Source of the DNA: Blastocatellia bacterium
GTDB taxonomy: Bacteria > Acidobacteriota > Blastocatellia > UBA7656 > JADIYM01
Assembly: GCA_021463145.1 (NCBI GenBank)
Contig: JAJTWZ010000025.1
Coordinates: 1 to 55,478, forward strand
Length of the DNA: 55,478 nucleotides
Reading direction: 5' to 3'
Positions 1-55,478 of the stretch are shown in pieces. Positions within the stretch are counted from its first letter, which is position 1. Every line of letters starts with the position of its first letter. A model generated the notes under the pieces. It worked only from the letters and a program-made list of their open reading frames with translations. It did no database searches and was not told the DNA's origin. Position numbers and translations under genes: made by a program.

Positions 1-41
1 GGCTCGCTCGCCCCACGCGAGCGCGAGCCGCCACGGGGCTG

Positions 42-2081
42 TCAATAGCGCATCTGGTCGGCCGCCTCGTCGACGCGCCGCGCGAGCGAATGGCCCATCT
101 GCGAAACGAACTGGGCTTTCGCTCTCAACTCCGCAGCCTCGAGGCCGGCCGTTTCGGTCACGGCGATGTTTGAGACACGGGCGTCGTACTCGACGTCGAG
201 AGCACGGTTGTCGATCGCCTTTCCGGTCTCGAGCCCCTGGATGGTGATCCCGGCTCCGGCCCACTGGGCTCCGGCACCCTCGCGGCCTCCCTGCATGATG
301 GCGGCCGCCTGCCGGTCTGCGGACTGAACCTGGAGATCGGCGGCCGCGGTGGCGAAGTTCGTCGAGTTTTCGTTGAGACCGGACGTGCGGATGTCGACAT
401 TCGCGTGCGAGCTCCTCAGATGCCGTTCGTCCGCGGCTCCGGAAGCAAAGGCGGCTTCGTTCTGCTCGGCGGCGCTGTAGGCGGATCCGATGGCGCCGGA
501 AGCGCGGCCGGCCGATACCTTCCCGACGCCAGCGCTTCCGATCACGTCGCCGTAGGCGGATCCCCACGCCGCGTCGGTTCTGCCCTCGCCTTCCGCGGCG
601 CGCACGGCCCAGTTTCGCGTCGTGTCGAACATCTGCTGACGCTTCGTGGCCGATGCGTCCACACCGCGGTCACTGACCTCGCGGCTGCCGATCATCGTCG
701 TCACCGCGGCGTTCGTCTGTCCGGCGATGCGCGTGACGTCGGCGCTCGATCGCGCCGAAGCCATGATGGCTCCCGCTCCCGCGGTCGCGCCGCCGATCGC
801 GCTCGCCTTCCCCCGCACGTAGTTCGCGTCGTTGCGAAGCCGGCCCGCGTCGCGCGAAGCCGTGGCCTCGACGCGGCCGGTTTCGGCCGACGCGTGCACC
901 TGGGTGCTTTCGGCCTGGCGGTTGATCGATGCGGCGGCGGCGGTCGAGTAGGCTTCGACGCCTGTGGAGAGAATCGCCCCGGCCCAGCCCGAGACCTGTT
1001 GCGAAACGGCCTCGAAGACCTGGCCCGTCGTCAGCTTGTAGGCGATAAACGGCGCGCCGAAGATCAGAAGCGCCGCTATGAGCATCATCACGCACGCAAA
1101 GGCGACCGTGAAGAACGGGCTGACGCCGCTCGTGACGACCGAAAGCGTCGCCGGATCCCACCGGTAACGGGGCGCGCCGTCACCGACCGCCATCCCGAGG
1201 TTTCCGATCATGTAGGCGAGCGCCCGCATGATGACGGCAACGGGCGGCAAAACGACCGTGACGACGACGGCCCCCCAGGCGAAGTTGTAGGAAGCGCGCA
1301 AGGCGAAAGCGCGGTCGACGGCAAGCGCGACCATGAAAGGCGCCGAAAGTCGCATCGCCATCGCGACGACATAGCCGATGATGACGAGAAACAGATCCGC
1401 CGTTTCCATGATCCCGCGGCAGGCGTTTAGGGCCTCGAACAGGTACGGCATCCAGATGCCCTCGGACCCTCCGAGCTCGGCCGACTCCCACGGCTTCGGG
1501 TTCGAGAAGATGACGCCAAGCGCACCGCCGATCGTGCCGTCGGGCGGAGGCTCGACCGGGTCGGGGCCGCCCGGACCGGTCTTGACGAGAAAGTGGCCGT
1601 CGACGAACTTCTGGTAGGACTCGTTGAAGCTTGCCTGCTGCTGGCGCAATACGGTCTGGAGCCACGACGGCCGCTCGCCGCCGATCGCGATCGCGCGGCC
1701 GATCGACGATGCGAAGGCCCAGACGCCGTTTGTGGCGAGGATGAGGCTCAGGCAGATCGCGAGCCTTCCGAACCACCAGAACAAGTCTTCGCCTGCTCCC
1801 TGTCCCGAGCGAAGGGTCCGGAAGAACCCGACGAAGGCGACGGCCCACAGCAGATACCAGGCGAGCTGCACGAGGTAGTCGGCGTAGGGCGTCTCGAAGT
1901 TCTCCTCGAGTTGCGGCAATAGCTCGGTTGCCTTCGTCGTAAGCTCCTCGAGACCTTCGCGAAGCGACCCGGCGTCACCCGACGAAGGTGGCGGGGGCGG
2001 AGGTGGGGGCGGGGGAGCCTGCGCAAGGACCGGCACGGCGGCTGCGAGGACGAGGAGTATGGCGAGTATGGTCAGGCGCAC
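42..2081 (-). CDS. VirB6/TrbL-like conjugal transfer membrane protein
   Basis: 679 aa. A cleavable signal peptide (about residues 1-20, ending AQA) is followed by a run of prolines, then several hydrophobic segments between about residues 65 and 350. The C-terminal half is polar, Ala/Gly/Ser-rich and probably helical. This layout, long and multi-spanning with a large soluble tail, is that of TrbL/VirB6, the inner-membrane component of type IV secretion channels. It is the last gene visible in the minus-strand transfer operon, directly after the VirB5/TrbJ-like gene (17 bases between stop and start). VirB8-10, VirB11 and VirD4 homologues would be expected further left and are outside the window. 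Assignment rests on architecture and neighbours more than on a sharp motif. Confidence 0.8.
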   Translation of the reverse strand: MRLTILAILLVLAAAVPVLAQAPPPPPPPPPPSSGDAGSLREGLEELTTKATELLPQLEENFETPYADYLVQLAWYLLWAVAFVGFFRTLRSGQGAGEDLFWWFGRLAICLSLILATNGVWAFASSIGRAIAIGGERPSWLQTVLRQQQASFNESYQKFVDGHFLVKTGPGGPDPVEPPPDGTIGGALGVIFSNPKPWESAELGGSEGIWMPYLFEALNACRGIMETADLFLVIIGYVVAMAMRLSAPFMVALAVDRAFALRASYNFAWGAVVVTVVLPPVAVIMRALAYMIGNLGMAVGDGAPRYRWDPATLSVVTSGVSPFFTVAFACVMMLIAALLIFGAPFIAYKLTTGQVFEAVSQQVSGWAGAILSTGVEAYSTAAAASINRQAESTQVHASAETGRVEATASRDAGRLRNDANYVRGKASAIGGATAGAGAIMASARSSADVTRIAGQTNAAVTTMIGSREVSDRGVDASATKRQQMFDTTRNWAVRAAEGEGRTDAAWGSAYGDVIGSAGVGKVSAGRASGAIGSAYSAAEQNEAAFASGAADERHLRSSHANVDIRTSGLNENSTNFATAAADLQVQSADRQAAAIMQGGREGAGAQWAGAGITIQGLETGKAIDNRALDVEYDARVSNIAVTETAGLEAAELRAKAQFVSQMGHSLARRVDEAADQMRY

Positions 2082-2097
2082 GGCAGTTCTCGCTCCT

Positions 2098-3051
2098 TCA
2101 GGGTGACGGTGGCGACGGCTGGTGAAGGACCGGGCCGAGATCGTCGGGCGGGGAGACGCGGCGCGGGCGCATTCCCTCGCGGTCGATGGCCCACCGGTCG
2201 AGGCGGTCGAGACCTTCCTGCTTGATGACGATGAAGCGGTCCCACGCCTCGTCCATCTTCGCGACCTCGCGCGCGAAGTCCTGCTCCTCGTTGATTCGGA
2301 CGTGGTAGCGCGCGGCTCGGGCCGTGAGTTCCTTCCAGATCTCGTCGATTAGTCGTTTGACTTCGACGAGCTGCTCCTCGATCGAATTGATCTCGGCCTT
2401 GGTATCTGAAATACAGGCGGGACACGTCCCGTCGCGTTCGAGCGTCGCGAGGCGCTCCTTCGCCTTCTCGTATTGCGTCTCGAGGCCCGCGCGGGTCGCG
2501 CACGCGCGCTGCCAGCGTTCGTAGAGCGTCTGGAGCGTATTGTCGAAGGAGGCGAGGCGCTCGAGCTTCGCAAGTCGCGCCGCGGCCTCCCGGCCTATCC
2601 CTGACCGCAGGTACTCGTCGAGATCCTCGAGATCCGCCTCCGGATCGAAGATCCCGCGCTCGAGGCGCTGGTGGATGTTCTTTAGGGCGACGATGCGAAG
2701 GCGCACGAGATTCTGGAGGCTGGCCTTGAGCTGGTAGACGGCGCGGATCGACCGGCCGATCCCGGCCATCGTGTTGGCCCAGGCGACGTTGTGGGAGACG
2801 AGCCGTTCGGCGTTCGTCAGAACGTCCTTTAAGGTCAGCCACTGCTTGATCTGGTACTCGACGACCCGCGCGTAGTGGGTGATGGTCTCGACCCAGCGGT
2901 TCGCTTCCTCGAGCTTCCAGGCCGTCTGCACGGCATAGTTCGCCGGATCGTAGACGGTGATCTGGGCACGGGCTTTGGCGGGTACGAGGAGGAGCCCGAG
3001 CAGGAGTCCGATGGCGACGGACCGGAAGGTGGAAACGCGTGTACGGTTCAT
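2098..3051 (-). CDS. VirB5/TrbJ-like conjugal transfer protein
   Basis: 317 aa. The N-terminus is a signal peptide (about residues 1-27, ending AKARA), so the protein is probably periplasmic. The body is mostly charged alpha-helix with coiled-coil character, the usual look of TrbJ/VirB5 minor pilus components; the proline-rich C-terminus is short. The ATG at 3051 lies 2 bases after the VirB4 stop, which fixes the start, although the open frame continues far upstream inside virB4. A Cys-x-x-Cys pair sits about residue 220. Role: minor pilus or tip component needed for pilus assembly. Confidence 0.8.
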   Translation of the reverse strand: MNRTRVSTFRSVAIGLLLGLLLVPAKARAQITVYDPANYAVQTAWKLEEANRWVETITHYARVVEYQIKQWLTLKDVLTNAERLVSHNVAWANTMAGIGRSIRAVYQLKASLQNLVRLRIVALKNIHQRLERGIFDPEADLEDLDEYLRSGIGREAAARLAKLERLASFDNTLQTLYERWQRACATRAGLETQYEKAKERLATLERDGTCPACISDTKAEINSIEEQLVEVKRLIDEIWKELTARAARYHVRINEEQDFAREVAKMDEAWDRFIVIKQEGLDRLDRWAIDREGMRPRRVSPPDDLGPVLHQPSPPSP

Positions 3052-3053
3052 GA

Positions 3054-5879
3054 CTATTGTGGTCCCCTTTCGGCGGTTATGCGCGACTCGTCGACTGCGC
3101 GCAGTCCAGCGGCGATTAGTCCGCGCGGGTACTCGGTCGCAAGCCAGGCGATGACCTCGGCGGTTGAAAGCCGCGGCAGCAGTCTCGCGACGCGCTCGCG
3201 CGCGTTGCGCTCGAGCGGATGTGTGGTGAAGGTCCAGAGCTCGACTGGCGCGAGATCGACCTGCAGGTCGACGACGATCTGGTCCGGGCCGGAGCCGAAA
3301 CTTGCGACGTACTGCGCGTAGACTCCGGGCTGCATGTGAAGCGACCGGATGGCGGCGACCGCGGCGGGCGCAAGCGCCCCGTCGCGGACGAGCGCGTCGA
3401 TCGATCCGGTCTGCTTGCCGATGAACTTCACGCCGGCGTTGGCGACGACGTCCCACAACCGGTCGAGATCCTCGTAGGCGTGCGTGGCAAGCATGAGGAC
3501 CGCCATCTCCTTGCGGCCCTGGCGCGCGCCCTTGCGAAGCGCGTCGAGCACGGCCGGATAGCGGTCGCGCACCTTCCACATCTCGTCGAAGATCGCGAGC
3601 AGAGGCGCCCGGGTGCCGTCCGGACGGCGGGCGCCGATTGCGCGCGTGATACGTGCGGCCACGCGGTAGGCGAGCGCCTCGCGGATGTCTTTCGGAAAGG
3701 CGTCTAGCGAGTCGAGCTCGAAAAGATCGAACGGCGACTCCGTGCGAAACGAAGGGTCGGTCGGACGGTCGAGCCACGGGTGATCGCGGTAGACGCCGAG
3801 CTGGAGTGCAAGCGTCGCCGCCCGGTCCGAGATCTGGCCCGAAGCCCACGGATAGACCTCGAGGACCGAAAGCGCGTGCGAAAGCGTCGGCTCGTGCCGC
3901 TCGGAGTTTCCGATGTTGTAGGGGACTTCGTTTTCGTAGACCTGGCGCACGACCGTCGCGAGGATCGCCTCGGCGACCGGGTCGTCGGCCGGCACGCGGG
4001 CGAGTTTTGCGAGCTCGTCTGTGACGAGCGTCATCTGCGCCTGGTCGGGCGGCTCGCCCGATTCGATACCGGCGTAGTCCCACGAGTTGATCGGACGGTA
4101 GTCGTCCTCGGAGAAGCGGAGGATCCGCCCGCCGGTGACTTCCGCGAGCGGCCGAAGCGACTCGCCGAAGTCGACGGCCTTGACCGTCGCGTGTGCCGAC
4201 GTCGCGAGAACGTCGTTTGCGATCCGGGCCATGAGCGCCGACTTGCCCGACCCCATCTGGCCGAGACACAGGGCGACGGGCGGACCGGTGAGCTGGATGT
4301 CGAACAGGTCGATTCCGACGAGCCGGCCCGACCGTGTGGCGACGATCGTGTGCGGCGTCGGACTTCCCTGCCACTCGGTCTCGAGCGGAGCAAGGGCGGC
4401 GACCGACGTGGTGACTTCCTCTATCTCGCGTCCGGACTTCGCAAGCGAGAGCTCGCCCGGCAAGGTCGACGGATAGAGGATGGAGAGGGCGGCGGGCTCT
4501 TCCCTGGCGGCATCGGCGCCGCCGATGCGGCGAAACGAGCTGACGATCGCCTCTACGCGCTCGTCGAGCTCCGTGGTCGCGGCCGTGAGGTCCTCGGCCG
4601 ACCGGACGGCGGGCGCGTAGACGACTGCCCAGGTCCGGGCCCGAACGAGCGCCTCGCCCGTGGTGACGAGTTCCTGCCGGACGGCAGTGAGTTCGGCAAG
4701 GGCGCGCTGCGCCTCGGGCGTGTAGCGCCGCTTGCCCGAGAGAAGGTTCGACGAGCGGTGAAGGGCCGCAATTCGACGGTCGAGCCGTCGCTTCGAAGCG
4801 TCTCGAGGCAGCGTGACGTACTCGGTTGCCACCGTGTGCCGGAACGTCAGACCGGGATGGGCCACGAGCGCGCGAAGCGCCGCGGGGTCGGCTTCGGGAT
4901 GCGGCGGTGTAAAGAGCGAGACCATGGCGGCCGGAATCTGGCCGTGCAGGACGTAGTCCGAGCCCGAAGCGATCGACTCGGCGCAGAGGTAGTCGTCGAG
5001 CGCGGCGCCGAGCGTATCGGACGGAAGTGCGGGTTCGGAGCGGGCCGAAAGGTTGTGCCCGAGGTAGACGGCCCGCCAGAGTTCGGCCGCGCCAAGCCGG
5101 TTGAAGTTTCCGAGCCCTGAGTCCGAAACGAGGCGAAACGTGCGTTCGGCTCGCGAGACCGATTCGATCTCGTCCGATAGCATCCGGCGCGTGAGCGCGG
5201 AGCCGGACATCTCCTCGCGTGCCGAGCTCCAGGCGGAACCGATCCCTCGGAGACCGTGGCGCGAGATGGCCGCGACCACCTGCCTCGCGACGGCTTCCGT
5301 CCCGTTTCGCGCAACGTCGCGGGCGTGAGGCGACGGCACGCGGATCCAGATCGTGAGCTGCGAGTGACGGTAGGCGCAGGCAGTGGCCATGTCCGAGTAG
5401 CTTGCAAGCCCGAGGTCGTGCAGAAGTCTCGACGGCGCGTGGACGTCCAGCGCCTCGCTTCGCGTGCGGTGATGGCGGCTGATGGCTAGCCCGGGGTCGG
5501 GGTTCGTCGAGTAACGTATCTGGATGATGGTGCCTGCGGGTTTGTCGAGTGCGAGCAACCGGGCGAGCGCGTCGACGCGCGAGTCGAGCACGTGGTCGGG
5601 CGCGAGCATCGTCGGCGAAAGCGTGCATCGCCAGGCGGCCGTGTAGCTTCCGTCGTCGTGACGCAGGGCGTCGCCTGCGACGCCTACGATCGACGTCGAG
5701 CGCACCGCGGCGCGACGCCTCGCGCGCCCAGTCGTGTGGTCCGGGTCGGACGGGGCGAACCCCGTGCCCGAGCGCAGGACGGCGGGGATCGTGCGCGCGG
5801 CGGCGACGGCGCCGAAGCCCGCGGCGCCGAGGCCTGCGACGGCGCCGACCCATGGAAGCAGGCTCGAGAGGTCTTGCAC
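3054..5879 (-). CDS. VirB4/TrbE-like type IV secretion ATPase
   Basis: 941 aa using a GTG start at 5879, preceded by AGGAGA at good spacing. The longer open frame to 6119 would overlap the VirB3-like gene and read antisense-like low-complexity sequence. A hydrophobic segment follows the start (residues about 8-35). Walker A is GQMGSGKS at about residue 540 and Walker B is LLAIFDEM at about residue 760, the spacing usual in VirB4 ATPases that energise pilus assembly and substrate transfer. The protein is somewhat longer than the usual 800-850 aa. It is flanked by VirB3-like and VirB5-like genes in canonical order. Confidence 0.93.
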   Translation of the reverse strand: MQDLSSLLPWVGAVAGLGAAGFGAVAAARTIPAVLRSGTGFAPSDPDHTTGRARRRAAVRSTSIVGVAGDALRHDDGSYTAAWRCTLSPTMLAPDHVLDSRVDALARLLALDKPAGTIIQIRYSTNPDPGLAISRHHRTRSEALDVHAPSRLLHDLGLASYSDMATACAYRHSQLTIWIRVPSPHARDVARNGTEAVARQVVAAISRHGLRGIGSAWSSAREEMSGSALTRRMLSDEIESVSRAERTFRLVSDSGLGNFNRLGAAELWRAVYLGHNLSARSEPALPSDTLGAALDDYLCAESIASGSDYVLHGQIPAAMVSLFTPPHPEADPAALRALVAHPGLTFRHTVATEYVTLPRDASKRRLDRRIAALHRSSNLLSGKRRYTPEAQRALAELTAVRQELVTTGEALVRARTWAVVYAPAVRSAEDLTAATTELDERVEAIVSSFRRIGGADAAREEPAALSILYPSTLPGELSLAKSGREIEEVTTSVAALAPLETEWQGSPTPHTIVATRSGRLVGIDLFDIQLTGPPVALCLGQMGSGKSALMARIANDVLATSAHATVKAVDFGESLRPLAEVTGGRILRFSEDDYRPINSWDYAGIESGEPPDQAQMTLVTDELAKLARVPADDPVAEAILATVVRQVYENEVPYNIGNSERHEPTLSHALSVLEVYPWASGQISDRAATLALQLGVYRDHPWLDRPTDPSFRTESPFDLFELDSLDAFPKDIREALAYRVAARITRAIGARRPDGTRAPLLAIFDEMWKVRDRYPAVLDALRKGARQGRKEMAVLMLATHAYEDLDRLWDVVANAGVKFIGKQTGSIDALVRDGALAPAAVAAIRSLHMQPGVYAQYVASFGSGPDQIVVDLQVDLAPVELWTFTTHPLERNARERVARLLPRLSTAEVIAWLATEYPRGLIAAGLRAVDESRITAERGPQ

Positions 5880-5889
5880 GGTTGATCTC

Positions 5890-6222
5890 CTAGGTGACCT
5901 GACGATCGACCCACGGACGCGTCCCGCGGTCGGTCGGAAGGCGACGACGCGCGAGCCGCGGCCGGAAGGCGGCGACAACCGAGTGGCGAAGCCATTCGGG
6001 CCGCCGGCCGCGGCGGGTCCAGTTGAAGAAGGCGATCCCTCCCGCAAGCACGGCGACGCCCGCGGGGATTGCGAGCGACACGCGTCTGATCTCGATGCCC
6101 GCAAGGTACGTGACGGCAAACGCCGCGATTGCTGGCAGGAGGATCCACGGCCAGTCGGTGTCGTTGACGCCGAGGCGCACGACCGGCAGGTAGATGTGCG
6201 AGCGGAAGGGACGGCCTCGCAT
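5890..6222 (-). CDS. VirB3/TrbD-like inner-membrane protein
   Basis: 110 aa with two hydrophobic segments (about residues 24-44 and 49-66) after an N-terminal RPFRSHIYLPVVRLGV stretch, the arrangement seen in VirB3/TrbD. Its stop overlaps the Shine-Dalgarno of virB4, so the two are probably translated together. The C-terminal third is Arg-rich and cytoplasmic. Identification is by size, topology, the N-terminal motif and position between pilin and VirB4 genes. Confidence 0.82.
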   Translation of the reverse strand: MRGRPFRSHIYLPVVRLGVNDTDWPWILLPAIAAFAVTYLAGIEIRRVSLAIPAGVAVLAGGIAFFNWTRRGRRPEWLRHSVVAAFRPRLARRRLPTDRGTRPWVDRQVT

Positions 6223-6227
6223 GACGT

Positions 6228-6653
6228 CTAGCTTCCGAGATCGGTGTCGAGGTCGACGTCTTCACCCTGCGAGAAGCTGTAGAGCAAGGATCCGATGCCG
6301 GCGAAACCCCAGCACCCGAGCCCGGCGGCGACCTTGCCGCCCCACGGCTTGTCGGCGCCCTTGTTGATGGCGGCAAGTCCGAGAAAGACGAAGCCGAGCA
6401 GGAACAGGCCCGCGCGCATGTACTTCACGAAAGCGCGGAATCCGTTGCCGACCGTCTGGTCCGAGGTGCCGAAGATGTCGCCGCCGGGCTGCTGTGCGAG
6501 CGCGGGCGCGGCAATGGCGGCAAGCAGGGCAAGCGAGAGCGCGAGCCTCGCGACCGAGTGAAGGCGGATGCGGTTTCGAACCGAACGGAAGCGGTCGTAT
6601 CGCGGGCGGTGAGCGGCCGCGCGGTGAGCGGGAACGGGAACGTGAGCGTGCAT
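6228..6653 (-). CDS. VirB2/TrbC-like pilin
   Basis: 141 aa. A long Arg-rich leader precedes a signal sequence ending APALAQQ at about residue 54. Two hydrophobic helices (about 80-100 and 107-125) follow, with a short acidic tail, as in VirB2/TrbC pilins. The ATG at 6653 has a strong AAAGGAGA ribosome site. It is the first gene of the minus-strand transfer operon. A stem-loop (6670-6705; arms ACGGG/CCCGT around CGACGC/GCGTCG) lies just upstream of the ribosome site. Confidence 0.85.
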   Translation of the reverse strand: MHAHVPVPAHRAAAHRPRYDRFRSVRNRIRLHSVARLALSLALLAAIAAPALAQQPGGDIFGTSDQTVGNGFRAFVKYMRAGLFLLGFVFLGLAAINKGADKPWGGKVAAGLGCWGFAGIGSLLYSFSQGEDVDLDTDLGS

Positions 6654-6962
6654 CGCGATGTCTCCTTTGACGGGTATCGACGCGCGGAGGCGTCGACGGC
6701 CCGTGTGCGATTCGCGTGCCAGAGACCGATATGAGAGCGAAGGCGCATTTTGGAGGGATTTCGGAGCCGATCGGTCCAGACCGTGGGATGGCGCCAGGGG
6801 CCGCTCTTGCGGCGAGCCGAATCGATATTCTGCGGACCGAAAACCAGGACCCTGAATTCAGGCGTCGTTGCCCCGTATTAGTGGGCTGTTGCCGTGAAAC
6901 TCGGTGGCATCCGAGTTGCTGTACCTGGGTCGCCGGAGACATCCACGACCCAGGAACCGACC
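6654..6962. promoter_or_regulatory. Divergent promoter region between pilus operon and relaxase operon
   Basis: About 310 bases separating the minus-strand virB2-like operon from the plus-strand relaxase operon. It contains a perfect 12-bp palindrome (6851-6862, CCTGAATTCAGG) and a 9-bp inverted repeat (CCTGGGTCG at 6924-6932, CGACCCAGG at 6946-6954). The second arm of the latter overlaps the presumed ribosome site of the next gene. Promoters cannot be placed with confidence. The palindromes are plausible operator or translational control sites. Confidence 0.45.
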
Positions 6963-7349
6963 ATGCGAAAAACAGCCAATGTGACTCCCCGCTTCCAGCC
7001 CGGTGCAGTCCGCCATTACAGTCTGGAGATCGGCGCCGCGGACTTCGAGCGCGCGATGCGGTTCGACCAGGCGGGTGCGGCAGCGATGATCGGAGCACTG
7101 TCGCTCACGGCAGCGACCGTCTTCGTTGGTGCGGCAAACTGCGGCGGCGAGCTTGGACTCGACCGAATCGTCTTCGCGCTTGCTGCCGTATCGCTTGGCA
7201 TGTTCGCCTTCGCGCTCGTGAGGGCGTACAACCGCGCCGACTCGCTCGAACGCACGATGTTCCAGGGAGCGGTGGACTCGCTCCACAGGCGGGAGGCACA
7301 CACGCTCGGGGCCTTTGAGCGGATCCGGCGGCTCTCGATTCGGTCATGA
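6963..7349 (+). CDS. Small membrane protein coupled to relaxase
   Basis: 128 aa from ATG 6963 (AGGAA eight bases upstream). Two hydrophobic helices at about residues 38-60 and 70-92 suggest an inner-membrane protein with both ends in the cytoplasm. The last four bases overlap the relaxase start (ATGA), implying translational coupling. I do not recognise a family. By position it could be an accessory mobilisation protein tethering the relaxosome to the membrane, as MobB does in RSF1010, but no sequence motif supports that. Confidence 0.7.
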   Translation: MRKTANVTPRFQPGAVRHYSLEIGAADFERAMRFDQAGAAAMIGALSLTAATVFVGAANCGGELGLDRIVFALAAVSLGMFAFALVRAYNRADSLERTMFQGAVDSLHRREAHTLGAFERIRRLSIRS

Positions 7350-10300
7350 TCGTCAAGGCCTCGGGGAGCGGCGCGTCTGGCCGCTCCACGCTTCTGCGCT
7401 ACATGACGGAAGAGGGTCTGGCGCCGGAGATCGAAGGCGAAGGCCCGCGCGATCTCTTCACTCGTGAGAAGGAGGCGGTGCCCCGGCTCGACGCGGAGCT
7501 CTGTCTCGGACGCGACGATGCGCCCGTACGCAGCGAAGACGTGGTCCACCTGATCGTGAGCCTCTCGCCCAAGGAGTTCGAGGCGCTTGGAGACAATGAG
7601 GCGGAGCGTCGGGACGCACTTCGGGCTCTCGGGCGAGCGGCGGTTCGCGTGCTGGGCGACGAACGCGGCACCGGTGAGTTGCGTTTTGCGGGCGTCATCC
7701 ATCGCAACACCCCAAACCCGCACGTTCATCTCGCCATTGCCCGCGACGGCGAACGCAGCCGGCTTGTCCATCTGCCGCACTCGTTCTGGCAACGGTCCGC
7801 CAATCCCGAAGAAAATGGATTCAGAAGCAGGCTTGCCGCGCGGCTCGAGGAGCTCACAAGTGTCCCCGGTCGTGTTTCGCTCGAGATCCCGGGTCGCGGT
7901 CTCGTCGCCCGTGACGTCGTCGCACGCGAGGGTGCAACTCGCGACGAACTGACGGTCGGCCGTTGGCTTGCGGCCGAAGCGGCCGCGGCGGCGGACCCGA
8001 CGGCCGTTGGGCCGTCGAAGCTGTGGGGCCTGAGGCGTGCGGTCAGGGCGCTTGACGCGGCGACGTCGGAAAAAGGCGATCTGCCGCTTGCTGCGGCTCT
8101 GGCGCGTCCGGATCTTCGCTCGATGCTCGATCGTGAACAGGTCACGGGCGGCGCGGCGACGTTCGAACACCGGGAGCGGCTTGTCTCTGAGCGCCGGGAG
8201 CGGCTCGAGGCCGCGTCCCTGGCTCTTGGCGCGTCCGAACGCGCGGACCTCGAACTGGACCACGCCCGGTACGTCTACTTCCGGATTGCATCCAATGGTG
8301 AGCGTCTGCGATACGGAGCCGGCGAGCTTCCGACTTCGCTCAGGGACCAGACTCGACTCGCCGAAGCGGAGAGCTTCAGGGCCGCGGAACTGAGCGATCC
8401 GAGGACCTCCGAGGAGCGCGACGAGATCCTCCAGGCAAGTTATGCCGCGAGCCTTGCCGGAAGCTCCACGGACGCAAGCGTCATCGTCGGCAAGCACCGG
8501 AAGCACGTCGACCGGGTTCGGGGCGAGATGCTCGAGGCACAGCGAGTGGCCGAGGCGCTTCGTCCGGCAGCCATCGAGGCTCAGGCGGTATTCGGTCGTG
8601 AGCTTCGAGGGTCGATCGGTGATGATGCGCGTCTCGAGCTCGAGAACCAGGCTGCCGAGCGTGGGGATGCCAATGCACTGGCATTTCTCGATCTCGGGCG
8701 CGATGGACCGCGCACGGACGACGCCGCCTCGCGGCTTCTTGCGTGGAAGGAGCTCTCGGAGGCGACGCTGCGGACGGCGCGCGACCGTCTCGAGAGCTTC
8801 GATCGCGACCGTCACACGCGCAGGGTCGACGTCGACGGACGTCACTGGAGTCTTGCGGTTCTCGACCGCGACCAGGAACGCCAGGCCCGGGAATCGAAGT
8901 ATCTCAATGGTCGACTCTCGGTCTTCGAGCGTCACGCGCTCGAACGCGAGGGTCGGGACGATCCGGTTTCGCGGACGCTTCGCGCGCTAGTCAAACCACG
9001 CGGCGCGGCCGTCGACCGGCAGCTGGGCCTGCCCGGCCTTGTTGGAAATGTGCTCGACCGTGTCGCGGCGCTTCGGAGCCGGCCGGCGAAACTCGAGGTG
9101 CCGGTGCTCGAGCGCGTGCGCGCGGTCCGGGAGGAATTGAGGACTATCGAACGCGCGAGGCCCGTCGTCGAGCGAGCGCTTGCGGACGAACGTCGTGAAC
9201 TCGAGCGTGACGTTTCGGAATCCGAGCGTTTCTTGCGTGTCGTCGACGCTTCTGTCGAACGTATGCGGGAAGCGTCGCCGGATCGCGTCGTCGCGCCCGC
9301 TTTCGAGCCCTACGAGATCCGGCGGCTCGAGCGCGACGCGGCGCGAAGTCGGGACGTCTCACTCTTCGAGCGGGCAGTTACCCTGGCGGATACGATCGCG
9401 GAAACACCCGCGGTGGCGCACTCTCGCGCGCTCGCAAGAGAGCTCGACGCACGGGTTGCGGTCGAGGCGGCGCTCGAACGGCTCGACCGGCACGATCGGT
9501 ACCGTGACTCGGTTCCTGTCGAGGTCGACGGCACGACGGCCCGACTCCGGCAGGTAGCACCGGCTCTCATGCGGCCCGAGTGGAGCGTCCGGATTCCCGC
9601 GGCGCGTTCGGCTGCCGAGCGTCTGCTTGCGACCGAGGTCCGCTTTGACCTGCACGTCTCGACGAAAGCGCTTCGGCGCTTAGTGTTCACGTCGACCGGA
9701 GAACGCGCTCTCGAGCAGCGCGTGCGTGCGGGTCTCGACGAGATCCGGGACCGTCATTCGCGTGAGTTTGACGGCGCCACGCGGGTTCTCGAGGCGGCGG
9801 TCGCGCACCGGGAACTCACCGCATGCCGGGCTTCTTCGGAGACGAAGGCGATCTACTCGATCGACGAGCTCCACAGACTCCAGGTGTACGGGGCCGGCGG
9901 CGCAAACGAGCCGCTTCGGGCCTTCGTGTCCGCCGAAGTGCGGGCCGCGATTGTGGAGAAGCGGTGGGAACGAAACGAGACCTATCGCGGTGGCAAGGAG
10001 CGCGAGCATTCACGGGGAGAGGTAGCGCGAGCGGAGGGTGAACCTACAAGTCAGGGTGACGAGGTAGCCCGGTCGGTCGCGGTGGCTCGGGATGTGGCGC
10101 CCGCATCCGTCGAGCGCGAGGCCGCTTCCCCTCCCCCGCGAAGTCCTGGCGAAGATCTGACTCGCGGCCAGCTCCTCGCCCTGGCGAAGGTACTGGGACC
10201 TGTGGTCGACATCGGTGTCCGGCGTCCGAACGGCAAGATGCGGGAGTTCTCGCTTGGCGTAGCGGAGCTCGACCGGCGGATCGGCTACTTCCGCCATGAG

Positions 10301-11041
10301 AACGCGCACGGGGCCGACGTGTTCATCCGGCCGCACGAGAGCACGGGAGTCGTTCTCATGGACGACGTCTCGCGCGAGAAGCTCGGGGATCTCAAGCGAG
10401 CCGGAGTCCAGCCCGCCGCGGTCGTCGAGTCGAGTCCCGGCAACTTCCAGGCCTGGGTTCGCGTTGCGAGACAGCCGGTCGAACCGGCGGTGGCCTCAGC
10501 CGTTGCCCGGGACTTGGCCGAGACTCACGGCGCCGATATGCGTGGAGTCGCGTGGAATCATTACGGTCGCTGTCCCGGTTTCACGAACCGGAAACCGACG
10601 CGAATGACTGAACGCGGGGCGCCGTTTGCGAAGCTCCACGAGGCAGGCGACAGGGTTGCTGATCGCGGTCCGGAACTCGTTCTTAAGGCCGAGACGCGCC
10701 TGTCGGCGCCCGCTCCCCTTCCCGATCGAGCGTTGCCGAGTCCGGATTGCGAGAGGGGCAGGTCGGATCGGGACGCCGACCCGAAGGCGAGCTACGAGCG
10801 GCTTGCCTCGAGAGTTTCGCCCGAGGTTGCGCGGGACGCCTCACGCGTCGATTTTCGCGTGGCGGTCGGGCTGACTCGTGAGGGTCGCGACCGGTCCTGG
10901 ATTCGCGAAGCCATTGAGCGTGGAAGTCCGGGCCTCGACGAGCGCCGCAAGAGCGAGAGCTACGTGGACAGGACCATCGACCGGGCGGCGGACTTTCTCG
11001 CGAGGTTTCGAGAGCGCGGACCGGAGCGCAACCGCTCCTAG
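7346..11041 (+). CDS. Relaxase with C-terminal RepB-type primase domain
   Basis: 1,231 aa. The N-terminal ~200 residues form a MOBP-like relaxase: Tyr19 in GRSTLLRYMTEE is the likely nicking tyrosine, and H119-x6-H126-x-H128 (HRNTPNPHVH) is the metal-binding motif III. Residues about 260-900 are charged helical linker. Residues about 935-1090 resemble RepB-family primase (SSPGNFQAWVRV, then CPGFTNRK), followed by a short helical primase C-terminal region. The order relaxase-linker-primase matches RSF1010 MobA/RepB. It would nick oriT, lead the strand through the channel and prime the complementary strand in the recipient. No helicase motifs are seen. Confidence 0.9.
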   Translation: MIVKASGSGASGRSTLLRYMTEEGLAPEIEGEGPRDLFTREKEAVPRLDAELCLGRDDAPVRSEDVVHLIVSLSPKEFEALGDNEAERRDALRALGRAAVRVLGDERGTGELRFAGVIHRNTPNPHVHLAIARDGERSRLVHLPHSFWQRSANPEENGFRSRLAARLEELTSVPGRVSLEIPGRGLVARDVVAREGATRDELTVGRWLAAEAAAAADPTAVGPSKLWGLRRAVRALDAATSEKGDLPLAAALARPDLRSMLDREQVTGGAATFEHRERLVSERRERLEAASLALGASERADLELDHARYVYFRIASNGERLRYGAGELPTSLRDQTRLAEAESFRAAELSDPRTSEERDEILQASYAASLAGSSTDASVIVGKHRKHVDRVRGEMLEAQRVAEALRPAAIEAQAVFGRELRGSIGDDARLELENQAAERGDANALAFLDLGRDGPRTDDAASRLLAWKELSEATLRTARDRLESFDRDRHTRRVDVDGRHWSLAVLDRDQERQARESKYLNGRLSVFERHALEREGRDDPVSRTLRALVKPRGAAVDRQLGLPGLVGNVLDRVAALRSRPAKLEVPVLERVRAVREELRTIERARPVVERALADERRELERDVSESERFLRVVDASVERMREASPDRVVAPAFEPYEIRRLERDAARSRDVSLFERAVTLADTIAETPAVAHSRALARELDARVAVEAALERLDRHDRYRDSVPVEVDGTTARLRQVAPALMRPEWSVRIPAARSAAERLLATEVRFDLHVSTKALRRLVFTSTGERALEQRVRAGLDEIRDRHSREFDGATRVLEAAVAHRELTACRASSETKAIYSIDELHRLQVYGAGGANEPLRAFVSAEVRAAIVEKRWERNETYRGGKEREHSRGEVARAEGEPTSQGDEVARSVAVARDVAPASVEREAASPPPRSPGEDLTRGQLLALAKVLGPVVDIGVRRPNGKMREFSLGVAELDRRIGYFRHENAHGADVFIRPHESTGVVLMDDVSREKLGDLKRAGVQPAAVVESSPGNFQAWVRVARQPVEPAVASAVARDLAETHGADMRGVAWNHYGRCPGFTNRKPTRMTERGAPFAKLHEAGDRVADRGPELVLKAETRLSAPAPLPDRALPSPDCERGRSDRDADPKASYERLASRVSPEVARDASRVDFRVAVGLTREGRDRSWIREAIERGSPGLDERRKSESYVDRTIDRAADFLARFRERGPERNRS

Positions 11042-11102
11042 TCGGTGCTCGCAGGCCACCGTCGTCTCAAGCGCGACGAATCCGTATCCGGTCCTCGAAG
11101 TC

Positions 11103-11441
11103 TCAGCTGCCGGTTTGATCGTCGAACCTCGCGTCGGGGGCATTGGTCTTCACGGACTCGATGCCTTTCTCGCGAGCGGCCTCGGTCTTGTACATCTCGC
11201 TTCTGCCGATGTCCTGGCCGTTGGTCGCAGTAAGCGTGAAGTAGAAGCTCCCGTCTTTTGCCGTCTTGCGCTCGAACCGCTTGTCGCTCGCAGCGTTCTT
11301 GCGAACCGATTCGATGCCGGCTGTCGCGGCCCGTTTCTCCTTGTATAGCTCGCTCTGCAGGATTATCTGGCCGTTGCCGGCCTTGAGCGCGAAACTGTAC
11401 TGCCCGTTCTTGGCGGTCTTGAGATCGAACTTGCCAGCCAC
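11103..11441 (-). CDS. DUF1508 (YegP-like) protein, two repeats
   Basis: 112 aa from GTG 11441 with AAAAGGAGA upstream. Two tandem copies of the small alpha/beta DUF1508 repeat are visible (residues about 4-52 and 56-104). Each has the pattern F-D-L/E-x-K-TAKxGxYxFxLKAxNGQxIxxSExYxxKxxxxxGIESV, as in E. coli YegP. The molecular function of the family is unknown. It stands alone between the convergent relaxase gene and the partition operon. Confidence 0.88.
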   Translation of the reverse strand: MAGKFDLKTAKNGQYSFALKAGNGQIILQSELYKEKRAATAGIESVRKNAASDKRFERKTAKDGSFYFTLTATNGQDIGRSEMYKTEAAREKGIESVKTNAPDARFDDQTGS

Positions 11442-11791
11442 TTGAGTTCTCCTTTTCGGGTAATCACGGATCTCGCGCCATCAGACGACAGTTCCGGGGC
11501 AAAAGCAACATCGGTCAAGACCCGGTTCGACCGCCGCCGAGTCCCGCGGTCGGGTTTCTATTCTTTCGAATGGTATAACACTCGGGGAGGCGACGGGGCC
11601 CGGTGTTCCACGGGGCGGAAGCCAGCCTGCGTCTCGCCTATCTGGCTACTTGCCGGATAGTTATGGCATTTCTGCGCTAGTCGATACCGGACCGTGAAAC
11701 ACCCCTCTGTGATCGTATGACGCGCGCGCGCGGACGCCATGTGGTCCCGTTCCTGGCCGGGACCTGTGGCTTAATAGTCTATTAAGCCTTG
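11442..11791. other. 350-bp intergenic region with hairpins; candidate oriT
   Basis: No gene is visible. A stem-loop at 11638-11660 (CTATCTGGC, loop TACTT, GCCGGATAG; one wobble pair) has sequence like the CCTATCCTG nick region of P-type relaxases. An alternative pairing AGCCAG/CTGGCT overlaps it. Location near the relaxase and partition genes would suit an origin of transfer, but this is inference. The repeat at 11768-11788 is listed separately. Confidence 0.3.
11768..11788 (-). terminator. Palindrome after the partition operon
   Basis: Perfect 9-bp inverted repeat GGCTTAATA / TATTAAGCC with a 3-base loop, starting 3 bases past the stop of the minus-strand parB-like gene. It could be a terminator stem, though no T-run follows. 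It also reads as two abutting 9-bp units (CTTAATAGT, CTATTAAGC) of the same family as the arrays upstream of parA, so it may instead be a further centromere or operator site. Confidence 0.4.
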
Positions 11792-12223
11792 TCAGGATTC
11801 CACCCGGCCTTTCGAATGGCCTCGTGACTTCGTCCTGACGATCAGGTCGAGCAGTTCGCCGCTCGACCGGCTCGCGAGCAAGGCGATCGCGATGCGCACA
11901 AGCTCGGACTTGTTGGTTCCAAGAGCCGCCTTTCGGGCGTCGGGATCCCTGCTGGCAAAGGCAGCCTCGGCTGCAACGGACTTCAGCTGCTCGAGCAACT
12001 CGATATCGCCGGGCGATATCGAGAACGTCTGCAGTACGTATTTGACGGGCGGCTTCGGACTCGGCCTTCGAGCCGCGCGGACTCGCTCGCCCGACCGATC
12101 CGGTACGGCTGGCGGCTCCGCAGTCGCAAAGACCGATTCAGCCCTTTCAAAGCGCTCCCTCGTGGCGTCCTCTTCGAGTTTCATCGACGCCCTCATGCCG
12201 GACTTCAGGTCTCGCTTAACCAT
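11792..12223 (-). CDS. Ribbon-helix-helix partition protein (ParB/ParG-like)
   Basis: 143 aa. The N-terminal ~70 residues are charged and probably flexible. The C-terminal half fits a ribbon-helix-helix fold: a beta-strand (VLQTFSISP) then helices ending TNKSELVRIAIALL. The start codon overlaps the parA stop by 8 bases, the usual arrangement of type Ib partition operons. There the small protein binds the centromere, represses the operon and stimulates ParA through its flexible tail. The repeats in front of parA are the likely binding sites. Family assignment is from pattern and context. Confidence 0.75.
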   Translation of the reverse strand: MVKRDLKSGMRASMKLEEDATRERFERAESVFATAEPPAVPDRSGERVRAARRPSPKPPVKYVLQTFSISPGDIELLEQLKSVAAEAAFASRDPDARKAALGTNKSELVRIAIALLASRSSGELLDLIVRTKSRGHSKGRVES

Positions 12224-12914
12224 TTGCCGTCCCTCCGCGCGCAGCAGTCATCGAAACCCCGAGGATTTCGAGCACTTCATCGGCCAGGGCTTCCACCTCG
12301 GCGATCGCCTGTGCGGCTCTCGAACCAAGCACGTGAACAGTGGCCCCGAGCGCGACAGACTGACGGTAGACCTCGCGATGCCCGAGTCGCGACGAGGCCA
12401 GCTCGATGCCGAATTCCGGCAGGATTTCCACAGCCTCCCTGGCAAGCGTTCGGTGTGGATCGCACTGGTTGAGGAGCAGTCTGCTGTTGAGGGTCTCGTT
12501 GGCTCCGGCCCGGATGTTGTCGATGACTCGCCGGATACCGACCGTGGCCCACAAATCTGCCGGCGACGGTATGACCGGAACGAGCGCCAGGTCTCCGACC
12601 ACCAGGGCACTCTGGGGAATTGTCGAATCGACTGCGGGGGGACAGTCGACAACAATCAGGTCGTAATTGTCCACGTGGCGCCGTAACTCGCGATGGACCT
12701 TCCCTTCCGCGGCGCTCAGACCAATTACGGCCGCCGGAAATGGAGCATCATCGGGAGCCGACGCCGCCCAGCGCGTGGCCGTCGCTTGCGGATCGGTATC
12801 CGCCACGAGCACGCGCAGGCCCCGCTGGGCAATCGTTCCTGCCAGCTGCATGCTGACGGTCGTCTTGCCCGATCCACCCTTCTGGTTTGCGACCACAACG
12901 ATCAGCGCGGACAT
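12216..12914 (-). CDS. parA: ParA-family partition ATPase
   Basis: 232 aa from ATG 12914; AAGGAG lies 8 bases upstream, so this start is preferred to the GTG three codons earlier. The deviant Walker A NQKGGSGKTT is at residues about 10-19. Walker A', DTDPQATA, is about 39-46 and Walker B, LIVVDCPP, about 86-93. Small size without an N-terminal DNA-binding domain places it in the type Ib ParA group (ParF-like), which pairs with ribbon-helix-helix partners. It would position plasmid copies at cell division. Confidence 0.93.
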   Translation of the reverse strand: MSALIVVVANQKGGSGKTTVSMQLAGTIAQRGLRVLVADTDPQATATRWAASAPDDAPFPAAVIGLSAAEGKVHRELRRHVDNYDLIVVDCPPAVDSTIPQSALVVGDLALVPVIPSPADLWATVGIRRVIDNIRAGANETLNSRLLLNQCDPHRTLAREAVEILPEFGIELASSRLGHREVYRQSVALGATVHVLGSRAAQAIAEVEALADEVLEILGVSMTAARGGTANG

Positions 12915-12946
12915 TAGATTCACTCCTTCGCAGGCGATTCGGAGGC

Positions 12947-13118
12947 CTGAATAAGCTCAATAGCTTGCTTAGCGTACGTAAACTACCGAGTCAGCGTAGC
13001 CTTGTAAAGGTGAAATCCATGTGTGCGCGTAACCTATTGATTCTATTGATTCCGGGCCATCCCCGACAATACACCTACAAAACATCATAGGCTTAGTAGC
13101 TTTAGTAACCTTGTTAGG
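12947..13118. repeat. Degenerate 9-bp tandem repeats upstream of parA
   Basis: Three blocks in exact 9-bp register. Seven units run from 12947 to 13009 (CTGAATAAG, CTCAATAGC, TTGCTTAGC, GTACGTAAA, CTACCGAGT, CAGCGTAGC, CTTGTAAAG). Two perfect CTATTGATT units lie at 13034-13051. Five units at 13074-13118 include CTTAGTAGC, TTTAGTAAC and CTTGTTAGG. The loose consensus is CTTANTAGC. They lie in the promoter region of the ParA/RHH operon and are probably operator and centromere sites. Confidence 0.7.
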
Positions 13119-13279
13119 CGCTGGCAAGGCGACTGGCGCAAACTATGGGTCGCCGGACGAGGCATTGAACGTGCGCGACTCGGTTGACGGGCGCGCGAAA
13201 CCCCGACCCAAATGAGCCAGGCGGCAACGGCGCTCCGGCGCGCACTCTACCGCCCCGTGCCACGGCGAACGCATGGGTT

Positions 13280-13351
13280 CTATGTAGACTTATCAGTCTC
13301 AGGTGCCTTATTAGACCTACAAGCGTTAACAGCCTTACTAGCCTTATGAGG
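13280..13351. repeat. Eight 9-bp tandem repeats (candidate centromere)
   Basis: Eight contiguous 9-bp units in exact register: CTATGTAGA, CTTATCAGT, CTCAGGTGC, CTTATTAGA, CCTACAAGC, GTTAACAGC, CTTACTAGC, CTTATGAGG. They match the consensus of the arrays next to parA, about 370 bp from its start. The separation from the promoter suggests a distinct partition site. They could instead be replication iterons for the initiator gene downstream. Confidence 0.65.
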
Positions 13352-13994
13352 CGACGCCAGCATCCTAGCGCCGCGACCCGGCGACGCAACCCGGCAGTAG
13401 TGAAAGACTGCCGCCGAACACGAGTCGGCCGCCGGGTCGCCTGCCTCGAGTTCGGCACTCGTCTGCGGTCTGACAAATGCCTCGTCGTCACAAACATAAG
13501 GGGCTCCTCGATCGGAAACACAGCTCCACGCTCGGTCGGCTCCCACGAACGGTCAGTCAGGCGAAACGGAATGGAGCCCAAGCGACCGGATCGAGGCGGC
13601 GACGCGGCGTGCAACAAAGCAACAGCGCCGTTCGTCGCGTCGGGCCGTGTATCGACCCGGAGTCGAACACTCGACTGAAAGGGAAGCCAGCGGCGTCGCT
13701 TTTTCTCTGCGAGTCGCACTCGATTACCGCGGGAACGGCGGCCTCCGGGCGCCCAACGCTTCAGCAAGGCTCTTGCCGGTACGGGATTCAGTGAATCCCG
13801 GGCCCGGTTCACACATCGCGACGAGACTCCAAGGTTCGCGTAAGCAGACTCCAGACATCCACCTGAAGAGGGAAGTGCGTGCCTCAGACTTCGCCCGTCA
13901 GACTTCTTCCGGGCGCCCTGCGGCCAACAGTCGGACTCGGACGCGCCACGGCGTCGTCCCATCGACCGAGTGGAATGCGTCCGTAACTCGGTCT
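13352..13994. other. 640-bp region without recognisable genes
   Basis: Between the 9-bp repeat array and the end of the replication gene. Open frames here lack ribosome sites and protein-like composition. One clear palindrome, GGGATTC-AGT-GAATCCC, lies at 13783-13799. It could terminate minus-strand transcription of the replication gene but lacks a T-run. Confidence 0.5.
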
Positions 13995-15572
13995 CTAATA
14001 GAGTTCTCGCACGAGTCGCCGGAAGTAGACTTCGAGCTGCTTCTCCTTGACTGTAGGCGCCCAGCTGTTCGACGACGGATAATCGCGCTTCATTTCGACG
14101 AAGGCGCGTGCGTGAATCTCCGCCTTCTGCGTCGGAGTGAGCGACCGGATGATCTCGTTCGTCTCGGACTCCCTGGCCCGGTAAGCTTCGAGTTCGGCAG
14201 CTGCCTGGCGCTGGATCTCGGCGTCCGTCGTCTCCGGCAGCGGCGCCCCCGGCTCGGTCCGTGGTGACCGCCTTGCACGGTCCTTGGGCAGCAATGCCAC
14301 CGGCTCGGCCCTGTCGGCGCGAAGCAGATGGGCGAGGAATGCCCCCGGGTCTTCGAGTCCGCCGTCCTTTTCCCGCTCGCGCACGTACTCAACGATCTGA
14401 AGCGCGCGTCCCCAGGCCTCTCTGGTGAGCCCTCGCGTCAGTTTGCGGGCTTCCCGATCCCAGACGCCCGCCGCGACGAGCGTAGCGACGAACGAGCGGG
14501 TCTCATCGTCCGAGAGATTGTCATTCGATCTCGGCGACTCATCCGCCGGCTCGAGCAGCTCGATGTCGTCAAACGCGCTTCCATGCCTGAAAACGAGTTT
14601 GTATCGCTTCTTGAACACCCCCGGCGCCTGCTCGATGTTCCATCCCGAGATGTAACCCGCGTCGATGAGCTCCTGAAAGGGCGGCCCGAGTTGTTTGCGG
14701 ATTTTCGACGGCATCTTCTCGACCGTGATTCCGAGCAGCTCGCAGAGCTTGTCGTAGTATCGTTCGCATCGCTGCCGGCCGGACTTCTTCGACGCATAGA
14801 GCCACAACTGAAGGTACGGAACGATCGCACGAGCGATCGGCTTGCTCAGCTGGAGGTAGCGCTGATAGTCGACGATGAGTCGGTGCTGGCCGATGAGGTT
14901 CTCAACCTGCCAGGGCGACAGCCAGATCTGGTGCTCGTCGCTCACCGTTCCATCGTCGAGCGTCTCGCCCTTGATTATCAGTGCGTCGATGATCCGGAAG
15001 ACGTGATCGCTGTTCTCCCAGCGTCCCGTCGCAGACCGGTAGACGGATTTCTCCGAGACGACGGTCGTACCGGCAAGCCGCTTGAGCTGCTGCTTGAGCG
15101 CCGTGTAGTTCGGACCACTGTTGCTCTTGCCCATTCTCCGAAGCAGTTCGCCGGGACTAAACGAGATCGGCACCGGGACCTCTTCGCCGTGCGCCATCGC
15201 CTCCGAGACCGCCGAGAGAATTGCATAGTAGACATCCTGTTCCTCGACGCCGGGAAATCCACCTGTTGCTCGAAGTGAAGCGATCGTGGCCTTCGCATCG
15301 ACGCGACCCTCCTCGGTGTTGCGTTCGACTCGCACCGTTCGTTCCAGATTCCCGTCGGCAGGAATTCCCGAGTGAACCGAGAAGAACCCCATAGTGGTGA
15401 TGCTTCGCTCGACCTGAATGCGCTCGGGCAGATCCGGGAAAAGGCTCAGCGTTTCATCCGATCGTTTCGGCTTCTTCGAGGAAGCACTTCGAATCGGACG
15501 CGCCATTCGCTTCGGCTTCGCCGAATCTCCACTGGAAGACTTCGCGGCTCCCTCAGATCGTCGATTGGCCAT
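13995..15572 (-). CDS. Plasmid replication initiator (RepA-like)
   Basis: 525 aa from ATG 15572 (GGAGAA five bases upstream; an ATG 11 codons earlier has no ribosome site). Residues about 45-330 look like the replication initiator protein A family of broad-host plasmids, with winged-helix segments: FFSVHSG, SPGELLRRMGKSNSGPNYTALKQQLKRLAGTT split by short loops, and LSPWQVENLI. The C-terminal ~150 residues are charged helices. The N-terminal 35 residues are basic and Ser-rich. It would bind the iterons upstream and recruit the host replisome. The exact family is inferred from pattern. Confidence 0.78.
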   Translation of the reverse strand: MANRRSEGAAKSSSGDSAKPKRMARPIRSASSKKPKRSDETLSLFPDLPERIQVERSITTMGFFSVHSGIPADGNLERTVRVERNTEEGRVDAKATIASLRATGGFPGVEEQDVYYAILSAVSEAMAHGEEVPVPISFSPGELLRRMGKSNSGPNYTALKQQLKRLAGTTVVSEKSVYRSATGRWENSDHVFRIIDALIIKGETLDDGTVSDEHQIWLSPWQVENLIGQHRLIVDYQRYLQLSKPIARAIVPYLQLWLYASKKSGRQRCERYYDKLCELLGITVEKMPSKIRKQLGPPFQELIDAGYISGWNIEQAPGVFKKRYKLVFRHGSAFDDIELLEPADESPRSNDNLSDDETRSFVATLVAAGVWDREARKLTRGLTREAWGRALQIVEYVREREKDGGLEDPGAFLAHLLRADRAEPVALLPKDRARRSPRTEPGAPLPETTDAEIQRQAAAELEAYRARESETNEIIRSLTPTQKAEIHARAFVEMKRDYPSSNSWAPTVKEKQLEVYFRRLVRELY

Positions 15573-15676
15573 GTCGGTTCTCCGCCAGAGTGGACCTTTC
15601 AACATTCGACATCAGCATCGGCCTGTGCCGCACTGATGACAATTGAACCAAGTCATGAAGAACATGAAACATGTGA

Positions 15677-15871
15677 GACTGCGAGATTCGACCGCAATCT
15701 ACGCGATTCGCGAGAGTTAGGCAAGCAGGAAATGCGACGATACTACGAACTCCCGTACTCGAGACTACGAGGAACAGGTGATAAAAGTACGAGAGAAGTG
15801 CGACAAGATTACGAGCGCGTGGGGAGAGTACTGCGAGCAACTGCGACGGTACTGCGAGCAAGCCTGCAATC
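15677..15871. repeat. Nine degenerate 22-bp iterons; candidate oriV
   Basis: Units begin at 15677, 15699, 15721 (20 bp), 15741, 15763, 15785, 15807, 15829 and 15850. The core is TACTRCGAG (for example TACTACGAA, GACTACGAG, AAGTACGAG, GATTACGAG, TACTGCGAG twice). Many units have a weaker half-copy 11 bp further on, so the CGA cores fall on one face of the helix. Location 100 bp upstream of the replication initiator is classic for an iteron origin and for autoregulation of the gene. Confidence 0.72.
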
Positions 15872-16061
15872 GCGGTTCCTGGTGATCCAGGCCCGGACCC
15901 GAGTTCCGAAGCCCGAGCACGGCCGTCCTCGCGGTCTGCCGCTGAGTACCCGTAACCGGCAGGTTTACATGGACTTAGGGGTTCCTGCGCCGAGAGCCAT
16001 CGGCGCCGATGGTTCGTTGACTTCCAATCCGGGTTTCGAACGACACCTCCGGCACCCTCGG

Positions 16062-16725
16062 CTCGTAGTCCCGTCGCAGTCGAGCCGGTTAACGCCTGCC
16101 CGATGAATGAATTAGTCTCCATGACTTCATGACGATTCGCAGTAAGAGTCGATCAGGCGAGTCTCGGGTCCGTCTTGGCCCTTCCTCGTAGTGCTGTCGC
16201 ACCAATGTGCGCTAACCGGCGTAGATTGAGCATATTGCCAGCTACCCTCGGTACTGGACCGATCGTCTTTCACGGCTTTCAAACGGGTCGCCCACAACGG
16301 CTCGGCCTCGTAGCGCCGTCGCACATTTGGCTGTTAAGTGATAGCTGTAAAAGTAACTTACAGCATGATGAGGCTCTGCCTCGAAGTCAGGGCGTCAGCT
16401 TGGTACGAACGCTTGGCACCCACAGACTCGATAAGGCCGATCACGGCGACCGGGCTCGTAGCGCTGTCGTACATATTCGCCGGAACTTACTGTAACGAAA
16501 ACGGTTCGACTGATTCGGCATCTCGATCTCAGGGACATAGGCGAGGCTGCAGGTAAGCGGGACTACGACTTCCGGCCTCGTACTGGTGTCTCCATCGATT
16601 CATGCAAACTGCTGACAATCAGGAAGTTAGCGACACTTTGCCTTCTCGGGGGGTTACCGGGATTGTCCGAGGTCGCGGCTACTCGTCGTACAACGGGCCT
16701 GTTGCTTCGCAGTGCTGTCCCCGTT
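16062..16725. repeat. Six copies of a motif spaced about 122 bp apart
   Basis: The motif CTCGTAGYGCYGTCGCACA starts at 16062, 16185, 16307, 16455, 16577 and 16706 (spacings 123, 122, 148, 122, 129). The copies at 16577 and 16706 are weak. Each is followed about 10-15 bp later by a TTAAC/CTAAC-like element. No protein-like frame crosses the region, so this is a degenerate long-period repeat in the gene-free stretch upstream of the iterons. Possible roles are replication control, incompatibility sites or small RNA genes. Confidence 0.55.
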
Positions 16726-16845
16726 TTTTCCTGTAATTGATTCATATAGCTTGGGTTGGCGCTATATCTGCACATGAAAGTACGTGAGGGCTGATGAAGT
16801 CGAGCCGACACATTCGGGTGGTCGGCTCGACAGCGACAATTGGAA

Positions 16846-17622
16846 TCACGGCTTCTTCTTTGTGGGTGTCGCCACGGCTGTCGGGACTATGGTCTTTCCG
16901 GGAACTAGAGCGCCAGGATCCGGTGGAGTTGTTGGCCGGGATTGCTCCTCGGACCCGGGAAGCACCATTCCGGGGAAGGGAAGCAGTGTGTTGTCCTCGA
17001 CATTTGACGACGGATGGCTGTCGCGAAACTCGTCCATCCAGGTCGGAGGCTTGGTCGGGTCGACGTCGCCCGGGCCGCCGACGATCGGAACGGGCTCGGA
17101 ATTGTCGCCGCTTGCAAGTTCCTCGATGGCCTGGACCAGCGCATCCGAGCCCGGAGCGTTGTTGCGCACGAAAATCTCCTTTATGAAGTACAGATCGCGC
17201 TGAATAAGGGCGTGGACCTTGCGGATACAGGGATCGTTCCACGGGACCGCCCCGCCGGTTCCACCGTATTCGGGTGGGCACCCTTCAATGAGGAAGCGCG
17301 GCGGAGCCTGCGGATTCTCGGAGAACTCGAGATTGGCGACCGGCCGGCCGCCGACCGTGATCGCGAACGTGCGCGAGGAGCTGTTGAGAGCGTACCTGTT
17401 GTGCCATTCGGCTTCGGGCACGAAAGGCCACTGGACATCCATGACGAACCCGGTACCGGTGCACTGGACGCGCACGTCGGCCGGGACGCCAAGCGAGCCA
17501 GGGCTGTACATCGAGTAGCGACCGTTCTGGCAGGGGAACTGGGCGCGAGCGGGTGTGGGAGCGAACGCGGTCACGGCGATGGCCAGGACCGCGCAGTGGA
17601 GCGTGAGCACGTGCGTGCGCAT
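16846..17622 (-). CDS. Secreted hypothetical protein
   Basis: 258 aa from ATG 17622, chosen because GAGGAGG lies just upstream and a signal peptide follows (residues 1-27, ending TPARA). The mature part starts QFPCQNGRYSM and contains several cysteines (for example PCQN, VQC, GCP, PC), suggesting disulphide bonds outside the cytoplasm. A beta-rich central region is followed by a Pro-rich C-terminus. I do not recognise a family. Its plasmid setting would fit a cell-surface or transfer-related protein, but there is no direct evidence. It is the last minus-strand gene of the small-gene series. Confidence 0.75.
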   Translation of the reverse strand: MRTHVLTLHCAVLAIAVTAFAPTPARAQFPCQNGRYSMYSPGSLGVPADVRVQCTGTGFVMDVQWPFVPEAEWHNRYALNSSSRTFAITVGGRPVANLEFSENPQAPPRFLIEGCPPEYGGTGGAVPWNDPCIRKVHALIQRDLYFIKEIFVRNNAPGSDALVQAIEELASGDNSEPVPIVGGPGDVDPTKPPTWMDEFRDSHPSSNVEDNTLLPFPGMVLPGSEEQSRPTTPPDPGALVPGKTIVPTAVATPTKKKP

Positions 17623-17699
17623 GCGGCGCCTCCTCGGAGAAAGAGTTCGAACCGAGGAGCCCGACGCAACGATCGTGCCAGAGGATGTCCCGTCCCGCA

Positions 17700-18124
17700 G
17701 GAGCAGTCGTCGTCGTCCTCCTCCGTCGTCGTCGTCGTCGTCGTGGTGTGGTGGTGGTGGTCCGGTCTCAACGGTGGCTCTGATATCCGGTGAACTGGCG
17801 AGGCGAGAGCTGGAGTGGGGAAACGAGAGGTGACTTCTGGAGTTGCTCAATCGAGATGCTGAAGGGCCGCTCGATAACGTCGTCCCATTCGGCGCGCCGA
17901 ATGGTCCATTAGGGAAGCTGAATACGGGGAATCGAATGCTTCGCACGGCCCAGGTCAGTCAGGAAGTCGTAGTGAAATCTGAAAGTTGGACTGGGAAGTC
18001 GACTTCGGGCTTCTGAACCGACCCTCGAGGTCGTGCCAATTGCGCCCCGCTCGTCATCCCCGTTCTTGTGCAGCAGCAGATGGGAGGTGCGGTCCCGGTC
18101 GGGACGACGACACGACGACTACTA
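17700..18124. repeat. Trinucleotide tracts in an intergenic region
   Basis: A (GTC)n-rich tract at about 17705-17750 running into GTGGTGGTGG, and the complementary-type GACGAC/ACTACTACT tract at about 18098-18122. The two could pair over about 400 bases. The stretch 17623-18124 otherwise shows no supported gene; open frames across it are low-complexity. Confidence 0.5.
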
Positions 18125-18361
18125 CTACGGATTGCCCAACTCCGGCTGACGCCTGGCTACGGCACGGTGCTTGCACAGAGCGCAGCCGGCGACGGACGCC
18201 GAAACGTAGGCGTCGTTGGTGAACTCTAGCGGCTGGCCGCCGGTCGGCGGGGTCAGGCGGACAACACCATTCTCGACGCCAGCGAACACAAAGCCGGCTC
18301 GCGTAAGCTGCTGAACGGTCGCACGTGCGAAGCCGCCAAGTTGTGAAAGGTCGGATTGCAT
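18125..18361 (-). CDS. Small hypothetical protein
   Basis: 78 aa with a strong TAGGAGG site seven bases before ATG 18361. The sequence ARATVQQLTRAGFVFAGVENGVVRLTPP resembles the C-terminal part of the 69-aa product of 19636-19845 (LELAAAGFRFQSATTESVVLVH), suggesting two related small proteins. The C-terminus has a Cys-x-x-Cys pair (GCALCKH). Function is unknown. Confidence 0.65.
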   Translation of the reverse strand: MQSDLSQLGGFARATVQQLTRAGFVFAGVENGVVRLTPPTGGQPLEFTNDAYVSASVAGCALCKHRAVARRQPELGNP

Positions 18362-18823
18362 CGTGAAAGCCTCCTAAATGATTGATTCGACTAGGGAGAT
18401 TGTCTCATATCCTAGAAAAGTCACCAATAACTATTTTAACTGCCCTATTTTGAATAGCTTACGGGCTTTTTGCGGCGGTCGTTTTGCGGCGTGTCGGGCT
18501 CGTTTGGTGCCTATAACATCAATCATTACAATAGGTTACAGCCACACCGACAAGTCATGCAGAATCAACATTTACGGGAATCGGTGTCGATTCGGGCAGC
18601 ATCTGGCGGCGGGCGTTCGGCGTCGATTCTGGCGCGGTCTCGTGGGGTGCGGTGGCGCGACAGGTGGCGCATTCCGGGTGCGCAGTTTCTCGCGCGCAGC
18701 AGCGCGCGGCGTGCTTCCTAAACGGTCAAAGTACCGCATTGGTCCCGCGCGAATGCGCGGGACGCCCGCTCCCTTCGGAGGGATTGAGAAGGCGCACGGG
18801 AACGCTCCCGTGCGCCTTCTCGG
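18362..18823. other. AT-richer intergenic stretch with hairpins
   Basis: About 460 bases without a supported gene. The first 150 bases are clearly AT-richer than the surroundings, plausible for a promoter of the minus-strand gene before it. Two strong stems lie near the far end: GTCCCGCGC/GCGCGGGAC at 18742-18763 and the 16-bp stem at 18786-18821. Confidence 0.5.
18786..18821 (-). terminator. 16-bp perfect stem after a minus-strand gene
   Basis: GAGAAGGCGCACGGGA (18786-18801) pairs perfectly with 18806-18821 around an ACGC loop, 2 bases past the stop of the 109-aa gene. No T-run follows on the minus strand, so it is either a weak terminator or a 3' stabilising stem. Confidence 0.55.
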
Positions 18824-19153
18824 TTAGGTCGTTGCGACCTTCTCCCAGACGCCCTCGTAGACCTGGTCGTAGTCGAACCCGAATCCGTATCCGGGAGTCG
18901 CAAGCATCAGCTTGACCTCGGCCTCTGGCAGGTGGTCGGGAAGGACCTCCTTGAGGCCGGCAATGAACAGCGGACAGAAACTGGAGCAGATGATCTCCTC
19001 CCGCTCCTCGGGTGAGAACTTCGGAATGGGGTCGCAAATGTCGCGAGAGAGGACCATGATTTCGAGGACCTGACCCGTCGCTTCGTAGGAAGCGATCTGG
19101 CCATTGCGAAGCATTGCGACGACGGCTGCGATCTGGGTGAGTCTGTCCGACAT
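18824..19153 (-). CDS. Hypothetical protein, 109 aa
   Basis: Starts at ATG 19153 after ACGGAGG. The predicted protein is mostly helical and acidic (FSPEEREEIICSSFCPLF and a Glu/Asp-rich C-terminal half). No membrane segment or known motif is recognised. The gene is preceded by a long leader hairpin in which its Shine-Dalgarno pairs with an upstream CCTCGTTGAC. Confidence 0.7.
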   Translation of the reverse strand: MSDRLTQIAAVVAMLRNGQIASYEATGQVLEIMVLSRDICDPIPKFSPEEREEIICSSFCPLFIAGLKEVLPDHLPEAEVKLMLATPGYGFGFDYDQVYEGVWEKVATT

Positions 19154-19159
19154 CTGGAA

Positions 19160-19261
19160 CCTCCGTTGACTCGTGGTGTGGCGCCTGCCGCGCGGCGGCG
19201 GGGCGCTCGCTTTGCGTGCGCTCCGGCCCGTGCGGCAGGCGGCCTCCGCGGGTCAACGAGG
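19160..19261 (-). promoter_or_regulatory. Leader hairpin covering the ribosome site of the 109-aa gene
   Basis: On the minus-strand RNA, CCTCGTTGAC (19261-19252) pairs with GTCAACGGAGG (19170-19160), which contains the Shine-Dalgarno, with one bulge. A nested perfect 9-bp stem GCCTGCCGC/GCGGCAGGC (19240-19232 with 19191-19183) holds the arms together. This would hide the ribosome site. Confidence 0.6.
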
Positions 19262-19360
19262 TGTGTCGGGCGACGCCCCGGGAAGCACGTCGGGGCGCCT
19301 TCGCAGGGCTGCCAGTGGCTGCGTCCAGGCCCGTCTCAACGGGCGCAGCTCACGCGCGCG

Positions 19361-19618
19361 TCACGCGACGCCATCCTCGGGCGTGCGGAAGCTGATTTCA
19401 ACGAAGGTGCTCGCGGGCGACACGCCTTCGACGGACGGATCGCGGGCCACGAGTACGATGCGCCCGGCTCCGAAGGCGTCGGCCCCGCACTCGCTGGCGA
19501 ACTGGCGGAAAGCGTACGCGGCGGACTCGCGGAGGAAAGTGAAGTGGTGATGGTGGTCCAGCCGGTGGTGGCCGGCCTCGGCAAGAACGGAACGGGGAAC
19601 TACCAGCGAAGTGGGCAT
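19361..19618 (-). CDS. Hypothetical protein, 85 aa
   Basis: ATG 19618 follows AGGGGA. The sequence has a His-rich patch (HHRLDHHHH, about residues 17-25) and then a compact alpha/beta-like stretch. No family recognised. It follows the 69-aa gene by 17 bases and is probably co-transcribed. Confidence 0.6.
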   Translation of the reverse strand: MPTSLVVPRSVLAEAGHHRLDHHHHFTFLRESAAYAFRQFASECGADAFGAGRIVLVARDPSVEGVSPASTFVEISFRTPEDGVA

Positions 19619-19635
19619 CGGGAAATCCCCTGGGC

Positions 19636-19845
19636 TCAGCCGAGCCTGTTTGCGAGGCGCAGCTCACCGTACTTGTCGTGGACCAGGACGACGGATTCGG
19701 TTGTTGCGGACTGGAAGCGGAAGCCCGCTGCGGCGAGCTCGAGGACGCTCATTCTTGTGAAGTCGTCGATCGTCGGCGGCGGGAGCGGAGGCTCGCCGCC
19801 AGCCGTCGGCGCGACGGGCGGAAACGGAATGATCTTGGCGCTCAC
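19636..19845 (-). CDS. Hypothetical protein, 69 aa
   Basis: GTG 19845 is preceded by AGAGGAGATC. The first 25 residues are Pro-rich (IIPFPPVAP, PPLPPP). The rest (MSVLELAAAGFRFQ...VVLVHDKYGELRLANRLG) resembles the product of 18125-18361. Function is unknown. A rho-independent terminator lies just upstream, so it probably has its own promoter. Confidence 0.65.
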   Translation of the reverse strand: MSAKIIPFPPVAPTAGGEPPLPPPTIDDFTRMSVLELAAAGFRFQSATTESVVLVHDKYGELRLANRLG

Positions 19846-19865
19846 GGTGATCTCCTCTGCGAACG

Positions 19866-19898
19866 AAAAAGGGCCTCCGGCCGACTGGCTGGAGGCCC
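19866..19898 (-). terminator. Rho-independent terminator
   Basis: On the minus strand a 12-bp stem (GGGCCTCC/GGAGGCCC plus GGCC/GGCT with one wobble, loop of 4) is followed by TTTTT. It lies 28 bases past the stop of the 77-aa gene and separates it from the 69-aa gene. Confidence 0.85.
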
Positions 19899-19926
19899 GG
19901 GGTGGACAGGGCGAGACGCTTTCGTC

Positions 19927-20160
19927 TCAGGCATCCACGCGACGTCTCCGCGTCTCGAGATAGCCCGCGATCTTGCGGCTCGAGTAACCGGTCACTTCAG
20001 GGCGAGTGCGTCGCGTGGAGCGCGGGCGCGGATTGAAGCCGTGCTCGCGCAACTCGTCGACGGCGCGCGACTCCTGGACGGCGCCGTTACGGGTGTGGAA
20101 ACGGCGAGCGTTGACGACGAGAAACGGGAGCATCGAAACGTTGCGGAGGGTGCGGGCCAT
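19927..20160 (-). CDS. Hypothetical basic protein, 77 aa
   Basis: ATG 20160 has GAGGAGG five bases upstream, which selects it over the longer open frame to 20460; that frame would run into the transposon end. The protein is Arg-rich with no recognised motif. Its promoter-proximal region is now replaced by the Tn7-like element, whose left end lies 24 bases from the start codon, so expression may have changed. Confidence 0.7.
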   Translation of the reverse strand: MARTLRNVSMLPFLVVNARRFHTRNGAVQESRAVDELREHGFNPRPRSTRRTRPEVTGYSSRKIAGYLETRRRRVDA

Positions 20161-20183
20161 GGAGTCCTCCTCGGGTCCGTGGC

Positions 20184-20252
20184 TGTGAATTCCAGAAGAC
20201 GATGCGAAATTCACAAAAGACGATGCGAAATTTCCAAAAGACGATGCGAAAC
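20184..20252. repeat. Left end of Tn7-like element: three end repeats
   Basis: Terminal TGTGAATT followed by three 21-bp tandem copies with core AAAAGACGATGCGAAAT, starting at about 20194, 20215 and 20236. They are the likely TnsB-type transposase binding sites. Confidence 0.8.
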
Positions 20253-20549
20253 GGGGCCCTTTCCGTCGGAGACAATCGGTCACGATTCGATGTGTGGCCG
20301 ATCGGCTGAAGCACGAGACGCTCCTGTGTTTGGGGCGGTGTCGCCTCAGCTCGGGAGGCGTGGCGGAGACAGACGCACTACAGCCGCAATCGCAAATTTT
20401 CGAGTGGAGCGACCCTAAGTCAACGATTTTCATCGATGGACTCGTTGACTGCATTCGCAAATGTGTTATACGGAGCTGTCTAGATATTGAGTCGGCCCGC
20501 GATAAAGCGCTAAGCCTTGGAATCTTGCACTGACTGAGGAGAAGTTACG

Positions 20550-23252
20550 ATGAGACTTGGACTGATCGGCAAAGAGTGGCGTTCGTTTCTGGTCTACCCA
20601 GTAGCCCTTCTCACCGTGTGTTCGGTGCTGAGCGTTCCGTCTTACGCTGGTCCGATCTCGACTTTGCCTATTGCAACTGCTCCGGCGGCGCTCCAAGAAG
20701 AGCCGGAACTTCCAGCGAGGGACTGGCAAGCTGAAGCATCGAATCACATCGTCGATGCGCAGGTGCTAGCAGGTACCTACTACGATCTCACGACCAGCGC
20801 CACCTGTGTCGTGACGTTCAACAATAAGGGACCGGCCGCACTCGATGTCACGCCAACTCTCTACAATCTCGCAGGTCAGATCCGAACGCTCGCGGCCGTG
20901 AGCGTGCCGGCGAACAAGGCTTCATACGTTGACATGCGAACCTGGGTGCCAGTTGGCGACACCCAATTCGAGCAAGGAAGCATCCATCTTGCATACCAAG
21001 GTGAGGATCTTAGGCTCGGTGCACAGGTTCGGATCTCCAGACAGGCCGACAGCACTGGGTTCGATGAGCAGCTCGTCGATCACACGGCAAAATTTGCGGG
21101 AACCACCCTTGAAGGCGCTTGGTGGCTTCCCACGACGACGGCAACAATGCAATTGCTCCTCTCGAACACAAGTGGATCGTCAAAGACGGCAACCGTGACG
21201 GTCGCACGAAAAGGCGCGGCAAGTGTAACGCTGCCCTTTACGCTCACAGCCCACCAAACCCGAGTCCTGGACGTCAAGCTGGACGTACTCGCTGGCGCTG
21301 CCCTCACCCAGCTCGGCGGAATCAAGGTGGTGCACACAGGACAGCCCGGAAACGTACTCGTTCGCGGAACCGTGACAAAGGGCGCAATCGGTTACTCCGC
21401 ATCGATCGACTTCATCGATCCTACGATGACCAGTTCGTCGACGCTCCATGGCGCCGGACTTCGAGTGAAGAGCATAGGCGGACAGGAACTTCATTCATAC
21501 GTCGTCGCCAGAAACCTTGGCGCAGCCGCGACGACCGTTACCGGTCGACTTCGATACACGACGACATCCGGCTCAAACAACGTCATCGAGATGAGCCCGC
21601 TCACGATAACTGGCAGCGATGTCCAGCTTATTCAACCCTTAAACACGCTTACTCCTGCTCAGAAAGAACTTGTCGCGGTCGCAGGAGTCGAGCTCGAATA
21701 CAGCACGTTACCGGGATCGGTCTATCTCTCTTGTCAAAGCGTGAGCGCGAACGGCACACATCTGTTCCGTGTGCCGATGCTTGATCCATTGGCCCAGAAG
21801 AGTAGTAGTGGAGGGTACCCGTGGCAGGTCATCGACGACTGGTCGACTGTCGTCTACATCAAGAATGTAACTGCGGTACCGCAGTACTACACGCTTCAGT
21901 TCAACTACGCTGGCGGAGTATACGCGCCAGGGCAAAGAGAGCTTGCTGCCGGCCAGACCGTCTCGATCGACATCAAGGAACTGCGAAACAGCCAAACGCC
22001 CGACGAAGCCGGGTACAAGATTCCATTGACCGCCGACAAGGGTCAAGTTCAATGGTCCATGGACGGTGACGACAATCTCGTGATCATTGGCCGGGCGGAG
22101 CAAGTCAATCCCACAATCGGCCTCAGTAGCACGTATGCGTGTCAGAATTGCTGCCCGGACAGTTTCTACTCTCTAGAGGGAGTTCCAGACCCACTTGAGG
22201 GCCCTCCTGAAGCATCTGTTCAATTAAAGGCAACCATTGCCGTCTCGAACTGTTACGGGACGATCCGAGTTCGCGTAAACGATTCATTTAACCGCTGGCT
22301 TGCGCTTCCGAACCCGTACTGGGCCAGCAACGAAAGTATCGCCAGCGTCAGTCCGACTTCCGGGCTTGTGACGCTGAATGACTACGGCAACGCCACAATA
22401 TACACCGTTGCTCGAGACCGAGAGTACCTGCCGGGGAGCGGACCGGGAGGGTGCCAGTTAATTATTAGCGAGTTCACCGAGGACACTCCAGTGAAGGTGC
22501 ATAGCGTGAGTGTCACGGTGTCGACCAGCACTGTGCGGCCGACCGCCGAAGGCGAGGTCAACAATACCGTCGTAGTGACCGTCCAGGCCACGCCCGCTGT
22601 ACCGGGTGAGTCCGTAAAGATGAAATCACGATTGGCGCTACTGCCTCTTGGTCACAATCACGGAGGAACACCCGCTACCGGAACCTTTGCCAACACAACG
22701 GGGATCACAAATGCTTCCGGCCAATTTCAGACTACATTTACCGCTCCCGTGTTTGCGTTGCTTGTACTGTCACTTGAAGGATCCATCGGGAAAGTAAGCG
22801 GAGGGTCCATTGTGTCAGTTGGGAACTTCGCTCTCGTGGAGCTTCCCTACAATGAACCGTGGTACAGAAAGGTTGGTGATGACGAATGGCACCCGGAAAA
22901 CCACTGGGGGTCGCCGACGTGCGTGGCCGGCCTGCAGGAGTTGGCGCGCTACTATAACGAATTCTGGTATGGGTTTGGCTATCCACCCCCGAACCCCGAG
23001 TACCACAACGTACTCTCGTTTAACGACATTAGTCTTGTAGGAGGAGGCAAGTTCGACACGGCCAATAGGGCTTTTGTCGATGGTGGCGATCATATTGAAC
23101 ATAGACTCGGCCGCGAATGCGACGTGCGCAACATCAACATCGACGCGGATCGGCACACGACCGTAATCGCGTTATTTGAGTTTGCGGGGATCGTGAGTTA
23201 CATCAATCACACCGGGGCAAAGCCCCATTGGCATGTGAGGTTTCCTCAATGA
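20550..23252 (+). CDS. Secreted protein with C-terminal M15-like peptidase domain (transposon cargo)
   Basis: 900 aa, GAGGAGA upstream of ATG 20550. Signal peptide at about residues 1-33. Residues about 60-560 are beta-rich repeats of unknown type. About 560-660 is Big-like (WASNESIASVSPTSGLV), then an Ig-like stretch to about 770. The last 60 residues carry H851-x-x-G-x3-D858 and H893-x-H895, the zinc-binding pattern of M15/M74 murein peptidases. A large exported peptidoglycan or D-Ala-D-Ala peptidase is likely. Base composition is lower in GC than the plasmid genes around the transposon. It overlaps the next gene by ATGA. Confidence 0.8.
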   Translation: MRLGLIGKEWRSFLVYPVALLTVCSVLSVPSYAGPISTLPIATAPAALQEEPELPARDWQAEASNHIVDAQVLAGTYYDLTTSATCVVTFNNKGPAALDVTPTLYNLAGQIRTLAAVSVPANKASYVDMRTWVPVGDTQFEQGSIHLAYQGEDLRLGAQVRISRQADSTGFDEQLVDHTAKFAGTTLEGAWWLPTTTATMQLLLSNTSGSSKTATVTVARKGAASVTLPFTLTAHQTRVLDVKLDVLAGAALTQLGGIKVVHTGQPGNVLVRGTVTKGAIGYSASIDFIDPTMTSSSTLHGAGLRVKSIGGQELHSYVVARNLGAAATTVTGRLRYTTTSGSNNVIEMSPLTITGSDVQLIQPLNTLTPAQKELVAVAGVELEYSTLPGSVYLSCQSVSANGTHLFRVPMLDPLAQKSSSGGYPWQVIDDWSTVVYIKNVTAVPQYYTLQFNYAGGVYAPGQRELAAGQTVSIDIKELRNSQTPDEAGYKIPLTADKGQVQWSMDGDDNLVIIGRAEQVNPTIGLSSTYACQNCCPDSFYSLEGVPDPLEGPPEASVQLKATIAVSNCYGTIRVRVNDSFNRWLALPNPYWASNESIASVSPTSGLVTLNDYGNATIYTVARDREYLPGSGPGGCQLIISEFTEDTPVKVHSVSVTVSTSTVRPTAEGEVNNTVVVTVQATPAVPGESVKMKSRLALLPLGHNHGGTPATGTFANTTGITNASGQFQTTFTAPVFALLVLSLEGSIGKVSGGSIVSVGNFALVELPYNEPWYRKVGDDEWHPENHWGSPTCVAGLQELARYYNEFWYGFGYPPPNPEYHNVLSFNDISLVGGGKFDTANRAFVDGGDHIEHRLGRECDVRNINIDADRHTTVIALFEFAGIVSYINHTGAKPHWHVRFPQ

Positions 23253-24202
23253 CAAAGGCACTCGCATCGATCGTTTTGGCGTCGGTCGTGTCGGGGTCCG
23301 GAAACATGGCGTCGCCCCAAGTGACTATGCCTGCGCCCGAGCGAAAACCCCTTATTAGCGGACAAGTGCGGTTGGTGTCACCGCTCTCGTATACATTGCG
23401 ACAGTTACCTCCCGATCCCGTAACTGGTGACGTAGCTACATATGACTTCAAACCGACGGTGACCACCGTGGACGAACGGGCGGGCATTTATGACCTGTCG
23501 TGGATCGGATACGATCAACGTGTCAAATCGGTGCGATATCAGGCTCGAGATCGCCTCTCAGTTGTCGTTGAGGCGATAGTCTCTCGGACGTCAACCGATA
23601 TGATTGACTACAAATACGTGGTTAAGAGCCAGCTATCGAGCGCGCAGCGACTAACTGTATTCACCGTACAAAGCCTGTCGCCGACGGCAGTTGGCGATAA
23701 GCAGGAAGGTCTCGTCGTGGCCTGGATGGGGCAATATCTTAGAGAGTTTAGTAGCGGCAAGTGGCTTGCGTTCGCTGTCATTTCCGATGCGCCGTTGCAA
23801 GTGGAGCCTGGGATGAGTAGGGACTTTCACGTCCGGGCGACGGCGCTGCCCGGGCTTGTTGGCTGTCGGGTAGCTGGAGGGTCAGCGGGAATGGACGGTC
23901 CTGACGAGGAAGTCCCGGAAGTACTTATGAATCTTTTGCCTGGCCATGGAGTATGGCCGTTAGGAAAGACACTGGGACCGGATGACAGTATCTCCAAGAT
24001 GTCAAGTCAACAGAGAAGAACGTATTGGATGGAGCGACTTGGCGAGCTCGAGGAACTTGGGTGGATGTCGCCGAGTTCGCGCAGTTGGTTCGGGCGGAAT
24101 CTCGAGAAGAGCTCGAAGGCGGCACTAGTGGCCGAGACTCTCAGGTGTCGAGGTCGTGGGGAAGTGACATCGGAAATAGTAAGCATTGTGGAGTCGCTCT
24201 GA
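23249..24202 (+). CDS. Secreted hypothetical protein, partner of the peptidase
   Basis: 317 aa from ATG 23249, whose first bases overlap the stop of the peptidase gene (ATGA); an upstream in-frame ATG at 23228 lies inside that gene and is less likely. The N-terminus (residues 1-22) looks like a signal peptide. The middle is beta-rich; the C-terminal ~80 residues are helical and include an ERLGELEELGWM segment. No family recognised. Coupled translation suggests it works with the peptidase, for instance as inhibitor, immunity or chaperone, but that is inference. Confidence 0.7.
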   Translation: MTKALASIVLASVVSGSGNMASPQVTMPAPERKPLISGQVRLVSPLSYTLRQLPPDPVTGDVATYDFKPTVTTVDERAGIYDLSWIGYDQRVKSVRYQARDRLSVVVEAIVSRTSTDMIDYKYVVKSQLSSAQRLTVFTVQSLSPTAVGDKQEGLVVAWMGQYLREFSSGKWLAFAVISDAPLQVEPGMSRDFHVRATALPGLVGCRVAGGSAGMDGPDEEVPEVLMNLLPGHGVWPLGKTLGPDDSISKMSSQQRRTYWMERLGELEELGWMSPSSRSWFGRNLEKSSKAALVAETLRCRGRGEVTSEIVSIVESL

Positions 24203-24218
24203 CACTTCGGCTCTGTTG

Positions 24219-24766
24219 CTATCTGACGGGGACCATCTCCCTCGGCGCACTGACAAGCGATCGGTTGAAAGTGACTCCGGCATCGATTCTAACTTCCCGC
24301 GTTCGTCTCCTGGCCACAGCCAGCGAGCTATTGCCGAGTAGAAAGCGGGCGTTTTGGCGGTAACGTGTCCGGATCTCGCACTCCGTGAGAATCCGAGTTC
24401 GCAAGCCGGCTCCCGCGCGTACGCCCATCCGGCTCGAAGCTTCGGTTTGAGCCTTGGCCAGTCGGCAAAGAGGTCAGCCCGGTATTACACTTCGGCGAGC
24501 TCGATGCGCTTCGGCCGTCAGAGCACAAGACTGCCTCGACACGCCACCAGAAGGTCAGGAGCATAGGAACGCGGCGATCCGTCGGTAGCCGTGTAGCCGA
24601 TGGAGACGGGCTACTCCTCATATCCGAGCAACTGGGCGTCGACCTTGCCAAGAGTCACAAGGTCGCGTTCGAGCGTCGATTCGAATTCGGCGGCTCGACA
24701 CAGATTGGCGCTGGCGATGCGGCCGGTGACGCTGCGATGGCTTTTCGGGATCGAGCGTGTAGGCAT
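24219..24766 (-). pseudogene. tnsA: tnsA pseudogene (Tn7-type endonuclease)
   Basis: Reading from ATG 24766 gives a clear TnsA N-terminus: RSIPKSHRSVTGRIAS then FESTLERD. The frame continues through in-frame stops at 24611-24613 (TAG), about 24518-24520 (TGA) and 24485-24487 (TAA) while keeping YAPDLLV and ELAEV. The lysine expected after ELAEV is the TAA. A one-base deletion near 24386 then moves the conserved C-terminus (LTECEIRTRYRQNARFLLG) to another frame. TnsA cuts the 5' ends of Tn7-like elements. Position and orientation, starting next to the right end and reading inward, match intact Tn7 elements. Confidence 0.85.
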
Positions 24767-24780
24767 CCCGGGCCAAGAAC

Positions 24781-24913
24781 GTAGCACCGACTCCTGTGAA
24801 ACCCTAACTTATTCGCATCGTTTTCTGTGAGATGTCGCACCGACTTCTGTGAAACGAGGGCCCAGAACGGGCCAAATCGGCCCTCGATTTCGCATCCTCT
24901 TCTGGAATTCACA
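24781..24913. repeat. Right end of Tn7-like element: four end repeats
   Basis: Repeats in inverted orientation to the left end at 24781-24800 (GTAGCACCGACTCCTGTGAA), 24811-24830 (TTCGCATCGTTTTCTGTGA core), 24834-24853 (GTCGCACCGACTTCTGTGAA) and the terminal one at 24888-24913 ending GGAATTCACA. The uneven spacing of right-end and left-end sites is as in Tn7 elements. Confidence 0.8.
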
Positions 24914-24925
24914 GTGGCGGACCCG

Positions 24926-24960
24926 GAAAAAGGACCGGAACCCCCGTGAGAGGGCTCCGG
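24926..24960 (-). terminator. Rho-independent terminator
   Basis: On the minus strand the stem CCGGAGCCC / GGGGTTCCGG (24960-24935, one wobble) is followed by TCCTTTTT. It lies 15 bases past the stop of the 175-aa gene, just outside the transposon. Confidence 0.8.
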
Positions 24961-24975
24961 TCGGGACGAAGAGCC

Positions 24976-25503
24976 TTACGCCTCGATGGGCGTGCGGCCG
25001 GGAAGGGCGACGAGGCCTTCGATTTCGCTTCTGTCCCAGTGCCACTTGGGCACCGAAACACGGACCGTGCCGTCGGAGCTGCGCGCGATCTCAACGCGGT
25101 CACGGGCGAACCAGAGGGCGAAGCCCTTGTCGTCGGGATCGGCGGCGCCGAGTTCGGTTGTGACCTTGATGCCGAGCCGGTCTCGCCAGTAGATGAGCCC
25201 GGCGGCCTGGGTGACGATGTCGCGCGTCTCGCCGATGGGTCCCATCGTCGCCGTCATCGCCTCGTCGCGCGTCTCGGGAGCGAACGATCCCCGGTCGAGC
25301 TGCCGGCGCTCCGCGCGCGGTTCGAGAGAGAAGCGCAGCGCGTTTTCCCGGATCTCGTTCTTGGAGTACCGCGTGCGGGGATCGTCGATCTCGTAGTCGC
25401 GATCCTGCTTCCGAATCGCGTCCATCTGCATCGCCCTCGGGGCGTCGCTTTCGCGCTCGCGCCTGAGCCTTGCGATCTCGTCGTAGATCTCTTCTCGCGT
25501 CAT
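24976..25503 (-). CDS. Hypothetical protein, 175 aa
   Basis: ATG 25503 has AAAGGAGATC at good distance; an in-frame ATG at 25539 has no ribosome site and lies in the leader hairpin. The first half is very charged and helical (REEIYDEIARLRRERE); the second half is mixed alpha/beta (GIKVTTELGAADPDDKGFAL, then VRVSVPKWHWDRSE). No family recognised. Its ribosome site is the 3' arm of a long perfect hairpin. Confidence 0.75.
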   Translation of the reverse strand: MTREEIYDEIARLRRERESDAPRAMQMDAIRKQDRDYEIDDPRTRYSKNEIRENALRFSLEPRAERRQLDRGSFAPETRDEAMTATMGPIGETRDIVTQAAGLIYWRDRLGIKVTTELGAADPDDKGFALWFARDRVEIARSSDGTVRVSVPKWHWDRSEIEGLVALPGRTPIEA

Positions 25504-25579
25504 TGTCCCGATCTCCTTTGACTGTGAAGTGGCGGTCACGAAGTAGCCGCCACGGAGCAGTCAAAGGAGATCGGGGACA
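25504..25579 (-). promoter_or_regulatory. Long leader hairpin sequestering the ribosome site
   Basis: On the minus-strand RNA, CCCGATCTCCTTTGACTG (5' arm, within 25579-25558) pairs perfectly with CAGTCAAAGGAGATCGGG (3' arm, within 25524-25504). An inner 6-bp stem GTGGCG/CGCCAC lies between. The 3' arm contains the whole Shine-Dalgarno and ends at the start codon. The fold starts 9 bases past the stop of the upstream regulator gene. Confidence 0.75.
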
Positions 25580-25588
25580 GAGACCGAG

Positions 25589-26122
25589 TTAACGAGTGGG
25601 ATCGTCGGATCTGGGTGAGCTTTTGCGGGGACCAGTGGGCCTGAAGAGTCGTGTTGGAGGCTCGACGCCTTCGGGACGAAGGATCGACCGCAATTTTCGA
25701 CGTTTTACGGGTCCCGGGGCTTCGAGCAGGGTTTCGAGATCGGGAGCCGCGATCTGCCTCGGATCGACTCCCCTGCGGGCCAGTTCGACAGTGCGGGCAA
25801 TGACGTCGAGTTCGCCCTGCGTGGGAACCCTTCGACCGCGCTCCCAGTCAACCACGGTCCAGTACTTCACCCCGATCGTTCGGGCCAGCTCCGCTTGCGT
25901 CCAGCGCGGCTCTCCGAGAATCGCACCGAGTTCGTGTCGTGCCTCGATGACGTAGGCGCTCGCGCCGGTCGGAACCGGGCTTGGGGATTGTCTCCGGGCC
26001 TTCCTCGACTTCGGCTCCGTTGGAAGTATCGGCGGCTTGGCCGAGGCTGGCTTGACGGCGCTTCTGCCTGACGGCCGGCGCGCGGCGCGGATGCGGCGGG
26101 TGGGCTTCGACAGAAACGACAT
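25589..26122 (-). CDS. Cro/C1-type (XRE) transcriptional regulator
   Basis: 177 aa. The basic, Pro/Arg-rich first 55 residues are followed by a helix-turn-helix at about 60-115 (LGAILGEPRWTQAELARTIGVKYWTVVDWERGRRVPTQGELDVIARTV broken into its helices). The C-terminus is basic and disordered. The start overlaps the stop of the coiled-coil gene by one base (TGATG). Likely a plasmid regulator of this gene series. Candidate operators include the large palindrome at 31069-31103, but no link can be shown. Confidence 0.85.
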   Translation of the reverse strand: MSFLSKPTRRIRAARRPSGRSAVKPASAKPPILPTEPKSRKARRQSPSPVPTGASAYVIEARHELGAILGEPRWTQAELARTIGVKYWTVVDWERGRRVPTQGELDVIARTVELARRGVDPRQIAAPDLETLLEAPGPVKRRKLRSILRPEGVEPPTRLFRPTGPRKSSPRSDDPTR

Positions 26123-26469
26123 CAGGCAACTTCTGGGGGCGCCGGGCCTTCGAGCCTGCGAATGCGCGCTTCGTGATCAACCACGTGATGACCGAGGGAG
26201 TTCACCGAGTCGGCGATGCCTTCGGCGATGTCGATCATTCGGGAGATGGCATCGCGGCATTCCACCGCGATCTCACCGATCTCGGCCTGCTGACGCTCGA
26301 CGGCGCCCGCAAGGGTGCCCACGGTGCCAGCAAGCGCGTCCACACGCCCCGCCACTTCATCCACGCGGACGGCAAGACTGTCGAGCTTTGCCGACAGGGC
26401 TGCGTCGTGTTCAACGAGGAACTCCATAGTGCGCTCGATGCGCTCGAATCGCTTTTCGTGTGAGTCCAC
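26122..26469 (-). CDS. Coiled-coil protein, 115 aa
   Basis: The GTG at 26469 is preferred because GGAGGAA lies seven bases upstream; an ATG at 26499 gives a longer form. Nearly the whole protein is a heptad-rich helix (MEFLVEHDAALSAKLDSL, VRVDEVAGRVDALAG, ...), predicting a long coiled coil. No enzyme motif. Translationally coupled to the regulator gene. Could be a structural partner; function is unknown. Confidence 0.7.
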   Translation of the reverse strand: MDSHEKRFERIERTMEFLVEHDAALSAKLDSLAVRVDEVAGRVDALAGTVGTLAGAVERQQAEIGEIAVECRDAISRMIDIAEGIADSVNSLGHHVVDHEARIRRLEGPAPPEVA

Positions 26470-26534
26470 GTCTGATTCCTCCGGACTGAAAGTGTACATC
26501 GTTTCGAAGCCAGATGGCCCGACGAGCCACGCGA

Positions 26535-26939
26535 TTAGCGCGACGCCAGGCGGTGCAGCTTCGTGGCCACGGCGACGAGTCGCTCGCGGCCCGGAACGTA
26601 CTCTGGAATCCGCGACGAACAGAGGAGTGTCGCGAGCTGCGCGAAGACATCGCGGCGCGCCCGCGCCGTCGACCAGGCGGCGCCGGCGATCGCGGCGTCG
26701 TCCTTCGTCGACCAGCCGGCAAACACGAGGCCGTCGTCGAGTCCGCGAACGGCCTCGATGTGAAGATCGCCGATCGCAAGACTGCCCTCGCGAACGGTGG
26801 CGCGAAGCGACTCGACGAGCGGAGCGAGGTTGATGTCGAGACGGCCGCGCCTCGGCTCGAGAACGAGCCCGGTCGCCGTTTCGAGACGCGAGACAGCGCG
26901 GCCGCGATGATCGAAAACTGTGGACGTCCACGTGGGCAC
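26535..26939 (-). CDS. Hypothetical protein, 134 aa
   Basis: GTG 26939 is chosen because AAAAGGAGACC precedes it; the longer frame to 27131 overlaps the preceding gene. The ribosome site sits in the loop of a small GGAAA/TTTCC stem. The protein is a mixed alpha/beta sequence (LDINLAPLVESLRATVREGSLAIGD split, then a helical C-terminus). No family recognised. A 13-bp perfect stem (26993-27005 with 27014-27026) separates it from the upstream gene. Confidence 0.65.
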   Translation of the reverse strand: MPTWTSTVFDHRGRAVSRLETATGLVLEPRRGRLDINLAPLVESLRATVREGSLAIGDLHIEAVRGLDDGLVFAGWSTKDDAAIAGAAWSTARARRDVFAQLATLLCSSRIPEYVPGRERLVAVATKLHRLASR

Positions 26940-27006
26940 GGAAAGGTCTCCTTTTCCGGTCCGGGCAACCGGCGCGCCGCAACGGCGAGTTGCCAGTCGG
27001 TCCGGA

Positions 27007-27432
27007 CTACCGGCCGGACCGACTGGCGAGAACCTGGCCGATCCAGCCGGGAGCGGAAGGCTCGGGTCGGGACGCCCGACTTCGCTCCTTCGGCGTGCCT
27101 TTCGGCGCGCCGATGTTTGGTTCGAGGGCAACGGCCGCCCGCAATTCTGCCGCGGCGGCGGCGAACGACTCGATGCGCGTGAAGCCGGTGGGTCGAATGA
27201 CGTGAAGTTCCCCTCGGAACTCGAGCACGTCGCCGATGGATGTGGACCTGCAAGGCGTCGCGACGACGGCGCGAATGTGCGGCCGTTCGGTCCATGGCCG
27301 GCTTCCGAACTGCTGGGACGTCGCCAAGGCGACGTCGAGCGAGTGCGTCTTGATTTCGGCGACGAGAACGTAGGTGACCGAATGTTCCTCGTCGCCGTCT
27401 TGGAGTGTCGTTGCGTGATGGACGCGGATCAC
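27007..27432 (-). CDS. YodL-like domain protein, 141 aa
   Basis: GTG 27432 overlaps the stop of the preceding gene (GTGA). The central motif CRSTSIGDVLEFRGELHVI matches the R-S-x-S-V-G-D-V core of YodL-like proteins and is shared with the upstream gene (CRSTSVGDVIEIAGALHIV), so the two are paralogues. The N-terminal strand-rich part VTYVLVAEIKTHSLDVALA also parallels the partner. YodL-like domains are common on mobile elements; biochemical role unknown. The last 40 residues are basic. Confidence 0.72.
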   Translation of the reverse strand: MIRVHHATTLQDGDEEHSVTYVLVAEIKTHSLDVALATSQQFGSRPWTERPHIRAVVATPCRSTSIGDVLEFRGELHVIRPTGFTRIESFAAAAAELRAAVALEPNIGAPKGTPKERSRASRPEPSAPGWIGQVLASRSGR

Positions 27433-28046
27433 GAGGCCCGCGTCCGCAGCTGGTGGTAGAGAATGGAGCGCGGATGGGCGCTCACGTACAGGCCGAGAAA
27501 AGACGACGAATGGGCCTCCTCGAGGGCCTGCTCGAAGCTCCCGACGACGCCGAAGCCGACGTCGCGCACGATATGGAGCGCGCCGGCGATTTCGATGACG
27601 TCGCCGACCGATGTCGACCGGCAGTTCGTGCCGGCGAGAGAGCTGACGCCGTCGCCTGCCGCCCACGGCGATTCGAGATTCTGCGACATCTCGAACGCGG
27701 TCTCGGGGTCCGCGGTCGGGACGTCGGCGACGGCCCTGTAGACGAGCGTGTGGCAGCCGGCGAGCTGCGCGAGTTCGTCAAGGTCGAGATGGTGGATACG
27801 AGCCGTGGCCGAAGCATCCGGCGCCGGCTCGCCGTCCGGCACCTCGGCGTCGGGCGCCGGTTCTGGCACCAACCCCTCGTGGATTGTGAGCAGCGCCCAC
27901 ATCGCGGCGACCGCGGCTGCGGCGAGCAGCAGAAGCGAGATGGTGACCGTGACGGTGCGCTCGGGCCAGGGCGGAAGACCTGTGACGAGCCCGAGGGCGA
28001 GACCGATGACGGCGGCGGAGACGGCGCGACGGGTCGAGCGGTTCAT
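27429..28046 (-). CDS. Membrane-anchored YodL-like domain protein, 205 aa
   Basis: ATG 28046 overlaps the preceding stop (ATGA). Two hydrophobic helices (about residues 10-24 and 32-54) are followed by an acidic Pro-rich linker. The YodL-like region then shows TLVYRAVADVP and CRSTSVGDVIEIAGALHIV. The soluble domain is homologous to the next gene in the operon, so a membrane form and a soluble form of the same domain are made together through overlapping start-stop codons. Confidence 0.75.
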   Translation of the reverse strand: MNRSTRRAVSAAVIGLALGLVTGLPPWPERTVTVTISLLLLAAAAVAAMWALLTIHEGLVPEPAPDAEVPDGEPAPDASATARIHHLDLDELAQLAGCHTLVYRAVADVPTADPETAFEMSQNLESPWAAGDGVSSLAGTNCRSTSVGDVIEIAGALHIVRDVGFGVVGSFEQALEEAHSSSFLGLYVSAHPRSILYHQLRTRAS

Positions 28047-28423
28047 CGGGACACCTGCTCGAGCAGTTCGCAGACGTGAAGCCGGCCGTGACGGTCGTCG
28101 ACCATGACGCCGGTGTCCGAGATGACTCCGGACTTCTCGAGCGCGGCGACGATGCCGCGGCACGGTCCGGAGTCGGAGACGAGGACCGTATCGAGGTGTC
28201 GGAGCGGCACGTTGGAGTCGACGGGGAACGTCGGCGTGGCGACCAGTGCCCCGGATCGCTCGTCGACGATGACCAGGCGGTGCTGGCCATTGCGGTAGAA
28301 GCCCGAGTGGACGGCGACGACGCTGCGGCCGTGAAAGGAAAACGGTTCGCCGAGCGAGCGAACTGCAGTCGGCCGCCGGCGGCTGACGACGGTGGAAACG
28401 TGCGAGGTGATGTGACGGGTCAC
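28043..28423 (-). CDS. Hypothetical protein, 126 aa
   Basis: GTG 28423 has GGGAGGT upstream. The C-terminal portion (LEKSGVISDTGVMVDDRHGRLHVCEL) resembles the end of the 196-aa product of 29384-29974 (LVAAGVVTDTGRVTWSGRTLFHVV), suggesting a shared small domain. No known family. First gene of a three-gene set with overlapping start and stop codons. Confidence 0.68.
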   Translation of the reverse strand: MTRHITSHVSTVVSRRRPTAVRSLGEPFSFHGRSVVAVHSGFYRNGQHRLVIVDERSGALVATPTFPVDSNVPLRHLDTVLVSDSGPCRGIVAALEKSGVISDTGVMVDDRHGRLHVCELLEQVSR

Positions 28424-28455
28424 GAGATACCTCCCGGAATCGGATTGGGCAGGGA

Positions 28456-28572
28456 GCGTTCCGTCGGACGGGACGGAACGCAGAAAGGGAAGCGGGCCTT
28501 CGGGCGACCGGGAAACGCCCGATCGCCCGAGGCCCGCAGGTGTTGGCCGGACCGGGAGTCCCCGATCCGGCC
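28456..28572 (-). terminator. Three consecutive stem-loops after ssb
   Basis: Between ssb and the next gene lie GGCCGGA/TCCGGCC (28545-28572), a 15-bp stem GCGGGCC...GGCCCGC (28492-28537, one bulge) and GCGTTCCGTC/GACGGAACGC (28456-28481). On the minus strand the middle one is followed by CTTCCCTTTCT. They probably end or attenuate transcription after ssb. Confidence 0.55.
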
Positions 28573-28585
28573 CGCAAGTCCCGTC

Positions 28586-28990
28586 CTAGAACGGGATCGA
28601 ATCGTCGTCGATGACGCCATCGTCCGACGGCGCGGCGTCGGCGTTCGCGCCAGCCGAGGCGGCCTTGGCTTCGCCCTTCGCGCCGATGAACTTCAGGTCG
28701 GTGGCGTTGACCTCGAGCGACGTGCGCTTGTTGCCGTCGCGGTCCGTGTACTCGCGCAGCGAGACGCGGCCTTCGACGTAGACCTGCGAGCCCTTGGCGA
28801 GGTACTTCTCGGCGACCTCGGCCAGCTTCTGCCAGGTGGTGACCTTGAACCAGGTCGTGACGTCCGAATCGCCCTTCTTCTCGGTCGTGGCGACCGAGAA
28901 GTCGCAGACGGGGGTGCCGGCCGGCGTCGAGCGGAGCTCCGGGTTCCTGCCGAGGTACCCGACGATGATGATCTTGTTGAACGAAGCCAT
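28586..28990 (-). CDS. ssb: Single-stranded DNA-binding protein
   Basis: 134 aa, GAAGGAGAA upstream of ATG 28990. Residues 1-105 are a typical SSB OB fold (MASFNKIIIVGYLGRNPELR, TPVCDFSVAT, TTWFKVTTW, KGSQVYVEGR). A short Ala-rich linker follows, then the acidic tip DDDSIPF that recruits replication and repair partners. Plasmid-borne ssb genes often help the incoming single strand and reduce SOS induction after conjugation, which fits this context. Confidence 0.96.
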   Translation of the reverse strand: MASFNKIIIVGYLGRNPELRSTPAGTPVCDFSVATTEKKGDSDVTTWFKVTTWQKLAEVAEKYLAKGSQVYVEGRVSLREYTDRDGNKRTSLEVNATDLKFIGAKGEAKAASAGANADAAPSDDGVIDDDSIPF

Positions 28991-29016
28991 TGAAGTTGTT
29001 CTCCTTCGGAAGTTGT

Positions 29017-29070
29017 GGTTCGGCCCCGACCGGGCCGTCGCTTGCGACGTGGCCCGGCTCGGGGTGAACC
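29017..29070. repeat. Stem-loop element, copy 1
   Basis: 54-bp inverted repeat beginning GGTTCGGCCCCGAC and ending TCGGGGTGAACC, with inner CGGGCC/GGCCCG and GTCGC/GCGAC pairing. Nearly the same sequence recurs at 29319-29374; the two copies flank the 60-aa gene. Confidence 0.75.
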
Positions 29071-29115
29071 CAGAGTTACCGGATGGGGTATGCGTGGTGG
29101 CAGCCCCGCTGCGGA

Positions 29116-29298
29116 CTAGGACTCGGCCTGGAGGGCAGCGATGTCCGATTCGATGAGTCGCAGGGCGTCGCGATCTTCCTCGAGGCGGGTCCTGCAATCT
29201 GTCTTCGAGAGCGCCCCAGCCTTGAACATCACGTTGATCGCAGTGATGTTGTCGATCAGCTCTTCGCGTGCCGCGTGCAGCTGCTCGAGCCTCGTCAT
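29116..29298 (-). CDS. Small helical protein, 60 aa
   Basis: Starts at ATG 29298, or at the GTG three codons earlier; neither has a good ribosome site, which lowers confidence. The sequence is a continuous charged helix (LEQLHAAREELIDNITA, LEEDRDALRLIESD) with coiled-coil character. It is bracketed by two copies of a stem-loop element like a cassette. Function is unknown. Confidence 0.5.
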   Translation of the reverse strand: MTRLEQLHAAREELIDNITAINVMFKAGALSKTDCRTRLEEDRDALRLIESDIAALQAES

Positions 29299-29318
29299 GA
29301 CGTTCACATCGACTACCG

Positions 29319-29374
29319 GGTTCGGCCCCGACCGGGCCGTCGCCAGGGCGACGTGGCCCGGCTCGGGGTGAACC
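29319..29374. repeat. Stem-loop element, copy 2
   Basis: 56-bp inverted repeat nearly identical to 29017-29070; the differences are in the tip (GTCGCCAGGGCGAC instead of GTCGCTTGCGAC). Lies between the 196-aa gene and the 60-aa gene. Confidence 0.75.
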
Positions 29375-29383
29375 GCGAGCTGG

Positions 29384-29974
29384 CTATGCGCATTCGGCGT
29401 AATCGTGGCGCACGGCGACCGCCGCCTCCCGATCGGGAAGCGGCGAGACGTCGACGACGTGAAAGAGGGTCCGCCCGGACCAGGTGACGCGGCCCGTATC
29501 GGTCACGACGCCGGCCGCGACGAGCGCCTGGAGGGCGCCTCGCGTGGAGGCGCCGACGAGTATTGCCGCCTGGTTCGGGCCGAGCCCGAGCCCGGGCAGC
29601 CACCGCGTGAGTTCGAGCGTCCGGCCCGGGAACGGTTCGGACAGGGCGAGAAGCACCCCGCCGCGCGCGTAGCGCGCCTGCTGGAGCTTTCGCGGCCTGC
29701 CGCGAAGGGTCACGGTCTCCGGACGGTCGAAGACGCGTCCCCAGCCGGGATGTGAGCCGGAACGCTCAACGATGTAGCCGTAGAGAGCGTCGTCGATTTC
29801 GACGAACGGCGACGCGACGCGCGAGAGCAGCGCAGGATTGGAAACGTACTGCTCGAACACGGGCCGCGTGGACGGCGCGTCCCACGTGACCTCGAACGTG
29901 AAGTCGTGGATCCACCGATTGTACGAGATGACGACGGTCGAATCGCCGTCGCGACCGCGAAGCCTGAGATACAT
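29384..29974 (-). CDS. Hypothetical protein, 196 aa
   Basis: ATG 29974 follows AAGGAGG. N-terminal beta-strands (MYLRLRGRDGDSTVVISYNRW) lead to a basic middle. The C-terminal ~70 residues (AAILVGASTRGALQALVAAGVVTDTG) may form a small helical domain shared with the 126-aa protein. No known family. It lies 11 bases after the DUF4326 gene and is probably co-translated. Confidence 0.68.
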   Translation of the reverse strand: MYLRLRGRDGDSTVVISYNRWIHDFTFEVTWDAPSTRPVFEQYVSNPALLSRVASPFVEIDDALYGYIVERSGSHPGWGRVFDRPETVTLRGRPRKLQQARYARGGVLLALSEPFPGRTLELTRWLPGLGLGPNQAAILVGASTRGALQALVAAGVVTDTGRVTWSGRTLFHVVDVSPLPDREAAVAVRHDYAECA

Positions 29975-29985
29975 CGCGCTCCTCC

Positions 29986-30276
29986 TTACTTGCGTCCGTC
30001 GCGGACGCGTTCGATCCATTCGCTGATGACGTCGGCGTGGCAGCGCAACGGCGCGCACCAGCAGACGAGCGTGCCGTCAAGCGACGCCGCGAGGCGTTCG
30101 ATCTCGGCGCGCTGCGGGCCGTTCTCCTGCATTCGCTCCTGGAGCCACTGCGCGTAGGCGTCGACGACGCCGTCGCGCTGGCTCTCGTCGCGCATCGCGA
30201 ACGGGTTGCCCAGCGGGCTCGGGCGTCCGACGTATTCGCCGCGATCGCCGCGGCGACGGTTGCCGACCTTCCACAT
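29986..30276 (-). CDS. DUF4326 domain protein
   Basis: 96 aa. The diagnostic stretches YVGRPSPLGNPFAM, DAYAQWLQERM and LVCWCAPLRCHADVI are those of DUF4326, a small cysteine/histidine-bearing family frequent in phages and plasmids with no assigned activity. GGAGGTG precedes ATG 30276 and is paired with an upstream arm in a leader hairpin. Confidence 0.88.
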   Translation of the reverse strand: MWKVGNRRRGDRGEYVGRPSPLGNPFAMRDESQRDGVVDAYAQWLQERMQENGPQRAEIERLAASLDGTLVCWCAPLRCHADVISEWIERVRDGRK

Positions 30277-30286
30277 TGGATTGGCA

Positions 30287-30343
30287 CCTCCACCGAAGAG
30301 TCAGACGGGTCGCGAAGGCGTTCGTCTGACTCGGTAGTGGAGG
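30287..30343 (-). promoter_or_regulatory. Leader hairpin covering the DUF4326 ribosome site
   Basis: On the minus-strand RNA, CCTCCAC (30343-30337) pairs with GTGGAGG (30293-30287), which is the Shine-Dalgarno. A perfect inner 10-bp stem GAGTCAGACG/CGTCTGACTC (30332-30323 with 30307-30298) holds it. Same logic as the leaders at 25504 and 30918. Confidence 0.65.
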
Positions 30344-30368
30344 CGACGGGCAATGGCAAACCGGAGGG

Positions 30369-30914
30369 CTATCCGGCCGAAAGCGCCCGAACGAAGACCT
30401 GCCAGGAAGTCCACAGGTTGAGGATGTCCCGGCCGCACCCGTCTGCATACCGGATGCAGTTGCCGGTGCCGCTCGGGGATCCGTCGTAGAGTGCCAGGAG
30501 CAGATCGCAGCGGTCGACCATCCATTCGTTGCGCGCCTGCATCGACCGGGCCGAAAACGATTCGGAGCTGACGATGACAACCTCGGCCGCGCGCCCAAGA
30601 AGCGCCTGGTACTCACGCTGAGACGATTCGGGCCATCGCGCTTCCTGGCCTTCGCAGGGAACGGCGGCGACAAACGGGATTGCGAGCTCGACTGCGGCCG
30701 TCGCCAGAGCCTGGTCCCAACCGAGCGCCATACCGGAGATCACGCGGTCCGGTCGAAGTGCCTTGAGCCACGCCCGGGTGAATCGGCACAGAGTGGAGTC
30801 GGCCCGAGCTCCGAACCCGAGCAGCTTCTGCGGCCTGTGACCCGTTCCGGCAATCGTGCGGCCCCGGAGCTGATCGCTGACGTCCCGGCGAAACTCGACT
30901 TGAACGACTGACAT
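30369..30914 (-). CDS. SLOG-family (DUF1273/YpsA-like) protein
   Basis: 181 aa from ATG 30914 (GGAGGTG upstream). Conserved blocks in order: GTGHRPQKL (about 28-36), VISGMALGWDQALATAA (about 58-74), VAAVPCEGQEARWP, RNEWMVDRCDLLLALYDG and GTGNCIRYA. These are the Rossmann-like nucleotide-binding motifs of the SLOG/DprA-like superfamily, whose members sense or process nucleotide-derived ligands, often in phage and plasmid conflict systems. The ligand cannot be told from sequence. First gene of the long minus-strand series. Confidence 0.88.
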   Translation of the reverse strand: MSVVQVEFRRDVSDQLRGRTIAGTGHRPQKLLGFGARADSTLCRFTRAWLKALRPDRVISGMALGWDQALATAAVELAIPFVAAVPCEGQEARWPESSQREYQALLGRAAEVVIVSSESFSARSMQARNEWMVDRCDLLLALYDGSPSGTGNCIRYADGCGRDILNLWTSWQVFVRALSAG

Positions 30915-30917
30915 CTC

Positions 30918-30982
30918 GGGCACCTCCAAAGAGGGAATCCTTCAGAGCGAGCGATTGAAGGATTCCCGCTTCGGAGGTGCCC
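30918..30982 (-). promoter_or_regulatory. Leader hairpin covering the SLOG-gene ribosome site
   Basis: On the minus-strand RNA, GGGCACCTCC (30982-30973) pairs perfectly with GGAGGTGCCC (30927-30918), which contains the Shine-Dalgarno. A perfect inner 12-bp stem GGGAATCCTTCA/TGAAGGATTCCC (30967-30956 with 30944-30933) closes it. Confidence 0.75.
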
Positions 30983-31559
30983 GTGATCAAAGCGCTGCAA
31001 CGTCGCGCGGCGCAGACGGCGAGCTGACCGACTACGGGCTGGACTCAATCGCAGGAACCCCACAGCGAGCGCCATTAGGACCGCGTGGCGGTCCTAATGG
31101 CGCGAGCGGAGCGTTGTCCCGTTTGAGGCGAGAGCGCGCGTGTAGCGTGTTTTCGGGCCGCAGCGGCCCGGGGCCGTGTCGGCAGCTCCCGGAGCCGGCC
31201 GGCCTTCGGGTTCCAAGCTCTCCCGACGGCGACAGCACGTGGTCGACGACGACTGCTCAGGTGTCGCCCCTCCGGTGGCTCGTGTCGTGCGGTTGCGCGT
31301 CGAGCGCCCGGGCGATGCCGTTTCCCGTCTTCGGTGGCCACGGGCCACCGCGTCGGATGTCGTGATGGAGGGCTCGCCCGACATCCGGCATCCGCCTGGA
31401 GAGTGACCGGAGGGGAACCGGGCAACCTCAGGTCGGGGCTGTCTATTTGTCGAGATTCCGCGCAAGCGGCCGAAGGACGAAGATGCTCTCACTCGAAGAG
31501 TGGCATCCGAGCTAGCTAGTTTCCCTGACCCGGCTCGTGGAGCGGGTTGAAGTTCATGA
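30983..31559. other. Gene-free region with strong palindromes
   Basis: About 580 bases with no supported coding sequence. A 16-bp perfect stem with a 3-base loop occupies 31069-31103 (GCGCCATTAGGACCGC, GTG, complement). CGGGCCGC-A-GCGGCCCG is at about 31157-31173, and GGTGGCC/GGCCACC near 31332-31348. It marks the upstream boundary of the minus-strand plasmid gene series and probably contains its promoter. Confidence 0.5.
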
Positions 31560-31733
31560 TCAGGGAAAGCTTGTCGTGTGCTCCGTCCGACACCCACGCG
31601 TAGGTGTCGTATTGTCGGCGGCCGGTTCGTTGAGGACGGCCAAGGCTTCACGATGGCTCGAGGCCTGTGTGGGCAGTCCGACGGTGGTGAAAAGAATCGC
31701 TGCTATCACAAACATGAACAGCGGTTTCATCAT
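31560..31733 (-). CDS. Small secreted peptide
   Basis: 57 aa from ATG 31733 (GGGAGA upstream; ATG 31730 is an alternative). Residues 1-25 form a typical signal peptide (KPLFMFVIAAILFTTVGLPTQA). The mature part is about 30 residues and includes one cysteine. Function is unknown; it may also be a truncated remnant of a longer exported protein. Confidence 0.5.
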   Translation of the reverse strand: MMKPLFMFVIAAILFTTVGLPTQASSHREALAVLNEPAADNTTPTRGCRTEHTTSFP

Positions 31734-31840
31734 TTCTGTCTCCCTGTTCTCACGCGTGCGCCCCGCGCTCACGCGAAAACCCGATGCAGTCGCTCAATGA
31801 GGATCTCTATGCCGAGGCTTAAGCAATCGGATGTCTGGCG

Positions 31841-31946
31841 CTCTGCGTCTCTGCGAGTCCACCGAGTTCTCTGCGAGAAACGCATGCGTAGGCACGTGTT
31901 TCTCGAAGAGAACGCAAAGAACTCGCAATGAACACAGAGACGCTGC
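31841..31946. repeat. Large imperfect palindrome (REP-like), copy 1
   Basis: Inverted arms of about 45 bases around GCATGCGTAGGCAC, containing CTCTGCGTCTCTGCGAG, GTTCTCTGCGAGAAAC and their approximate complements. The same word style (CTTTGCGAG, TTCTCGCAA) forms the palindrome at 36501-36600. The two flank the pair of beta-helix genes. Confidence 0.6.
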
Positions 31947-32028
31947 GATCAGTCCCGCACCCCGAAGATCGCGCTTCCGACGCGGACTTCCGGCTTTCGC
32001 CCGCGTGGCCTTGCCCGCTCGAACCCGA

Positions 32029-34140
32029 TTACTCGGGATTCCACACGAGGCCAACCGCTTGCGTCCTCACGCCGCCGCTCGCCACAAGGACCGAGTTCAC
32101 GCCTTCGCGGAGGGGAATGGTCCCGCCTGAATCGTTGAGCGTGATCGTTCCACTTTGGCGCCTCACCTTCGCCGCGTACATGCGGGTCCCGTTGACGAAG
32201 AGAATCGCGTTCGCCGGAACCTTTTTTGGCGTGAGCTTCACGCGAAGCAGCGGCTTCGCCGCGTCGAACTCGAGCGACGCGATCGTCATTGTCCGCTTCC
32301 CAACCACCGCGCAATTCGAGAGCTCCGACGTTCCCTCCGGACCCGTCGCCGAGGCCGTCACGAGCCAGCCCTTTGCCACGCCATCCACGGGAAGAGTTCC
32401 GTCGATCCCAGCGATTCCGCTTGCATCGGTCGTCACGTCAACGAACCCGACATAGCGCCGAAACGCAGACAAATCCTGCAGAGCGCCCGGCGGACGTCCG
32501 GCAAAGACCTCGATGCGAAACGTCGTGTGCGGAGTGCTCGAGAGCAATCCGGCGACACGCACGCCTGCGGCCGCGATCGTCGCCGAGGTCAGTAGTGGCG
32601 CGTTCTGGAGACCGTTCGGACCGTCGTCGACGTCACGCTCGTCGCCTGGATTGCCTTGGGTGTACGACAAGACGACCTCGGCGACCGCGCCGTATCCGGT
32701 CTCATTTGAATAGCCGAGAAACGTGTTGCCGAGCACTTGATTCGAAGAGCCTTGCATCGTCCGTGAGAGATCGACGGCTCCAGCGATCAAGTTGCCTGCG
32801 CCCGCTTCGCTCCCGCCGACGATATTTCCCGTGCACGCACCATAGAACGAGACGCCGCCGGTATAGAGCGACAACCCCTCGGTCTCCTCCGGGTTCACGC
32901 CGAACGCGTTCCCGCAGACACGGTTGCCGTTTCCATTCTCGACGCTGACCGCACCGTGAAGCCCGTAGTGGACGTTTCGTGCCTCCGACGCCGTACCGCC
33001 GAAAATGTTCCCGTCCCCGGAAATGCGAACATCGCCGCCAACGTTCGGATACGCAGTCGTGCCGTCAAGATTGAGAGCAAAGAAGTTCGCCTCGACGATG
33101 TTGCCGTCCGAGGGAATCTCGAGCGCCGCGCCATACAGACCGGCCTTGTTGAAGGCGAATCCGCGTACGACCGAGGTACCGGAACCAAGCGTCATTCCGA
33201 AGCTCGGCTCCTCGTTCATGCCAAGCAGTTCAATGAGCGGCGTACCCGCATATCCGGGCTGCGTTGTCGCGTCGATCACGACAGACTCGGTCACTTCAGG
33301 AAGTGGCGATGCAAGTCGAATCGTCTGTGGCCCCGATGCAATGGCAATCTCGATGCGATCCGGTCCCGGGCTGACATTGGCATCGAGCATTGCCTGTCGC
33401 AAGGAGCCCGGACCGCGCTCGACGGACGTGTTGACATGAAACACGCTGGCTGTGCGCGAGAGCTCGATCTCGGGCGCGAGTGCGCCTCGACGCAGCAGGA
33501 CTTCGTCGCCGAGAGCGTCCTCGTTCAGCCGAGCGGTCATACGCGCCACCACGTCACTCTCTTCAACCTCGACGAAGCCTGGCTCGCCACCGGCGCGGTC
33601 GAGCGATTCAGGGAGCATGTTTGCGGGCCGAAACTCCAGCTTCGAGAAGTCGACATCGGCGACGAGGACCGCGACGAACTCCCGGTCGTGCTCGCGAGCG
33701 ACGATATCCGTGCGTCCGTCGCCGGTTACGTCACGCGCGTCGACGACCTCCGGCCGCAACGGAAGCTCGGCGATCTGCGCCACCGGCCCGAACGGCGCAG
33801 AGGACACACGTGCGTGACGTGCGGTCTGCCAATATGGATACACGGCGGACGCTTCGCCAAACCGGATCTCCACGAAGCCGGCCCCTCCTTCGCCGTATGC
33901 TGCGATCAAGTCGGGCACGCCGTCGGCGTTGACATCGCCGACATCGAGCGCGAGCGGCTCGACCGCGGCGCCTGCGGTTCGCCCTGACGGTTCGAGCATC
34001 AATCGATCCCGTGCGACGTCCGTGATGGACACCGGTTTCCGTCCAACCGTCGCGTTCGTCACGAGCACAGCCGGCGCGCCGCTGAGAACCATAACGGCGA
34101 TGACGGTGACCGAAGCGGGAAATCGAAATCCAACTCGCAC
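32029..34140 (-). CDS. Secreted beta-helix/FG-GAP-type protein
   Basis: 703 aa from GTG 34140, preceded by AAGGAG with 6-base spacing; the longer frame overlaps the neighbouring gene. The N-terminus is a signal sequence (VTVIAVMVLSGAPA). Residues about 60-150 have VCBS/FG-GAP calcium-type motifs (DVNADGVPDLIAAY, DVTGDGRTDIVA). About 225-520 is a right-handed parallel beta-helix with GSLRQAMLDAN, a hallmark of these exported Acidobacteriota-type proteins. The C-terminus is beta-rich with IPT-like character. Probably cell-surface or secreted; substrate unknown. Operon with the upstream gene (10-base gap). Confidence 0.75.
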   Translation of the reverse strand: MRVGFRFPASVTVIAVMVLSGAPAVLVTNATVGRKPVSITDVARDRLMLEPSGRTAGAAVEPLALDVGDVNADGVPDLIAAYGEGGAGFVEIRFGEASAVYPYWQTARHARVSSAPFGPVAQIAELPLRPEVVDARDVTGDGRTDIVAREHDREFVAVLVADVDFSKLEFRPANMLPESLDRAGGEPGFVEVEESDVVARMTARLNEDALGDEVLLRRGALAPEIELSRTASVFHVNTSVERGPGSLRQAMLDANVSPGPDRIEIAIASGPQTIRLASPLPEVTESVVIDATTQPGYAGTPLIELLGMNEEPSFGMTLGSGTSVVRGFAFNKAGLYGAALEIPSDGNIVEANFFALNLDGTTAYPNVGGDVRISGDGNIFGGTASEARNVHYGLHGAVSVENGNGNRVCGNAFGVNPEETEGLSLYTGGVSFYGACTGNIVGGSEAGAGNLIAGAVDLSRTMQGSSNQVLGNTFLGYSNETGYGAVAEVVLSYTQGNPGDERDVDDGPNGLQNAPLLTSATIAAAGVRVAGLLSSTPHTTFRIEVFAGRPPGALQDLSAFRRYVGFVDVTTDASGIAGIDGTLPVDGVAKGWLVTASATGPEGTSELSNCAVVGKRTMTIASLEFDAAKPLLRVKLTPKKVPANAILFVNGTRMYAAKVRRQSGTITLNDSGGTIPLREGVNSVLVASGGVRTQAVGLVWNPE

Positions 34141-34150
34141 ACTGCGCTCC

Positions 34151-36409
34151 TTATCGTCGCGTGTAGACGCCAGACGATTGATAGCCAGAGCCATTGTAGA
34201 CGAAGACTGTGACCGCTTCCCCACGCGGAAAGGCCTTCTTGAGCGACAAGCCATTCTGAAGCTTCCCAGACTGCTTTACGACACGATTCTTCGTGACCTT
34301 CGCCGGCGCCTCGAATCCAATCTGGCCGACGTAAACGCGCGCGTCGTTCATGAATCCCGATCCCTTGATCACGAGTTGCGTGCCGCCGGAAGCACTCGTG
34401 ACAAGTGCGATGGATCGGATGCTCGGGCCCGGACCGACACGCGCCGTCAGGCTGTCCGTGAAGCCACAGGCGTTCGACAGTCGCGCCCAGAAGCTCCCGA
34501 CCGCGTCCGTACCGGTGACGACGAGGCCGGAGGAAACGGCGCCGTCGATCGGGTCGCTCGTGTCACCGCCTTGTCCCCGGTACCACTGAATACGGCTTGC
34601 CGCCAGGAGATTGTAGTCGACGCGCAGGACCGCGCTCTCGCCAGCGGGCACGAACTGGTCGGCTGGCTGCGTCACGAACTCGGGCTTCGCCGTGCACGGA
34701 ATGACGCCCGGGTACGCGGTTTTCATCCCACAGGCGTTTTCGATCGTGACAATGTAGTTCTTCGTCTCGGTGACGGGCGCCGTGACGTACGTGTTCGTCG
34801 TCGCCCCGGGAATGATCGGATTCTCTCCCGTGCTCGTATTCACGTACCATCGCCAGGTGAACGGCTCCGTGCCTGTTGCGTCAACGGTGAGGGTGGCCGG
34901 CTGGCCGTATCGCACGGACTGAGCAGCGCGGGGTCCGGTGACGAACGGTCTCTCGCATCCGTGCGTGTCGGAGCTGCACGGTGAGAATGAAGACGTTGCT
35001 CGAAACGTGAGGTTCGTCAGCGTCGCCGTCACACCTCCCGCCTCCGGGCAGGAACCAGCGAACGTCTCGTCGAATGTCACGAGCCCACCCGTGTCTGCCA
35101 CAAGGTCGCGCTCGCCGAGAAGCCGCTCACCTTGCGATTGATCGTCCTCGGCGCACACATCGCTTACGAAGAACTGAATGACGACGGGGTACGCTGCTCG
35201 CTGCACTTGCGCGGCACCGACGATTCGAATTTGTCCGTCGAGGACATCGACGCGACTCAGTGACGGCATCGGCGCGAACGACGCCCCGTCATAGTAGATG
35301 CCGCCGCTCTCATTTCCGAACATCTCGTTGGAGTACACCTGCATTCCGACAGGCTCCGAACAATGGATGCCGACACCTCGATTGAATGCGATGCGATTCC
35401 CCTCGCCAGCGCTCCGACCGCCGATGATGATCCGACCGAACCGCTTCACGAACACGCCGCTTCCGAGGTTGGGTATCGCGCGCACACCGCTCACGTCGGT
35501 GCCAATGCGATTGCCCTGGACGGTATTGAACGACTCCGCCGTCGATCCAGGATCGGAAGAATTCTCGATGATGATCCCGTGGTACTCGTTCCCCGAGATC
35601 ACGTTCATCGCTCCGGCCGTGCTGCCGCCGATCGTGGTGCGAAACGCGCGATTTGTATGGATTCCTGCTCCGCCGTTTGATACCAACGCCGTGCCGGCCG
35701 CGTTCGTGCCGATGTAGTTGCCGATGACCGCGTTGTCGTGCGCCTCTGAGAAGGTCGCGTTCGGATCGCCGGCGATGGCCACACCGGAGTCGCTGTTCCC
35801 GGAGATCACGTTTCTGTCGGCGGCGTTCGCACCGCCGATGACGTTGCCGGCCGAAGCGTCGATAGCGATGCCCGTTCCATTCGGCCGGGCGGAGGCGCCG
35901 GCCGCATCCGTGCCGAGATAGCACCCGACAATTCGATTGTCACCGAGTGTGCGAATCCGGATGCCCGCACCGGAGAAGCCGTTGATGACGAGGCCGCGGA
36001 TCGTCGTCCCGCCAGCCGAGATTGCGAACCCGTCCACCGCTTCGCCCGCCGCCGTGCCGTCAATTTCGACGATCGGCTTGCCCGAGAATCCTGGCTGCGT
36101 CGAGCCGTCCACCGTTACCGCATCGGTGATTTCCGGAAGCGGTACGGAGACGCGGATCGTCTTCGATCCGCTACCGATGCCGAACGTAAGCGTATCGGCG
36201 CCCGGCGTTGCATTCGAGTCGAGGATTGCCTGCCTGAGTGTGCCCGGACCGAAGTCTCCGTCGTTTGTGATCGTGAACGCCTGGCCAACGCGGCGAGGGG
36301 AGCTAGCGTCCAGTTGCGGTGATCGCGCAAGGACGAGTTGGGAGAGCGCACCGACGATGCCCAAAAGGGCGACGGCGAGGACTCGAGCTTCGAAAAGGCG
36401 TAACTTCAT
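34151..36409 (-). CDS. Secreted right-handed beta-helix protein with Ig-like and IPT domains
   Basis: 752 aa. Signal peptide about residues 1-29. Residues about 45-380 form a parallel beta-helix (GTLRQAILDSNATPGADT, repeated NVIGG, NRIGTD, NVISGN turns). Two Ig-like segments follow (PFVTGPRAAQSVRYGQPATL, PEFVTQPADQFVPAGESAVL). An IPT/TIG-like end completes it (LVIKGSGFMNDARVYVGQ...). Such proteins are exported adhesins or carbohydrate-binding proteins. The ribosome site is weak. Paralogue-like N-terminal domain shared with the downstream gene. Confidence 0.78.
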   Translation of the reverse strand: MKLRLFEARVLAVALLGIVGALSQLVLARSPQLDASSPRRVGQAFTITNDGDFGPGTLRQAILDSNATPGADTLTFGIGSGSKTIRVSVPLPEITDAVTVDGSTQPGFSGKPIVEIDGTAAGEAVDGFAISAGGTTIRGLVINGFSGAGIRIRTLGDNRIVGCYLGTDAAGASARPNGTGIAIDASAGNVIGGANAADRNVISGNSDSGVAIAGDPNATFSEAHDNAVIGNYIGTNAAGTALVSNGGAGIHTNRAFRTTIGGSTAGAMNVISGNEYHGIIIENSSDPGSTAESFNTVQGNRIGTDVSGVRAIPNLGSGVFVKRFGRIIIGGRSAGEGNRIAFNRGVGIHCSEPVGMQVYSNEMFGNESGGIYYDGASFAPMPSLSRVDVLDGQIRIVGAAQVQRAAYPVVIQFFVSDVCAEDDQSQGERLLGERDLVADTGGLVTFDETFAGSCPEAGGVTATLTNLTFRATSSFSPCSSDTHGCERPFVTGPRAAQSVRYGQPATLTVDATGTEPFTWRWYVNTSTGENPIIPGATTNTYVTAPVTETKNYIVTIENACGMKTAYPGVIPCTAKPEFVTQPADQFVPAGESAVLRVDYNLLAASRIQWYRGQGGDTSDPIDGAVSSGLVVTGTDAVGSFWARLSNACGFTDSLTARVGPGPSIRSIALVTSASGGTQLVIKGSGFMNDARVYVGQIGFEAPAKVTKNRVVKQSGKLQNGLSLKKAFPRGEAVTVFVYNGSGYQSSGVYTRR

Positions 36410-36500
36410 TCAGATTTCACGAAAGGCATAAGCGAGAACATTGGACGAGCCGTCGCAGCGCTGTCAATCCGCCGGTTCTCCGGCACAGCGAACTCTGCGA

Positions 36501-36600
36501 GTCCATTGCGGCTTTGCGAGGCCTTGGCGCCTTTGCGAGAAACTGTCGCGCGGCCTTGTTTCTCGCAAGGGCGCCAAGGCCTCGCAAAGACGCAATGGAC
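36501..36600. repeat. Large near-perfect palindrome (REP-like), copy 2
   Basis: 43-base arms (36501-36543 and 36558-36600) identical at 41 positions with a 14-base loop. Words GCCTTGGCGCC and TTTGCGAGAAAC recur. It lies upstream of the beta-helix operon and resembles copy 1 at 31841. Confidence 0.75.
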
Positions 36601-36685
36601 GAAGTGTTTGGCTCTAGCTAGTCTGAGGCCGAAGGTCAGGCACGCGGCGCCGTAACTTCCACTCAGATCATACCCAGCGGTCGAG

Positions 36686-37051
36686 TCACTCTTCGCCATC
36701 CTGGCCGTCGAAATCGCCGTAGGACAGGCTCTCGGGATACAGCGCCGTCAATCCCGTCAGGATTTCCTGTACCTGTTCCAGTGCGGTCATCATGCCGGCC
36801 ACCTGGACTTCCAGCTCGACCGCGAGGTCGAACAGATCGACCACCCGACTGCGCGATCCCTGGTTGATGACCGCCATCGCCAGTTGGTGCAACTTCAGCA
36901 GATCATTGCGCAGTTGCGGCGGGGAGCCGTCTTCGCCGTCGTTCAGTTCGCCGCGCAGTTCGTCCACGGCATCGACGGCGTGTAGCAGCGTCATGGTGTC
37001 GAAATTCTCGGGCGACAGCCCGTCCCATTCCGCGTCGGTGATGGTGGCCAC
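36686..37051 (-). CDS. Third gene of a ParDE-like toxin-antitoxin operon
   Basis: 121 aa from GTG 37051, with AAGGAGAGACC upstream. Acidic, helical protein (LLHAVDAVDELRGELNDGED, LFDLAVELEVQVAGMMTALEQVQEIL). No family recognised. It follows the toxin gene by 13 bases and is probably co-expressed. It could be a chaperone or regulator of the module, but no motif shows this. Confidence 0.65.
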   Translation of the reverse strand: MATITDAEWDGLSPENFDTMTLLHAVDAVDELRGELNDGEDGSPPQLRNDLLKLHQLAMAVINQGSRSRVVDLFDLAVELEVQVAGMMTALEQVQEILTGLTALYPESLSYGDFDGQDGEE

Positions 37052-37064
37052 GGTCTCTCCTTGT

Positions 37065-37349
37065 TCACTCGCGCACCGGCGGCCACTGGCGGGCCGTATG
37101 GACCAACGCCAGTACCCACACCGTTTCGCCGTCGATCTCGTACACAAGTCGATAGCTCTCGTGCGGAATCAACTCGCGTGCTCCGGGTATCTTTCCCGGC
37201 CGACCGAGCATGGGATGCCGGGCCAGTCGGGATGCGGCGTCGCTGAACAGTTCATCCATCCTGGCCGCCGCTGCCGGGTTGTTGGCTGCAATGAAATCCC
37301 AGATGTCGGCGCGGTCCTGTTGCGCCTCGGGGGTCCAGACGACCCTCAC
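37065..37349 (-). CDS. RelE/ParE-family toxin
   Basis: 94 aa with the family pattern: an N-terminal strand VVWTPEAQQDRADIWDFIA, then RLARHPMLGRPG, then HESYRLVYEIDGETVWVLALVHTARQWP. Length is typical of ParE. The start overlaps the antitoxin stop (ATGA). ParE members poison gyrase and RelE members cut mRNA; sequence alone suggests the ParE side (R-L-V-Y-E-I, H-x-x-R-x-W). Confidence 0.88.
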   Translation of the reverse strand: MRVVWTPEAQQDRADIWDFIAANNPAAAARMDELFSDAASRLARHPMLGRPGKIPGARELIPHESYRLVYEIDGETVWVLALVHTARQWPPVRE

Positions 37350-37624
37350 GTCCGGTTTGCCACGTTGGAGCGCCTGGCGGCGAACTCGGCTTCGACATCA
37401 TCGTTGGACCGGCCCCGTCCGCCACGCATCGAAGCCCGGCCGGCTTCGACTTTTTGGCGCAGGAACTCGTCATACTCGCGCGCCTCGCGTTGGCGTTGAA
37501 TGAACTCGCGCATCAGTTCGCGCAGCACTTGCGACGCCGGGCGATGGGCCGCCTCGGCTTCGGCCATGAAGTCTGCGCGCAGCTCGGGTTCCAGCTTCAT
37601 CGTGAAAACGGCTTGTTTCGGCAT
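37346..37624 (-). CDS. Antitoxin of the ParE-like module (ribbon-helix-helix)
   Basis: 92 aa from ATG 37624 (GGAGGTCC upstream). The N-terminal strand-helix-helix FTMKLEPELRADFMAEAEAAHRPASQVLRELMREFI (in its parts) fits an RHH DNA-binding domain; the C-terminus is a charged, flexible toxin-binding tail. A perfect GTATATAC palindrome at 37658-37665 in the upstream region is a candidate autoregulatory operator. Confidence 0.85.
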   Translation of the reverse strand: MPKQAVFTMKLEPELRADFMAEAEAAHRPASQVLRELMREFIQRQREAREYDEFLRQKVEAGRASMRGGRGRSNDDVEAEFAARRSNVANRT

Positions 37625-38235
37625 GATTGGGACCTCCTGCGGCCAAGTGCTAACCAAGTATATACGGCTTCATTACGTTGGGTCAAAGTGGGCCTTCCAG
37701 CCCTAACGCGCTAAGATTTACACTAAGCGTCGTCGTCGCTAATGAGAACGCAAACGAACGAGAAACCAGGAAGTGTCGAAGCTGCATGGCGCGTAACGGC
37801 GCTGGGCGATCGCCTGCGAGCCTCATAGCGGGGATCGTGGTCATCAGGAGCGGAAATTCTTGGCTCTCAGACAAGTTGTCCGTCCTTCCGTCTCGCTCTG
37901 CCAAACGCGCGAGCGTCGAGACTTTGTTGCCATTGGTCTTTTCGGCGAAGTTGCCGGTGCGGTCTGGGCTCGTCGTTACATCGAACCCGCGGTCTCGTCG
38001 ACATCGTCGACGATGTCGTGGCCACCGCGTCAATTGCCTTGAACGGTGTGGGTATCGCGTTGCCGCAGTTCGAAATCGAGCCCTCCTTCGCGAGCCTCGA
38101 TTTCAGAACGTGGGTGCGCCGGAGTCGACACACCGTCTGGTAACATCGACATCGCGATGTTGGATTCGAGCGAAACCGGGGAGAAACGTTGGCAGTACCA
38201 CAATGAGATTCAGATCCTGCATGGCTGACTGCAAG

Positions 38236-40239
38236 ATGCGGGTTGGTGTCGCGATCGCGTTCGCCTTGGTCCTTCTCGCCGCTGCGCCTCCGGCGCTTGC
38301 GAGTGAGCCACTCTATGCGACGTACCTCGGCGGCTCCGCGTTCGAGGACATCGGTTTCGTCGAACGAGGGCCGGACGAAGGGACCATCATCGTCGGTTCG
38401 ACCCAGTCTGCCGACTTTCCCGGAACGCGTCCCGTTCCGGGCCGGGGTGGTGGTACCGATGTCTTCGTGACGAGCTACGATCGGCAGGGTCGACTCGTCT
38501 TTTCTGTCGTGATGGGAGGCGAGCGGGCCGACCATCCAACGGTGTGTCGCGTCGGTCGCGACGGCAGCGTGACGGTACTTGGCATTACGTATTCACGGGA
38601 CTTTCCGACCCGAAATCCGCATCAGAAAAAGCACCGCGGTCAAGACGAGGGTTTCGTCTTCCGGCTCGACGCTCGCGGCGAGCTCGTCTACTCGACATTT
38701 CTCGGCACGAAGGGCCTCGACGAGATCCGCCTTCTCGAGGTCGACGACGACGGCTATGCCTATATCGCCGGATCGACGGACTCGAATGGGAAGGGATATC
38801 GGACGACGCGCGGAGCGCTCAGCCGCCACTTCAACACGCGCTTGCCGAGTGACTACCCCGGACCTGACGGCGTCTTTACGAAGCTGGATCCGACCGGGAA
38901 AGCGGTCACGTCGACCTACATCAGTGGTCGGCATCAGGACTACGTCTCCAGTCTTCATGTGCTCTCGGACGGCGGCGTCATTCTCATCGGGCGTACGAGT
39001 TCCGACAATTTCGTAACGATCAATCCGCAGCAACCCGAGGACGAACACCCGTATGACACGTTCATCGTGCGCCTCGACGGGTCGGGGCAGTTGGTCTACT
39101 CGCGACTGTTCGGCGGATCGAAGACCGACGAACCGGGGTGGAGTGCGGTCGGCGACGACGGTTCCGCGGTCATCCTCGGTTTCACGCGTTCACTCGATCT
39201 TCCGGTCGTCAACGCCTTCCAGGCGTCGATCGATTACCCATGGTCGTATGTCGCGAAGTACGACGGGGCCGGAACGCTCGTGTATGCGACGTACCTCGGC
39301 GGCATCTCCCCCCAGTCGGGCGACGACGCGTTCCACGTTGATGCGGCAGGGAACACATACATCAAGGGACTCGTCGGCTCGGGCGCGTGGGCGAGCTTCC
39401 CGCTTGTCGCGGCGTTCGACGCGACGCCAGCCGGATACAGCGAGGCGTCGTTGACAAAGATCGCGCCGAACGGAGCCTGCGTCTTCTCGACGTGGATCGG
39501 AGGATCCGACGCCGACGGCATCGCGGAGATGCATGTCGGCGACGACGGGATTGTGACGCTCGTCGGAGTCACCCATTCACCTGACTTTCCGACCGCTGGC
39601 GAGGAGAACCGTTCGTTCGGCGGCGGACGAGACGTGTTCGTGATGAGGGTGGACCAGGTGGGAGACCTTCTGTTCTCGACCCTGCTCGGGGGCGAGGGGG
39701 GTGACGAGCTCGTGGACGCGACCGTGAGCGCATCGGGCGAAGTCTTCGTGCTTGGAAGTACGGAAGCGGACGATTTCCCAGTCACATCGAATTCGTTCCC
39801 GCGAGGCCGGAACCGAGAAGGGTTCGTCGCAAAGATCGACGGACGTGGCCGGCTGGCCTTCTCGGTCTTGCTCGGCGCCAATGTAACAAACGGCGAGTCT
39901 ACGGCGCGGGTGCTGGCGAGAGCCGATGGCGGGGCTCTTGTCGCGTCGACTATCGATATTTTTGGGGCCAGCGAGCTGCACCAGGTCGATCCGTTGGCGT
40001 CGGGCGACAACGGACAAGACGACTCGATGGCGATCGTGCTCGGCCCGGAGGGACGGATGCTCCTATCGACATACCTCGGTGGAAGCTCGAGCGACCGCTT
40101 GCGGTCGGTGCGCGTGAGCGAGAGCGGCGCTGCCGTCGTCGTGCTCCATACGACGTCCCCGAACATGCTCGTGCGCGAGGCGCCGCAGGCCGCGTTCGGT
40201 GGGCTCGCGGATCAGTACCTCATCTCGTTTGGACCGTGA
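38236..40239 (+). CDS. Secreted SBBP-repeat beta-propeller protein
   Basis: 667 aa from ATG 38236, which gives a clean signal peptide (VGVAIAFALVLLAAAPPALA); ATGs at 38203 and 38221 are alternatives and no start has a good ribosome site. At least eight SBBP blades are seen as repeats of YATYLGG/YSTFLG, GxxYIAGST and DFP (for example VVNAFQASIDY, GDDAFHVDAAGNTYIKG). These exported proteins are very frequent in Acidobacteriota and relatives; function unknown. The 560 bases before the start hold no other supported gene. Confidence 0.75.
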   Translation: MRVGVAIAFALVLLAAAPPALASEPLYATYLGGSAFEDIGFVERGPDEGTIIVGSTQSADFPGTRPVPGRGGGTDVFVTSYDRQGRLVFSVVMGGERADHPTVCRVGRDGSVTVLGITYSRDFPTRNPHQKKHRGQDEGFVFRLDARGELVYSTFLGTKGLDEIRLLEVDDDGYAYIAGSTDSNGKGYRTTRGALSRHFNTRLPSDYPGPDGVFTKLDPTGKAVTSTYISGRHQDYVSSLHVLSDGGVILIGRTSSDNFVTINPQQPEDEHPYDTFIVRLDGSGQLVYSRLFGGSKTDEPGWSAVGDDGSAVILGFTRSLDLPVVNAFQASIDYPWSYVAKYDGAGTLVYATYLGGISPQSGDDAFHVDAAGNTYIKGLVGSGAWASFPLVAAFDATPAGYSEASLTKIAPNGACVFSTWIGGSDADGIAEMHVGDDGIVTLVGVTHSPDFPTAGEENRSFGGGRDVFVMRVDQVGDLLFSTLLGGEGGDELVDATVSASGEVFVLGSTEADDFPVTSNSFPRGRNREGFVAKIDGRGRLAFSVLLGANVTNGESTARVLARADGGALVASTIDIFGASELHQVDPLASGDNGQDDSMAIVLGPEGRMLLSTYLGGSSSDRLRSVRVSESGAAVVVLHTTSPNMLVREAPQAAFGGLADQYLISFGP

Positions 40240-41138
40240 CTCCGACGGGCTTCCCCTCGTGCTGGCATGCATCTTTAATGTCGTCGCCGGCGTGTAGCTG
40301 ATGTCGAGCAGTTCCGTAAGACCCGGGCGCAGCGAGCTCGCGCCGCTCGCGATGTCTGAAAGCGTGCGCCCGCACCCGGCCTGCCTCGAGGGCGTCGAGC
40401 TGGAGGTCGAAACCCTGATCGGCCGTCGAGATACGCGCATATCCACTGATCCTCGGAAGGCCGCCTTACGCGATCGTGCGCGAGAGTCTCAAATGCCATG
40501 TCGCCCGTCAACGCGTGAGACGTTGATTCCGTGACGGGCTTTGAGACACATTCGAGCCCCATTTCGGCACGAATTCCGTGCGGGCGTCAAATGTCTCAGA
40601 AACGATCGTTTGCGAGACTTCCTAAGCGCGTGGGCGCAAAGGCGGTAAGGACAACAGCCAGCTATCGGAAACGGTGATAGAGGGAGCTTCGGCGCTGGCT
40701 GGACTCAGGTCGACGTCCAGGGGGGTCTAGCCCCCAAAGTGCCAAAACTTACTCTAAGGAACCGCAAGAGTGTAACGTTAGGTAACGATCCTGCTCGACC
40801 GCAGTGCCGATGATCGGGCTTTGGCGTACGATTTTTTCCGTTTTCTGAGGGGAAACAGCGCGGTGTCGTGACTCGATTGGCGGGTCTTGATCGACCTCGA
40901 TTCCGAGAGTTCTGGAACAAAGTCGCAAACTCAGCGGGAACGCGCGCTTATACGCGCAGCGTCGCTTTTTGTACGATTGCTAAACCGATGGCCAGGCTCG
41001 AGCGTGAATTGGCTGTTTTACGAAGGAATCCGGATCGGGGGGGGGAGATCGATCAGCAGGGGGAATGTAACCAAATTGTAAAAGTGGCCCTCAGGTGAAG
41101 GAATCGGCGCCCCCCGATCGGAGAGACACTTTTCAACC
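40240..41138. other. 900-bp region without a supported gene
   Basis: Open frames here lack ribosome sites and family features. It contains nested dyads: GTCTCA/TGAGAC pairs around 40487-40525, and TGAGACA (40543) with TGTCTCA (40593) surrounding GCACG/CGTGC, which could be a terminator or operator cluster after the SBBP gene. Confidence 0.45.
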
Positions 41139-41351
41139 CTACTCTCGATCGGGCTCTGCAGTCAGGGGCAACTCGAGCTGCTCTTCCTTGAGCGCGAAGA
41201 GTTCGGGCTGTACCGGCGAGTTCACGGGCGGCGGGCCCGCACGACCAAGCAGGCCCGCCTGTTCGAGTCGTCTCCGGAATCTGACCATGAACTGCGGTTC
41301 GTCGGAATCGGTCTGCGGGGGAGGATCAGTAGGGTTCTTCGGTTCATCCAT
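41139..41351 (-). CDS. Small hypothetical protein
   Basis: 70 aa from ATG 41351 (a longer frame to 41426 exists). Acidic, Pro-rich ends (DEPKNPTDPPP; FALKEEQLELPLTAEPD) around a basic helix FMVRFRRRLEQAGLLGRAG. No ribosome site and no family recognised, so it may not be real. Confidence 0.35.
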   Translation of the reverse strand: MDEPKNPTDPPPQTDSDEPQFMVRFRRRLEQAGLLGRAGPPPVNSPVQPELFALKEEQLELPLTAEPDRE

Positions 41352-41563
41352 CGCGATCGCCAGCTTGCGGCGTCGGCGCACCAGGCTGCAAAGGCTGCAA
41401 ACCCGGGAGGCGAGAATCGGTGACATTGCGTCCGATAATGTCCACTATGAGGTCATTCCACATTCGATGCCTCGGTTCCTGAGGGGCAAGTCGCAATTCA
41501 GGTAGCCGTTCATCCATCCTTGGATTCCAGCTCAGCTGTCACCGTCGACGAACGCCCAGCTGC

Positions 41564-43006
41564 CTAATTCGAGGACGGTTCGCGAGTTGCTGAGATCTTC
41601 ACCACAAAGCTGTTCGAGTTTCTGCCCTCTGGCTGGAGAACGCCGTCTGTGACCGGGAAATCCCTTGATTGAGTCCACCCGGCGACGTAGATGGCGCCAG
41701 AATGAGACACGGCAATGCACGTTGGCGCTTCGGTGCTGGAGCCTGCCAGGTAACTCGAATGCTGCACCGATCCATCGACCCCTAAGAGCGTCACGGCGAC
41801 GTCCGTCTTGGACTCGTCGGTTGGATCTCCGTCTTGATCGTTTCTGATGGGCCGTCGAACGGGATAGTCGTGCGAGCCTGTCCACACCGCGATGGCAGCG
41901 GCACCCGCGGGTGTCACGGCGATCGACGTTGCGCGGTCGAATCGGTCTCCGCCGATCAGCTTCGAGTAGATCAAGCGAGCACCGGTGGGATCCAACTTTG
42001 CGACGAATGCGTCGCTTACCCCGCGAAAGTCGTACTCGCTGTCCACGAGCGGAAAGTCGGCCGAATAGGTCTCGCCGGTCACGTAGATGTTGCCGTCGCT
42101 GTCTACATCTATGCCATTGACGCTGTCGTACCCAGTGCCTCCGAGGAACGTTGCAAAGACCACGCCCCCCTCGGCGTCGAGCTTCGCAACCATGCCGGAA
42201 TAGGGCAGCGAGGCCTGAATCGGGTTAACCGTTGGGAAATCGTGAGACCGACTCTCACCGCCGATCACCACCCCTCGATCCGCGCACAGAGCGATACATT
42301 GACCGAAATCGTAATCTGCCGCTGCAATGAGCACCCTTCGGTAGACAAGGGAGGGAGGGGATGTGTCTATCTTCGCGACGAAGATGTCGCTTGGTCCCTG
42401 AATGACGATAGAGCCAACGATGGTCGCCGCTCCCTCGGCATCGACGACGATGCCACTTGGGCTGTCGTACCCGCTATCGCCAAGATACGTAGCGAAAAGT
42501 AAGCTCCCCAGCGAGTCGAATTTCGCGATGAAGGCGTCGCCCGCTCCGCCATACGGCTGCAGACCGTCGAGTTGCGGAAAGCCGCCCGTGGCGACGCCTG
42601 TAACGTAGATGCCGCCATCCGGCCCGACCTCGACACTCGAGGCCCATCCGCCGCCCTCGGTACCTCCAAGGTACGACGACCAAAGGAGCCGCGTCGCAGT
42701 GGGATCCAGCTTGGCTACAAACCCGCTCGAGCTGAACGGGCCGCCCGGGAGCGTAGCCTGGAGCGCGCCTTCAGTTGTCGAAAAGTCGTTGGAACTCGTC
42801 TCGCCGACCAGGTAGACATTGTTCTCAGTATCGAGGGCGAGGTCGTGAACGTAGGTTGGCCCTTTGTTGCCGAAGAAGGTCCCCCAGGCAATCTTTGGCG
42901 CTCTCTTCCTTTTCTCTTGAGCGGGAGCTTGCCCACTGCCCAGCATGCCGACAGCAACAACTGCGAGCACTACCGCCCATCTACGAATGTGTGAGCGTCT
43001 ATTCAC
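41564..43006 (-). CDS. Secreted SBBP-repeat protein
   Basis: 480 aa from GTG 43006, giving a signal peptide (RWAVVLAVVAVGMLGSGQAPAQ); an ATG at 43054 would add 16 residues. About seven SBBP blades (WSSYLGG, GIYVTGVA, DAFIAKFD, NIYVTGETYSADFPLV, IYVAGWTQSRDFPVT). Same family as 38236-40239 and 46244-48580. Likely exported beta-propeller; function unknown. Confidence 0.78.
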   Translation of the reverse strand: MNRRSHIRRWAVVLAVVAVGMLGSGQAPAQEKRKRAPKIAWGTFFGNKGPTYVHDLALDTENNVYLVGETSSNDFSTTEGALQATLPGGPFSSSGFVAKLDPTATRLLWSSYLGGTEGGGWASSVEVGPDGGIYVTGVATGGFPQLDGLQPYGGAGDAFIAKFDSLGSLLFATYLGDSGYDSPSGIVVDAEGAATIVGSIVIQGPSDIFVAKIDTSPPSLVYRRVLIAAADYDFGQCIALCADRGVVIGGESRSHDFPTVNPIQASLPYSGMVAKLDAEGGVVFATFLGGTGYDSVNGIDVDSDGNIYVTGETYSADFPLVDSEYDFRGVSDAFVAKLDPTGARLIYSKLIGGDRFDRATSIAVTPAGAAAIAVWTGSHDYPVRRPIRNDQDGDPTDESKTDVAVTLLGVDGSVQHSSYLAGSSTEAPTCIAVSHSGAIYVAGWTQSRDFPVTDGVLQPEGRNSNSFVVKISATREPSSN

Positions 43007-43060
43007 CGTAGCTGAATGTACTCGGTGGCAAGCGAACGTCCAAGCGACCTGCATCGGTTC

Positions 43061-43390
43061 TCAGGGGATGTCGAGCGCGACTCGCAGTGCGCGGGCCAGA
43101 TCCTCGTGCCTGGCAACCGAACGGGACCCGACCACGTTCGTCAATGAAGACTTCGGCGGGCTGGCGAGTTCGTCACGGTGAATGCTGCTTTCGTGTTTGA
43201 GTCCCTCGTCGACACCAACCCGGACCTGCGTCGCGAGAGCAACATAGACAGAGTAGATAGGAGCAAATATCACTGTCTGGAATCGCGATGAGATCAGAAC
43301 CTCTCGGCACACGACGACGAAGATCCGCTGCTTTCCTGTATCGTGCGACGAAGGCGATCGGCATTGCGTCCATCCGATCCGATGACGCGT
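43061..43390 (-). pseudogene. MazF/PemK-family toxin remnant
   Basis: The open part (to 43312, 83 aa) reads REVLISSRFQTVIFAPIY, TQVRVGVDEGLKHESSIH, KSSLT and ALRVALDI, the C-terminal two thirds of a MazF-like ribonuclease. The usual beginning (RGDVY... to F-V-V-V) is not in frame; a one-base insertion near 43342 would restore RIFVVVCRE. The toxin therefore appears inactivated. No antitoxin gene is seen upstream of it. Confidence 0.65.
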
Positions 43391-43452
43391 GGGATTGCAC
43401 GAGAGTCCGCATTGGATCTTGACAGATATTCCATAGCGGCTATATTCAGTGC

Positions 43453-43818
43453 GTGGAATGGGACGTCGAGTTCACGGATATCTTCGAGAATTGGTGGAAC
43501 GGGCTCGACGAGACGGAGCAAGAAGATGTTGCGGCCTGCGTCGGGTTGCTCGAGCAGAAGGGACCGTCATTGCCGCATCCATACAGCAGCGGGATCAAGG
43601 ATTCGAGGCACGATCACATGCGAGAACTTCGAATTCAGCACGCCGGCAGACCGTATCGGGTCTTGTATGCGTTTGACCCGCGCAGGGTCGCCCTGCTTCT
43701 GCTTGGAGGCGACAAGACGGGGAAGGCGCGCTGGTACGAGGAGTTCGTACCGATAGCTGACCGGTTGTACGACGAGCATCTCGCGGCGCTACGGATTGAG
43801 GAGCAAGACAATGGCTAA
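43453..43818 (+). CDS. HigB/Gp49-like RelE-superfamily toxin
   Basis: 121 aa from GTG 43453. Pattern of phage-derived Gp49/HigB toxins: FTDIFENWWNGL at the N-terminus, then RELRIQHAGRPYRVLYAFDPRRVALLLLGGDKTG and a helical C-terminus. It precedes its antitoxin and overlaps it by 8 bases, the toxin-first order of HigBA modules. Expected activity is ribosome-dependent mRNA cleavage. Confidence 0.88.
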   Translation: MEWDVEFTDIFENWWNGLDETEQEDVAACVGLLEQKGPSLPHPYSSGIKDSRHDHMRELRIQHAGRPYRVLYAFDPRRVALLLLGGDKTGKARWYEEFVPIADRLYDEHLAALRIEEQDNG

Positions 43819-44131
43819 GCCATTCAAGTTGCTGAAAGACAAGATGTCGCCGGCGTCTCGCGAACGCGCGGCTGCGAAGACAAGGAAGCTCATGGCGGAC
43901 ATGCCGCTCAACGAGTTGCGCGCGGCACGGCGGCTGACACAAGAGCAGCTGGCCGCGAAGCTGCACGTAAAGCAAGCGTCTGTTTCCAAGCTCGAACGTC
44001 GTGCTGACATGTACATCAGCACTCTACGAGGTTACGTCGAGGCGATGGGCGGCGAGCTCGAGATCGTCGCCAGGTTTCCAGACGGGGACGTCCGCATCGA
44101 CCAGTTCACCGAAGACGCGACAATTTCGTAG
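43811..44131 (+). CDS. HigA-like XRE antitoxin
   Basis: 106 aa. A helix-turn-helix at about residues 38-90 (LNELRAARRLTQEQLAAKLHVKQASVSKLERRADMYISTLRGYVEAMGG in its parts) identifies a Cro/C1-type antitoxin that neutralises the preceding toxin and represses the operon. ATG 43811 overlaps the toxin stop region. Confidence 0.9.
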   Translation: MAKPFKLLKDKMSPASRERAAAKTRKLMADMPLNELRAARRLTQEQLAAKLHVKQASVSKLERRADMYISTLRGYVEAMGGELEIVARFPDGDVRIDQFTEDATIS

Positions 44132-44365
44132 GGTTGGTAGGGTTGGTTTCCTGGCATCGAGGCTCGATCTAGCGCGTCCGATAACAGCGCTTACGCTACC
44201 TGTTTCGCCGTTTGTCGGGTCGCAGGAACCGGTCGAGCCGGGCAAGCACGCGCTACGTCCAAATGTAGATGGCGGCTACGAAGATTCCACACCGGGGATG
44301 AGAACGATAGCTCCCTCGTTCTCCACCGGGTGATGCGTCTTCAGCCGGTCTCCCGGAGAAGCAGC

Positions 44366-46126
44366 CTAGACCCCAAGATCGGCCGACAGCTCTCTAGGGG
44401 CAATCAGGAGACGATCACATCTCAGATCGTCGGGCTCGTCGAACCTATTGATACGTGTGACATCTGCGTCATCGAGAGCGCTTCCGAGGAGGAACTCCGG
44501 GTCGGGTTCCTCGACGCCAAGGTGAAAGTGGACGTCGACTTCCGTGGCGCCGACGCGCGCGCAGAGAAGCACGAACACGGAGAGTTTGTCGGACGGAAGA
44601 TGGCGTCGGCGCTCTCGTCGCGCGAAGCGGTCGCCCTTATCGGTGCGCTCGAACGACAGAACAAATTCTTCAGGCATATTGTCGACTCGAACGAGTGGGC
44701 GCGGGACGGCACGCAGGTACCCCATCCGGACGAGCGGTTCGATGTCACGGAGTCCTACGTATGTAGCCCGATCCGCGGCCCCTTCGCGAGGCTCAATGGG
44801 AACCATGACGGCGTAGCCGTCCTCGCCGTTATGGCGGTAGAGCTGCGACTGGTCTAGCTCGAGGAGGAGCAGCCGCATTTGCTCAGGCCTAACGAAGGGG
44901 TGCTCGCCTGTTGCAAAGCGCTCGGAAAGGAGAACCGTGATCGCGGGCCGTCCGGTCGCCGCGTGACGCTCATGATATTCACTGATCGCGCCAGCCCTAC
45001 CGCCCCCACTTCCCTCAAGCCAAGCATACGGCTCGAATGCGGGGATGTCCGCGCGCAGCCGGCTAGGCAACATCCATAGCATGGTGCGAAGATTTTGCCC
45101 GGGCTCGAACCATCTGCGACCATTCGGTCCGAACAGCTCCAGGACGCGCTCCATGCTGGCATCTTCGGAACTCTCGTCCAGAAAGTCGAACCGGATCTCG
45201 AGTTGGTCCTCGAGGTACCACTTTCCGCCGAGAACGATCTCTATAATCGGCTCGTCAGCGGTGAGGTCTACGACAGCACGGTGAACGTTAGCTTCCTCCG
45301 CGCGGGCAAGAGCGCGATCGATAAGTTCATGGCCGCGCGCAGGCGCATCGGCGCCGGTGCTCGTGGGCGGCACCGCGAGCCGCACCACGATCGGGAACGA
45401 CGCCGGCAAATCGGCTTGCGGTGCCGCCGGCTCGTAGATAGCGGAGGTCTGGAGGTCAGCTTTGCCGCCGAGTCGGCTCAACTCGACAAGGCGCTCCTCG
45501 ATCTGCGCGTTGACCTGCCGACTGGGGTACCGGATATCGTGATCGATCTCGCCCCAGGAGTTCTCAAACATGGTGCGCAGTTGAACCTCGGCAAGAAGCG
45601 CGCCTCCGGTGTTCGGCACCTCTACAACGTAGTGGATGGACCGGTACCCGTTTTCAGATCGGCGCACCTCGAGTCCCGCGTCGCGGAACCACTCGGCAAC
45701 TTCCGTCTCCTCCCAAGCGGCGACGTTTGCCTCGGGGGGATTGCGATGGCGGAATCCGTCACTGAGGCTCGCGTGGATCGATCGCCATCCTCGCTTCTCC
45801 AGGTGCATCGCCCGCACGCCGATAAGGTCCGTCATCTGGCTCGCATAGGTCTTGAGCGTGAAGTCCCTGGCGGAGTCGTCTCTGCGCTTCCGGATGATCT
45901 TCGCCACAAGGCCGTCTCCGCTCTTCACCCGAAACGCCACGTCGTGCACTCCTGGGATGGAGGCGACCTCACGAGCTAGGAAGGCAGCGGCGTGCTCGAG
46001 TTCGGGCCGGCGGCTCTCGTGGTGCTCGTAGATTTGCTCCAGAAGGAACTGGTCAACATTAGCGGCCTCGAAGTCGGCAGACGAGAGGTTGTGCCTTTTA
46101 AGGACTTCCTGGATCGAGAGCAGCAT
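44366..46126 (-). CDS. RelA/SpoT-domain protein with long C-terminal extension
   Basis: 586 aa. Residues about 45-205 are an alarmone-synthetase domain with the key elements intact: R66-x-K68-S69, D100-LIGVR, Y161-RSIH165, E180-VQLRT185 and W191-x4-H196. No hydrolase or TGS/ACT domains are seen. Residues about 225-586 form an unassigned, acidic region with regular alpha/beta alternation. It could be a (p)ppGpp or (pp)pApp synthetase, or a tRNA-pyrophosphorylating toxSAS-type protein with a built-in regulatory half as in CapRel. Monocistronic, flanked by HigBA and an SBBP gene. Confidence 0.82.
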   Translation of the reverse strand: MLLSIQEVLKRHNLSSADFEAANVDQFLLEQIYEHHESRRPELEHAAAFLAREVASIPGVHDVAFRVKSGDGLVAKIIRKRRDDSARDFTLKTYASQMTDLIGVRAMHLEKRGWRSIHASLSDGFRHRNPPEANVAAWEETEVAEWFRDAGLEVRRSENGYRSIHYVVEVPNTGGALLAEVQLRTMFENSWGEIDHDIRYPSRQVNAQIEERLVELSRLGGKADLQTSAIYEPAAPQADLPASFPIVVRLAVPPTSTGADAPARGHELIDRALARAEEANVHRAVVDLTADEPIIEIVLGGKWYLEDQLEIRFDFLDESSEDASMERVLELFGPNGRRWFEPGQNLRTMLWMLPSRLRADIPAFEPYAWLEGSGGGRAGAISEYHERHAATGRPAITVLLSERFATGEHPFVRPEQMRLLLLELDQSQLYRHNGEDGYAVMVPIEPREGAADRATYVGLRDIEPLVRMGYLRAVPRPLVRVDNMPEEFVLSFERTDKGDRFARRERRRHLPSDKLSVFVLLCARVGATEVDVHFHLGVEEPDPEFLLGSALDDADVTRINRFDEPDDLRCDRLLIAPRELSADLGV

Positions 46127-46243
46127 CGTGCGACCTGGGTTTCTGGCAACGGTAGGATACGAGTCTCCAGTCTTTTTGGCGTTTCAGCCATTCCTCTAGG
46201 TTGAAAATGTGCGGAAGTCAACGTCCCGCATGACGGATCCCGG

Positions 46244-48580
46244 CTAGAATCCGTCCCAGTCCCCGGCCAGCGGCGCGGCGGTCGGTGGTCCGTATCCGAA
46301 AACGACATCGGCTGGCCCAGGCAAGTTGGCATTTCGAAGGAAAAACGCTCCGGTGACAGGGGCGTACAGACCGATAGTGTCGATGCCATCACCATCCCAG
46401 TCGCCTGCGAGCGGTCGCCAGTTCTGTCCTGCCGGACCAAAGCCGATCGTGAAGTTCGCGCCACCGGGACTGTGATCATTGCGAAGAAAGAAGAAGCCCG
46501 ACGACTGGTCGTAAAGCCCGACCGTGTCCTTGCGGTTACTATCTCCGTCCCAGTCCCCGCTTATCGGTATCCAGCCAACATTGGGGGGTCCGAAGCCGTA
46601 TGCGAGATTCGCCGGACCGGCAATGTTTAGGTTCTTGAGGAAGAAGACTCCCGACACCGGGTCGTAGAGACCGACCGTATCGACAGCGTCGCCATCCCAG
46701 TCGCCGGCCAACGGGATCCAGCCGACTCCTGCCGGTCCAAAGCCGAACACGATGTCAGCAGGCCCAGGTCCGTGACTGTTCTTCAGGAAGAAGACCCCCG
46801 TAGCGGGATCGTATAGACCGGGCGTGTCGGAGCCATTGGCATCCCAGTCGCCCAGCAGTGGCACCCATCCGAGTCCTGTTGGCCCGTAGCCGTATACGAT
46901 GTCGGCCGGTCCAGGACCGTTTGTGTTTCGCAGGAACCACGCACCGGAGGCAGTGACATAAATGCCAATGCTGTCGGCACCTGCGGGCGGAGCGGCGGTT
47001 CCTCCGAATCTCGTCGAGAACGTGAGATCACTACCTTGGGGATTCAGCTTGGTGACAACACCTTCGGACGACCCGTTTGGCGTCGTATCGAATGCACCCG
47101 GGGTAGTCGGATAGGCTGAAGAACCCGTGTATCCGACGACGATTGCACCGTCGGTAGCGTCAATCGAGATATCGAAGAACTCCTCATCGTCTGTAGTTCC
47201 GACAAACGTGGAGTACAGAAGTGAGGTCCCGTCGGCGGAGACTCGAGATACAAAGCCGTCCAATTGTCCATTGTGCGTAGCGTCGTAGCTCCCGAACGTC
47301 ACTGGAAACCCGGCTCCTGGCGCGCCGGAAACCCCGCAGACCACAACGCTCCCATCGGAGGCTACGGCAACTCCTCTGCCGATTTCACTGCTCGCGGAAC
47401 CGAGGTACGTCGAGAGGACCAGCGTCGACGTCGACAGATCGATGCCGGCAACGAATGCGTCAAAACCGCCTCCGTTATAGCTCGAATCGAACGCGCCGGG
47501 CGTTACCGGGATGCCATCTGCCGACGTGGCGCCAGAGACATATACCCGGCCTGCGGCATCGACGTAGAAGCCTTCAATGGAATCGCTACCGGGGCCACCG
47601 AATAACGTGGAGTACATGAGTTGCGATCCGTCACCAGACAGTCGCGACACGAACACGTCATTCTGGCCGGCGTGACTCGTGCTGAAGGCGCCGGGTGTAG
47701 TGGGAAAGTCCGTCGTCCCGTCGAGTGAGCTTCCTGCCAGTATCACGTTGCCGTCTGAATCAAGCACGACTCCGTGTCCTGCGTCAGACCTCGATCCACC
47801 AAGCAAAGTCGAAAAGACGAGCCCCGTACCCGTAACGTTGAGTCTCGTGACGAAACAATCGAGCTGCCCATTCGGGCTGACATCGAAAGCACCGGGTGTG
47901 ATCGGAAACGGCTGGACGGCGACGCTCTCAGTGTAGCCCGTCACAATCACCTCTCCCGCTGGCGATACCGTGACGTTAATTGCAACATCGTCAGAGGATC
48001 CGCCGAGGTATGTGGAATACACGAGATTCGATCCGGTCGCGTCAAGTACGGCGACGAATGCATCACCATTGCCCGGAGCGTGATTGGGTTGGATGACCCC
48101 CGGCGTCACTGGAAAGTCCGTCGAGTTCGTCGAACCCACCACGACGACGCTGCCGTCCGCTGCGACCGCAATACCGTAAATGTCTTCGGGCAGGCTGCCG
48201 CCGAGATAGGTGGAATAGACGAGTGCCGCACCGTCTGGAGTCAGCTTGGCAACGAAACCGTCATTGCTGCCGTTGAAGGACGCGTCGAATGCCCCGTCCG
48301 TGATCGGGAGTCCACTTAGATGGACCGTGCCCCCGATATAGAGATGCCCGCTTCCGTCCCGAGCGACACACTTGATGTCGCTCGGGCCGATGCCAATGCT
48401 GGTCAGTGCGTTCTTGCCGCGAATCGCCGAGACTCCGTCGAAAGAGGACGCTCTGACGTTCTCACCCATAGGCAGGCTCGACATTGCGATCGCTGACACT
48501 AGCGACACACTTGTGAAAATACTGGTCAGCCCAGCCCAACGCTGTTGCCATCGTCGATCGCTCGAATGACTGCAACGCAT
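46244..48580 (-). CDS. Secreted SBBP-repeat protein with C-terminal GDWDGDG repeats
   Basis: 778 aa from ATG 48580; ATGs further upstream lack support. Signal-like hydrophobic stretch at about residues 18-38. Residues about 60-580 are about ten SBBP blades (YSTYLGG, VVVVGSTNSTDFPVTPG, YVSGATSADGIPVTPGAFD). The last ~200 residues are five repeats of about 38-40 residues with the pattern GDWDGDGxDTxGLYDPxTGxFFLRN, an FG-GAP-like or VCBS-like propeller. Exported. Promoter and ribosome site are not obvious. Confidence 0.75.
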   Translation of the reverse strand: MRCSHSSDRRWQQRWAGLTSIFTSVSLVSAIAMSSLPMGENVRASSFDGVSAIRGKNALTSIGIGPSDIKCVARDGSGHLYIGGTVHLSGLPITDGAFDASFNGSNDGFVAKLTPDGAALVYSTYLGGSLPEDIYGIAVAADGSVVVVGSTNSTDFPVTPGVIQPNHAPGNGDAFVAVLDATGSNLVYSTYLGGSSDDVAINVTVSPAGEVIVTGYTESVAVQPFPITPGAFDVSPNGQLDCFVTRLNVTGTGLVFSTLLGGSRSDAGHGVVLDSDGNVILAGSSLDGTTDFPTTPGAFSTSHAGQNDVFVSRLSGDGSQLMYSTLFGGPGSDSIEGFYVDAAGRVYVSGATSADGIPVTPGAFDSSYNGGGFDAFVAGIDLSTSTLVLSTYLGSASSEIGRGVAVASDGSVVVCGVSGAPGAGFPVTFGSYDATHNGQLDGFVSRVSADGTSLLYSTFVGTTDDEEFFDISIDATDGAIVVGYTGSSAYPTTPGAFDTTPNGSSEGVVTKLNPQGSDLTFSTRFGGTAAPPAGADSIGIYVTASGAWFLRNTNGPGPADIVYGYGPTGLGWVPLLGDWDANGSDTPGLYDPATGVFFLKNSHGPGPADIVFGFGPAGVGWIPLAGDWDGDAVDTVGLYDPVSGVFFLKNLNIAGPANLAYGFGPPNVGWIPISGDWDGDSNRKDTVGLYDQSSGFFFLRNDHSPGGANFTIGFGPAGQNWRPLAGDWDGDGIDTIGLYAPVTGAFFLRNANLPGPADVVFGYGPPTAAPLAGDWDGF

Positions 48581-48711
48581 TTGCGGAGCATCCGGGAACA
48601 CGTCAGGGTAAACCATAAAGATGACTCGGAACTTGCGACTGATTCGACCCCGAATGGAAGTTACTCCCCCGGGCCAGATCCACCAACCCCCGCTGCAGGC
48701 AGCCGACCTGA

Positions 48712-48743
48712 TCACTTGCGAAAAAAGGGGTTTTCACAAGTGA
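48712..48743. repeat. Inverted repeat in front of the recombinase gene
   Basis: TCACTTG (48712-48718) and CAAGTGA (48737-48743) flank AAAA...TTTT in a 32-bp dyad, 20 bases before the recombinase start. It could be its operator or a crossover site. Confidence 0.4.
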
Positions 48744-48762
48744 GTGTGGTACGATCGGCGGC

Positions 48763-49716
48763 GTGAACGACCGGATCGAACCGCGATACGTTTCTGTCCC
48801 CGCGATCGGGGATCCGGCCTTCCTTCGCCTTTCGGACGTCCCGCCCGAGGCCGAGTGGTTCGCCAACATCGCGAACCCCGGGACCCGCCGCGTCTACCGC
48901 GACTCGATCCGCGACTTCACCGCCTTCGTCGGCCTTGCTGATCGCTCGAAGTTTCGCGACGTCGCCCGGGCGCACGTCATCGCCTGGCGCCACTCGCTCG
49001 AAGCCCGCGAGCTCGCGCCGTCGACCATCCGGCGCAAGCTCTCGGCGCTGTCGGCGCTCTTCGCGTACCTCTGCGAGCGCAACGCCGTCGCCATCAATCC
49101 GGTCGACGGCGTCGCCAGGCCGAAGGAAGGCTCTCACGAAGGCCGCACGCCGGCGCTCGGTGACAATCAGGCCCGCGCGCTGCTCGAGGCCCCGTCGGAG
49201 GCGACCCTCGAAGGCCTGCGCGATCGCGCCATCCTCTCGATGCTTCTGCATCACGGCCTTCGCCGCGCCGAGCTCTGCCACCTCGACGTCGGCGACGTTC
49301 ACGATCGCCGCGGCGTCCGTCACCTCGAGGTCCTCGGCAAGGGTGGAAAGACCCGCTTCCTGCCCGTCCATCCGCATACGCTTGCGCGCCTCGACGCCTG
49401 GCTCGTCGCGGCCGGGCACGGTGCGGAGCTCGACGGCCCGCTCTTCCGGCGGGTGCGCACCGACCGCTCGGCCCGGCTCACCGCGGAATCCGTCCGGCTT
49501 CTCGTCCGAAAGCACGCCCGCGCCGTCGGTGTCGATTCGCGCGGATGCCGGCCACACGCCCTTCGCGCCACGATGACGACCAACGCTCTCGAGCACGGCG
49601 CCGACATCGCCCAAGTCCAGGAAACCCTCGGCCACTCGTCGATCGCCACCACCCGCCTCTATGACCGTCGGCGGAACCGTCCGGAGGACAGCCCGGTGTT
49701 CAAGGTCCGGTTCTGA
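48763..49716 (+). CDS. Tyrosine recombinase (XerC/D-like integrase)
   Basis: 317 aa from GTG 48763. N-terminal SAM-like core-binding domain (about 30-115), then the catalytic domain with R167 (LHHGLRRAEL), a lysine in GKGGKTR, H265-x-x-R268, H291 (LGHSS) and the nucleophile Y300. All catalytic residues are present. Could be a plasmid dimer-resolution or integration enzyme; no attachment site is proven, though a dyad lies just upstream. No clear ribosome site, so it may be leaderless. Confidence 0.9.
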   Translation: MNDRIEPRYVSVPAIGDPAFLRLSDVPPEAEWFANIANPGTRRVYRDSIRDFTAFVGLADRSKFRDVARAHVIAWRHSLEARELAPSTIRRKLSALSALFAYLCERNAVAINPVDGVARPKEGSHEGRTPALGDNQARALLEAPSEATLEGLRDRAILSMLLHHGLRRAELCHLDVGDVHDRRGVRHLEVLGKGGKTRFLPVHPHTLARLDAWLVAAGHGAELDGPLFRRVRTDRSARLTAESVRLLVRKHARAVGVDSRGCRPHALRATMTTNALEHGADIAQVQETLGHSSIATTRLYDRRRNRPEDSPVFKVRF

Positions 49717-49880
49717 GAGAGACGAGATACTAACGCCAACGCGTCGGACAGGGTCGTCGCGGGCAGCTGGACATGCTGGCGACGGCACGGAGGCAGGGGC
49801 CGTCGCTGGTCTCGATGAACCTGCCCAATGCAGGCAGTCGTGGGCACGTCCCAAGATCGCTTTGGGGATATAAGACTCTT

Positions 49881-51188
49881 ATGCCGATCGATGATCTCGG
49901 TCCATTACCAAAAGCTGACGACCTAATCACGGGCGAACAGGAGAGCCGCGCGGCGCTTCGAAGTGCACTCGATCATCGGCGATTCAGACTCCGCGACGAG
50001 CCCGAGAGCGACGCCGGTGTCGACGCCTCACTTGAGATTCTCGTCGACGGCAGTTACACGAATTGCAGGTCACAGCTTCAGCTAAAGAGCACGGCCGACG
50101 AATCGCGCAACGTGGATGGTTCAGTCTCGTACCCGATCGACGTGAAGAACCTCAATTACCTCCTCAACGGGACGAGCCCCATCTACGTGTTGTATATCAG
50201 GCCACGGGGTGAGCTTCGATTCGTTTGGGCAGTCGACGAGCGCAGGCGCCTTGACGATGAGAATCCGGACTGGATGGATCAGAAAACCATCACGGTGCGC
50301 TTTCATCGGCTGCTCGGTGAAGCTATCGACGAGATCCACGGTCGGGTGCTGCAAGAAGGCCTGCTGCTTAGCGACATTGCCCGCCGCCTTGCCGATCGGA
50401 CGGTGTCCGAAACGCACACATTGCACATCGACGCCGCCACGCTCAAGACCATCGATGCGGAGCACGCTGAAGACGTGCTTCTCGCCAACGGACTGTCGAT
50501 TGTCACAGCCGGATACCCGGATTACGTATTGCGTGTACTCGGGATGGTCCCCCGAGAGCACGCTTTGAGCGGGCGCCTCAGTTTGGTCCGCGCTTATGCA
50601 GAGTTCGCGCTCGGACGGGTTACCTCCGCCTCTGCTGCGCTGCAGGACGCGGCTGTGCAATCCGATGATCTTGCTTCGGAAGACCGGCGTTTCCTGGCGC
50701 AGCTTCAAGACGCCTGCGATTTTCAGTCCGGACTGATCACTGTCGATGAATTTGCCGGCCGAGAGCGCGAGCTAGCTGAGCAGGACTTAAGCGATCCTGT
50801 ACACCGGTTGTTTGTTCTGAGGGAGCAAGCGCTTCGTGACACCGACATGACTGTCCGGACGAACCGTATGGCCGAGGCTGCGCAGATCGGCGGCGAAATT
50901 CTCGAGCGGTCAGATGTGTCGCCGGCCGTGAAGTTGACCGTCAAACTACACATTCTCCACCTAGAGGCCCCGATGGAGATGTCACAAGCGCTTGCCTCTG
51001 CCACCAAAATCGCGATGCAACGCGCCTTCGGATTCTCTATCGACGAGATCGAAATTGAACGTGCGGCTACCCAGTTCGGCGACGCGGCCTTCCGTTTCGA
51101 TAACGAAGGAGAGGCGCTGATTGCTGAGGCAGCGGCAATTGGCCACCCTCTTCTATTTGGCTCTTCAGGAATTCGTGTGGGCAGATGA
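49881..51188 (+). pseudogene. DUF4365 gene, 5' part, interrupted by an IS
   Basis: From ATG 49881 the frame encodes 426 native residues, then runs into the IS at 51159 and stops at 51188. N-terminal DUF4365-like domain: ESDAGVDASLEIL then CRSQLQLKST, the D...Q-x-K pattern of PD-(D/E)xK-type nucleases, followed by NYLLNGTSPIYVLYI. The rest is helical, TPR-like. Joining it at the target duplication to 52520-52912 restores a continuous ~556-aa protein. Possibly a defence nuclease; activity not shown. Confidence 0.75.
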
Positions 51189-52519
51189 TCGGCTGATGCC
51201 GGTCGGATAGAGGTCGAGTTGGCCGAAGTGGAAGTAGATCGCGTTGCGAAAGCGGGTGCGATTCCTGAAGCCTCGCGCCTGCGCCTTGATTCGCTGAATG
51301 CCGCTGTTGAGTCCTTCGGCATGTGCGTTCGTGATTCCGAGGACGATCGCATTGATGATTCCGTACAGGTGCCGTTTGACCGTCCTGGCAGCCTGCTTGA
51401 TCGGTTCGAGGTTCGTGTGAATTGCGGACTGGTACCACTCGCCCCAAGCCTTCTTCGCCCAAGTTCTCGAGACGTAGTGCCAGAGACCCATGGCCCACTC
51501 TTTGTAGAACCAAGCCTTCGCCGTCCGCAGCGACTCGGCTCGCAGTGTCTCGAGCCGCTCCAACGCGGCCCGTGTCATGTTGCCGGGTGTCGTGAGCCAC
51601 AAATAGCGCGTGCCGGTCAGGGTCGAGTCGCCCCATGCAGCCAACTCCCGGTGCTCTTGTCGTCGCACGAGGTCCACCGCACTGCCCAGGTGCGATGCCA
51701 CGTGGAACTTGTCGAAGCAGATCTTGCGAACCGCATCAGGGACGTGGGTGACCGTGGCTCCGATGTAGGCGGCCGACATGTCCATCGAGACCGACTCGAT
51801 CGACGACAACTCGTCGGCGGTCAACCCCTTGTAGAACGCATCAAGCGTATCGCGTCCTCGCCCATCGGCCACAGAGACCACCGCCCCCGTCTCCTGGTCC
51901 GAGATCACCGTCACGTATTCGTGTCGCTTCGCAAACGACGTCTCGTCGACACCCATCCGTCGGGGTACCGATCGCTCGCGACGCGCGAGTCCACGCTCGA
52001 CGGCCCGCTGCTGGATTCCGGCTACCTCGTCCCACGACAGTCGCAGCAACCGTGTGACGGCAGACAAATTCGCCTCTCGCATCCAGTCGATCGCCAAGGC
52101 CTCGAACATCGCCGTAAATCGAGATCCTTCCTCCGCCCACGGAACATGAACCTGCTTGACGCCGTGTTCGTTGCACTCGACCCGCGGCACCTGCGCGACC
52201 AGCACGGTCTGAAACTGACACGTGTCCAGATGTCGCCAGCGCCGCTCTCTCGTGTCGTAGCCAGGCGACGGCTTCCCGCAGACCGGGCACGCCTGCCCAG
52301 TGCCGGATTTGACCGCCAATCGGACTTCGACCCGCTGCCCCGGCGTGTCCAGATCGACGTCAACCACCTCCCACGGAGAGGTCACGCCGAGAATCGCTGC
52401 GTACAGATCTCGATCTCGCATGCCGCAAACCTACGGCCACGATCTCACGCTCGCAAGCTCCACCGGTGTCAATGTCACGGTCTGGCTACCCACACAGAAC
52501 CCGGAAGCGCCTTCTATTT
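51151..52519. mobile_element. ISL3-family insertion sequence
   Basis: IS at 51159-52511 (1,353 bp) flanked by the 8-bp duplication TTCTATTT (51151-51158 and 52512-52519). Ends start GGCTCTTCAGG and GGCGCTTCCGG (right end read inwards) and share TGTGGG-AG further in. The single transposase fills the element. Both ends and the transposase look intact, so it may still be active. Confidence 0.92.
51165..52421 (-). CDS. ISL3-family transposase
   Basis: 418 aa. N-terminal zinc-ribbon-like C-x2-C region (ACPVCGKP, VECNEHGVKQVHV), helix-turn-helix, then the DDE domain: GVDETSFAKRHEYVTVISD (first Asp), SVSMDMSAAYIGA (second Asp), and a C-terminal SNAHAEGLN-type block (ITNAHAEGLNSGIQRIKAQARGF) with the Glu. 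Length is normal for the family. Confidence 0.95.
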   Translation of the reverse strand: MRDRDLYAAILGVTSPWEVVDVDLDTPGQRVEVRLAVKSGTGQACPVCGKPSPGYDTRERRWRHLDTCQFQTVLVAQVPRVECNEHGVKQVHVPWAEEGSRFTAMFEALAIDWMREANLSAVTRLLRLSWDEVAGIQQRAVERGLARRERSVPRRMGVDETSFAKRHEYVTVISDQETGAVVSVADGRGRDTLDAFYKGLTADELSSIESVSMDMSAAYIGATVTHVPDAVRKICFDKFHVASHLGSAVDLVRRQEHRELAAWGDSTLTGTRYLWLTTPGNMTRAALERLETLRAESLRTAKAWFYKEWAMGLWHYVSRTWAKKAWGEWYQSAIHTNLEPIKQAARTVKRHLYGIINAIVLGITNAHAEGLNSGIQRIKAQARGFRNRTRFRNAIYFHFGQLDLYPTGISRSSAHTNS

Positions 52520-52912
52520 GCTGACGCCGTCGTGCAGCAAGCAAACTTGCGATCTCTGTCGCTTGCTCTGCGATTTCAGGTCATTGCGGTGCTCAAACTG
52601 GAGTCGGTCGTGTCGATGTCTGCCCTTGCTGCTGCTGTAGAAGAGGTGAGTGACGCGACCATTGAGCGGCTTGAGAAAGCACGCGAGACGTTTGATCGTG
52701 CTGGACAACTCGACGGTAGTCTTCGTGCCCAACTCGCTATTGGAGAACAGTTTGCATTGCAGGGAAAGGCTGACGACGCGTCAAGGGTCGGGCGCGAAGT
52801 GCTCCCGAAGGCGCGGGCGCTGCGGAATCAGAACCTCATCTCGATGGCTGAACGACTCGCTACGGGAAACTCCGTGATCGGGCGGTTCGCATCTGGCCGT
52901 CCGCCAAGGTAG
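52512..52912 (+). pseudogene. DUF4365 gene, 3' part
   Basis: Continuation of the interrupted gene after the IS: the frame joins at TTCTATTT to give HPLLF-ADAVVQQANL, then a helical region (AALAAAVEEVSDATIERLEKA in its parts), ending at 52912. About 131 residues. No start or ribosome site of its own. Confidence 0.75.
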
Positions 52913-53131
52913 TGGACTTCTCAGCGTACTGATCGTCCCCGTTGGCTTGCCCTGGCTGCTGTCCGCTCTCGGGTTGAGATCGAACAAAAGAAACGTAAGG
53001 TCTCCTGCTGACTTTGAAATCAAGCAAATCATGTTAAGGGTGAATCGTTGTTGACAAGCAGCGCAAAAGGCGTAGAATGCAGATCATCGAGCAAGGGACG
53101 GTTCAGCTATTCCAGTGAATGAGACGCGCAC

Positions 53132-53437
53132 GTGAGGTTCAAGTTCGCGGACGAGGGGCTCAGACTCCTTTATACGACTGGACAGGGAGTAGGGAGGCTC
53201 CCGGACGAAGTGGTGACGAAGTTTCTTGTGCGCGTACGACACGTCGAGGCGGCTAAGGACGAGCGCGATCTCCGGCAGCCACCAAGCGTCCACTTCGAAC
53301 AGTTGAGAGCCAAAGCCTACAGGGGCAAAGCGTCGCTCAGACTCAATCGCGCTTGGCGGTTGATCCTTTCCGTGGAGGAAGACGGGAACGGGAAGTACGT
53401 CTTGATTCACGAGATCACGAATCACTATGGAGACTAA
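53132..53437 (+). CDS. HigB-like toxin
   Basis: 101 aa from GTG 53132. Contains FADEGLRLLYTTGQGVGRLPDEV, PPSVHFEQLRAKAYRGKASLRLNRAWRLIL and YVLIHEITNHYG, the layout of HigB/GraT mRNA interferases (R-x-x-R-L-I-L, D/E-x-x-N-H-Y). Overlaps the following antitoxin by 11 bases. Confidence 0.9.
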   Translation: MRFKFADEGLRLLYTTGQGVGRLPDEVVTKFLVRVRHVEAAKDERDLRQPPSVHFEQLRAKAYRGKASLRLNRAWRLILSVEEDGNGKYVLIHEITNHYGD

Positions 53438-54560
53438 AGTGCGGCCATTTCGACCGATCAAGCCTGGAGAGCTGTTGCAAGAGGAGCTCGAGGCGCGCGA
53501 CTGGACGCAGGCCGACTTCGCCGCGATCGTCGGCCGGCCGGTTCAAGTAGTCAACGAGATCGTCGCCGGCAAGAAGGCGATCACCCCCGAGACGGCCATC
53601 GCCTTCTCGCGGGCGCTCGGGACAAGCGCCGAGTACTGGCTCAATCTCGAGTCCGCCTACAGGCTCGACCTCGTGCGCGATGGAGGCGCTGGAGCGAACG
53701 ATATCGAGCGGCGAGCCAGCATCTACTCGAAAGCGCCGGTCAAGGAGCTTCTGAAACGCGGGTGGATTGACGTGCCGGACCCAAACAACCTCGACCGGCT
53801 CGAGCGAGAAGTCTGCCGGTTCTTGGACATCGCCTCGATCGACGCGGAGCCGCCGATCGCACACGCCTTCGCCGCGCGCAAATCTAGGTTCGAGGAGCCG
53901 CATACGACGACGCAGATAGCTTGGGCCACAAGGGTCAAGCAGATGGCGCGTGCAATAACACGAGTGGCGCCCTATTCGAAGGAGGCCCTTGAATCTTGCA
54001 TCGCCGAGCTGCCACGGCATTCGGTCTCAGACGAGCTAGTTGCAGAGGTCCCTCGGATGCTTGGGCGACTTGGTGTCCGGTTCGTCGTGGTCCCGCACCT
54101 CGCGGGCACGCGAATTGACGGCGCCACGATGTGGCTCGACGAGGTATCTCCGGTCGTGGCCGTGTCGCTGCGCTTCGACCGCATGGACTGGTTCTGGTTT
54201 ACATTAATGCACGAGCTCGCACACTTGCTGCGCGGCGATGGAATGACCAGTGTGGTCCTCGACGCCCAGCTTGTCGGCAAGGATGCGGAGCGGACGGAGA
54301 ACAAGAGCGAGATGGAGAAGGCAGCCGACCGAATGGCAGAGGAATGGTTGATTCCTCGCCGGACGCTCGAGGCGTTCATACTCCGGGTCAAGCCCTACTA
54401 CTCGAGGGACGCTGTGATTTCGTTTGCAGCTGAGGTGGGTGTTCACCCGTCGATCGTCGTCGGGCGGCTCCAGTACAAGGACGAGATCCCGTACACCCAT
54501 TTCCGAAACATGCTGACGAAGATCGAGCACCTCATCGCTCCGAAGCAAGTTGTAAAATGA
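53427..54560 (+). CDS. HigA-like XRE antitoxin fused to an ImmA/IrrE metalloprotease domain
   Basis: 377 aa. Residues about 8-80 are the HigA-type HTH (PGELLQEELEARDWTQADFA, VNEIVAGKKAITPETA, GTSAEYWLNLESAY). The C-terminal half has the zinc-protease motif H-E-x-x-H (TLMHELAHLL, about residue 261) and downstream ADRMAEEWLIPR, typical of ImmA/IrrE (DUF955). The protease half may cut a regulator or the antitoxin itself when a signal arrives. Toxin-first operon with overlap. Confidence 0.92.
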   Translation: METKVRPFRPIKPGELLQEELEARDWTQADFAAIVGRPVQVVNEIVAGKKAITPETAIAFSRALGTSAEYWLNLESAYRLDLVRDGGAGANDIERRASIYSKAPVKELLKRGWIDVPDPNNLDRLEREVCRFLDIASIDAEPPIAHAFAARKSRFEEPHTTTQIAWATRVKQMARAITRVAPYSKEALESCIAELPRHSVSDELVAEVPRMLGRLGVRFVVVPHLAGTRIDGATMWLDEVSPVVAVSLRFDRMDWFWFTLMHELAHLLRGDGMTSVVLDAQLVGKDAERTENKSEMEKAADRMAEEWLIPRRTLEAFILRVKPYYSRDAVISFAAEVGVHPSIVVGRLQYKDEIPYTHFRNMLTKIEHLIAPKQVVK

Positions 54561-54986
54561 AGATGACGAACACGTATGAAGCACAACGGTCCGCTCGGCG
54601 CGCTCGGCGCCGATGGGATCATTGCGAGTCAGGCGTGTCTGAGCAAGCTCTTGGCCTCGCAATAGAGAGGCTCAGAAACACGAAAGGCCCGGCTAGTACC
54701 CGGACCCGTCGTGCCGACAACGCCACATTGCGGCTGCTGCCGTCCGTCAACCGGAAATCAGTCTGTTCGATGCCTAGTGGGAGATGGGAATGCCCACGGT
54801 ATCGACGGACGCTCTCGGAGTCAACGACTCTGGTGCAAATCTCCGTGGACATCCGAGGGTGCCCGGCGTGCATGCCGAGGTCCTTCGCTTCGCAGTCCTC
54901 CGTGTCCGGCGTTGCCTTATTTGCGGCTCCAGTACCGAGCCGCCGGGTTCAACCGCCCGACGTCGGGCAGAACACGGAGAATTATC
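54561..54986. other. Gene-free stretch before the YjzC-like gene
   Basis: About 425 bases in which an open frame exists but with no ribosome site and no protein-like features. Direct repeats GCTCGGCGC occur near 54593-54612. No function is visible. Confidence 0.45.
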
Positions 54987-55178
54987 ATGACAAAACAGAC
55001 CTACAGACCGGGACAGCCCGCCCCGGTTAGCGCGCAGTACGAAATCGTCGGCCCTCGCGGCGGCCGGACCGGGAGCGAGCGCACCGTTGTACGCCGGGAG
55101 CCGCTCCCACCCACGCCCAAACCTGGCCAGAGCTACATCGTCGTCGACCCGACGAAGAACCGGTCGGGGCGGAAGTAG
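54987..55178 (+). CDS. YjzC-like small protein
   Basis: 63 aa, GGAGA seven bases before ATG 54987. The sequence TYRPGQPAPVSAQYEIVGPRG, RTVVRREPLPPTPKPGQSY, VVDPT follows the YjzC pattern (K-x-P-G-x-x-A-P-x-S-G-x-Y; P-P-T-P-x-x-G-x-x-Y). Function of the family is unknown. Confidence 0.8.
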   Translation: MTKQTYRPGQPAPVSAQYEIVGPRGGRTGSERTVVRREPLPPTPKPGQSYIVVDPTKNRSGRK

Positions 55179-55182
55179 TGCG

Positions 55183-55443
55183 ATGACGATCGATGTCGCC
55201 TTAGTTAGAGAGCAGGGCGTGACCTTCGCAGTCTTTCCCGTGAAGCACCACGTCCTCGAGAGTCCGAGCGACCGCGAAGCTGCGATTCGTTCTTATCAGG
55301 CCTTGGTGCCCGCTCTCCAAGTCGTTCTCCTCGGTGACGACGGCCGTGGCGGGGCGCGGTACTTCGGTCGCACCGACATTGTGAAGTTTCTGAGTGCCGT
55401 CTCACCGAGTCGGCTTCCTTGGAAGCGAATGACGGTGTCGTAG
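55183..55443 (+). CDS. Hypothetical protein, 86 aa
   Basis: ATG 55183 lies 4 bases after the YjzC-like stop, with GCGGAAG as a possible ribosome site. Beta-alpha sequence (VTFAVFPVKHHVLE, ALQVVLLGDDGRGGARYFGRTDIVKFLSAV) with a short C-terminus. No family recognised; probably co-transcribed with the YjzC-like gene. Confidence 0.6.
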   Translation: MTIDVALVREQGVTFAVFPVKHHVLESPSDREAAIRSYQALVPALQVVLLGDDGRGGARYFGRTDIVKFLSAVSPSRLPWKRMTVS

Positions 55444-55478
55444 CCGACGATCTCGGCGCGGCGCTTAGGCGGCGCGCC

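Follow-up and report, generated by a model that had tools for sequence, protein, structure and literature searches.

Genetic organization of the locus

The window, that is, the whole stretch of 55,478 nucleotides that was analyzed, is a contig of a Blastocatellia bacterium. Judged from its genes it is very probably a plasmid, since its RepA is related to those of Acidobacteriota plasmids (Granulicella, Acidisarcina) and a 1231-aa protein (7346-11041) joins a relaxase-like N-terminus to a RepB-type primase C-terminus. No terminal overlap closing the contig was found. Elsewhere on the contig are a 586-aa protein with a RelA/SpoT domain (44366-46126), located near beta-propeller (SBBP) genes, and an ISL3-family transposase (51165-52421). 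The element described here is delimited by inverted termini, a target-site duplication and repeats resembling TnsB-binding sites, and it contains two overlapping open reading frames and a disrupted tnsA gene (Table 1).

Table 1 Features of the Tn7-like element and its flanks, with positions in the window.
Feature	Position	Strand	Remarks
Degenerate Tn7-like element, end to end	20184..24913	.	4730 bp; inverted termini, target-site duplication, TnsB-site-like repeats
Left terminal inverted repeat	20184..20210	+	TGTGAATTCCAGAAGACGATGCGAAAT; 26/27 identical to right end; 98% identical to the C85 solo end over 45 bp
Right terminal inverted repeat	24887..24913	-	Inverted copy of left terminus
Target-site duplication, left copy	20179..20183	.	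GTGGC
Target-site duplication, right copy	24914..24918	.	GTGGC
Three tandem 21-bp repeats, putative TnsB-binding	20190..20252 (20190, 20211, 20232)	+
Four repeats, uneven spacing, putative TnsB-binding	24779..24907 (24887, 24832, 24810, 24779)	-
Cargo ORF1, 900 aa	20550..23252	+	Predicted N-terminal export signal; C-terminal M15-like domain (EHRLGRECD ... HWHVRF)
Cargo ORF2, 317 aa	23249..24202	+	Judged by inspection to be an exported partner; start codon overlaps the stop of ORF1 (ATGA)
tnsA pseudogene	24300..24766 (low-coordinate end approximate)	-	Stops TAG 24613-24611, TGA 24520-24518, TAA 24487-24485; frameshift near 24390
Left half of target palindrome	20172..20183	.	CGGGTCCG-TGG-CGGACCCG; pairs with 24914-24925
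Right half of target palindrome	24914..24925	.
Intrinsic-terminator-like hairpin	24933..24962	-	13 pairs; after gene 24976-25539 (-); right end faces the 3' end of this gene

Transposon ends and the tnsA pseudogene

The terminus TGTGAATTCCAGAAGAcGATGCGAAAT stands in direct orientation at the left end and inverted at the right end with a match of 26/27 bp, whereas the terminal match never exceeded 22/27 in five shuffles of the region. The initial annotation had counted 27 of 28 bases; the near-perfect correspondence holds, but the 28th base is part of the duplication. Its perfect GTGGC duplication was present on both sides of the element, and its three left and four right repeats of about 21 bp were recovered by a matrix scan. 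These seven sites scored 20.8-34.3 bits and the rest of the window at most 13.6, although the matrix was derived from the seven sites themselves, which makes their scores high by construction. A search with the core motif returned 7 matches, versus 0.55 expected by chance. The element thus has TGT...ACA termini, a 5-bp target duplication and arrays of ~20-bp putative TnsB sites inverted between its ends, as expected of Tn7-like transposons.

The tnsA reading starts with the ATG at 24766 on the minus strand, 13 bp inward of the innermost repeat of the right end. All the lesions claimed for it, three in-frame stops and one frameshift, were located, and alignment placed the third stop at the K position of the EVK/EIK motif of its relatives, bearing out the reported loss of this lysine. 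Past ~24390, the match to TnsA resumes in another frame with LTECEIRTRYRQNARFLLG, which shows 59% identity over 29 aa to the TnsA of a Pseudomonas plasmid element. The comparison with TnsA profiles that had been proposed succeeded in part: the remnant matched Pfam PF08722 at E = 0.0014, but its score of 19.6 bits lies under the Pfam cut-off of 26.5 bits, presumably because of the lesions. In tblastn searches of plasmids, E values went down to 3e-10 for annotated TnsA genes of Pseudomonas and Sphingobium elements, and in two of the plasmid elements inspected, genes for a Mu-type TnsB and TniB come next after the matching TnsA. Identities of up to 43% were found in genomes of the phylum. No reading for TnsB (DDE transposase), TnsC (AAA+) or TniQ was found within 20184-24913, in line with the loss of machinery and the non-autonomous status stated at the outset, and the element is therefore a derivative of a Tn7-like element and not an autonomous member of the group.

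In Tn7, TnsA is located at the right end and reads inward, the cargo lies between the left end and the transposase genes, and insertion occurs directly downstream of a gene (glmS) with the right end facing that gene. The element in the window shares the position and direction of TnsA, the placement of the cargo and a right end directed at a gene's 3' end, in addition to the Tn7-like TGT/ACA ends, 5-bp duplication and 3+4 TnsB-type sites, the last corresponding to the three left and four right TnsB sites of Tn7 (PMC8649781). It differs from Tn7 in that TnsB, TnsC, TniQ/TnsD and TnsE are missing and TnsA is dead, in the strict 21-bp tandem arrangement of its left sites, and in a target behind a plasmid gene instead of glmS.

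Related ends and transposases in other genomes

The only further copy of the terminus in the host genome is a solo left end on contig C85, which runs from 29969 downwards for 45 bp at 98% identity, includes two repeats and then gives way to unrelated sequence; its flank differs from that in the window. A second complete copy of the element was not found in the host genome.

Contig C51 of G010, a genome of the same class, encodes TnsA (PF08722 and PF08721), TnsB and TniB, and the end repeats TTACAAAAGACGATGATAA of this genome resemble the repeats TTCCAGAAGACGATGCGAAA of the window. Once a nested TnsAB element (duplication TCCCC on both sides) is removed, the joined sequence of C51 reads ...TTTTTACAAAAGACAGTGATAGCAAATT-ATG, placing the repeats TTACAAAAGACrrTGATAr directly before the TnsA ATG as in the window. 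The TnsA start is MPVRKIPKSYRSLTGRFAS in C51 versus MPTRSIPKSHRSVTGRIAS in the window, and the C51 terminus on the TnsA side is TGTGGATTACAAAAGACAATGATAA. On another contig of this genome, C5, a left-type end carries the repeat in three tandem copies. Furthermore, G266, a genome of the same phylum, encodes a TnsAB fusion that matches the window remnant at 42% in its TnsA part, and an end, TGTCAATTCCACAAGCCAATGATAA, is located ~6 kb from where this gene starts.

The element therefore shares with G010 C51 (TnsA-TnsB-TniB) and G266 (TnsAB fusion and further transposition genes) the end motif TGTGgATTaCAaAAGACgATGatAA and a TnsA that is 42-43% identical, and with G010 also a similar TnsA start and repeats shortly upstream of the ATG. 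In contrast to the window, both relatives possess machinery, their end repeats differ at several positions, and in G266 TnsA and TnsB are fused. By sequence comparison, the end motif, its arrangement and its placement beside TnsA are common to the window and its relatives, whereas the exact sequence is not. The search for intact relatives with the same end repeats, which the initial annotation had suggested as a check, thus gave a match at the motif level (G010 C51/C5 and G266) and none in exact sequence.

The same ends together with an intact transposase were found neither in the host nor in 162 genomes of the class, 396 genomes of the phylum or, for one exact pattern, the GTDB contigs. A class-wide repeat scan returned the host only, plus one single match taken as chance. 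Among 104 stretches of tandem ACGATGCGA cores in GTDB contigs, the 40 with the best context resemble chance matches or protein repeats, and viral contigs scanned for the end motifs and the G010 TnsA gave nothing. The host does encode two TnsAB fusions, at C91:23200-28870 (with a TniB-like ATPase and TniQ) and C100:1361-4066, which are 28-29% identical to the G010 TnsB and belong to a different clade. The C91 repeat is of the ACCCATAACTTTGC type, like the ends of the G010 TnsAB element; ends of the C100 element were looked for and not found. Because of this low identity and the other repeat type of C91, the two transposases were rejected for now as mobilizers of the element, and the host assembly yielded no cognate TnsB.

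The G010 loci also showed nesting. Three Tn7-like or Mu-type machineries are nested in one locus at C51:22000-36000, where a TnsAB-TniB-TniQ element is inserted into the first codons of the tnsA of another element (duplication TCCCC) and its TniQ protein carries a trypsin-like domain. Nested Tn7-like ends occur again at C5:6896-7000, with a TnsAB-type end within ~80 bp of the three-repeat left-type end.

Target site

When joined, the flanks of the element form a palindrome with an 8-bp stem, CGGGTCCGTGGCGGACCCG, and the duplication is centred on its loop. Nine 8-bp-stem palindromes of this kind occur in the 50.7-kb empty-site window, versus ~1.2 in shuffled sequence. The palindrome lies just beyond the terminator-like hairpin of the gene at 24976-25539, so that the right end of the element faces the 3' end of this gene. 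Likewise, the right end in G010 points toward an open frame at its 3' end, with the flank GTGGCTGACC versus GTGGCGGACC in the window, and both right ends are flanked by GTGGCkGACC. A site preference nevertheless stays a lead (n = 2), because the flanks of the C85 and G010 C5 ends are different and do not fit. Comparison of the flanks with plasmids at the DNA and protein level gave no empty site in the searched collections, since no close plasmid relative turned up there. The GTGGC hairpins were also considered as a repeated plasmid signal, which was discarded as the other two (28889, in an ssb-like coding gene, and 31086) look unrelated. A long palindrome, GCGCCATTAGGACCGCGTGGCGGTCCTAATGGCGC, with a stem of up to 16 bp is present at 31068-31106.

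Cargo operon

Both cargo reading frames are open, with hydrophobic export signals recognized by inspection at their N-termini. LAS metallopeptidases (M15/M74) are characterized by the spacing of their H-x(6)-D and HWH motifs, and the ORF1 domain shares this spacing. In its EHRxGxxxD motif, which is invariant, H84, G87 and D91 are retained in 6/6 aligned relatives from the class, and HWH of the HWHxRF motif is present in all five relatives whose sequence reaches it; the domain thus has the conserved zinc-ligand motif HxxxxxxD and HxH of M15/LAS metallopeptidases. It differs from these families in lacking a profile match above threshold, and searches of Pfam, NCBIfam, PHROGs, PADLOC and PDB gave it no name, apart from one relative with a weak M74 score (E = 0.19). 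On the basis of its motifs, ORF1 is probably an M15-type zinc metallopeptidase, and the cargo proteins would be exported and act as a peptidase with its partner. The initial description of an M15-like exported peptidase is accordingly matched by the motif and, by inspection, the signal, but not by any naming profile, and that of a coupled exported pair agrees with the ATGA overlap and with adjacent homologs elsewhere.

Homologs of the ORF1 domain and ORF2 lie side by side in four other genomes (G156, G056, G067 and G105), whereas G118 and G126 have broken or separated versions of the pair. Near the cargo homologs, no ends of the window type gave a convincing score. The operon is conserved in the class and is not normally inside this transposon. 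The window holds the only complete copy of the pair found in the host genome. An internally deleted copy is located at C85:68693-69938, where the N-terminal third of ORF1, 78% identical at the DNA level, is joined to the C-terminal half of ORF2. Between this copy and the window cargo, dN/dS is ~0.06 over 259 codons, and selection therefore acted on the protein during most of the divergence. The C85 cargo copy and the C85 solo end were examined as parts of one element and found not to fit, as the cargo lies at 68.7-69.9 kb, whereas the end, at 29969, is directed toward lower coordinates.

Probable origin of the element and possible mobilization in trans

The element very likely derives from a Tn7-like transposon of an Acidobacteriota-type lineage, the phylum to which the RepA of the plasmid points, and survives as a non-autonomous remnant with intact ends around a cargo operon for two putatively exported proteins. 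The degenerate Tn7-like origin put forward initially is supported by the terminal repeats, duplication, end repeats and tnsA pseudogene, all of which were found. Like MITEs and other non-autonomous elements, it has kept its ends and lost its machinery; unlike MITEs, it is 4.7 kb long, maintains a cargo operon and occurs as a single complete copy in the genome. The ~21-bp repeats, three on the left and four on the right, would have been the binding sites of a TnsA+TnsB-type transposase that cut at TGT/ACA. The element would have entered the palindrome loop just beyond the terminator of the plasmid gene, creating a 5-bp duplication, with the TnsA-side right end toward that gene. TnsB, TnsC and TniQ would have been lost by deletion and TnsA killed by stops and a frameshift. 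As to the identity of the repeat-binding protein and the order of gene loss, this is the course of events that we infer.

The ends and duplication show 1 difference in 64 bp, versus three stops and a frameshift in TnsA. One common neutral rate for TnsA and the ends gave a posterior-weighted P of ~0.002 (2lnL 7.1), a rough value that depends on only three stops and on the mutation spectrum assumed, and a more stop-prone spectrum would weaken it. Cleaner ends than TnsA favor a movement after TnsA began dying, hence in trans. Mobilization in trans, as suggested initially, is plausible, and we rate the chance that the last move relied on a transposase supplied elsewhere as slightly below even. Decay in place is nearly as likely and receives appreciable, though less than even, credence: the element would have inserted as an autonomous transposon and then lost TnsB/C/TniQ and TnsA, its ends being kept by chance or youth. 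This alternative contests the step in trans and not the Tn7-like assignment. It gains from a host assembly with neither a cognate TnsB nor a second complete copy, and from the different clade of the two host TnsAB elements, of which C91 appears to have another end type; it is weakened by the contrast between ends and TnsA just given, and by the C85 solo end, which shows that the same ends existed elsewhere in the genome.

The Tn7-like assignment itself has far weaker competitors. TG..CA ends, multiple end repeats and short duplications are common to several DDE families, so the TGTGAATTCCAGAAGACGATGCGAAA ends might belong to an unrelated DDE element (e.g. of the IS21 family) beside a coincidental TnsA fragment. 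This is very unlikely, given that the tnsA pseudogene starts so close to the last right-end repeat, that G010 has the same kind of repeat just upstream of TnsA-TnsB-TniB, and that the 3+4 site count matches Tn7; moreover, no istA/istB ORF was recognized in the element, which holds the TnsA remnant instead. Least credible is an inverted repeat without transposition, produced by palindromic flanks and an assembly or recombination artefact, for although the inverted repeat continues past the element into the flanks (CGGGTCCG...CGGACCCG), the palindromic target explains this extension, the mismatches sit at the duplication, the terminus recurs on C85 beside a different flank, and the TnsA pseudogene lies where expected.

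Returning to the non-autonomous Tn7-like remnant, a more far-reaching version appears unlikely, namely that the element is still mobilized in trans, carries a functional secreted metallopeptidase-partner operon and prefers GTGGC hairpin loops behind terminators, the pair being a new secreted two-protein system of the class spread by plasmids.

Implications for Tn7-like elements

The element is a tidy, well-delimited example of an already known kind, with a cargo operon that is conserved but unnamed. A survey of Tn7-like elements, which delimits them around the tnsB gene, covers 4 Acidobacteria host species (PMC8649781). The element documents a Tn7-like end family, TGTGaATTcCAgAAGACgATGcgAA, probably in a phylum with few surveyed Tn7-like elements, and is a clean example of a transposon whose ends and cargo have outlasted its transposition machinery. 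It also draws attention to its cargo, a conserved two-gene operon that has no name and whose products are putatively exported. If mobilization in trans is true, the spread of Tn7-like cargo would reach past the elements that are detectable by tnsB.
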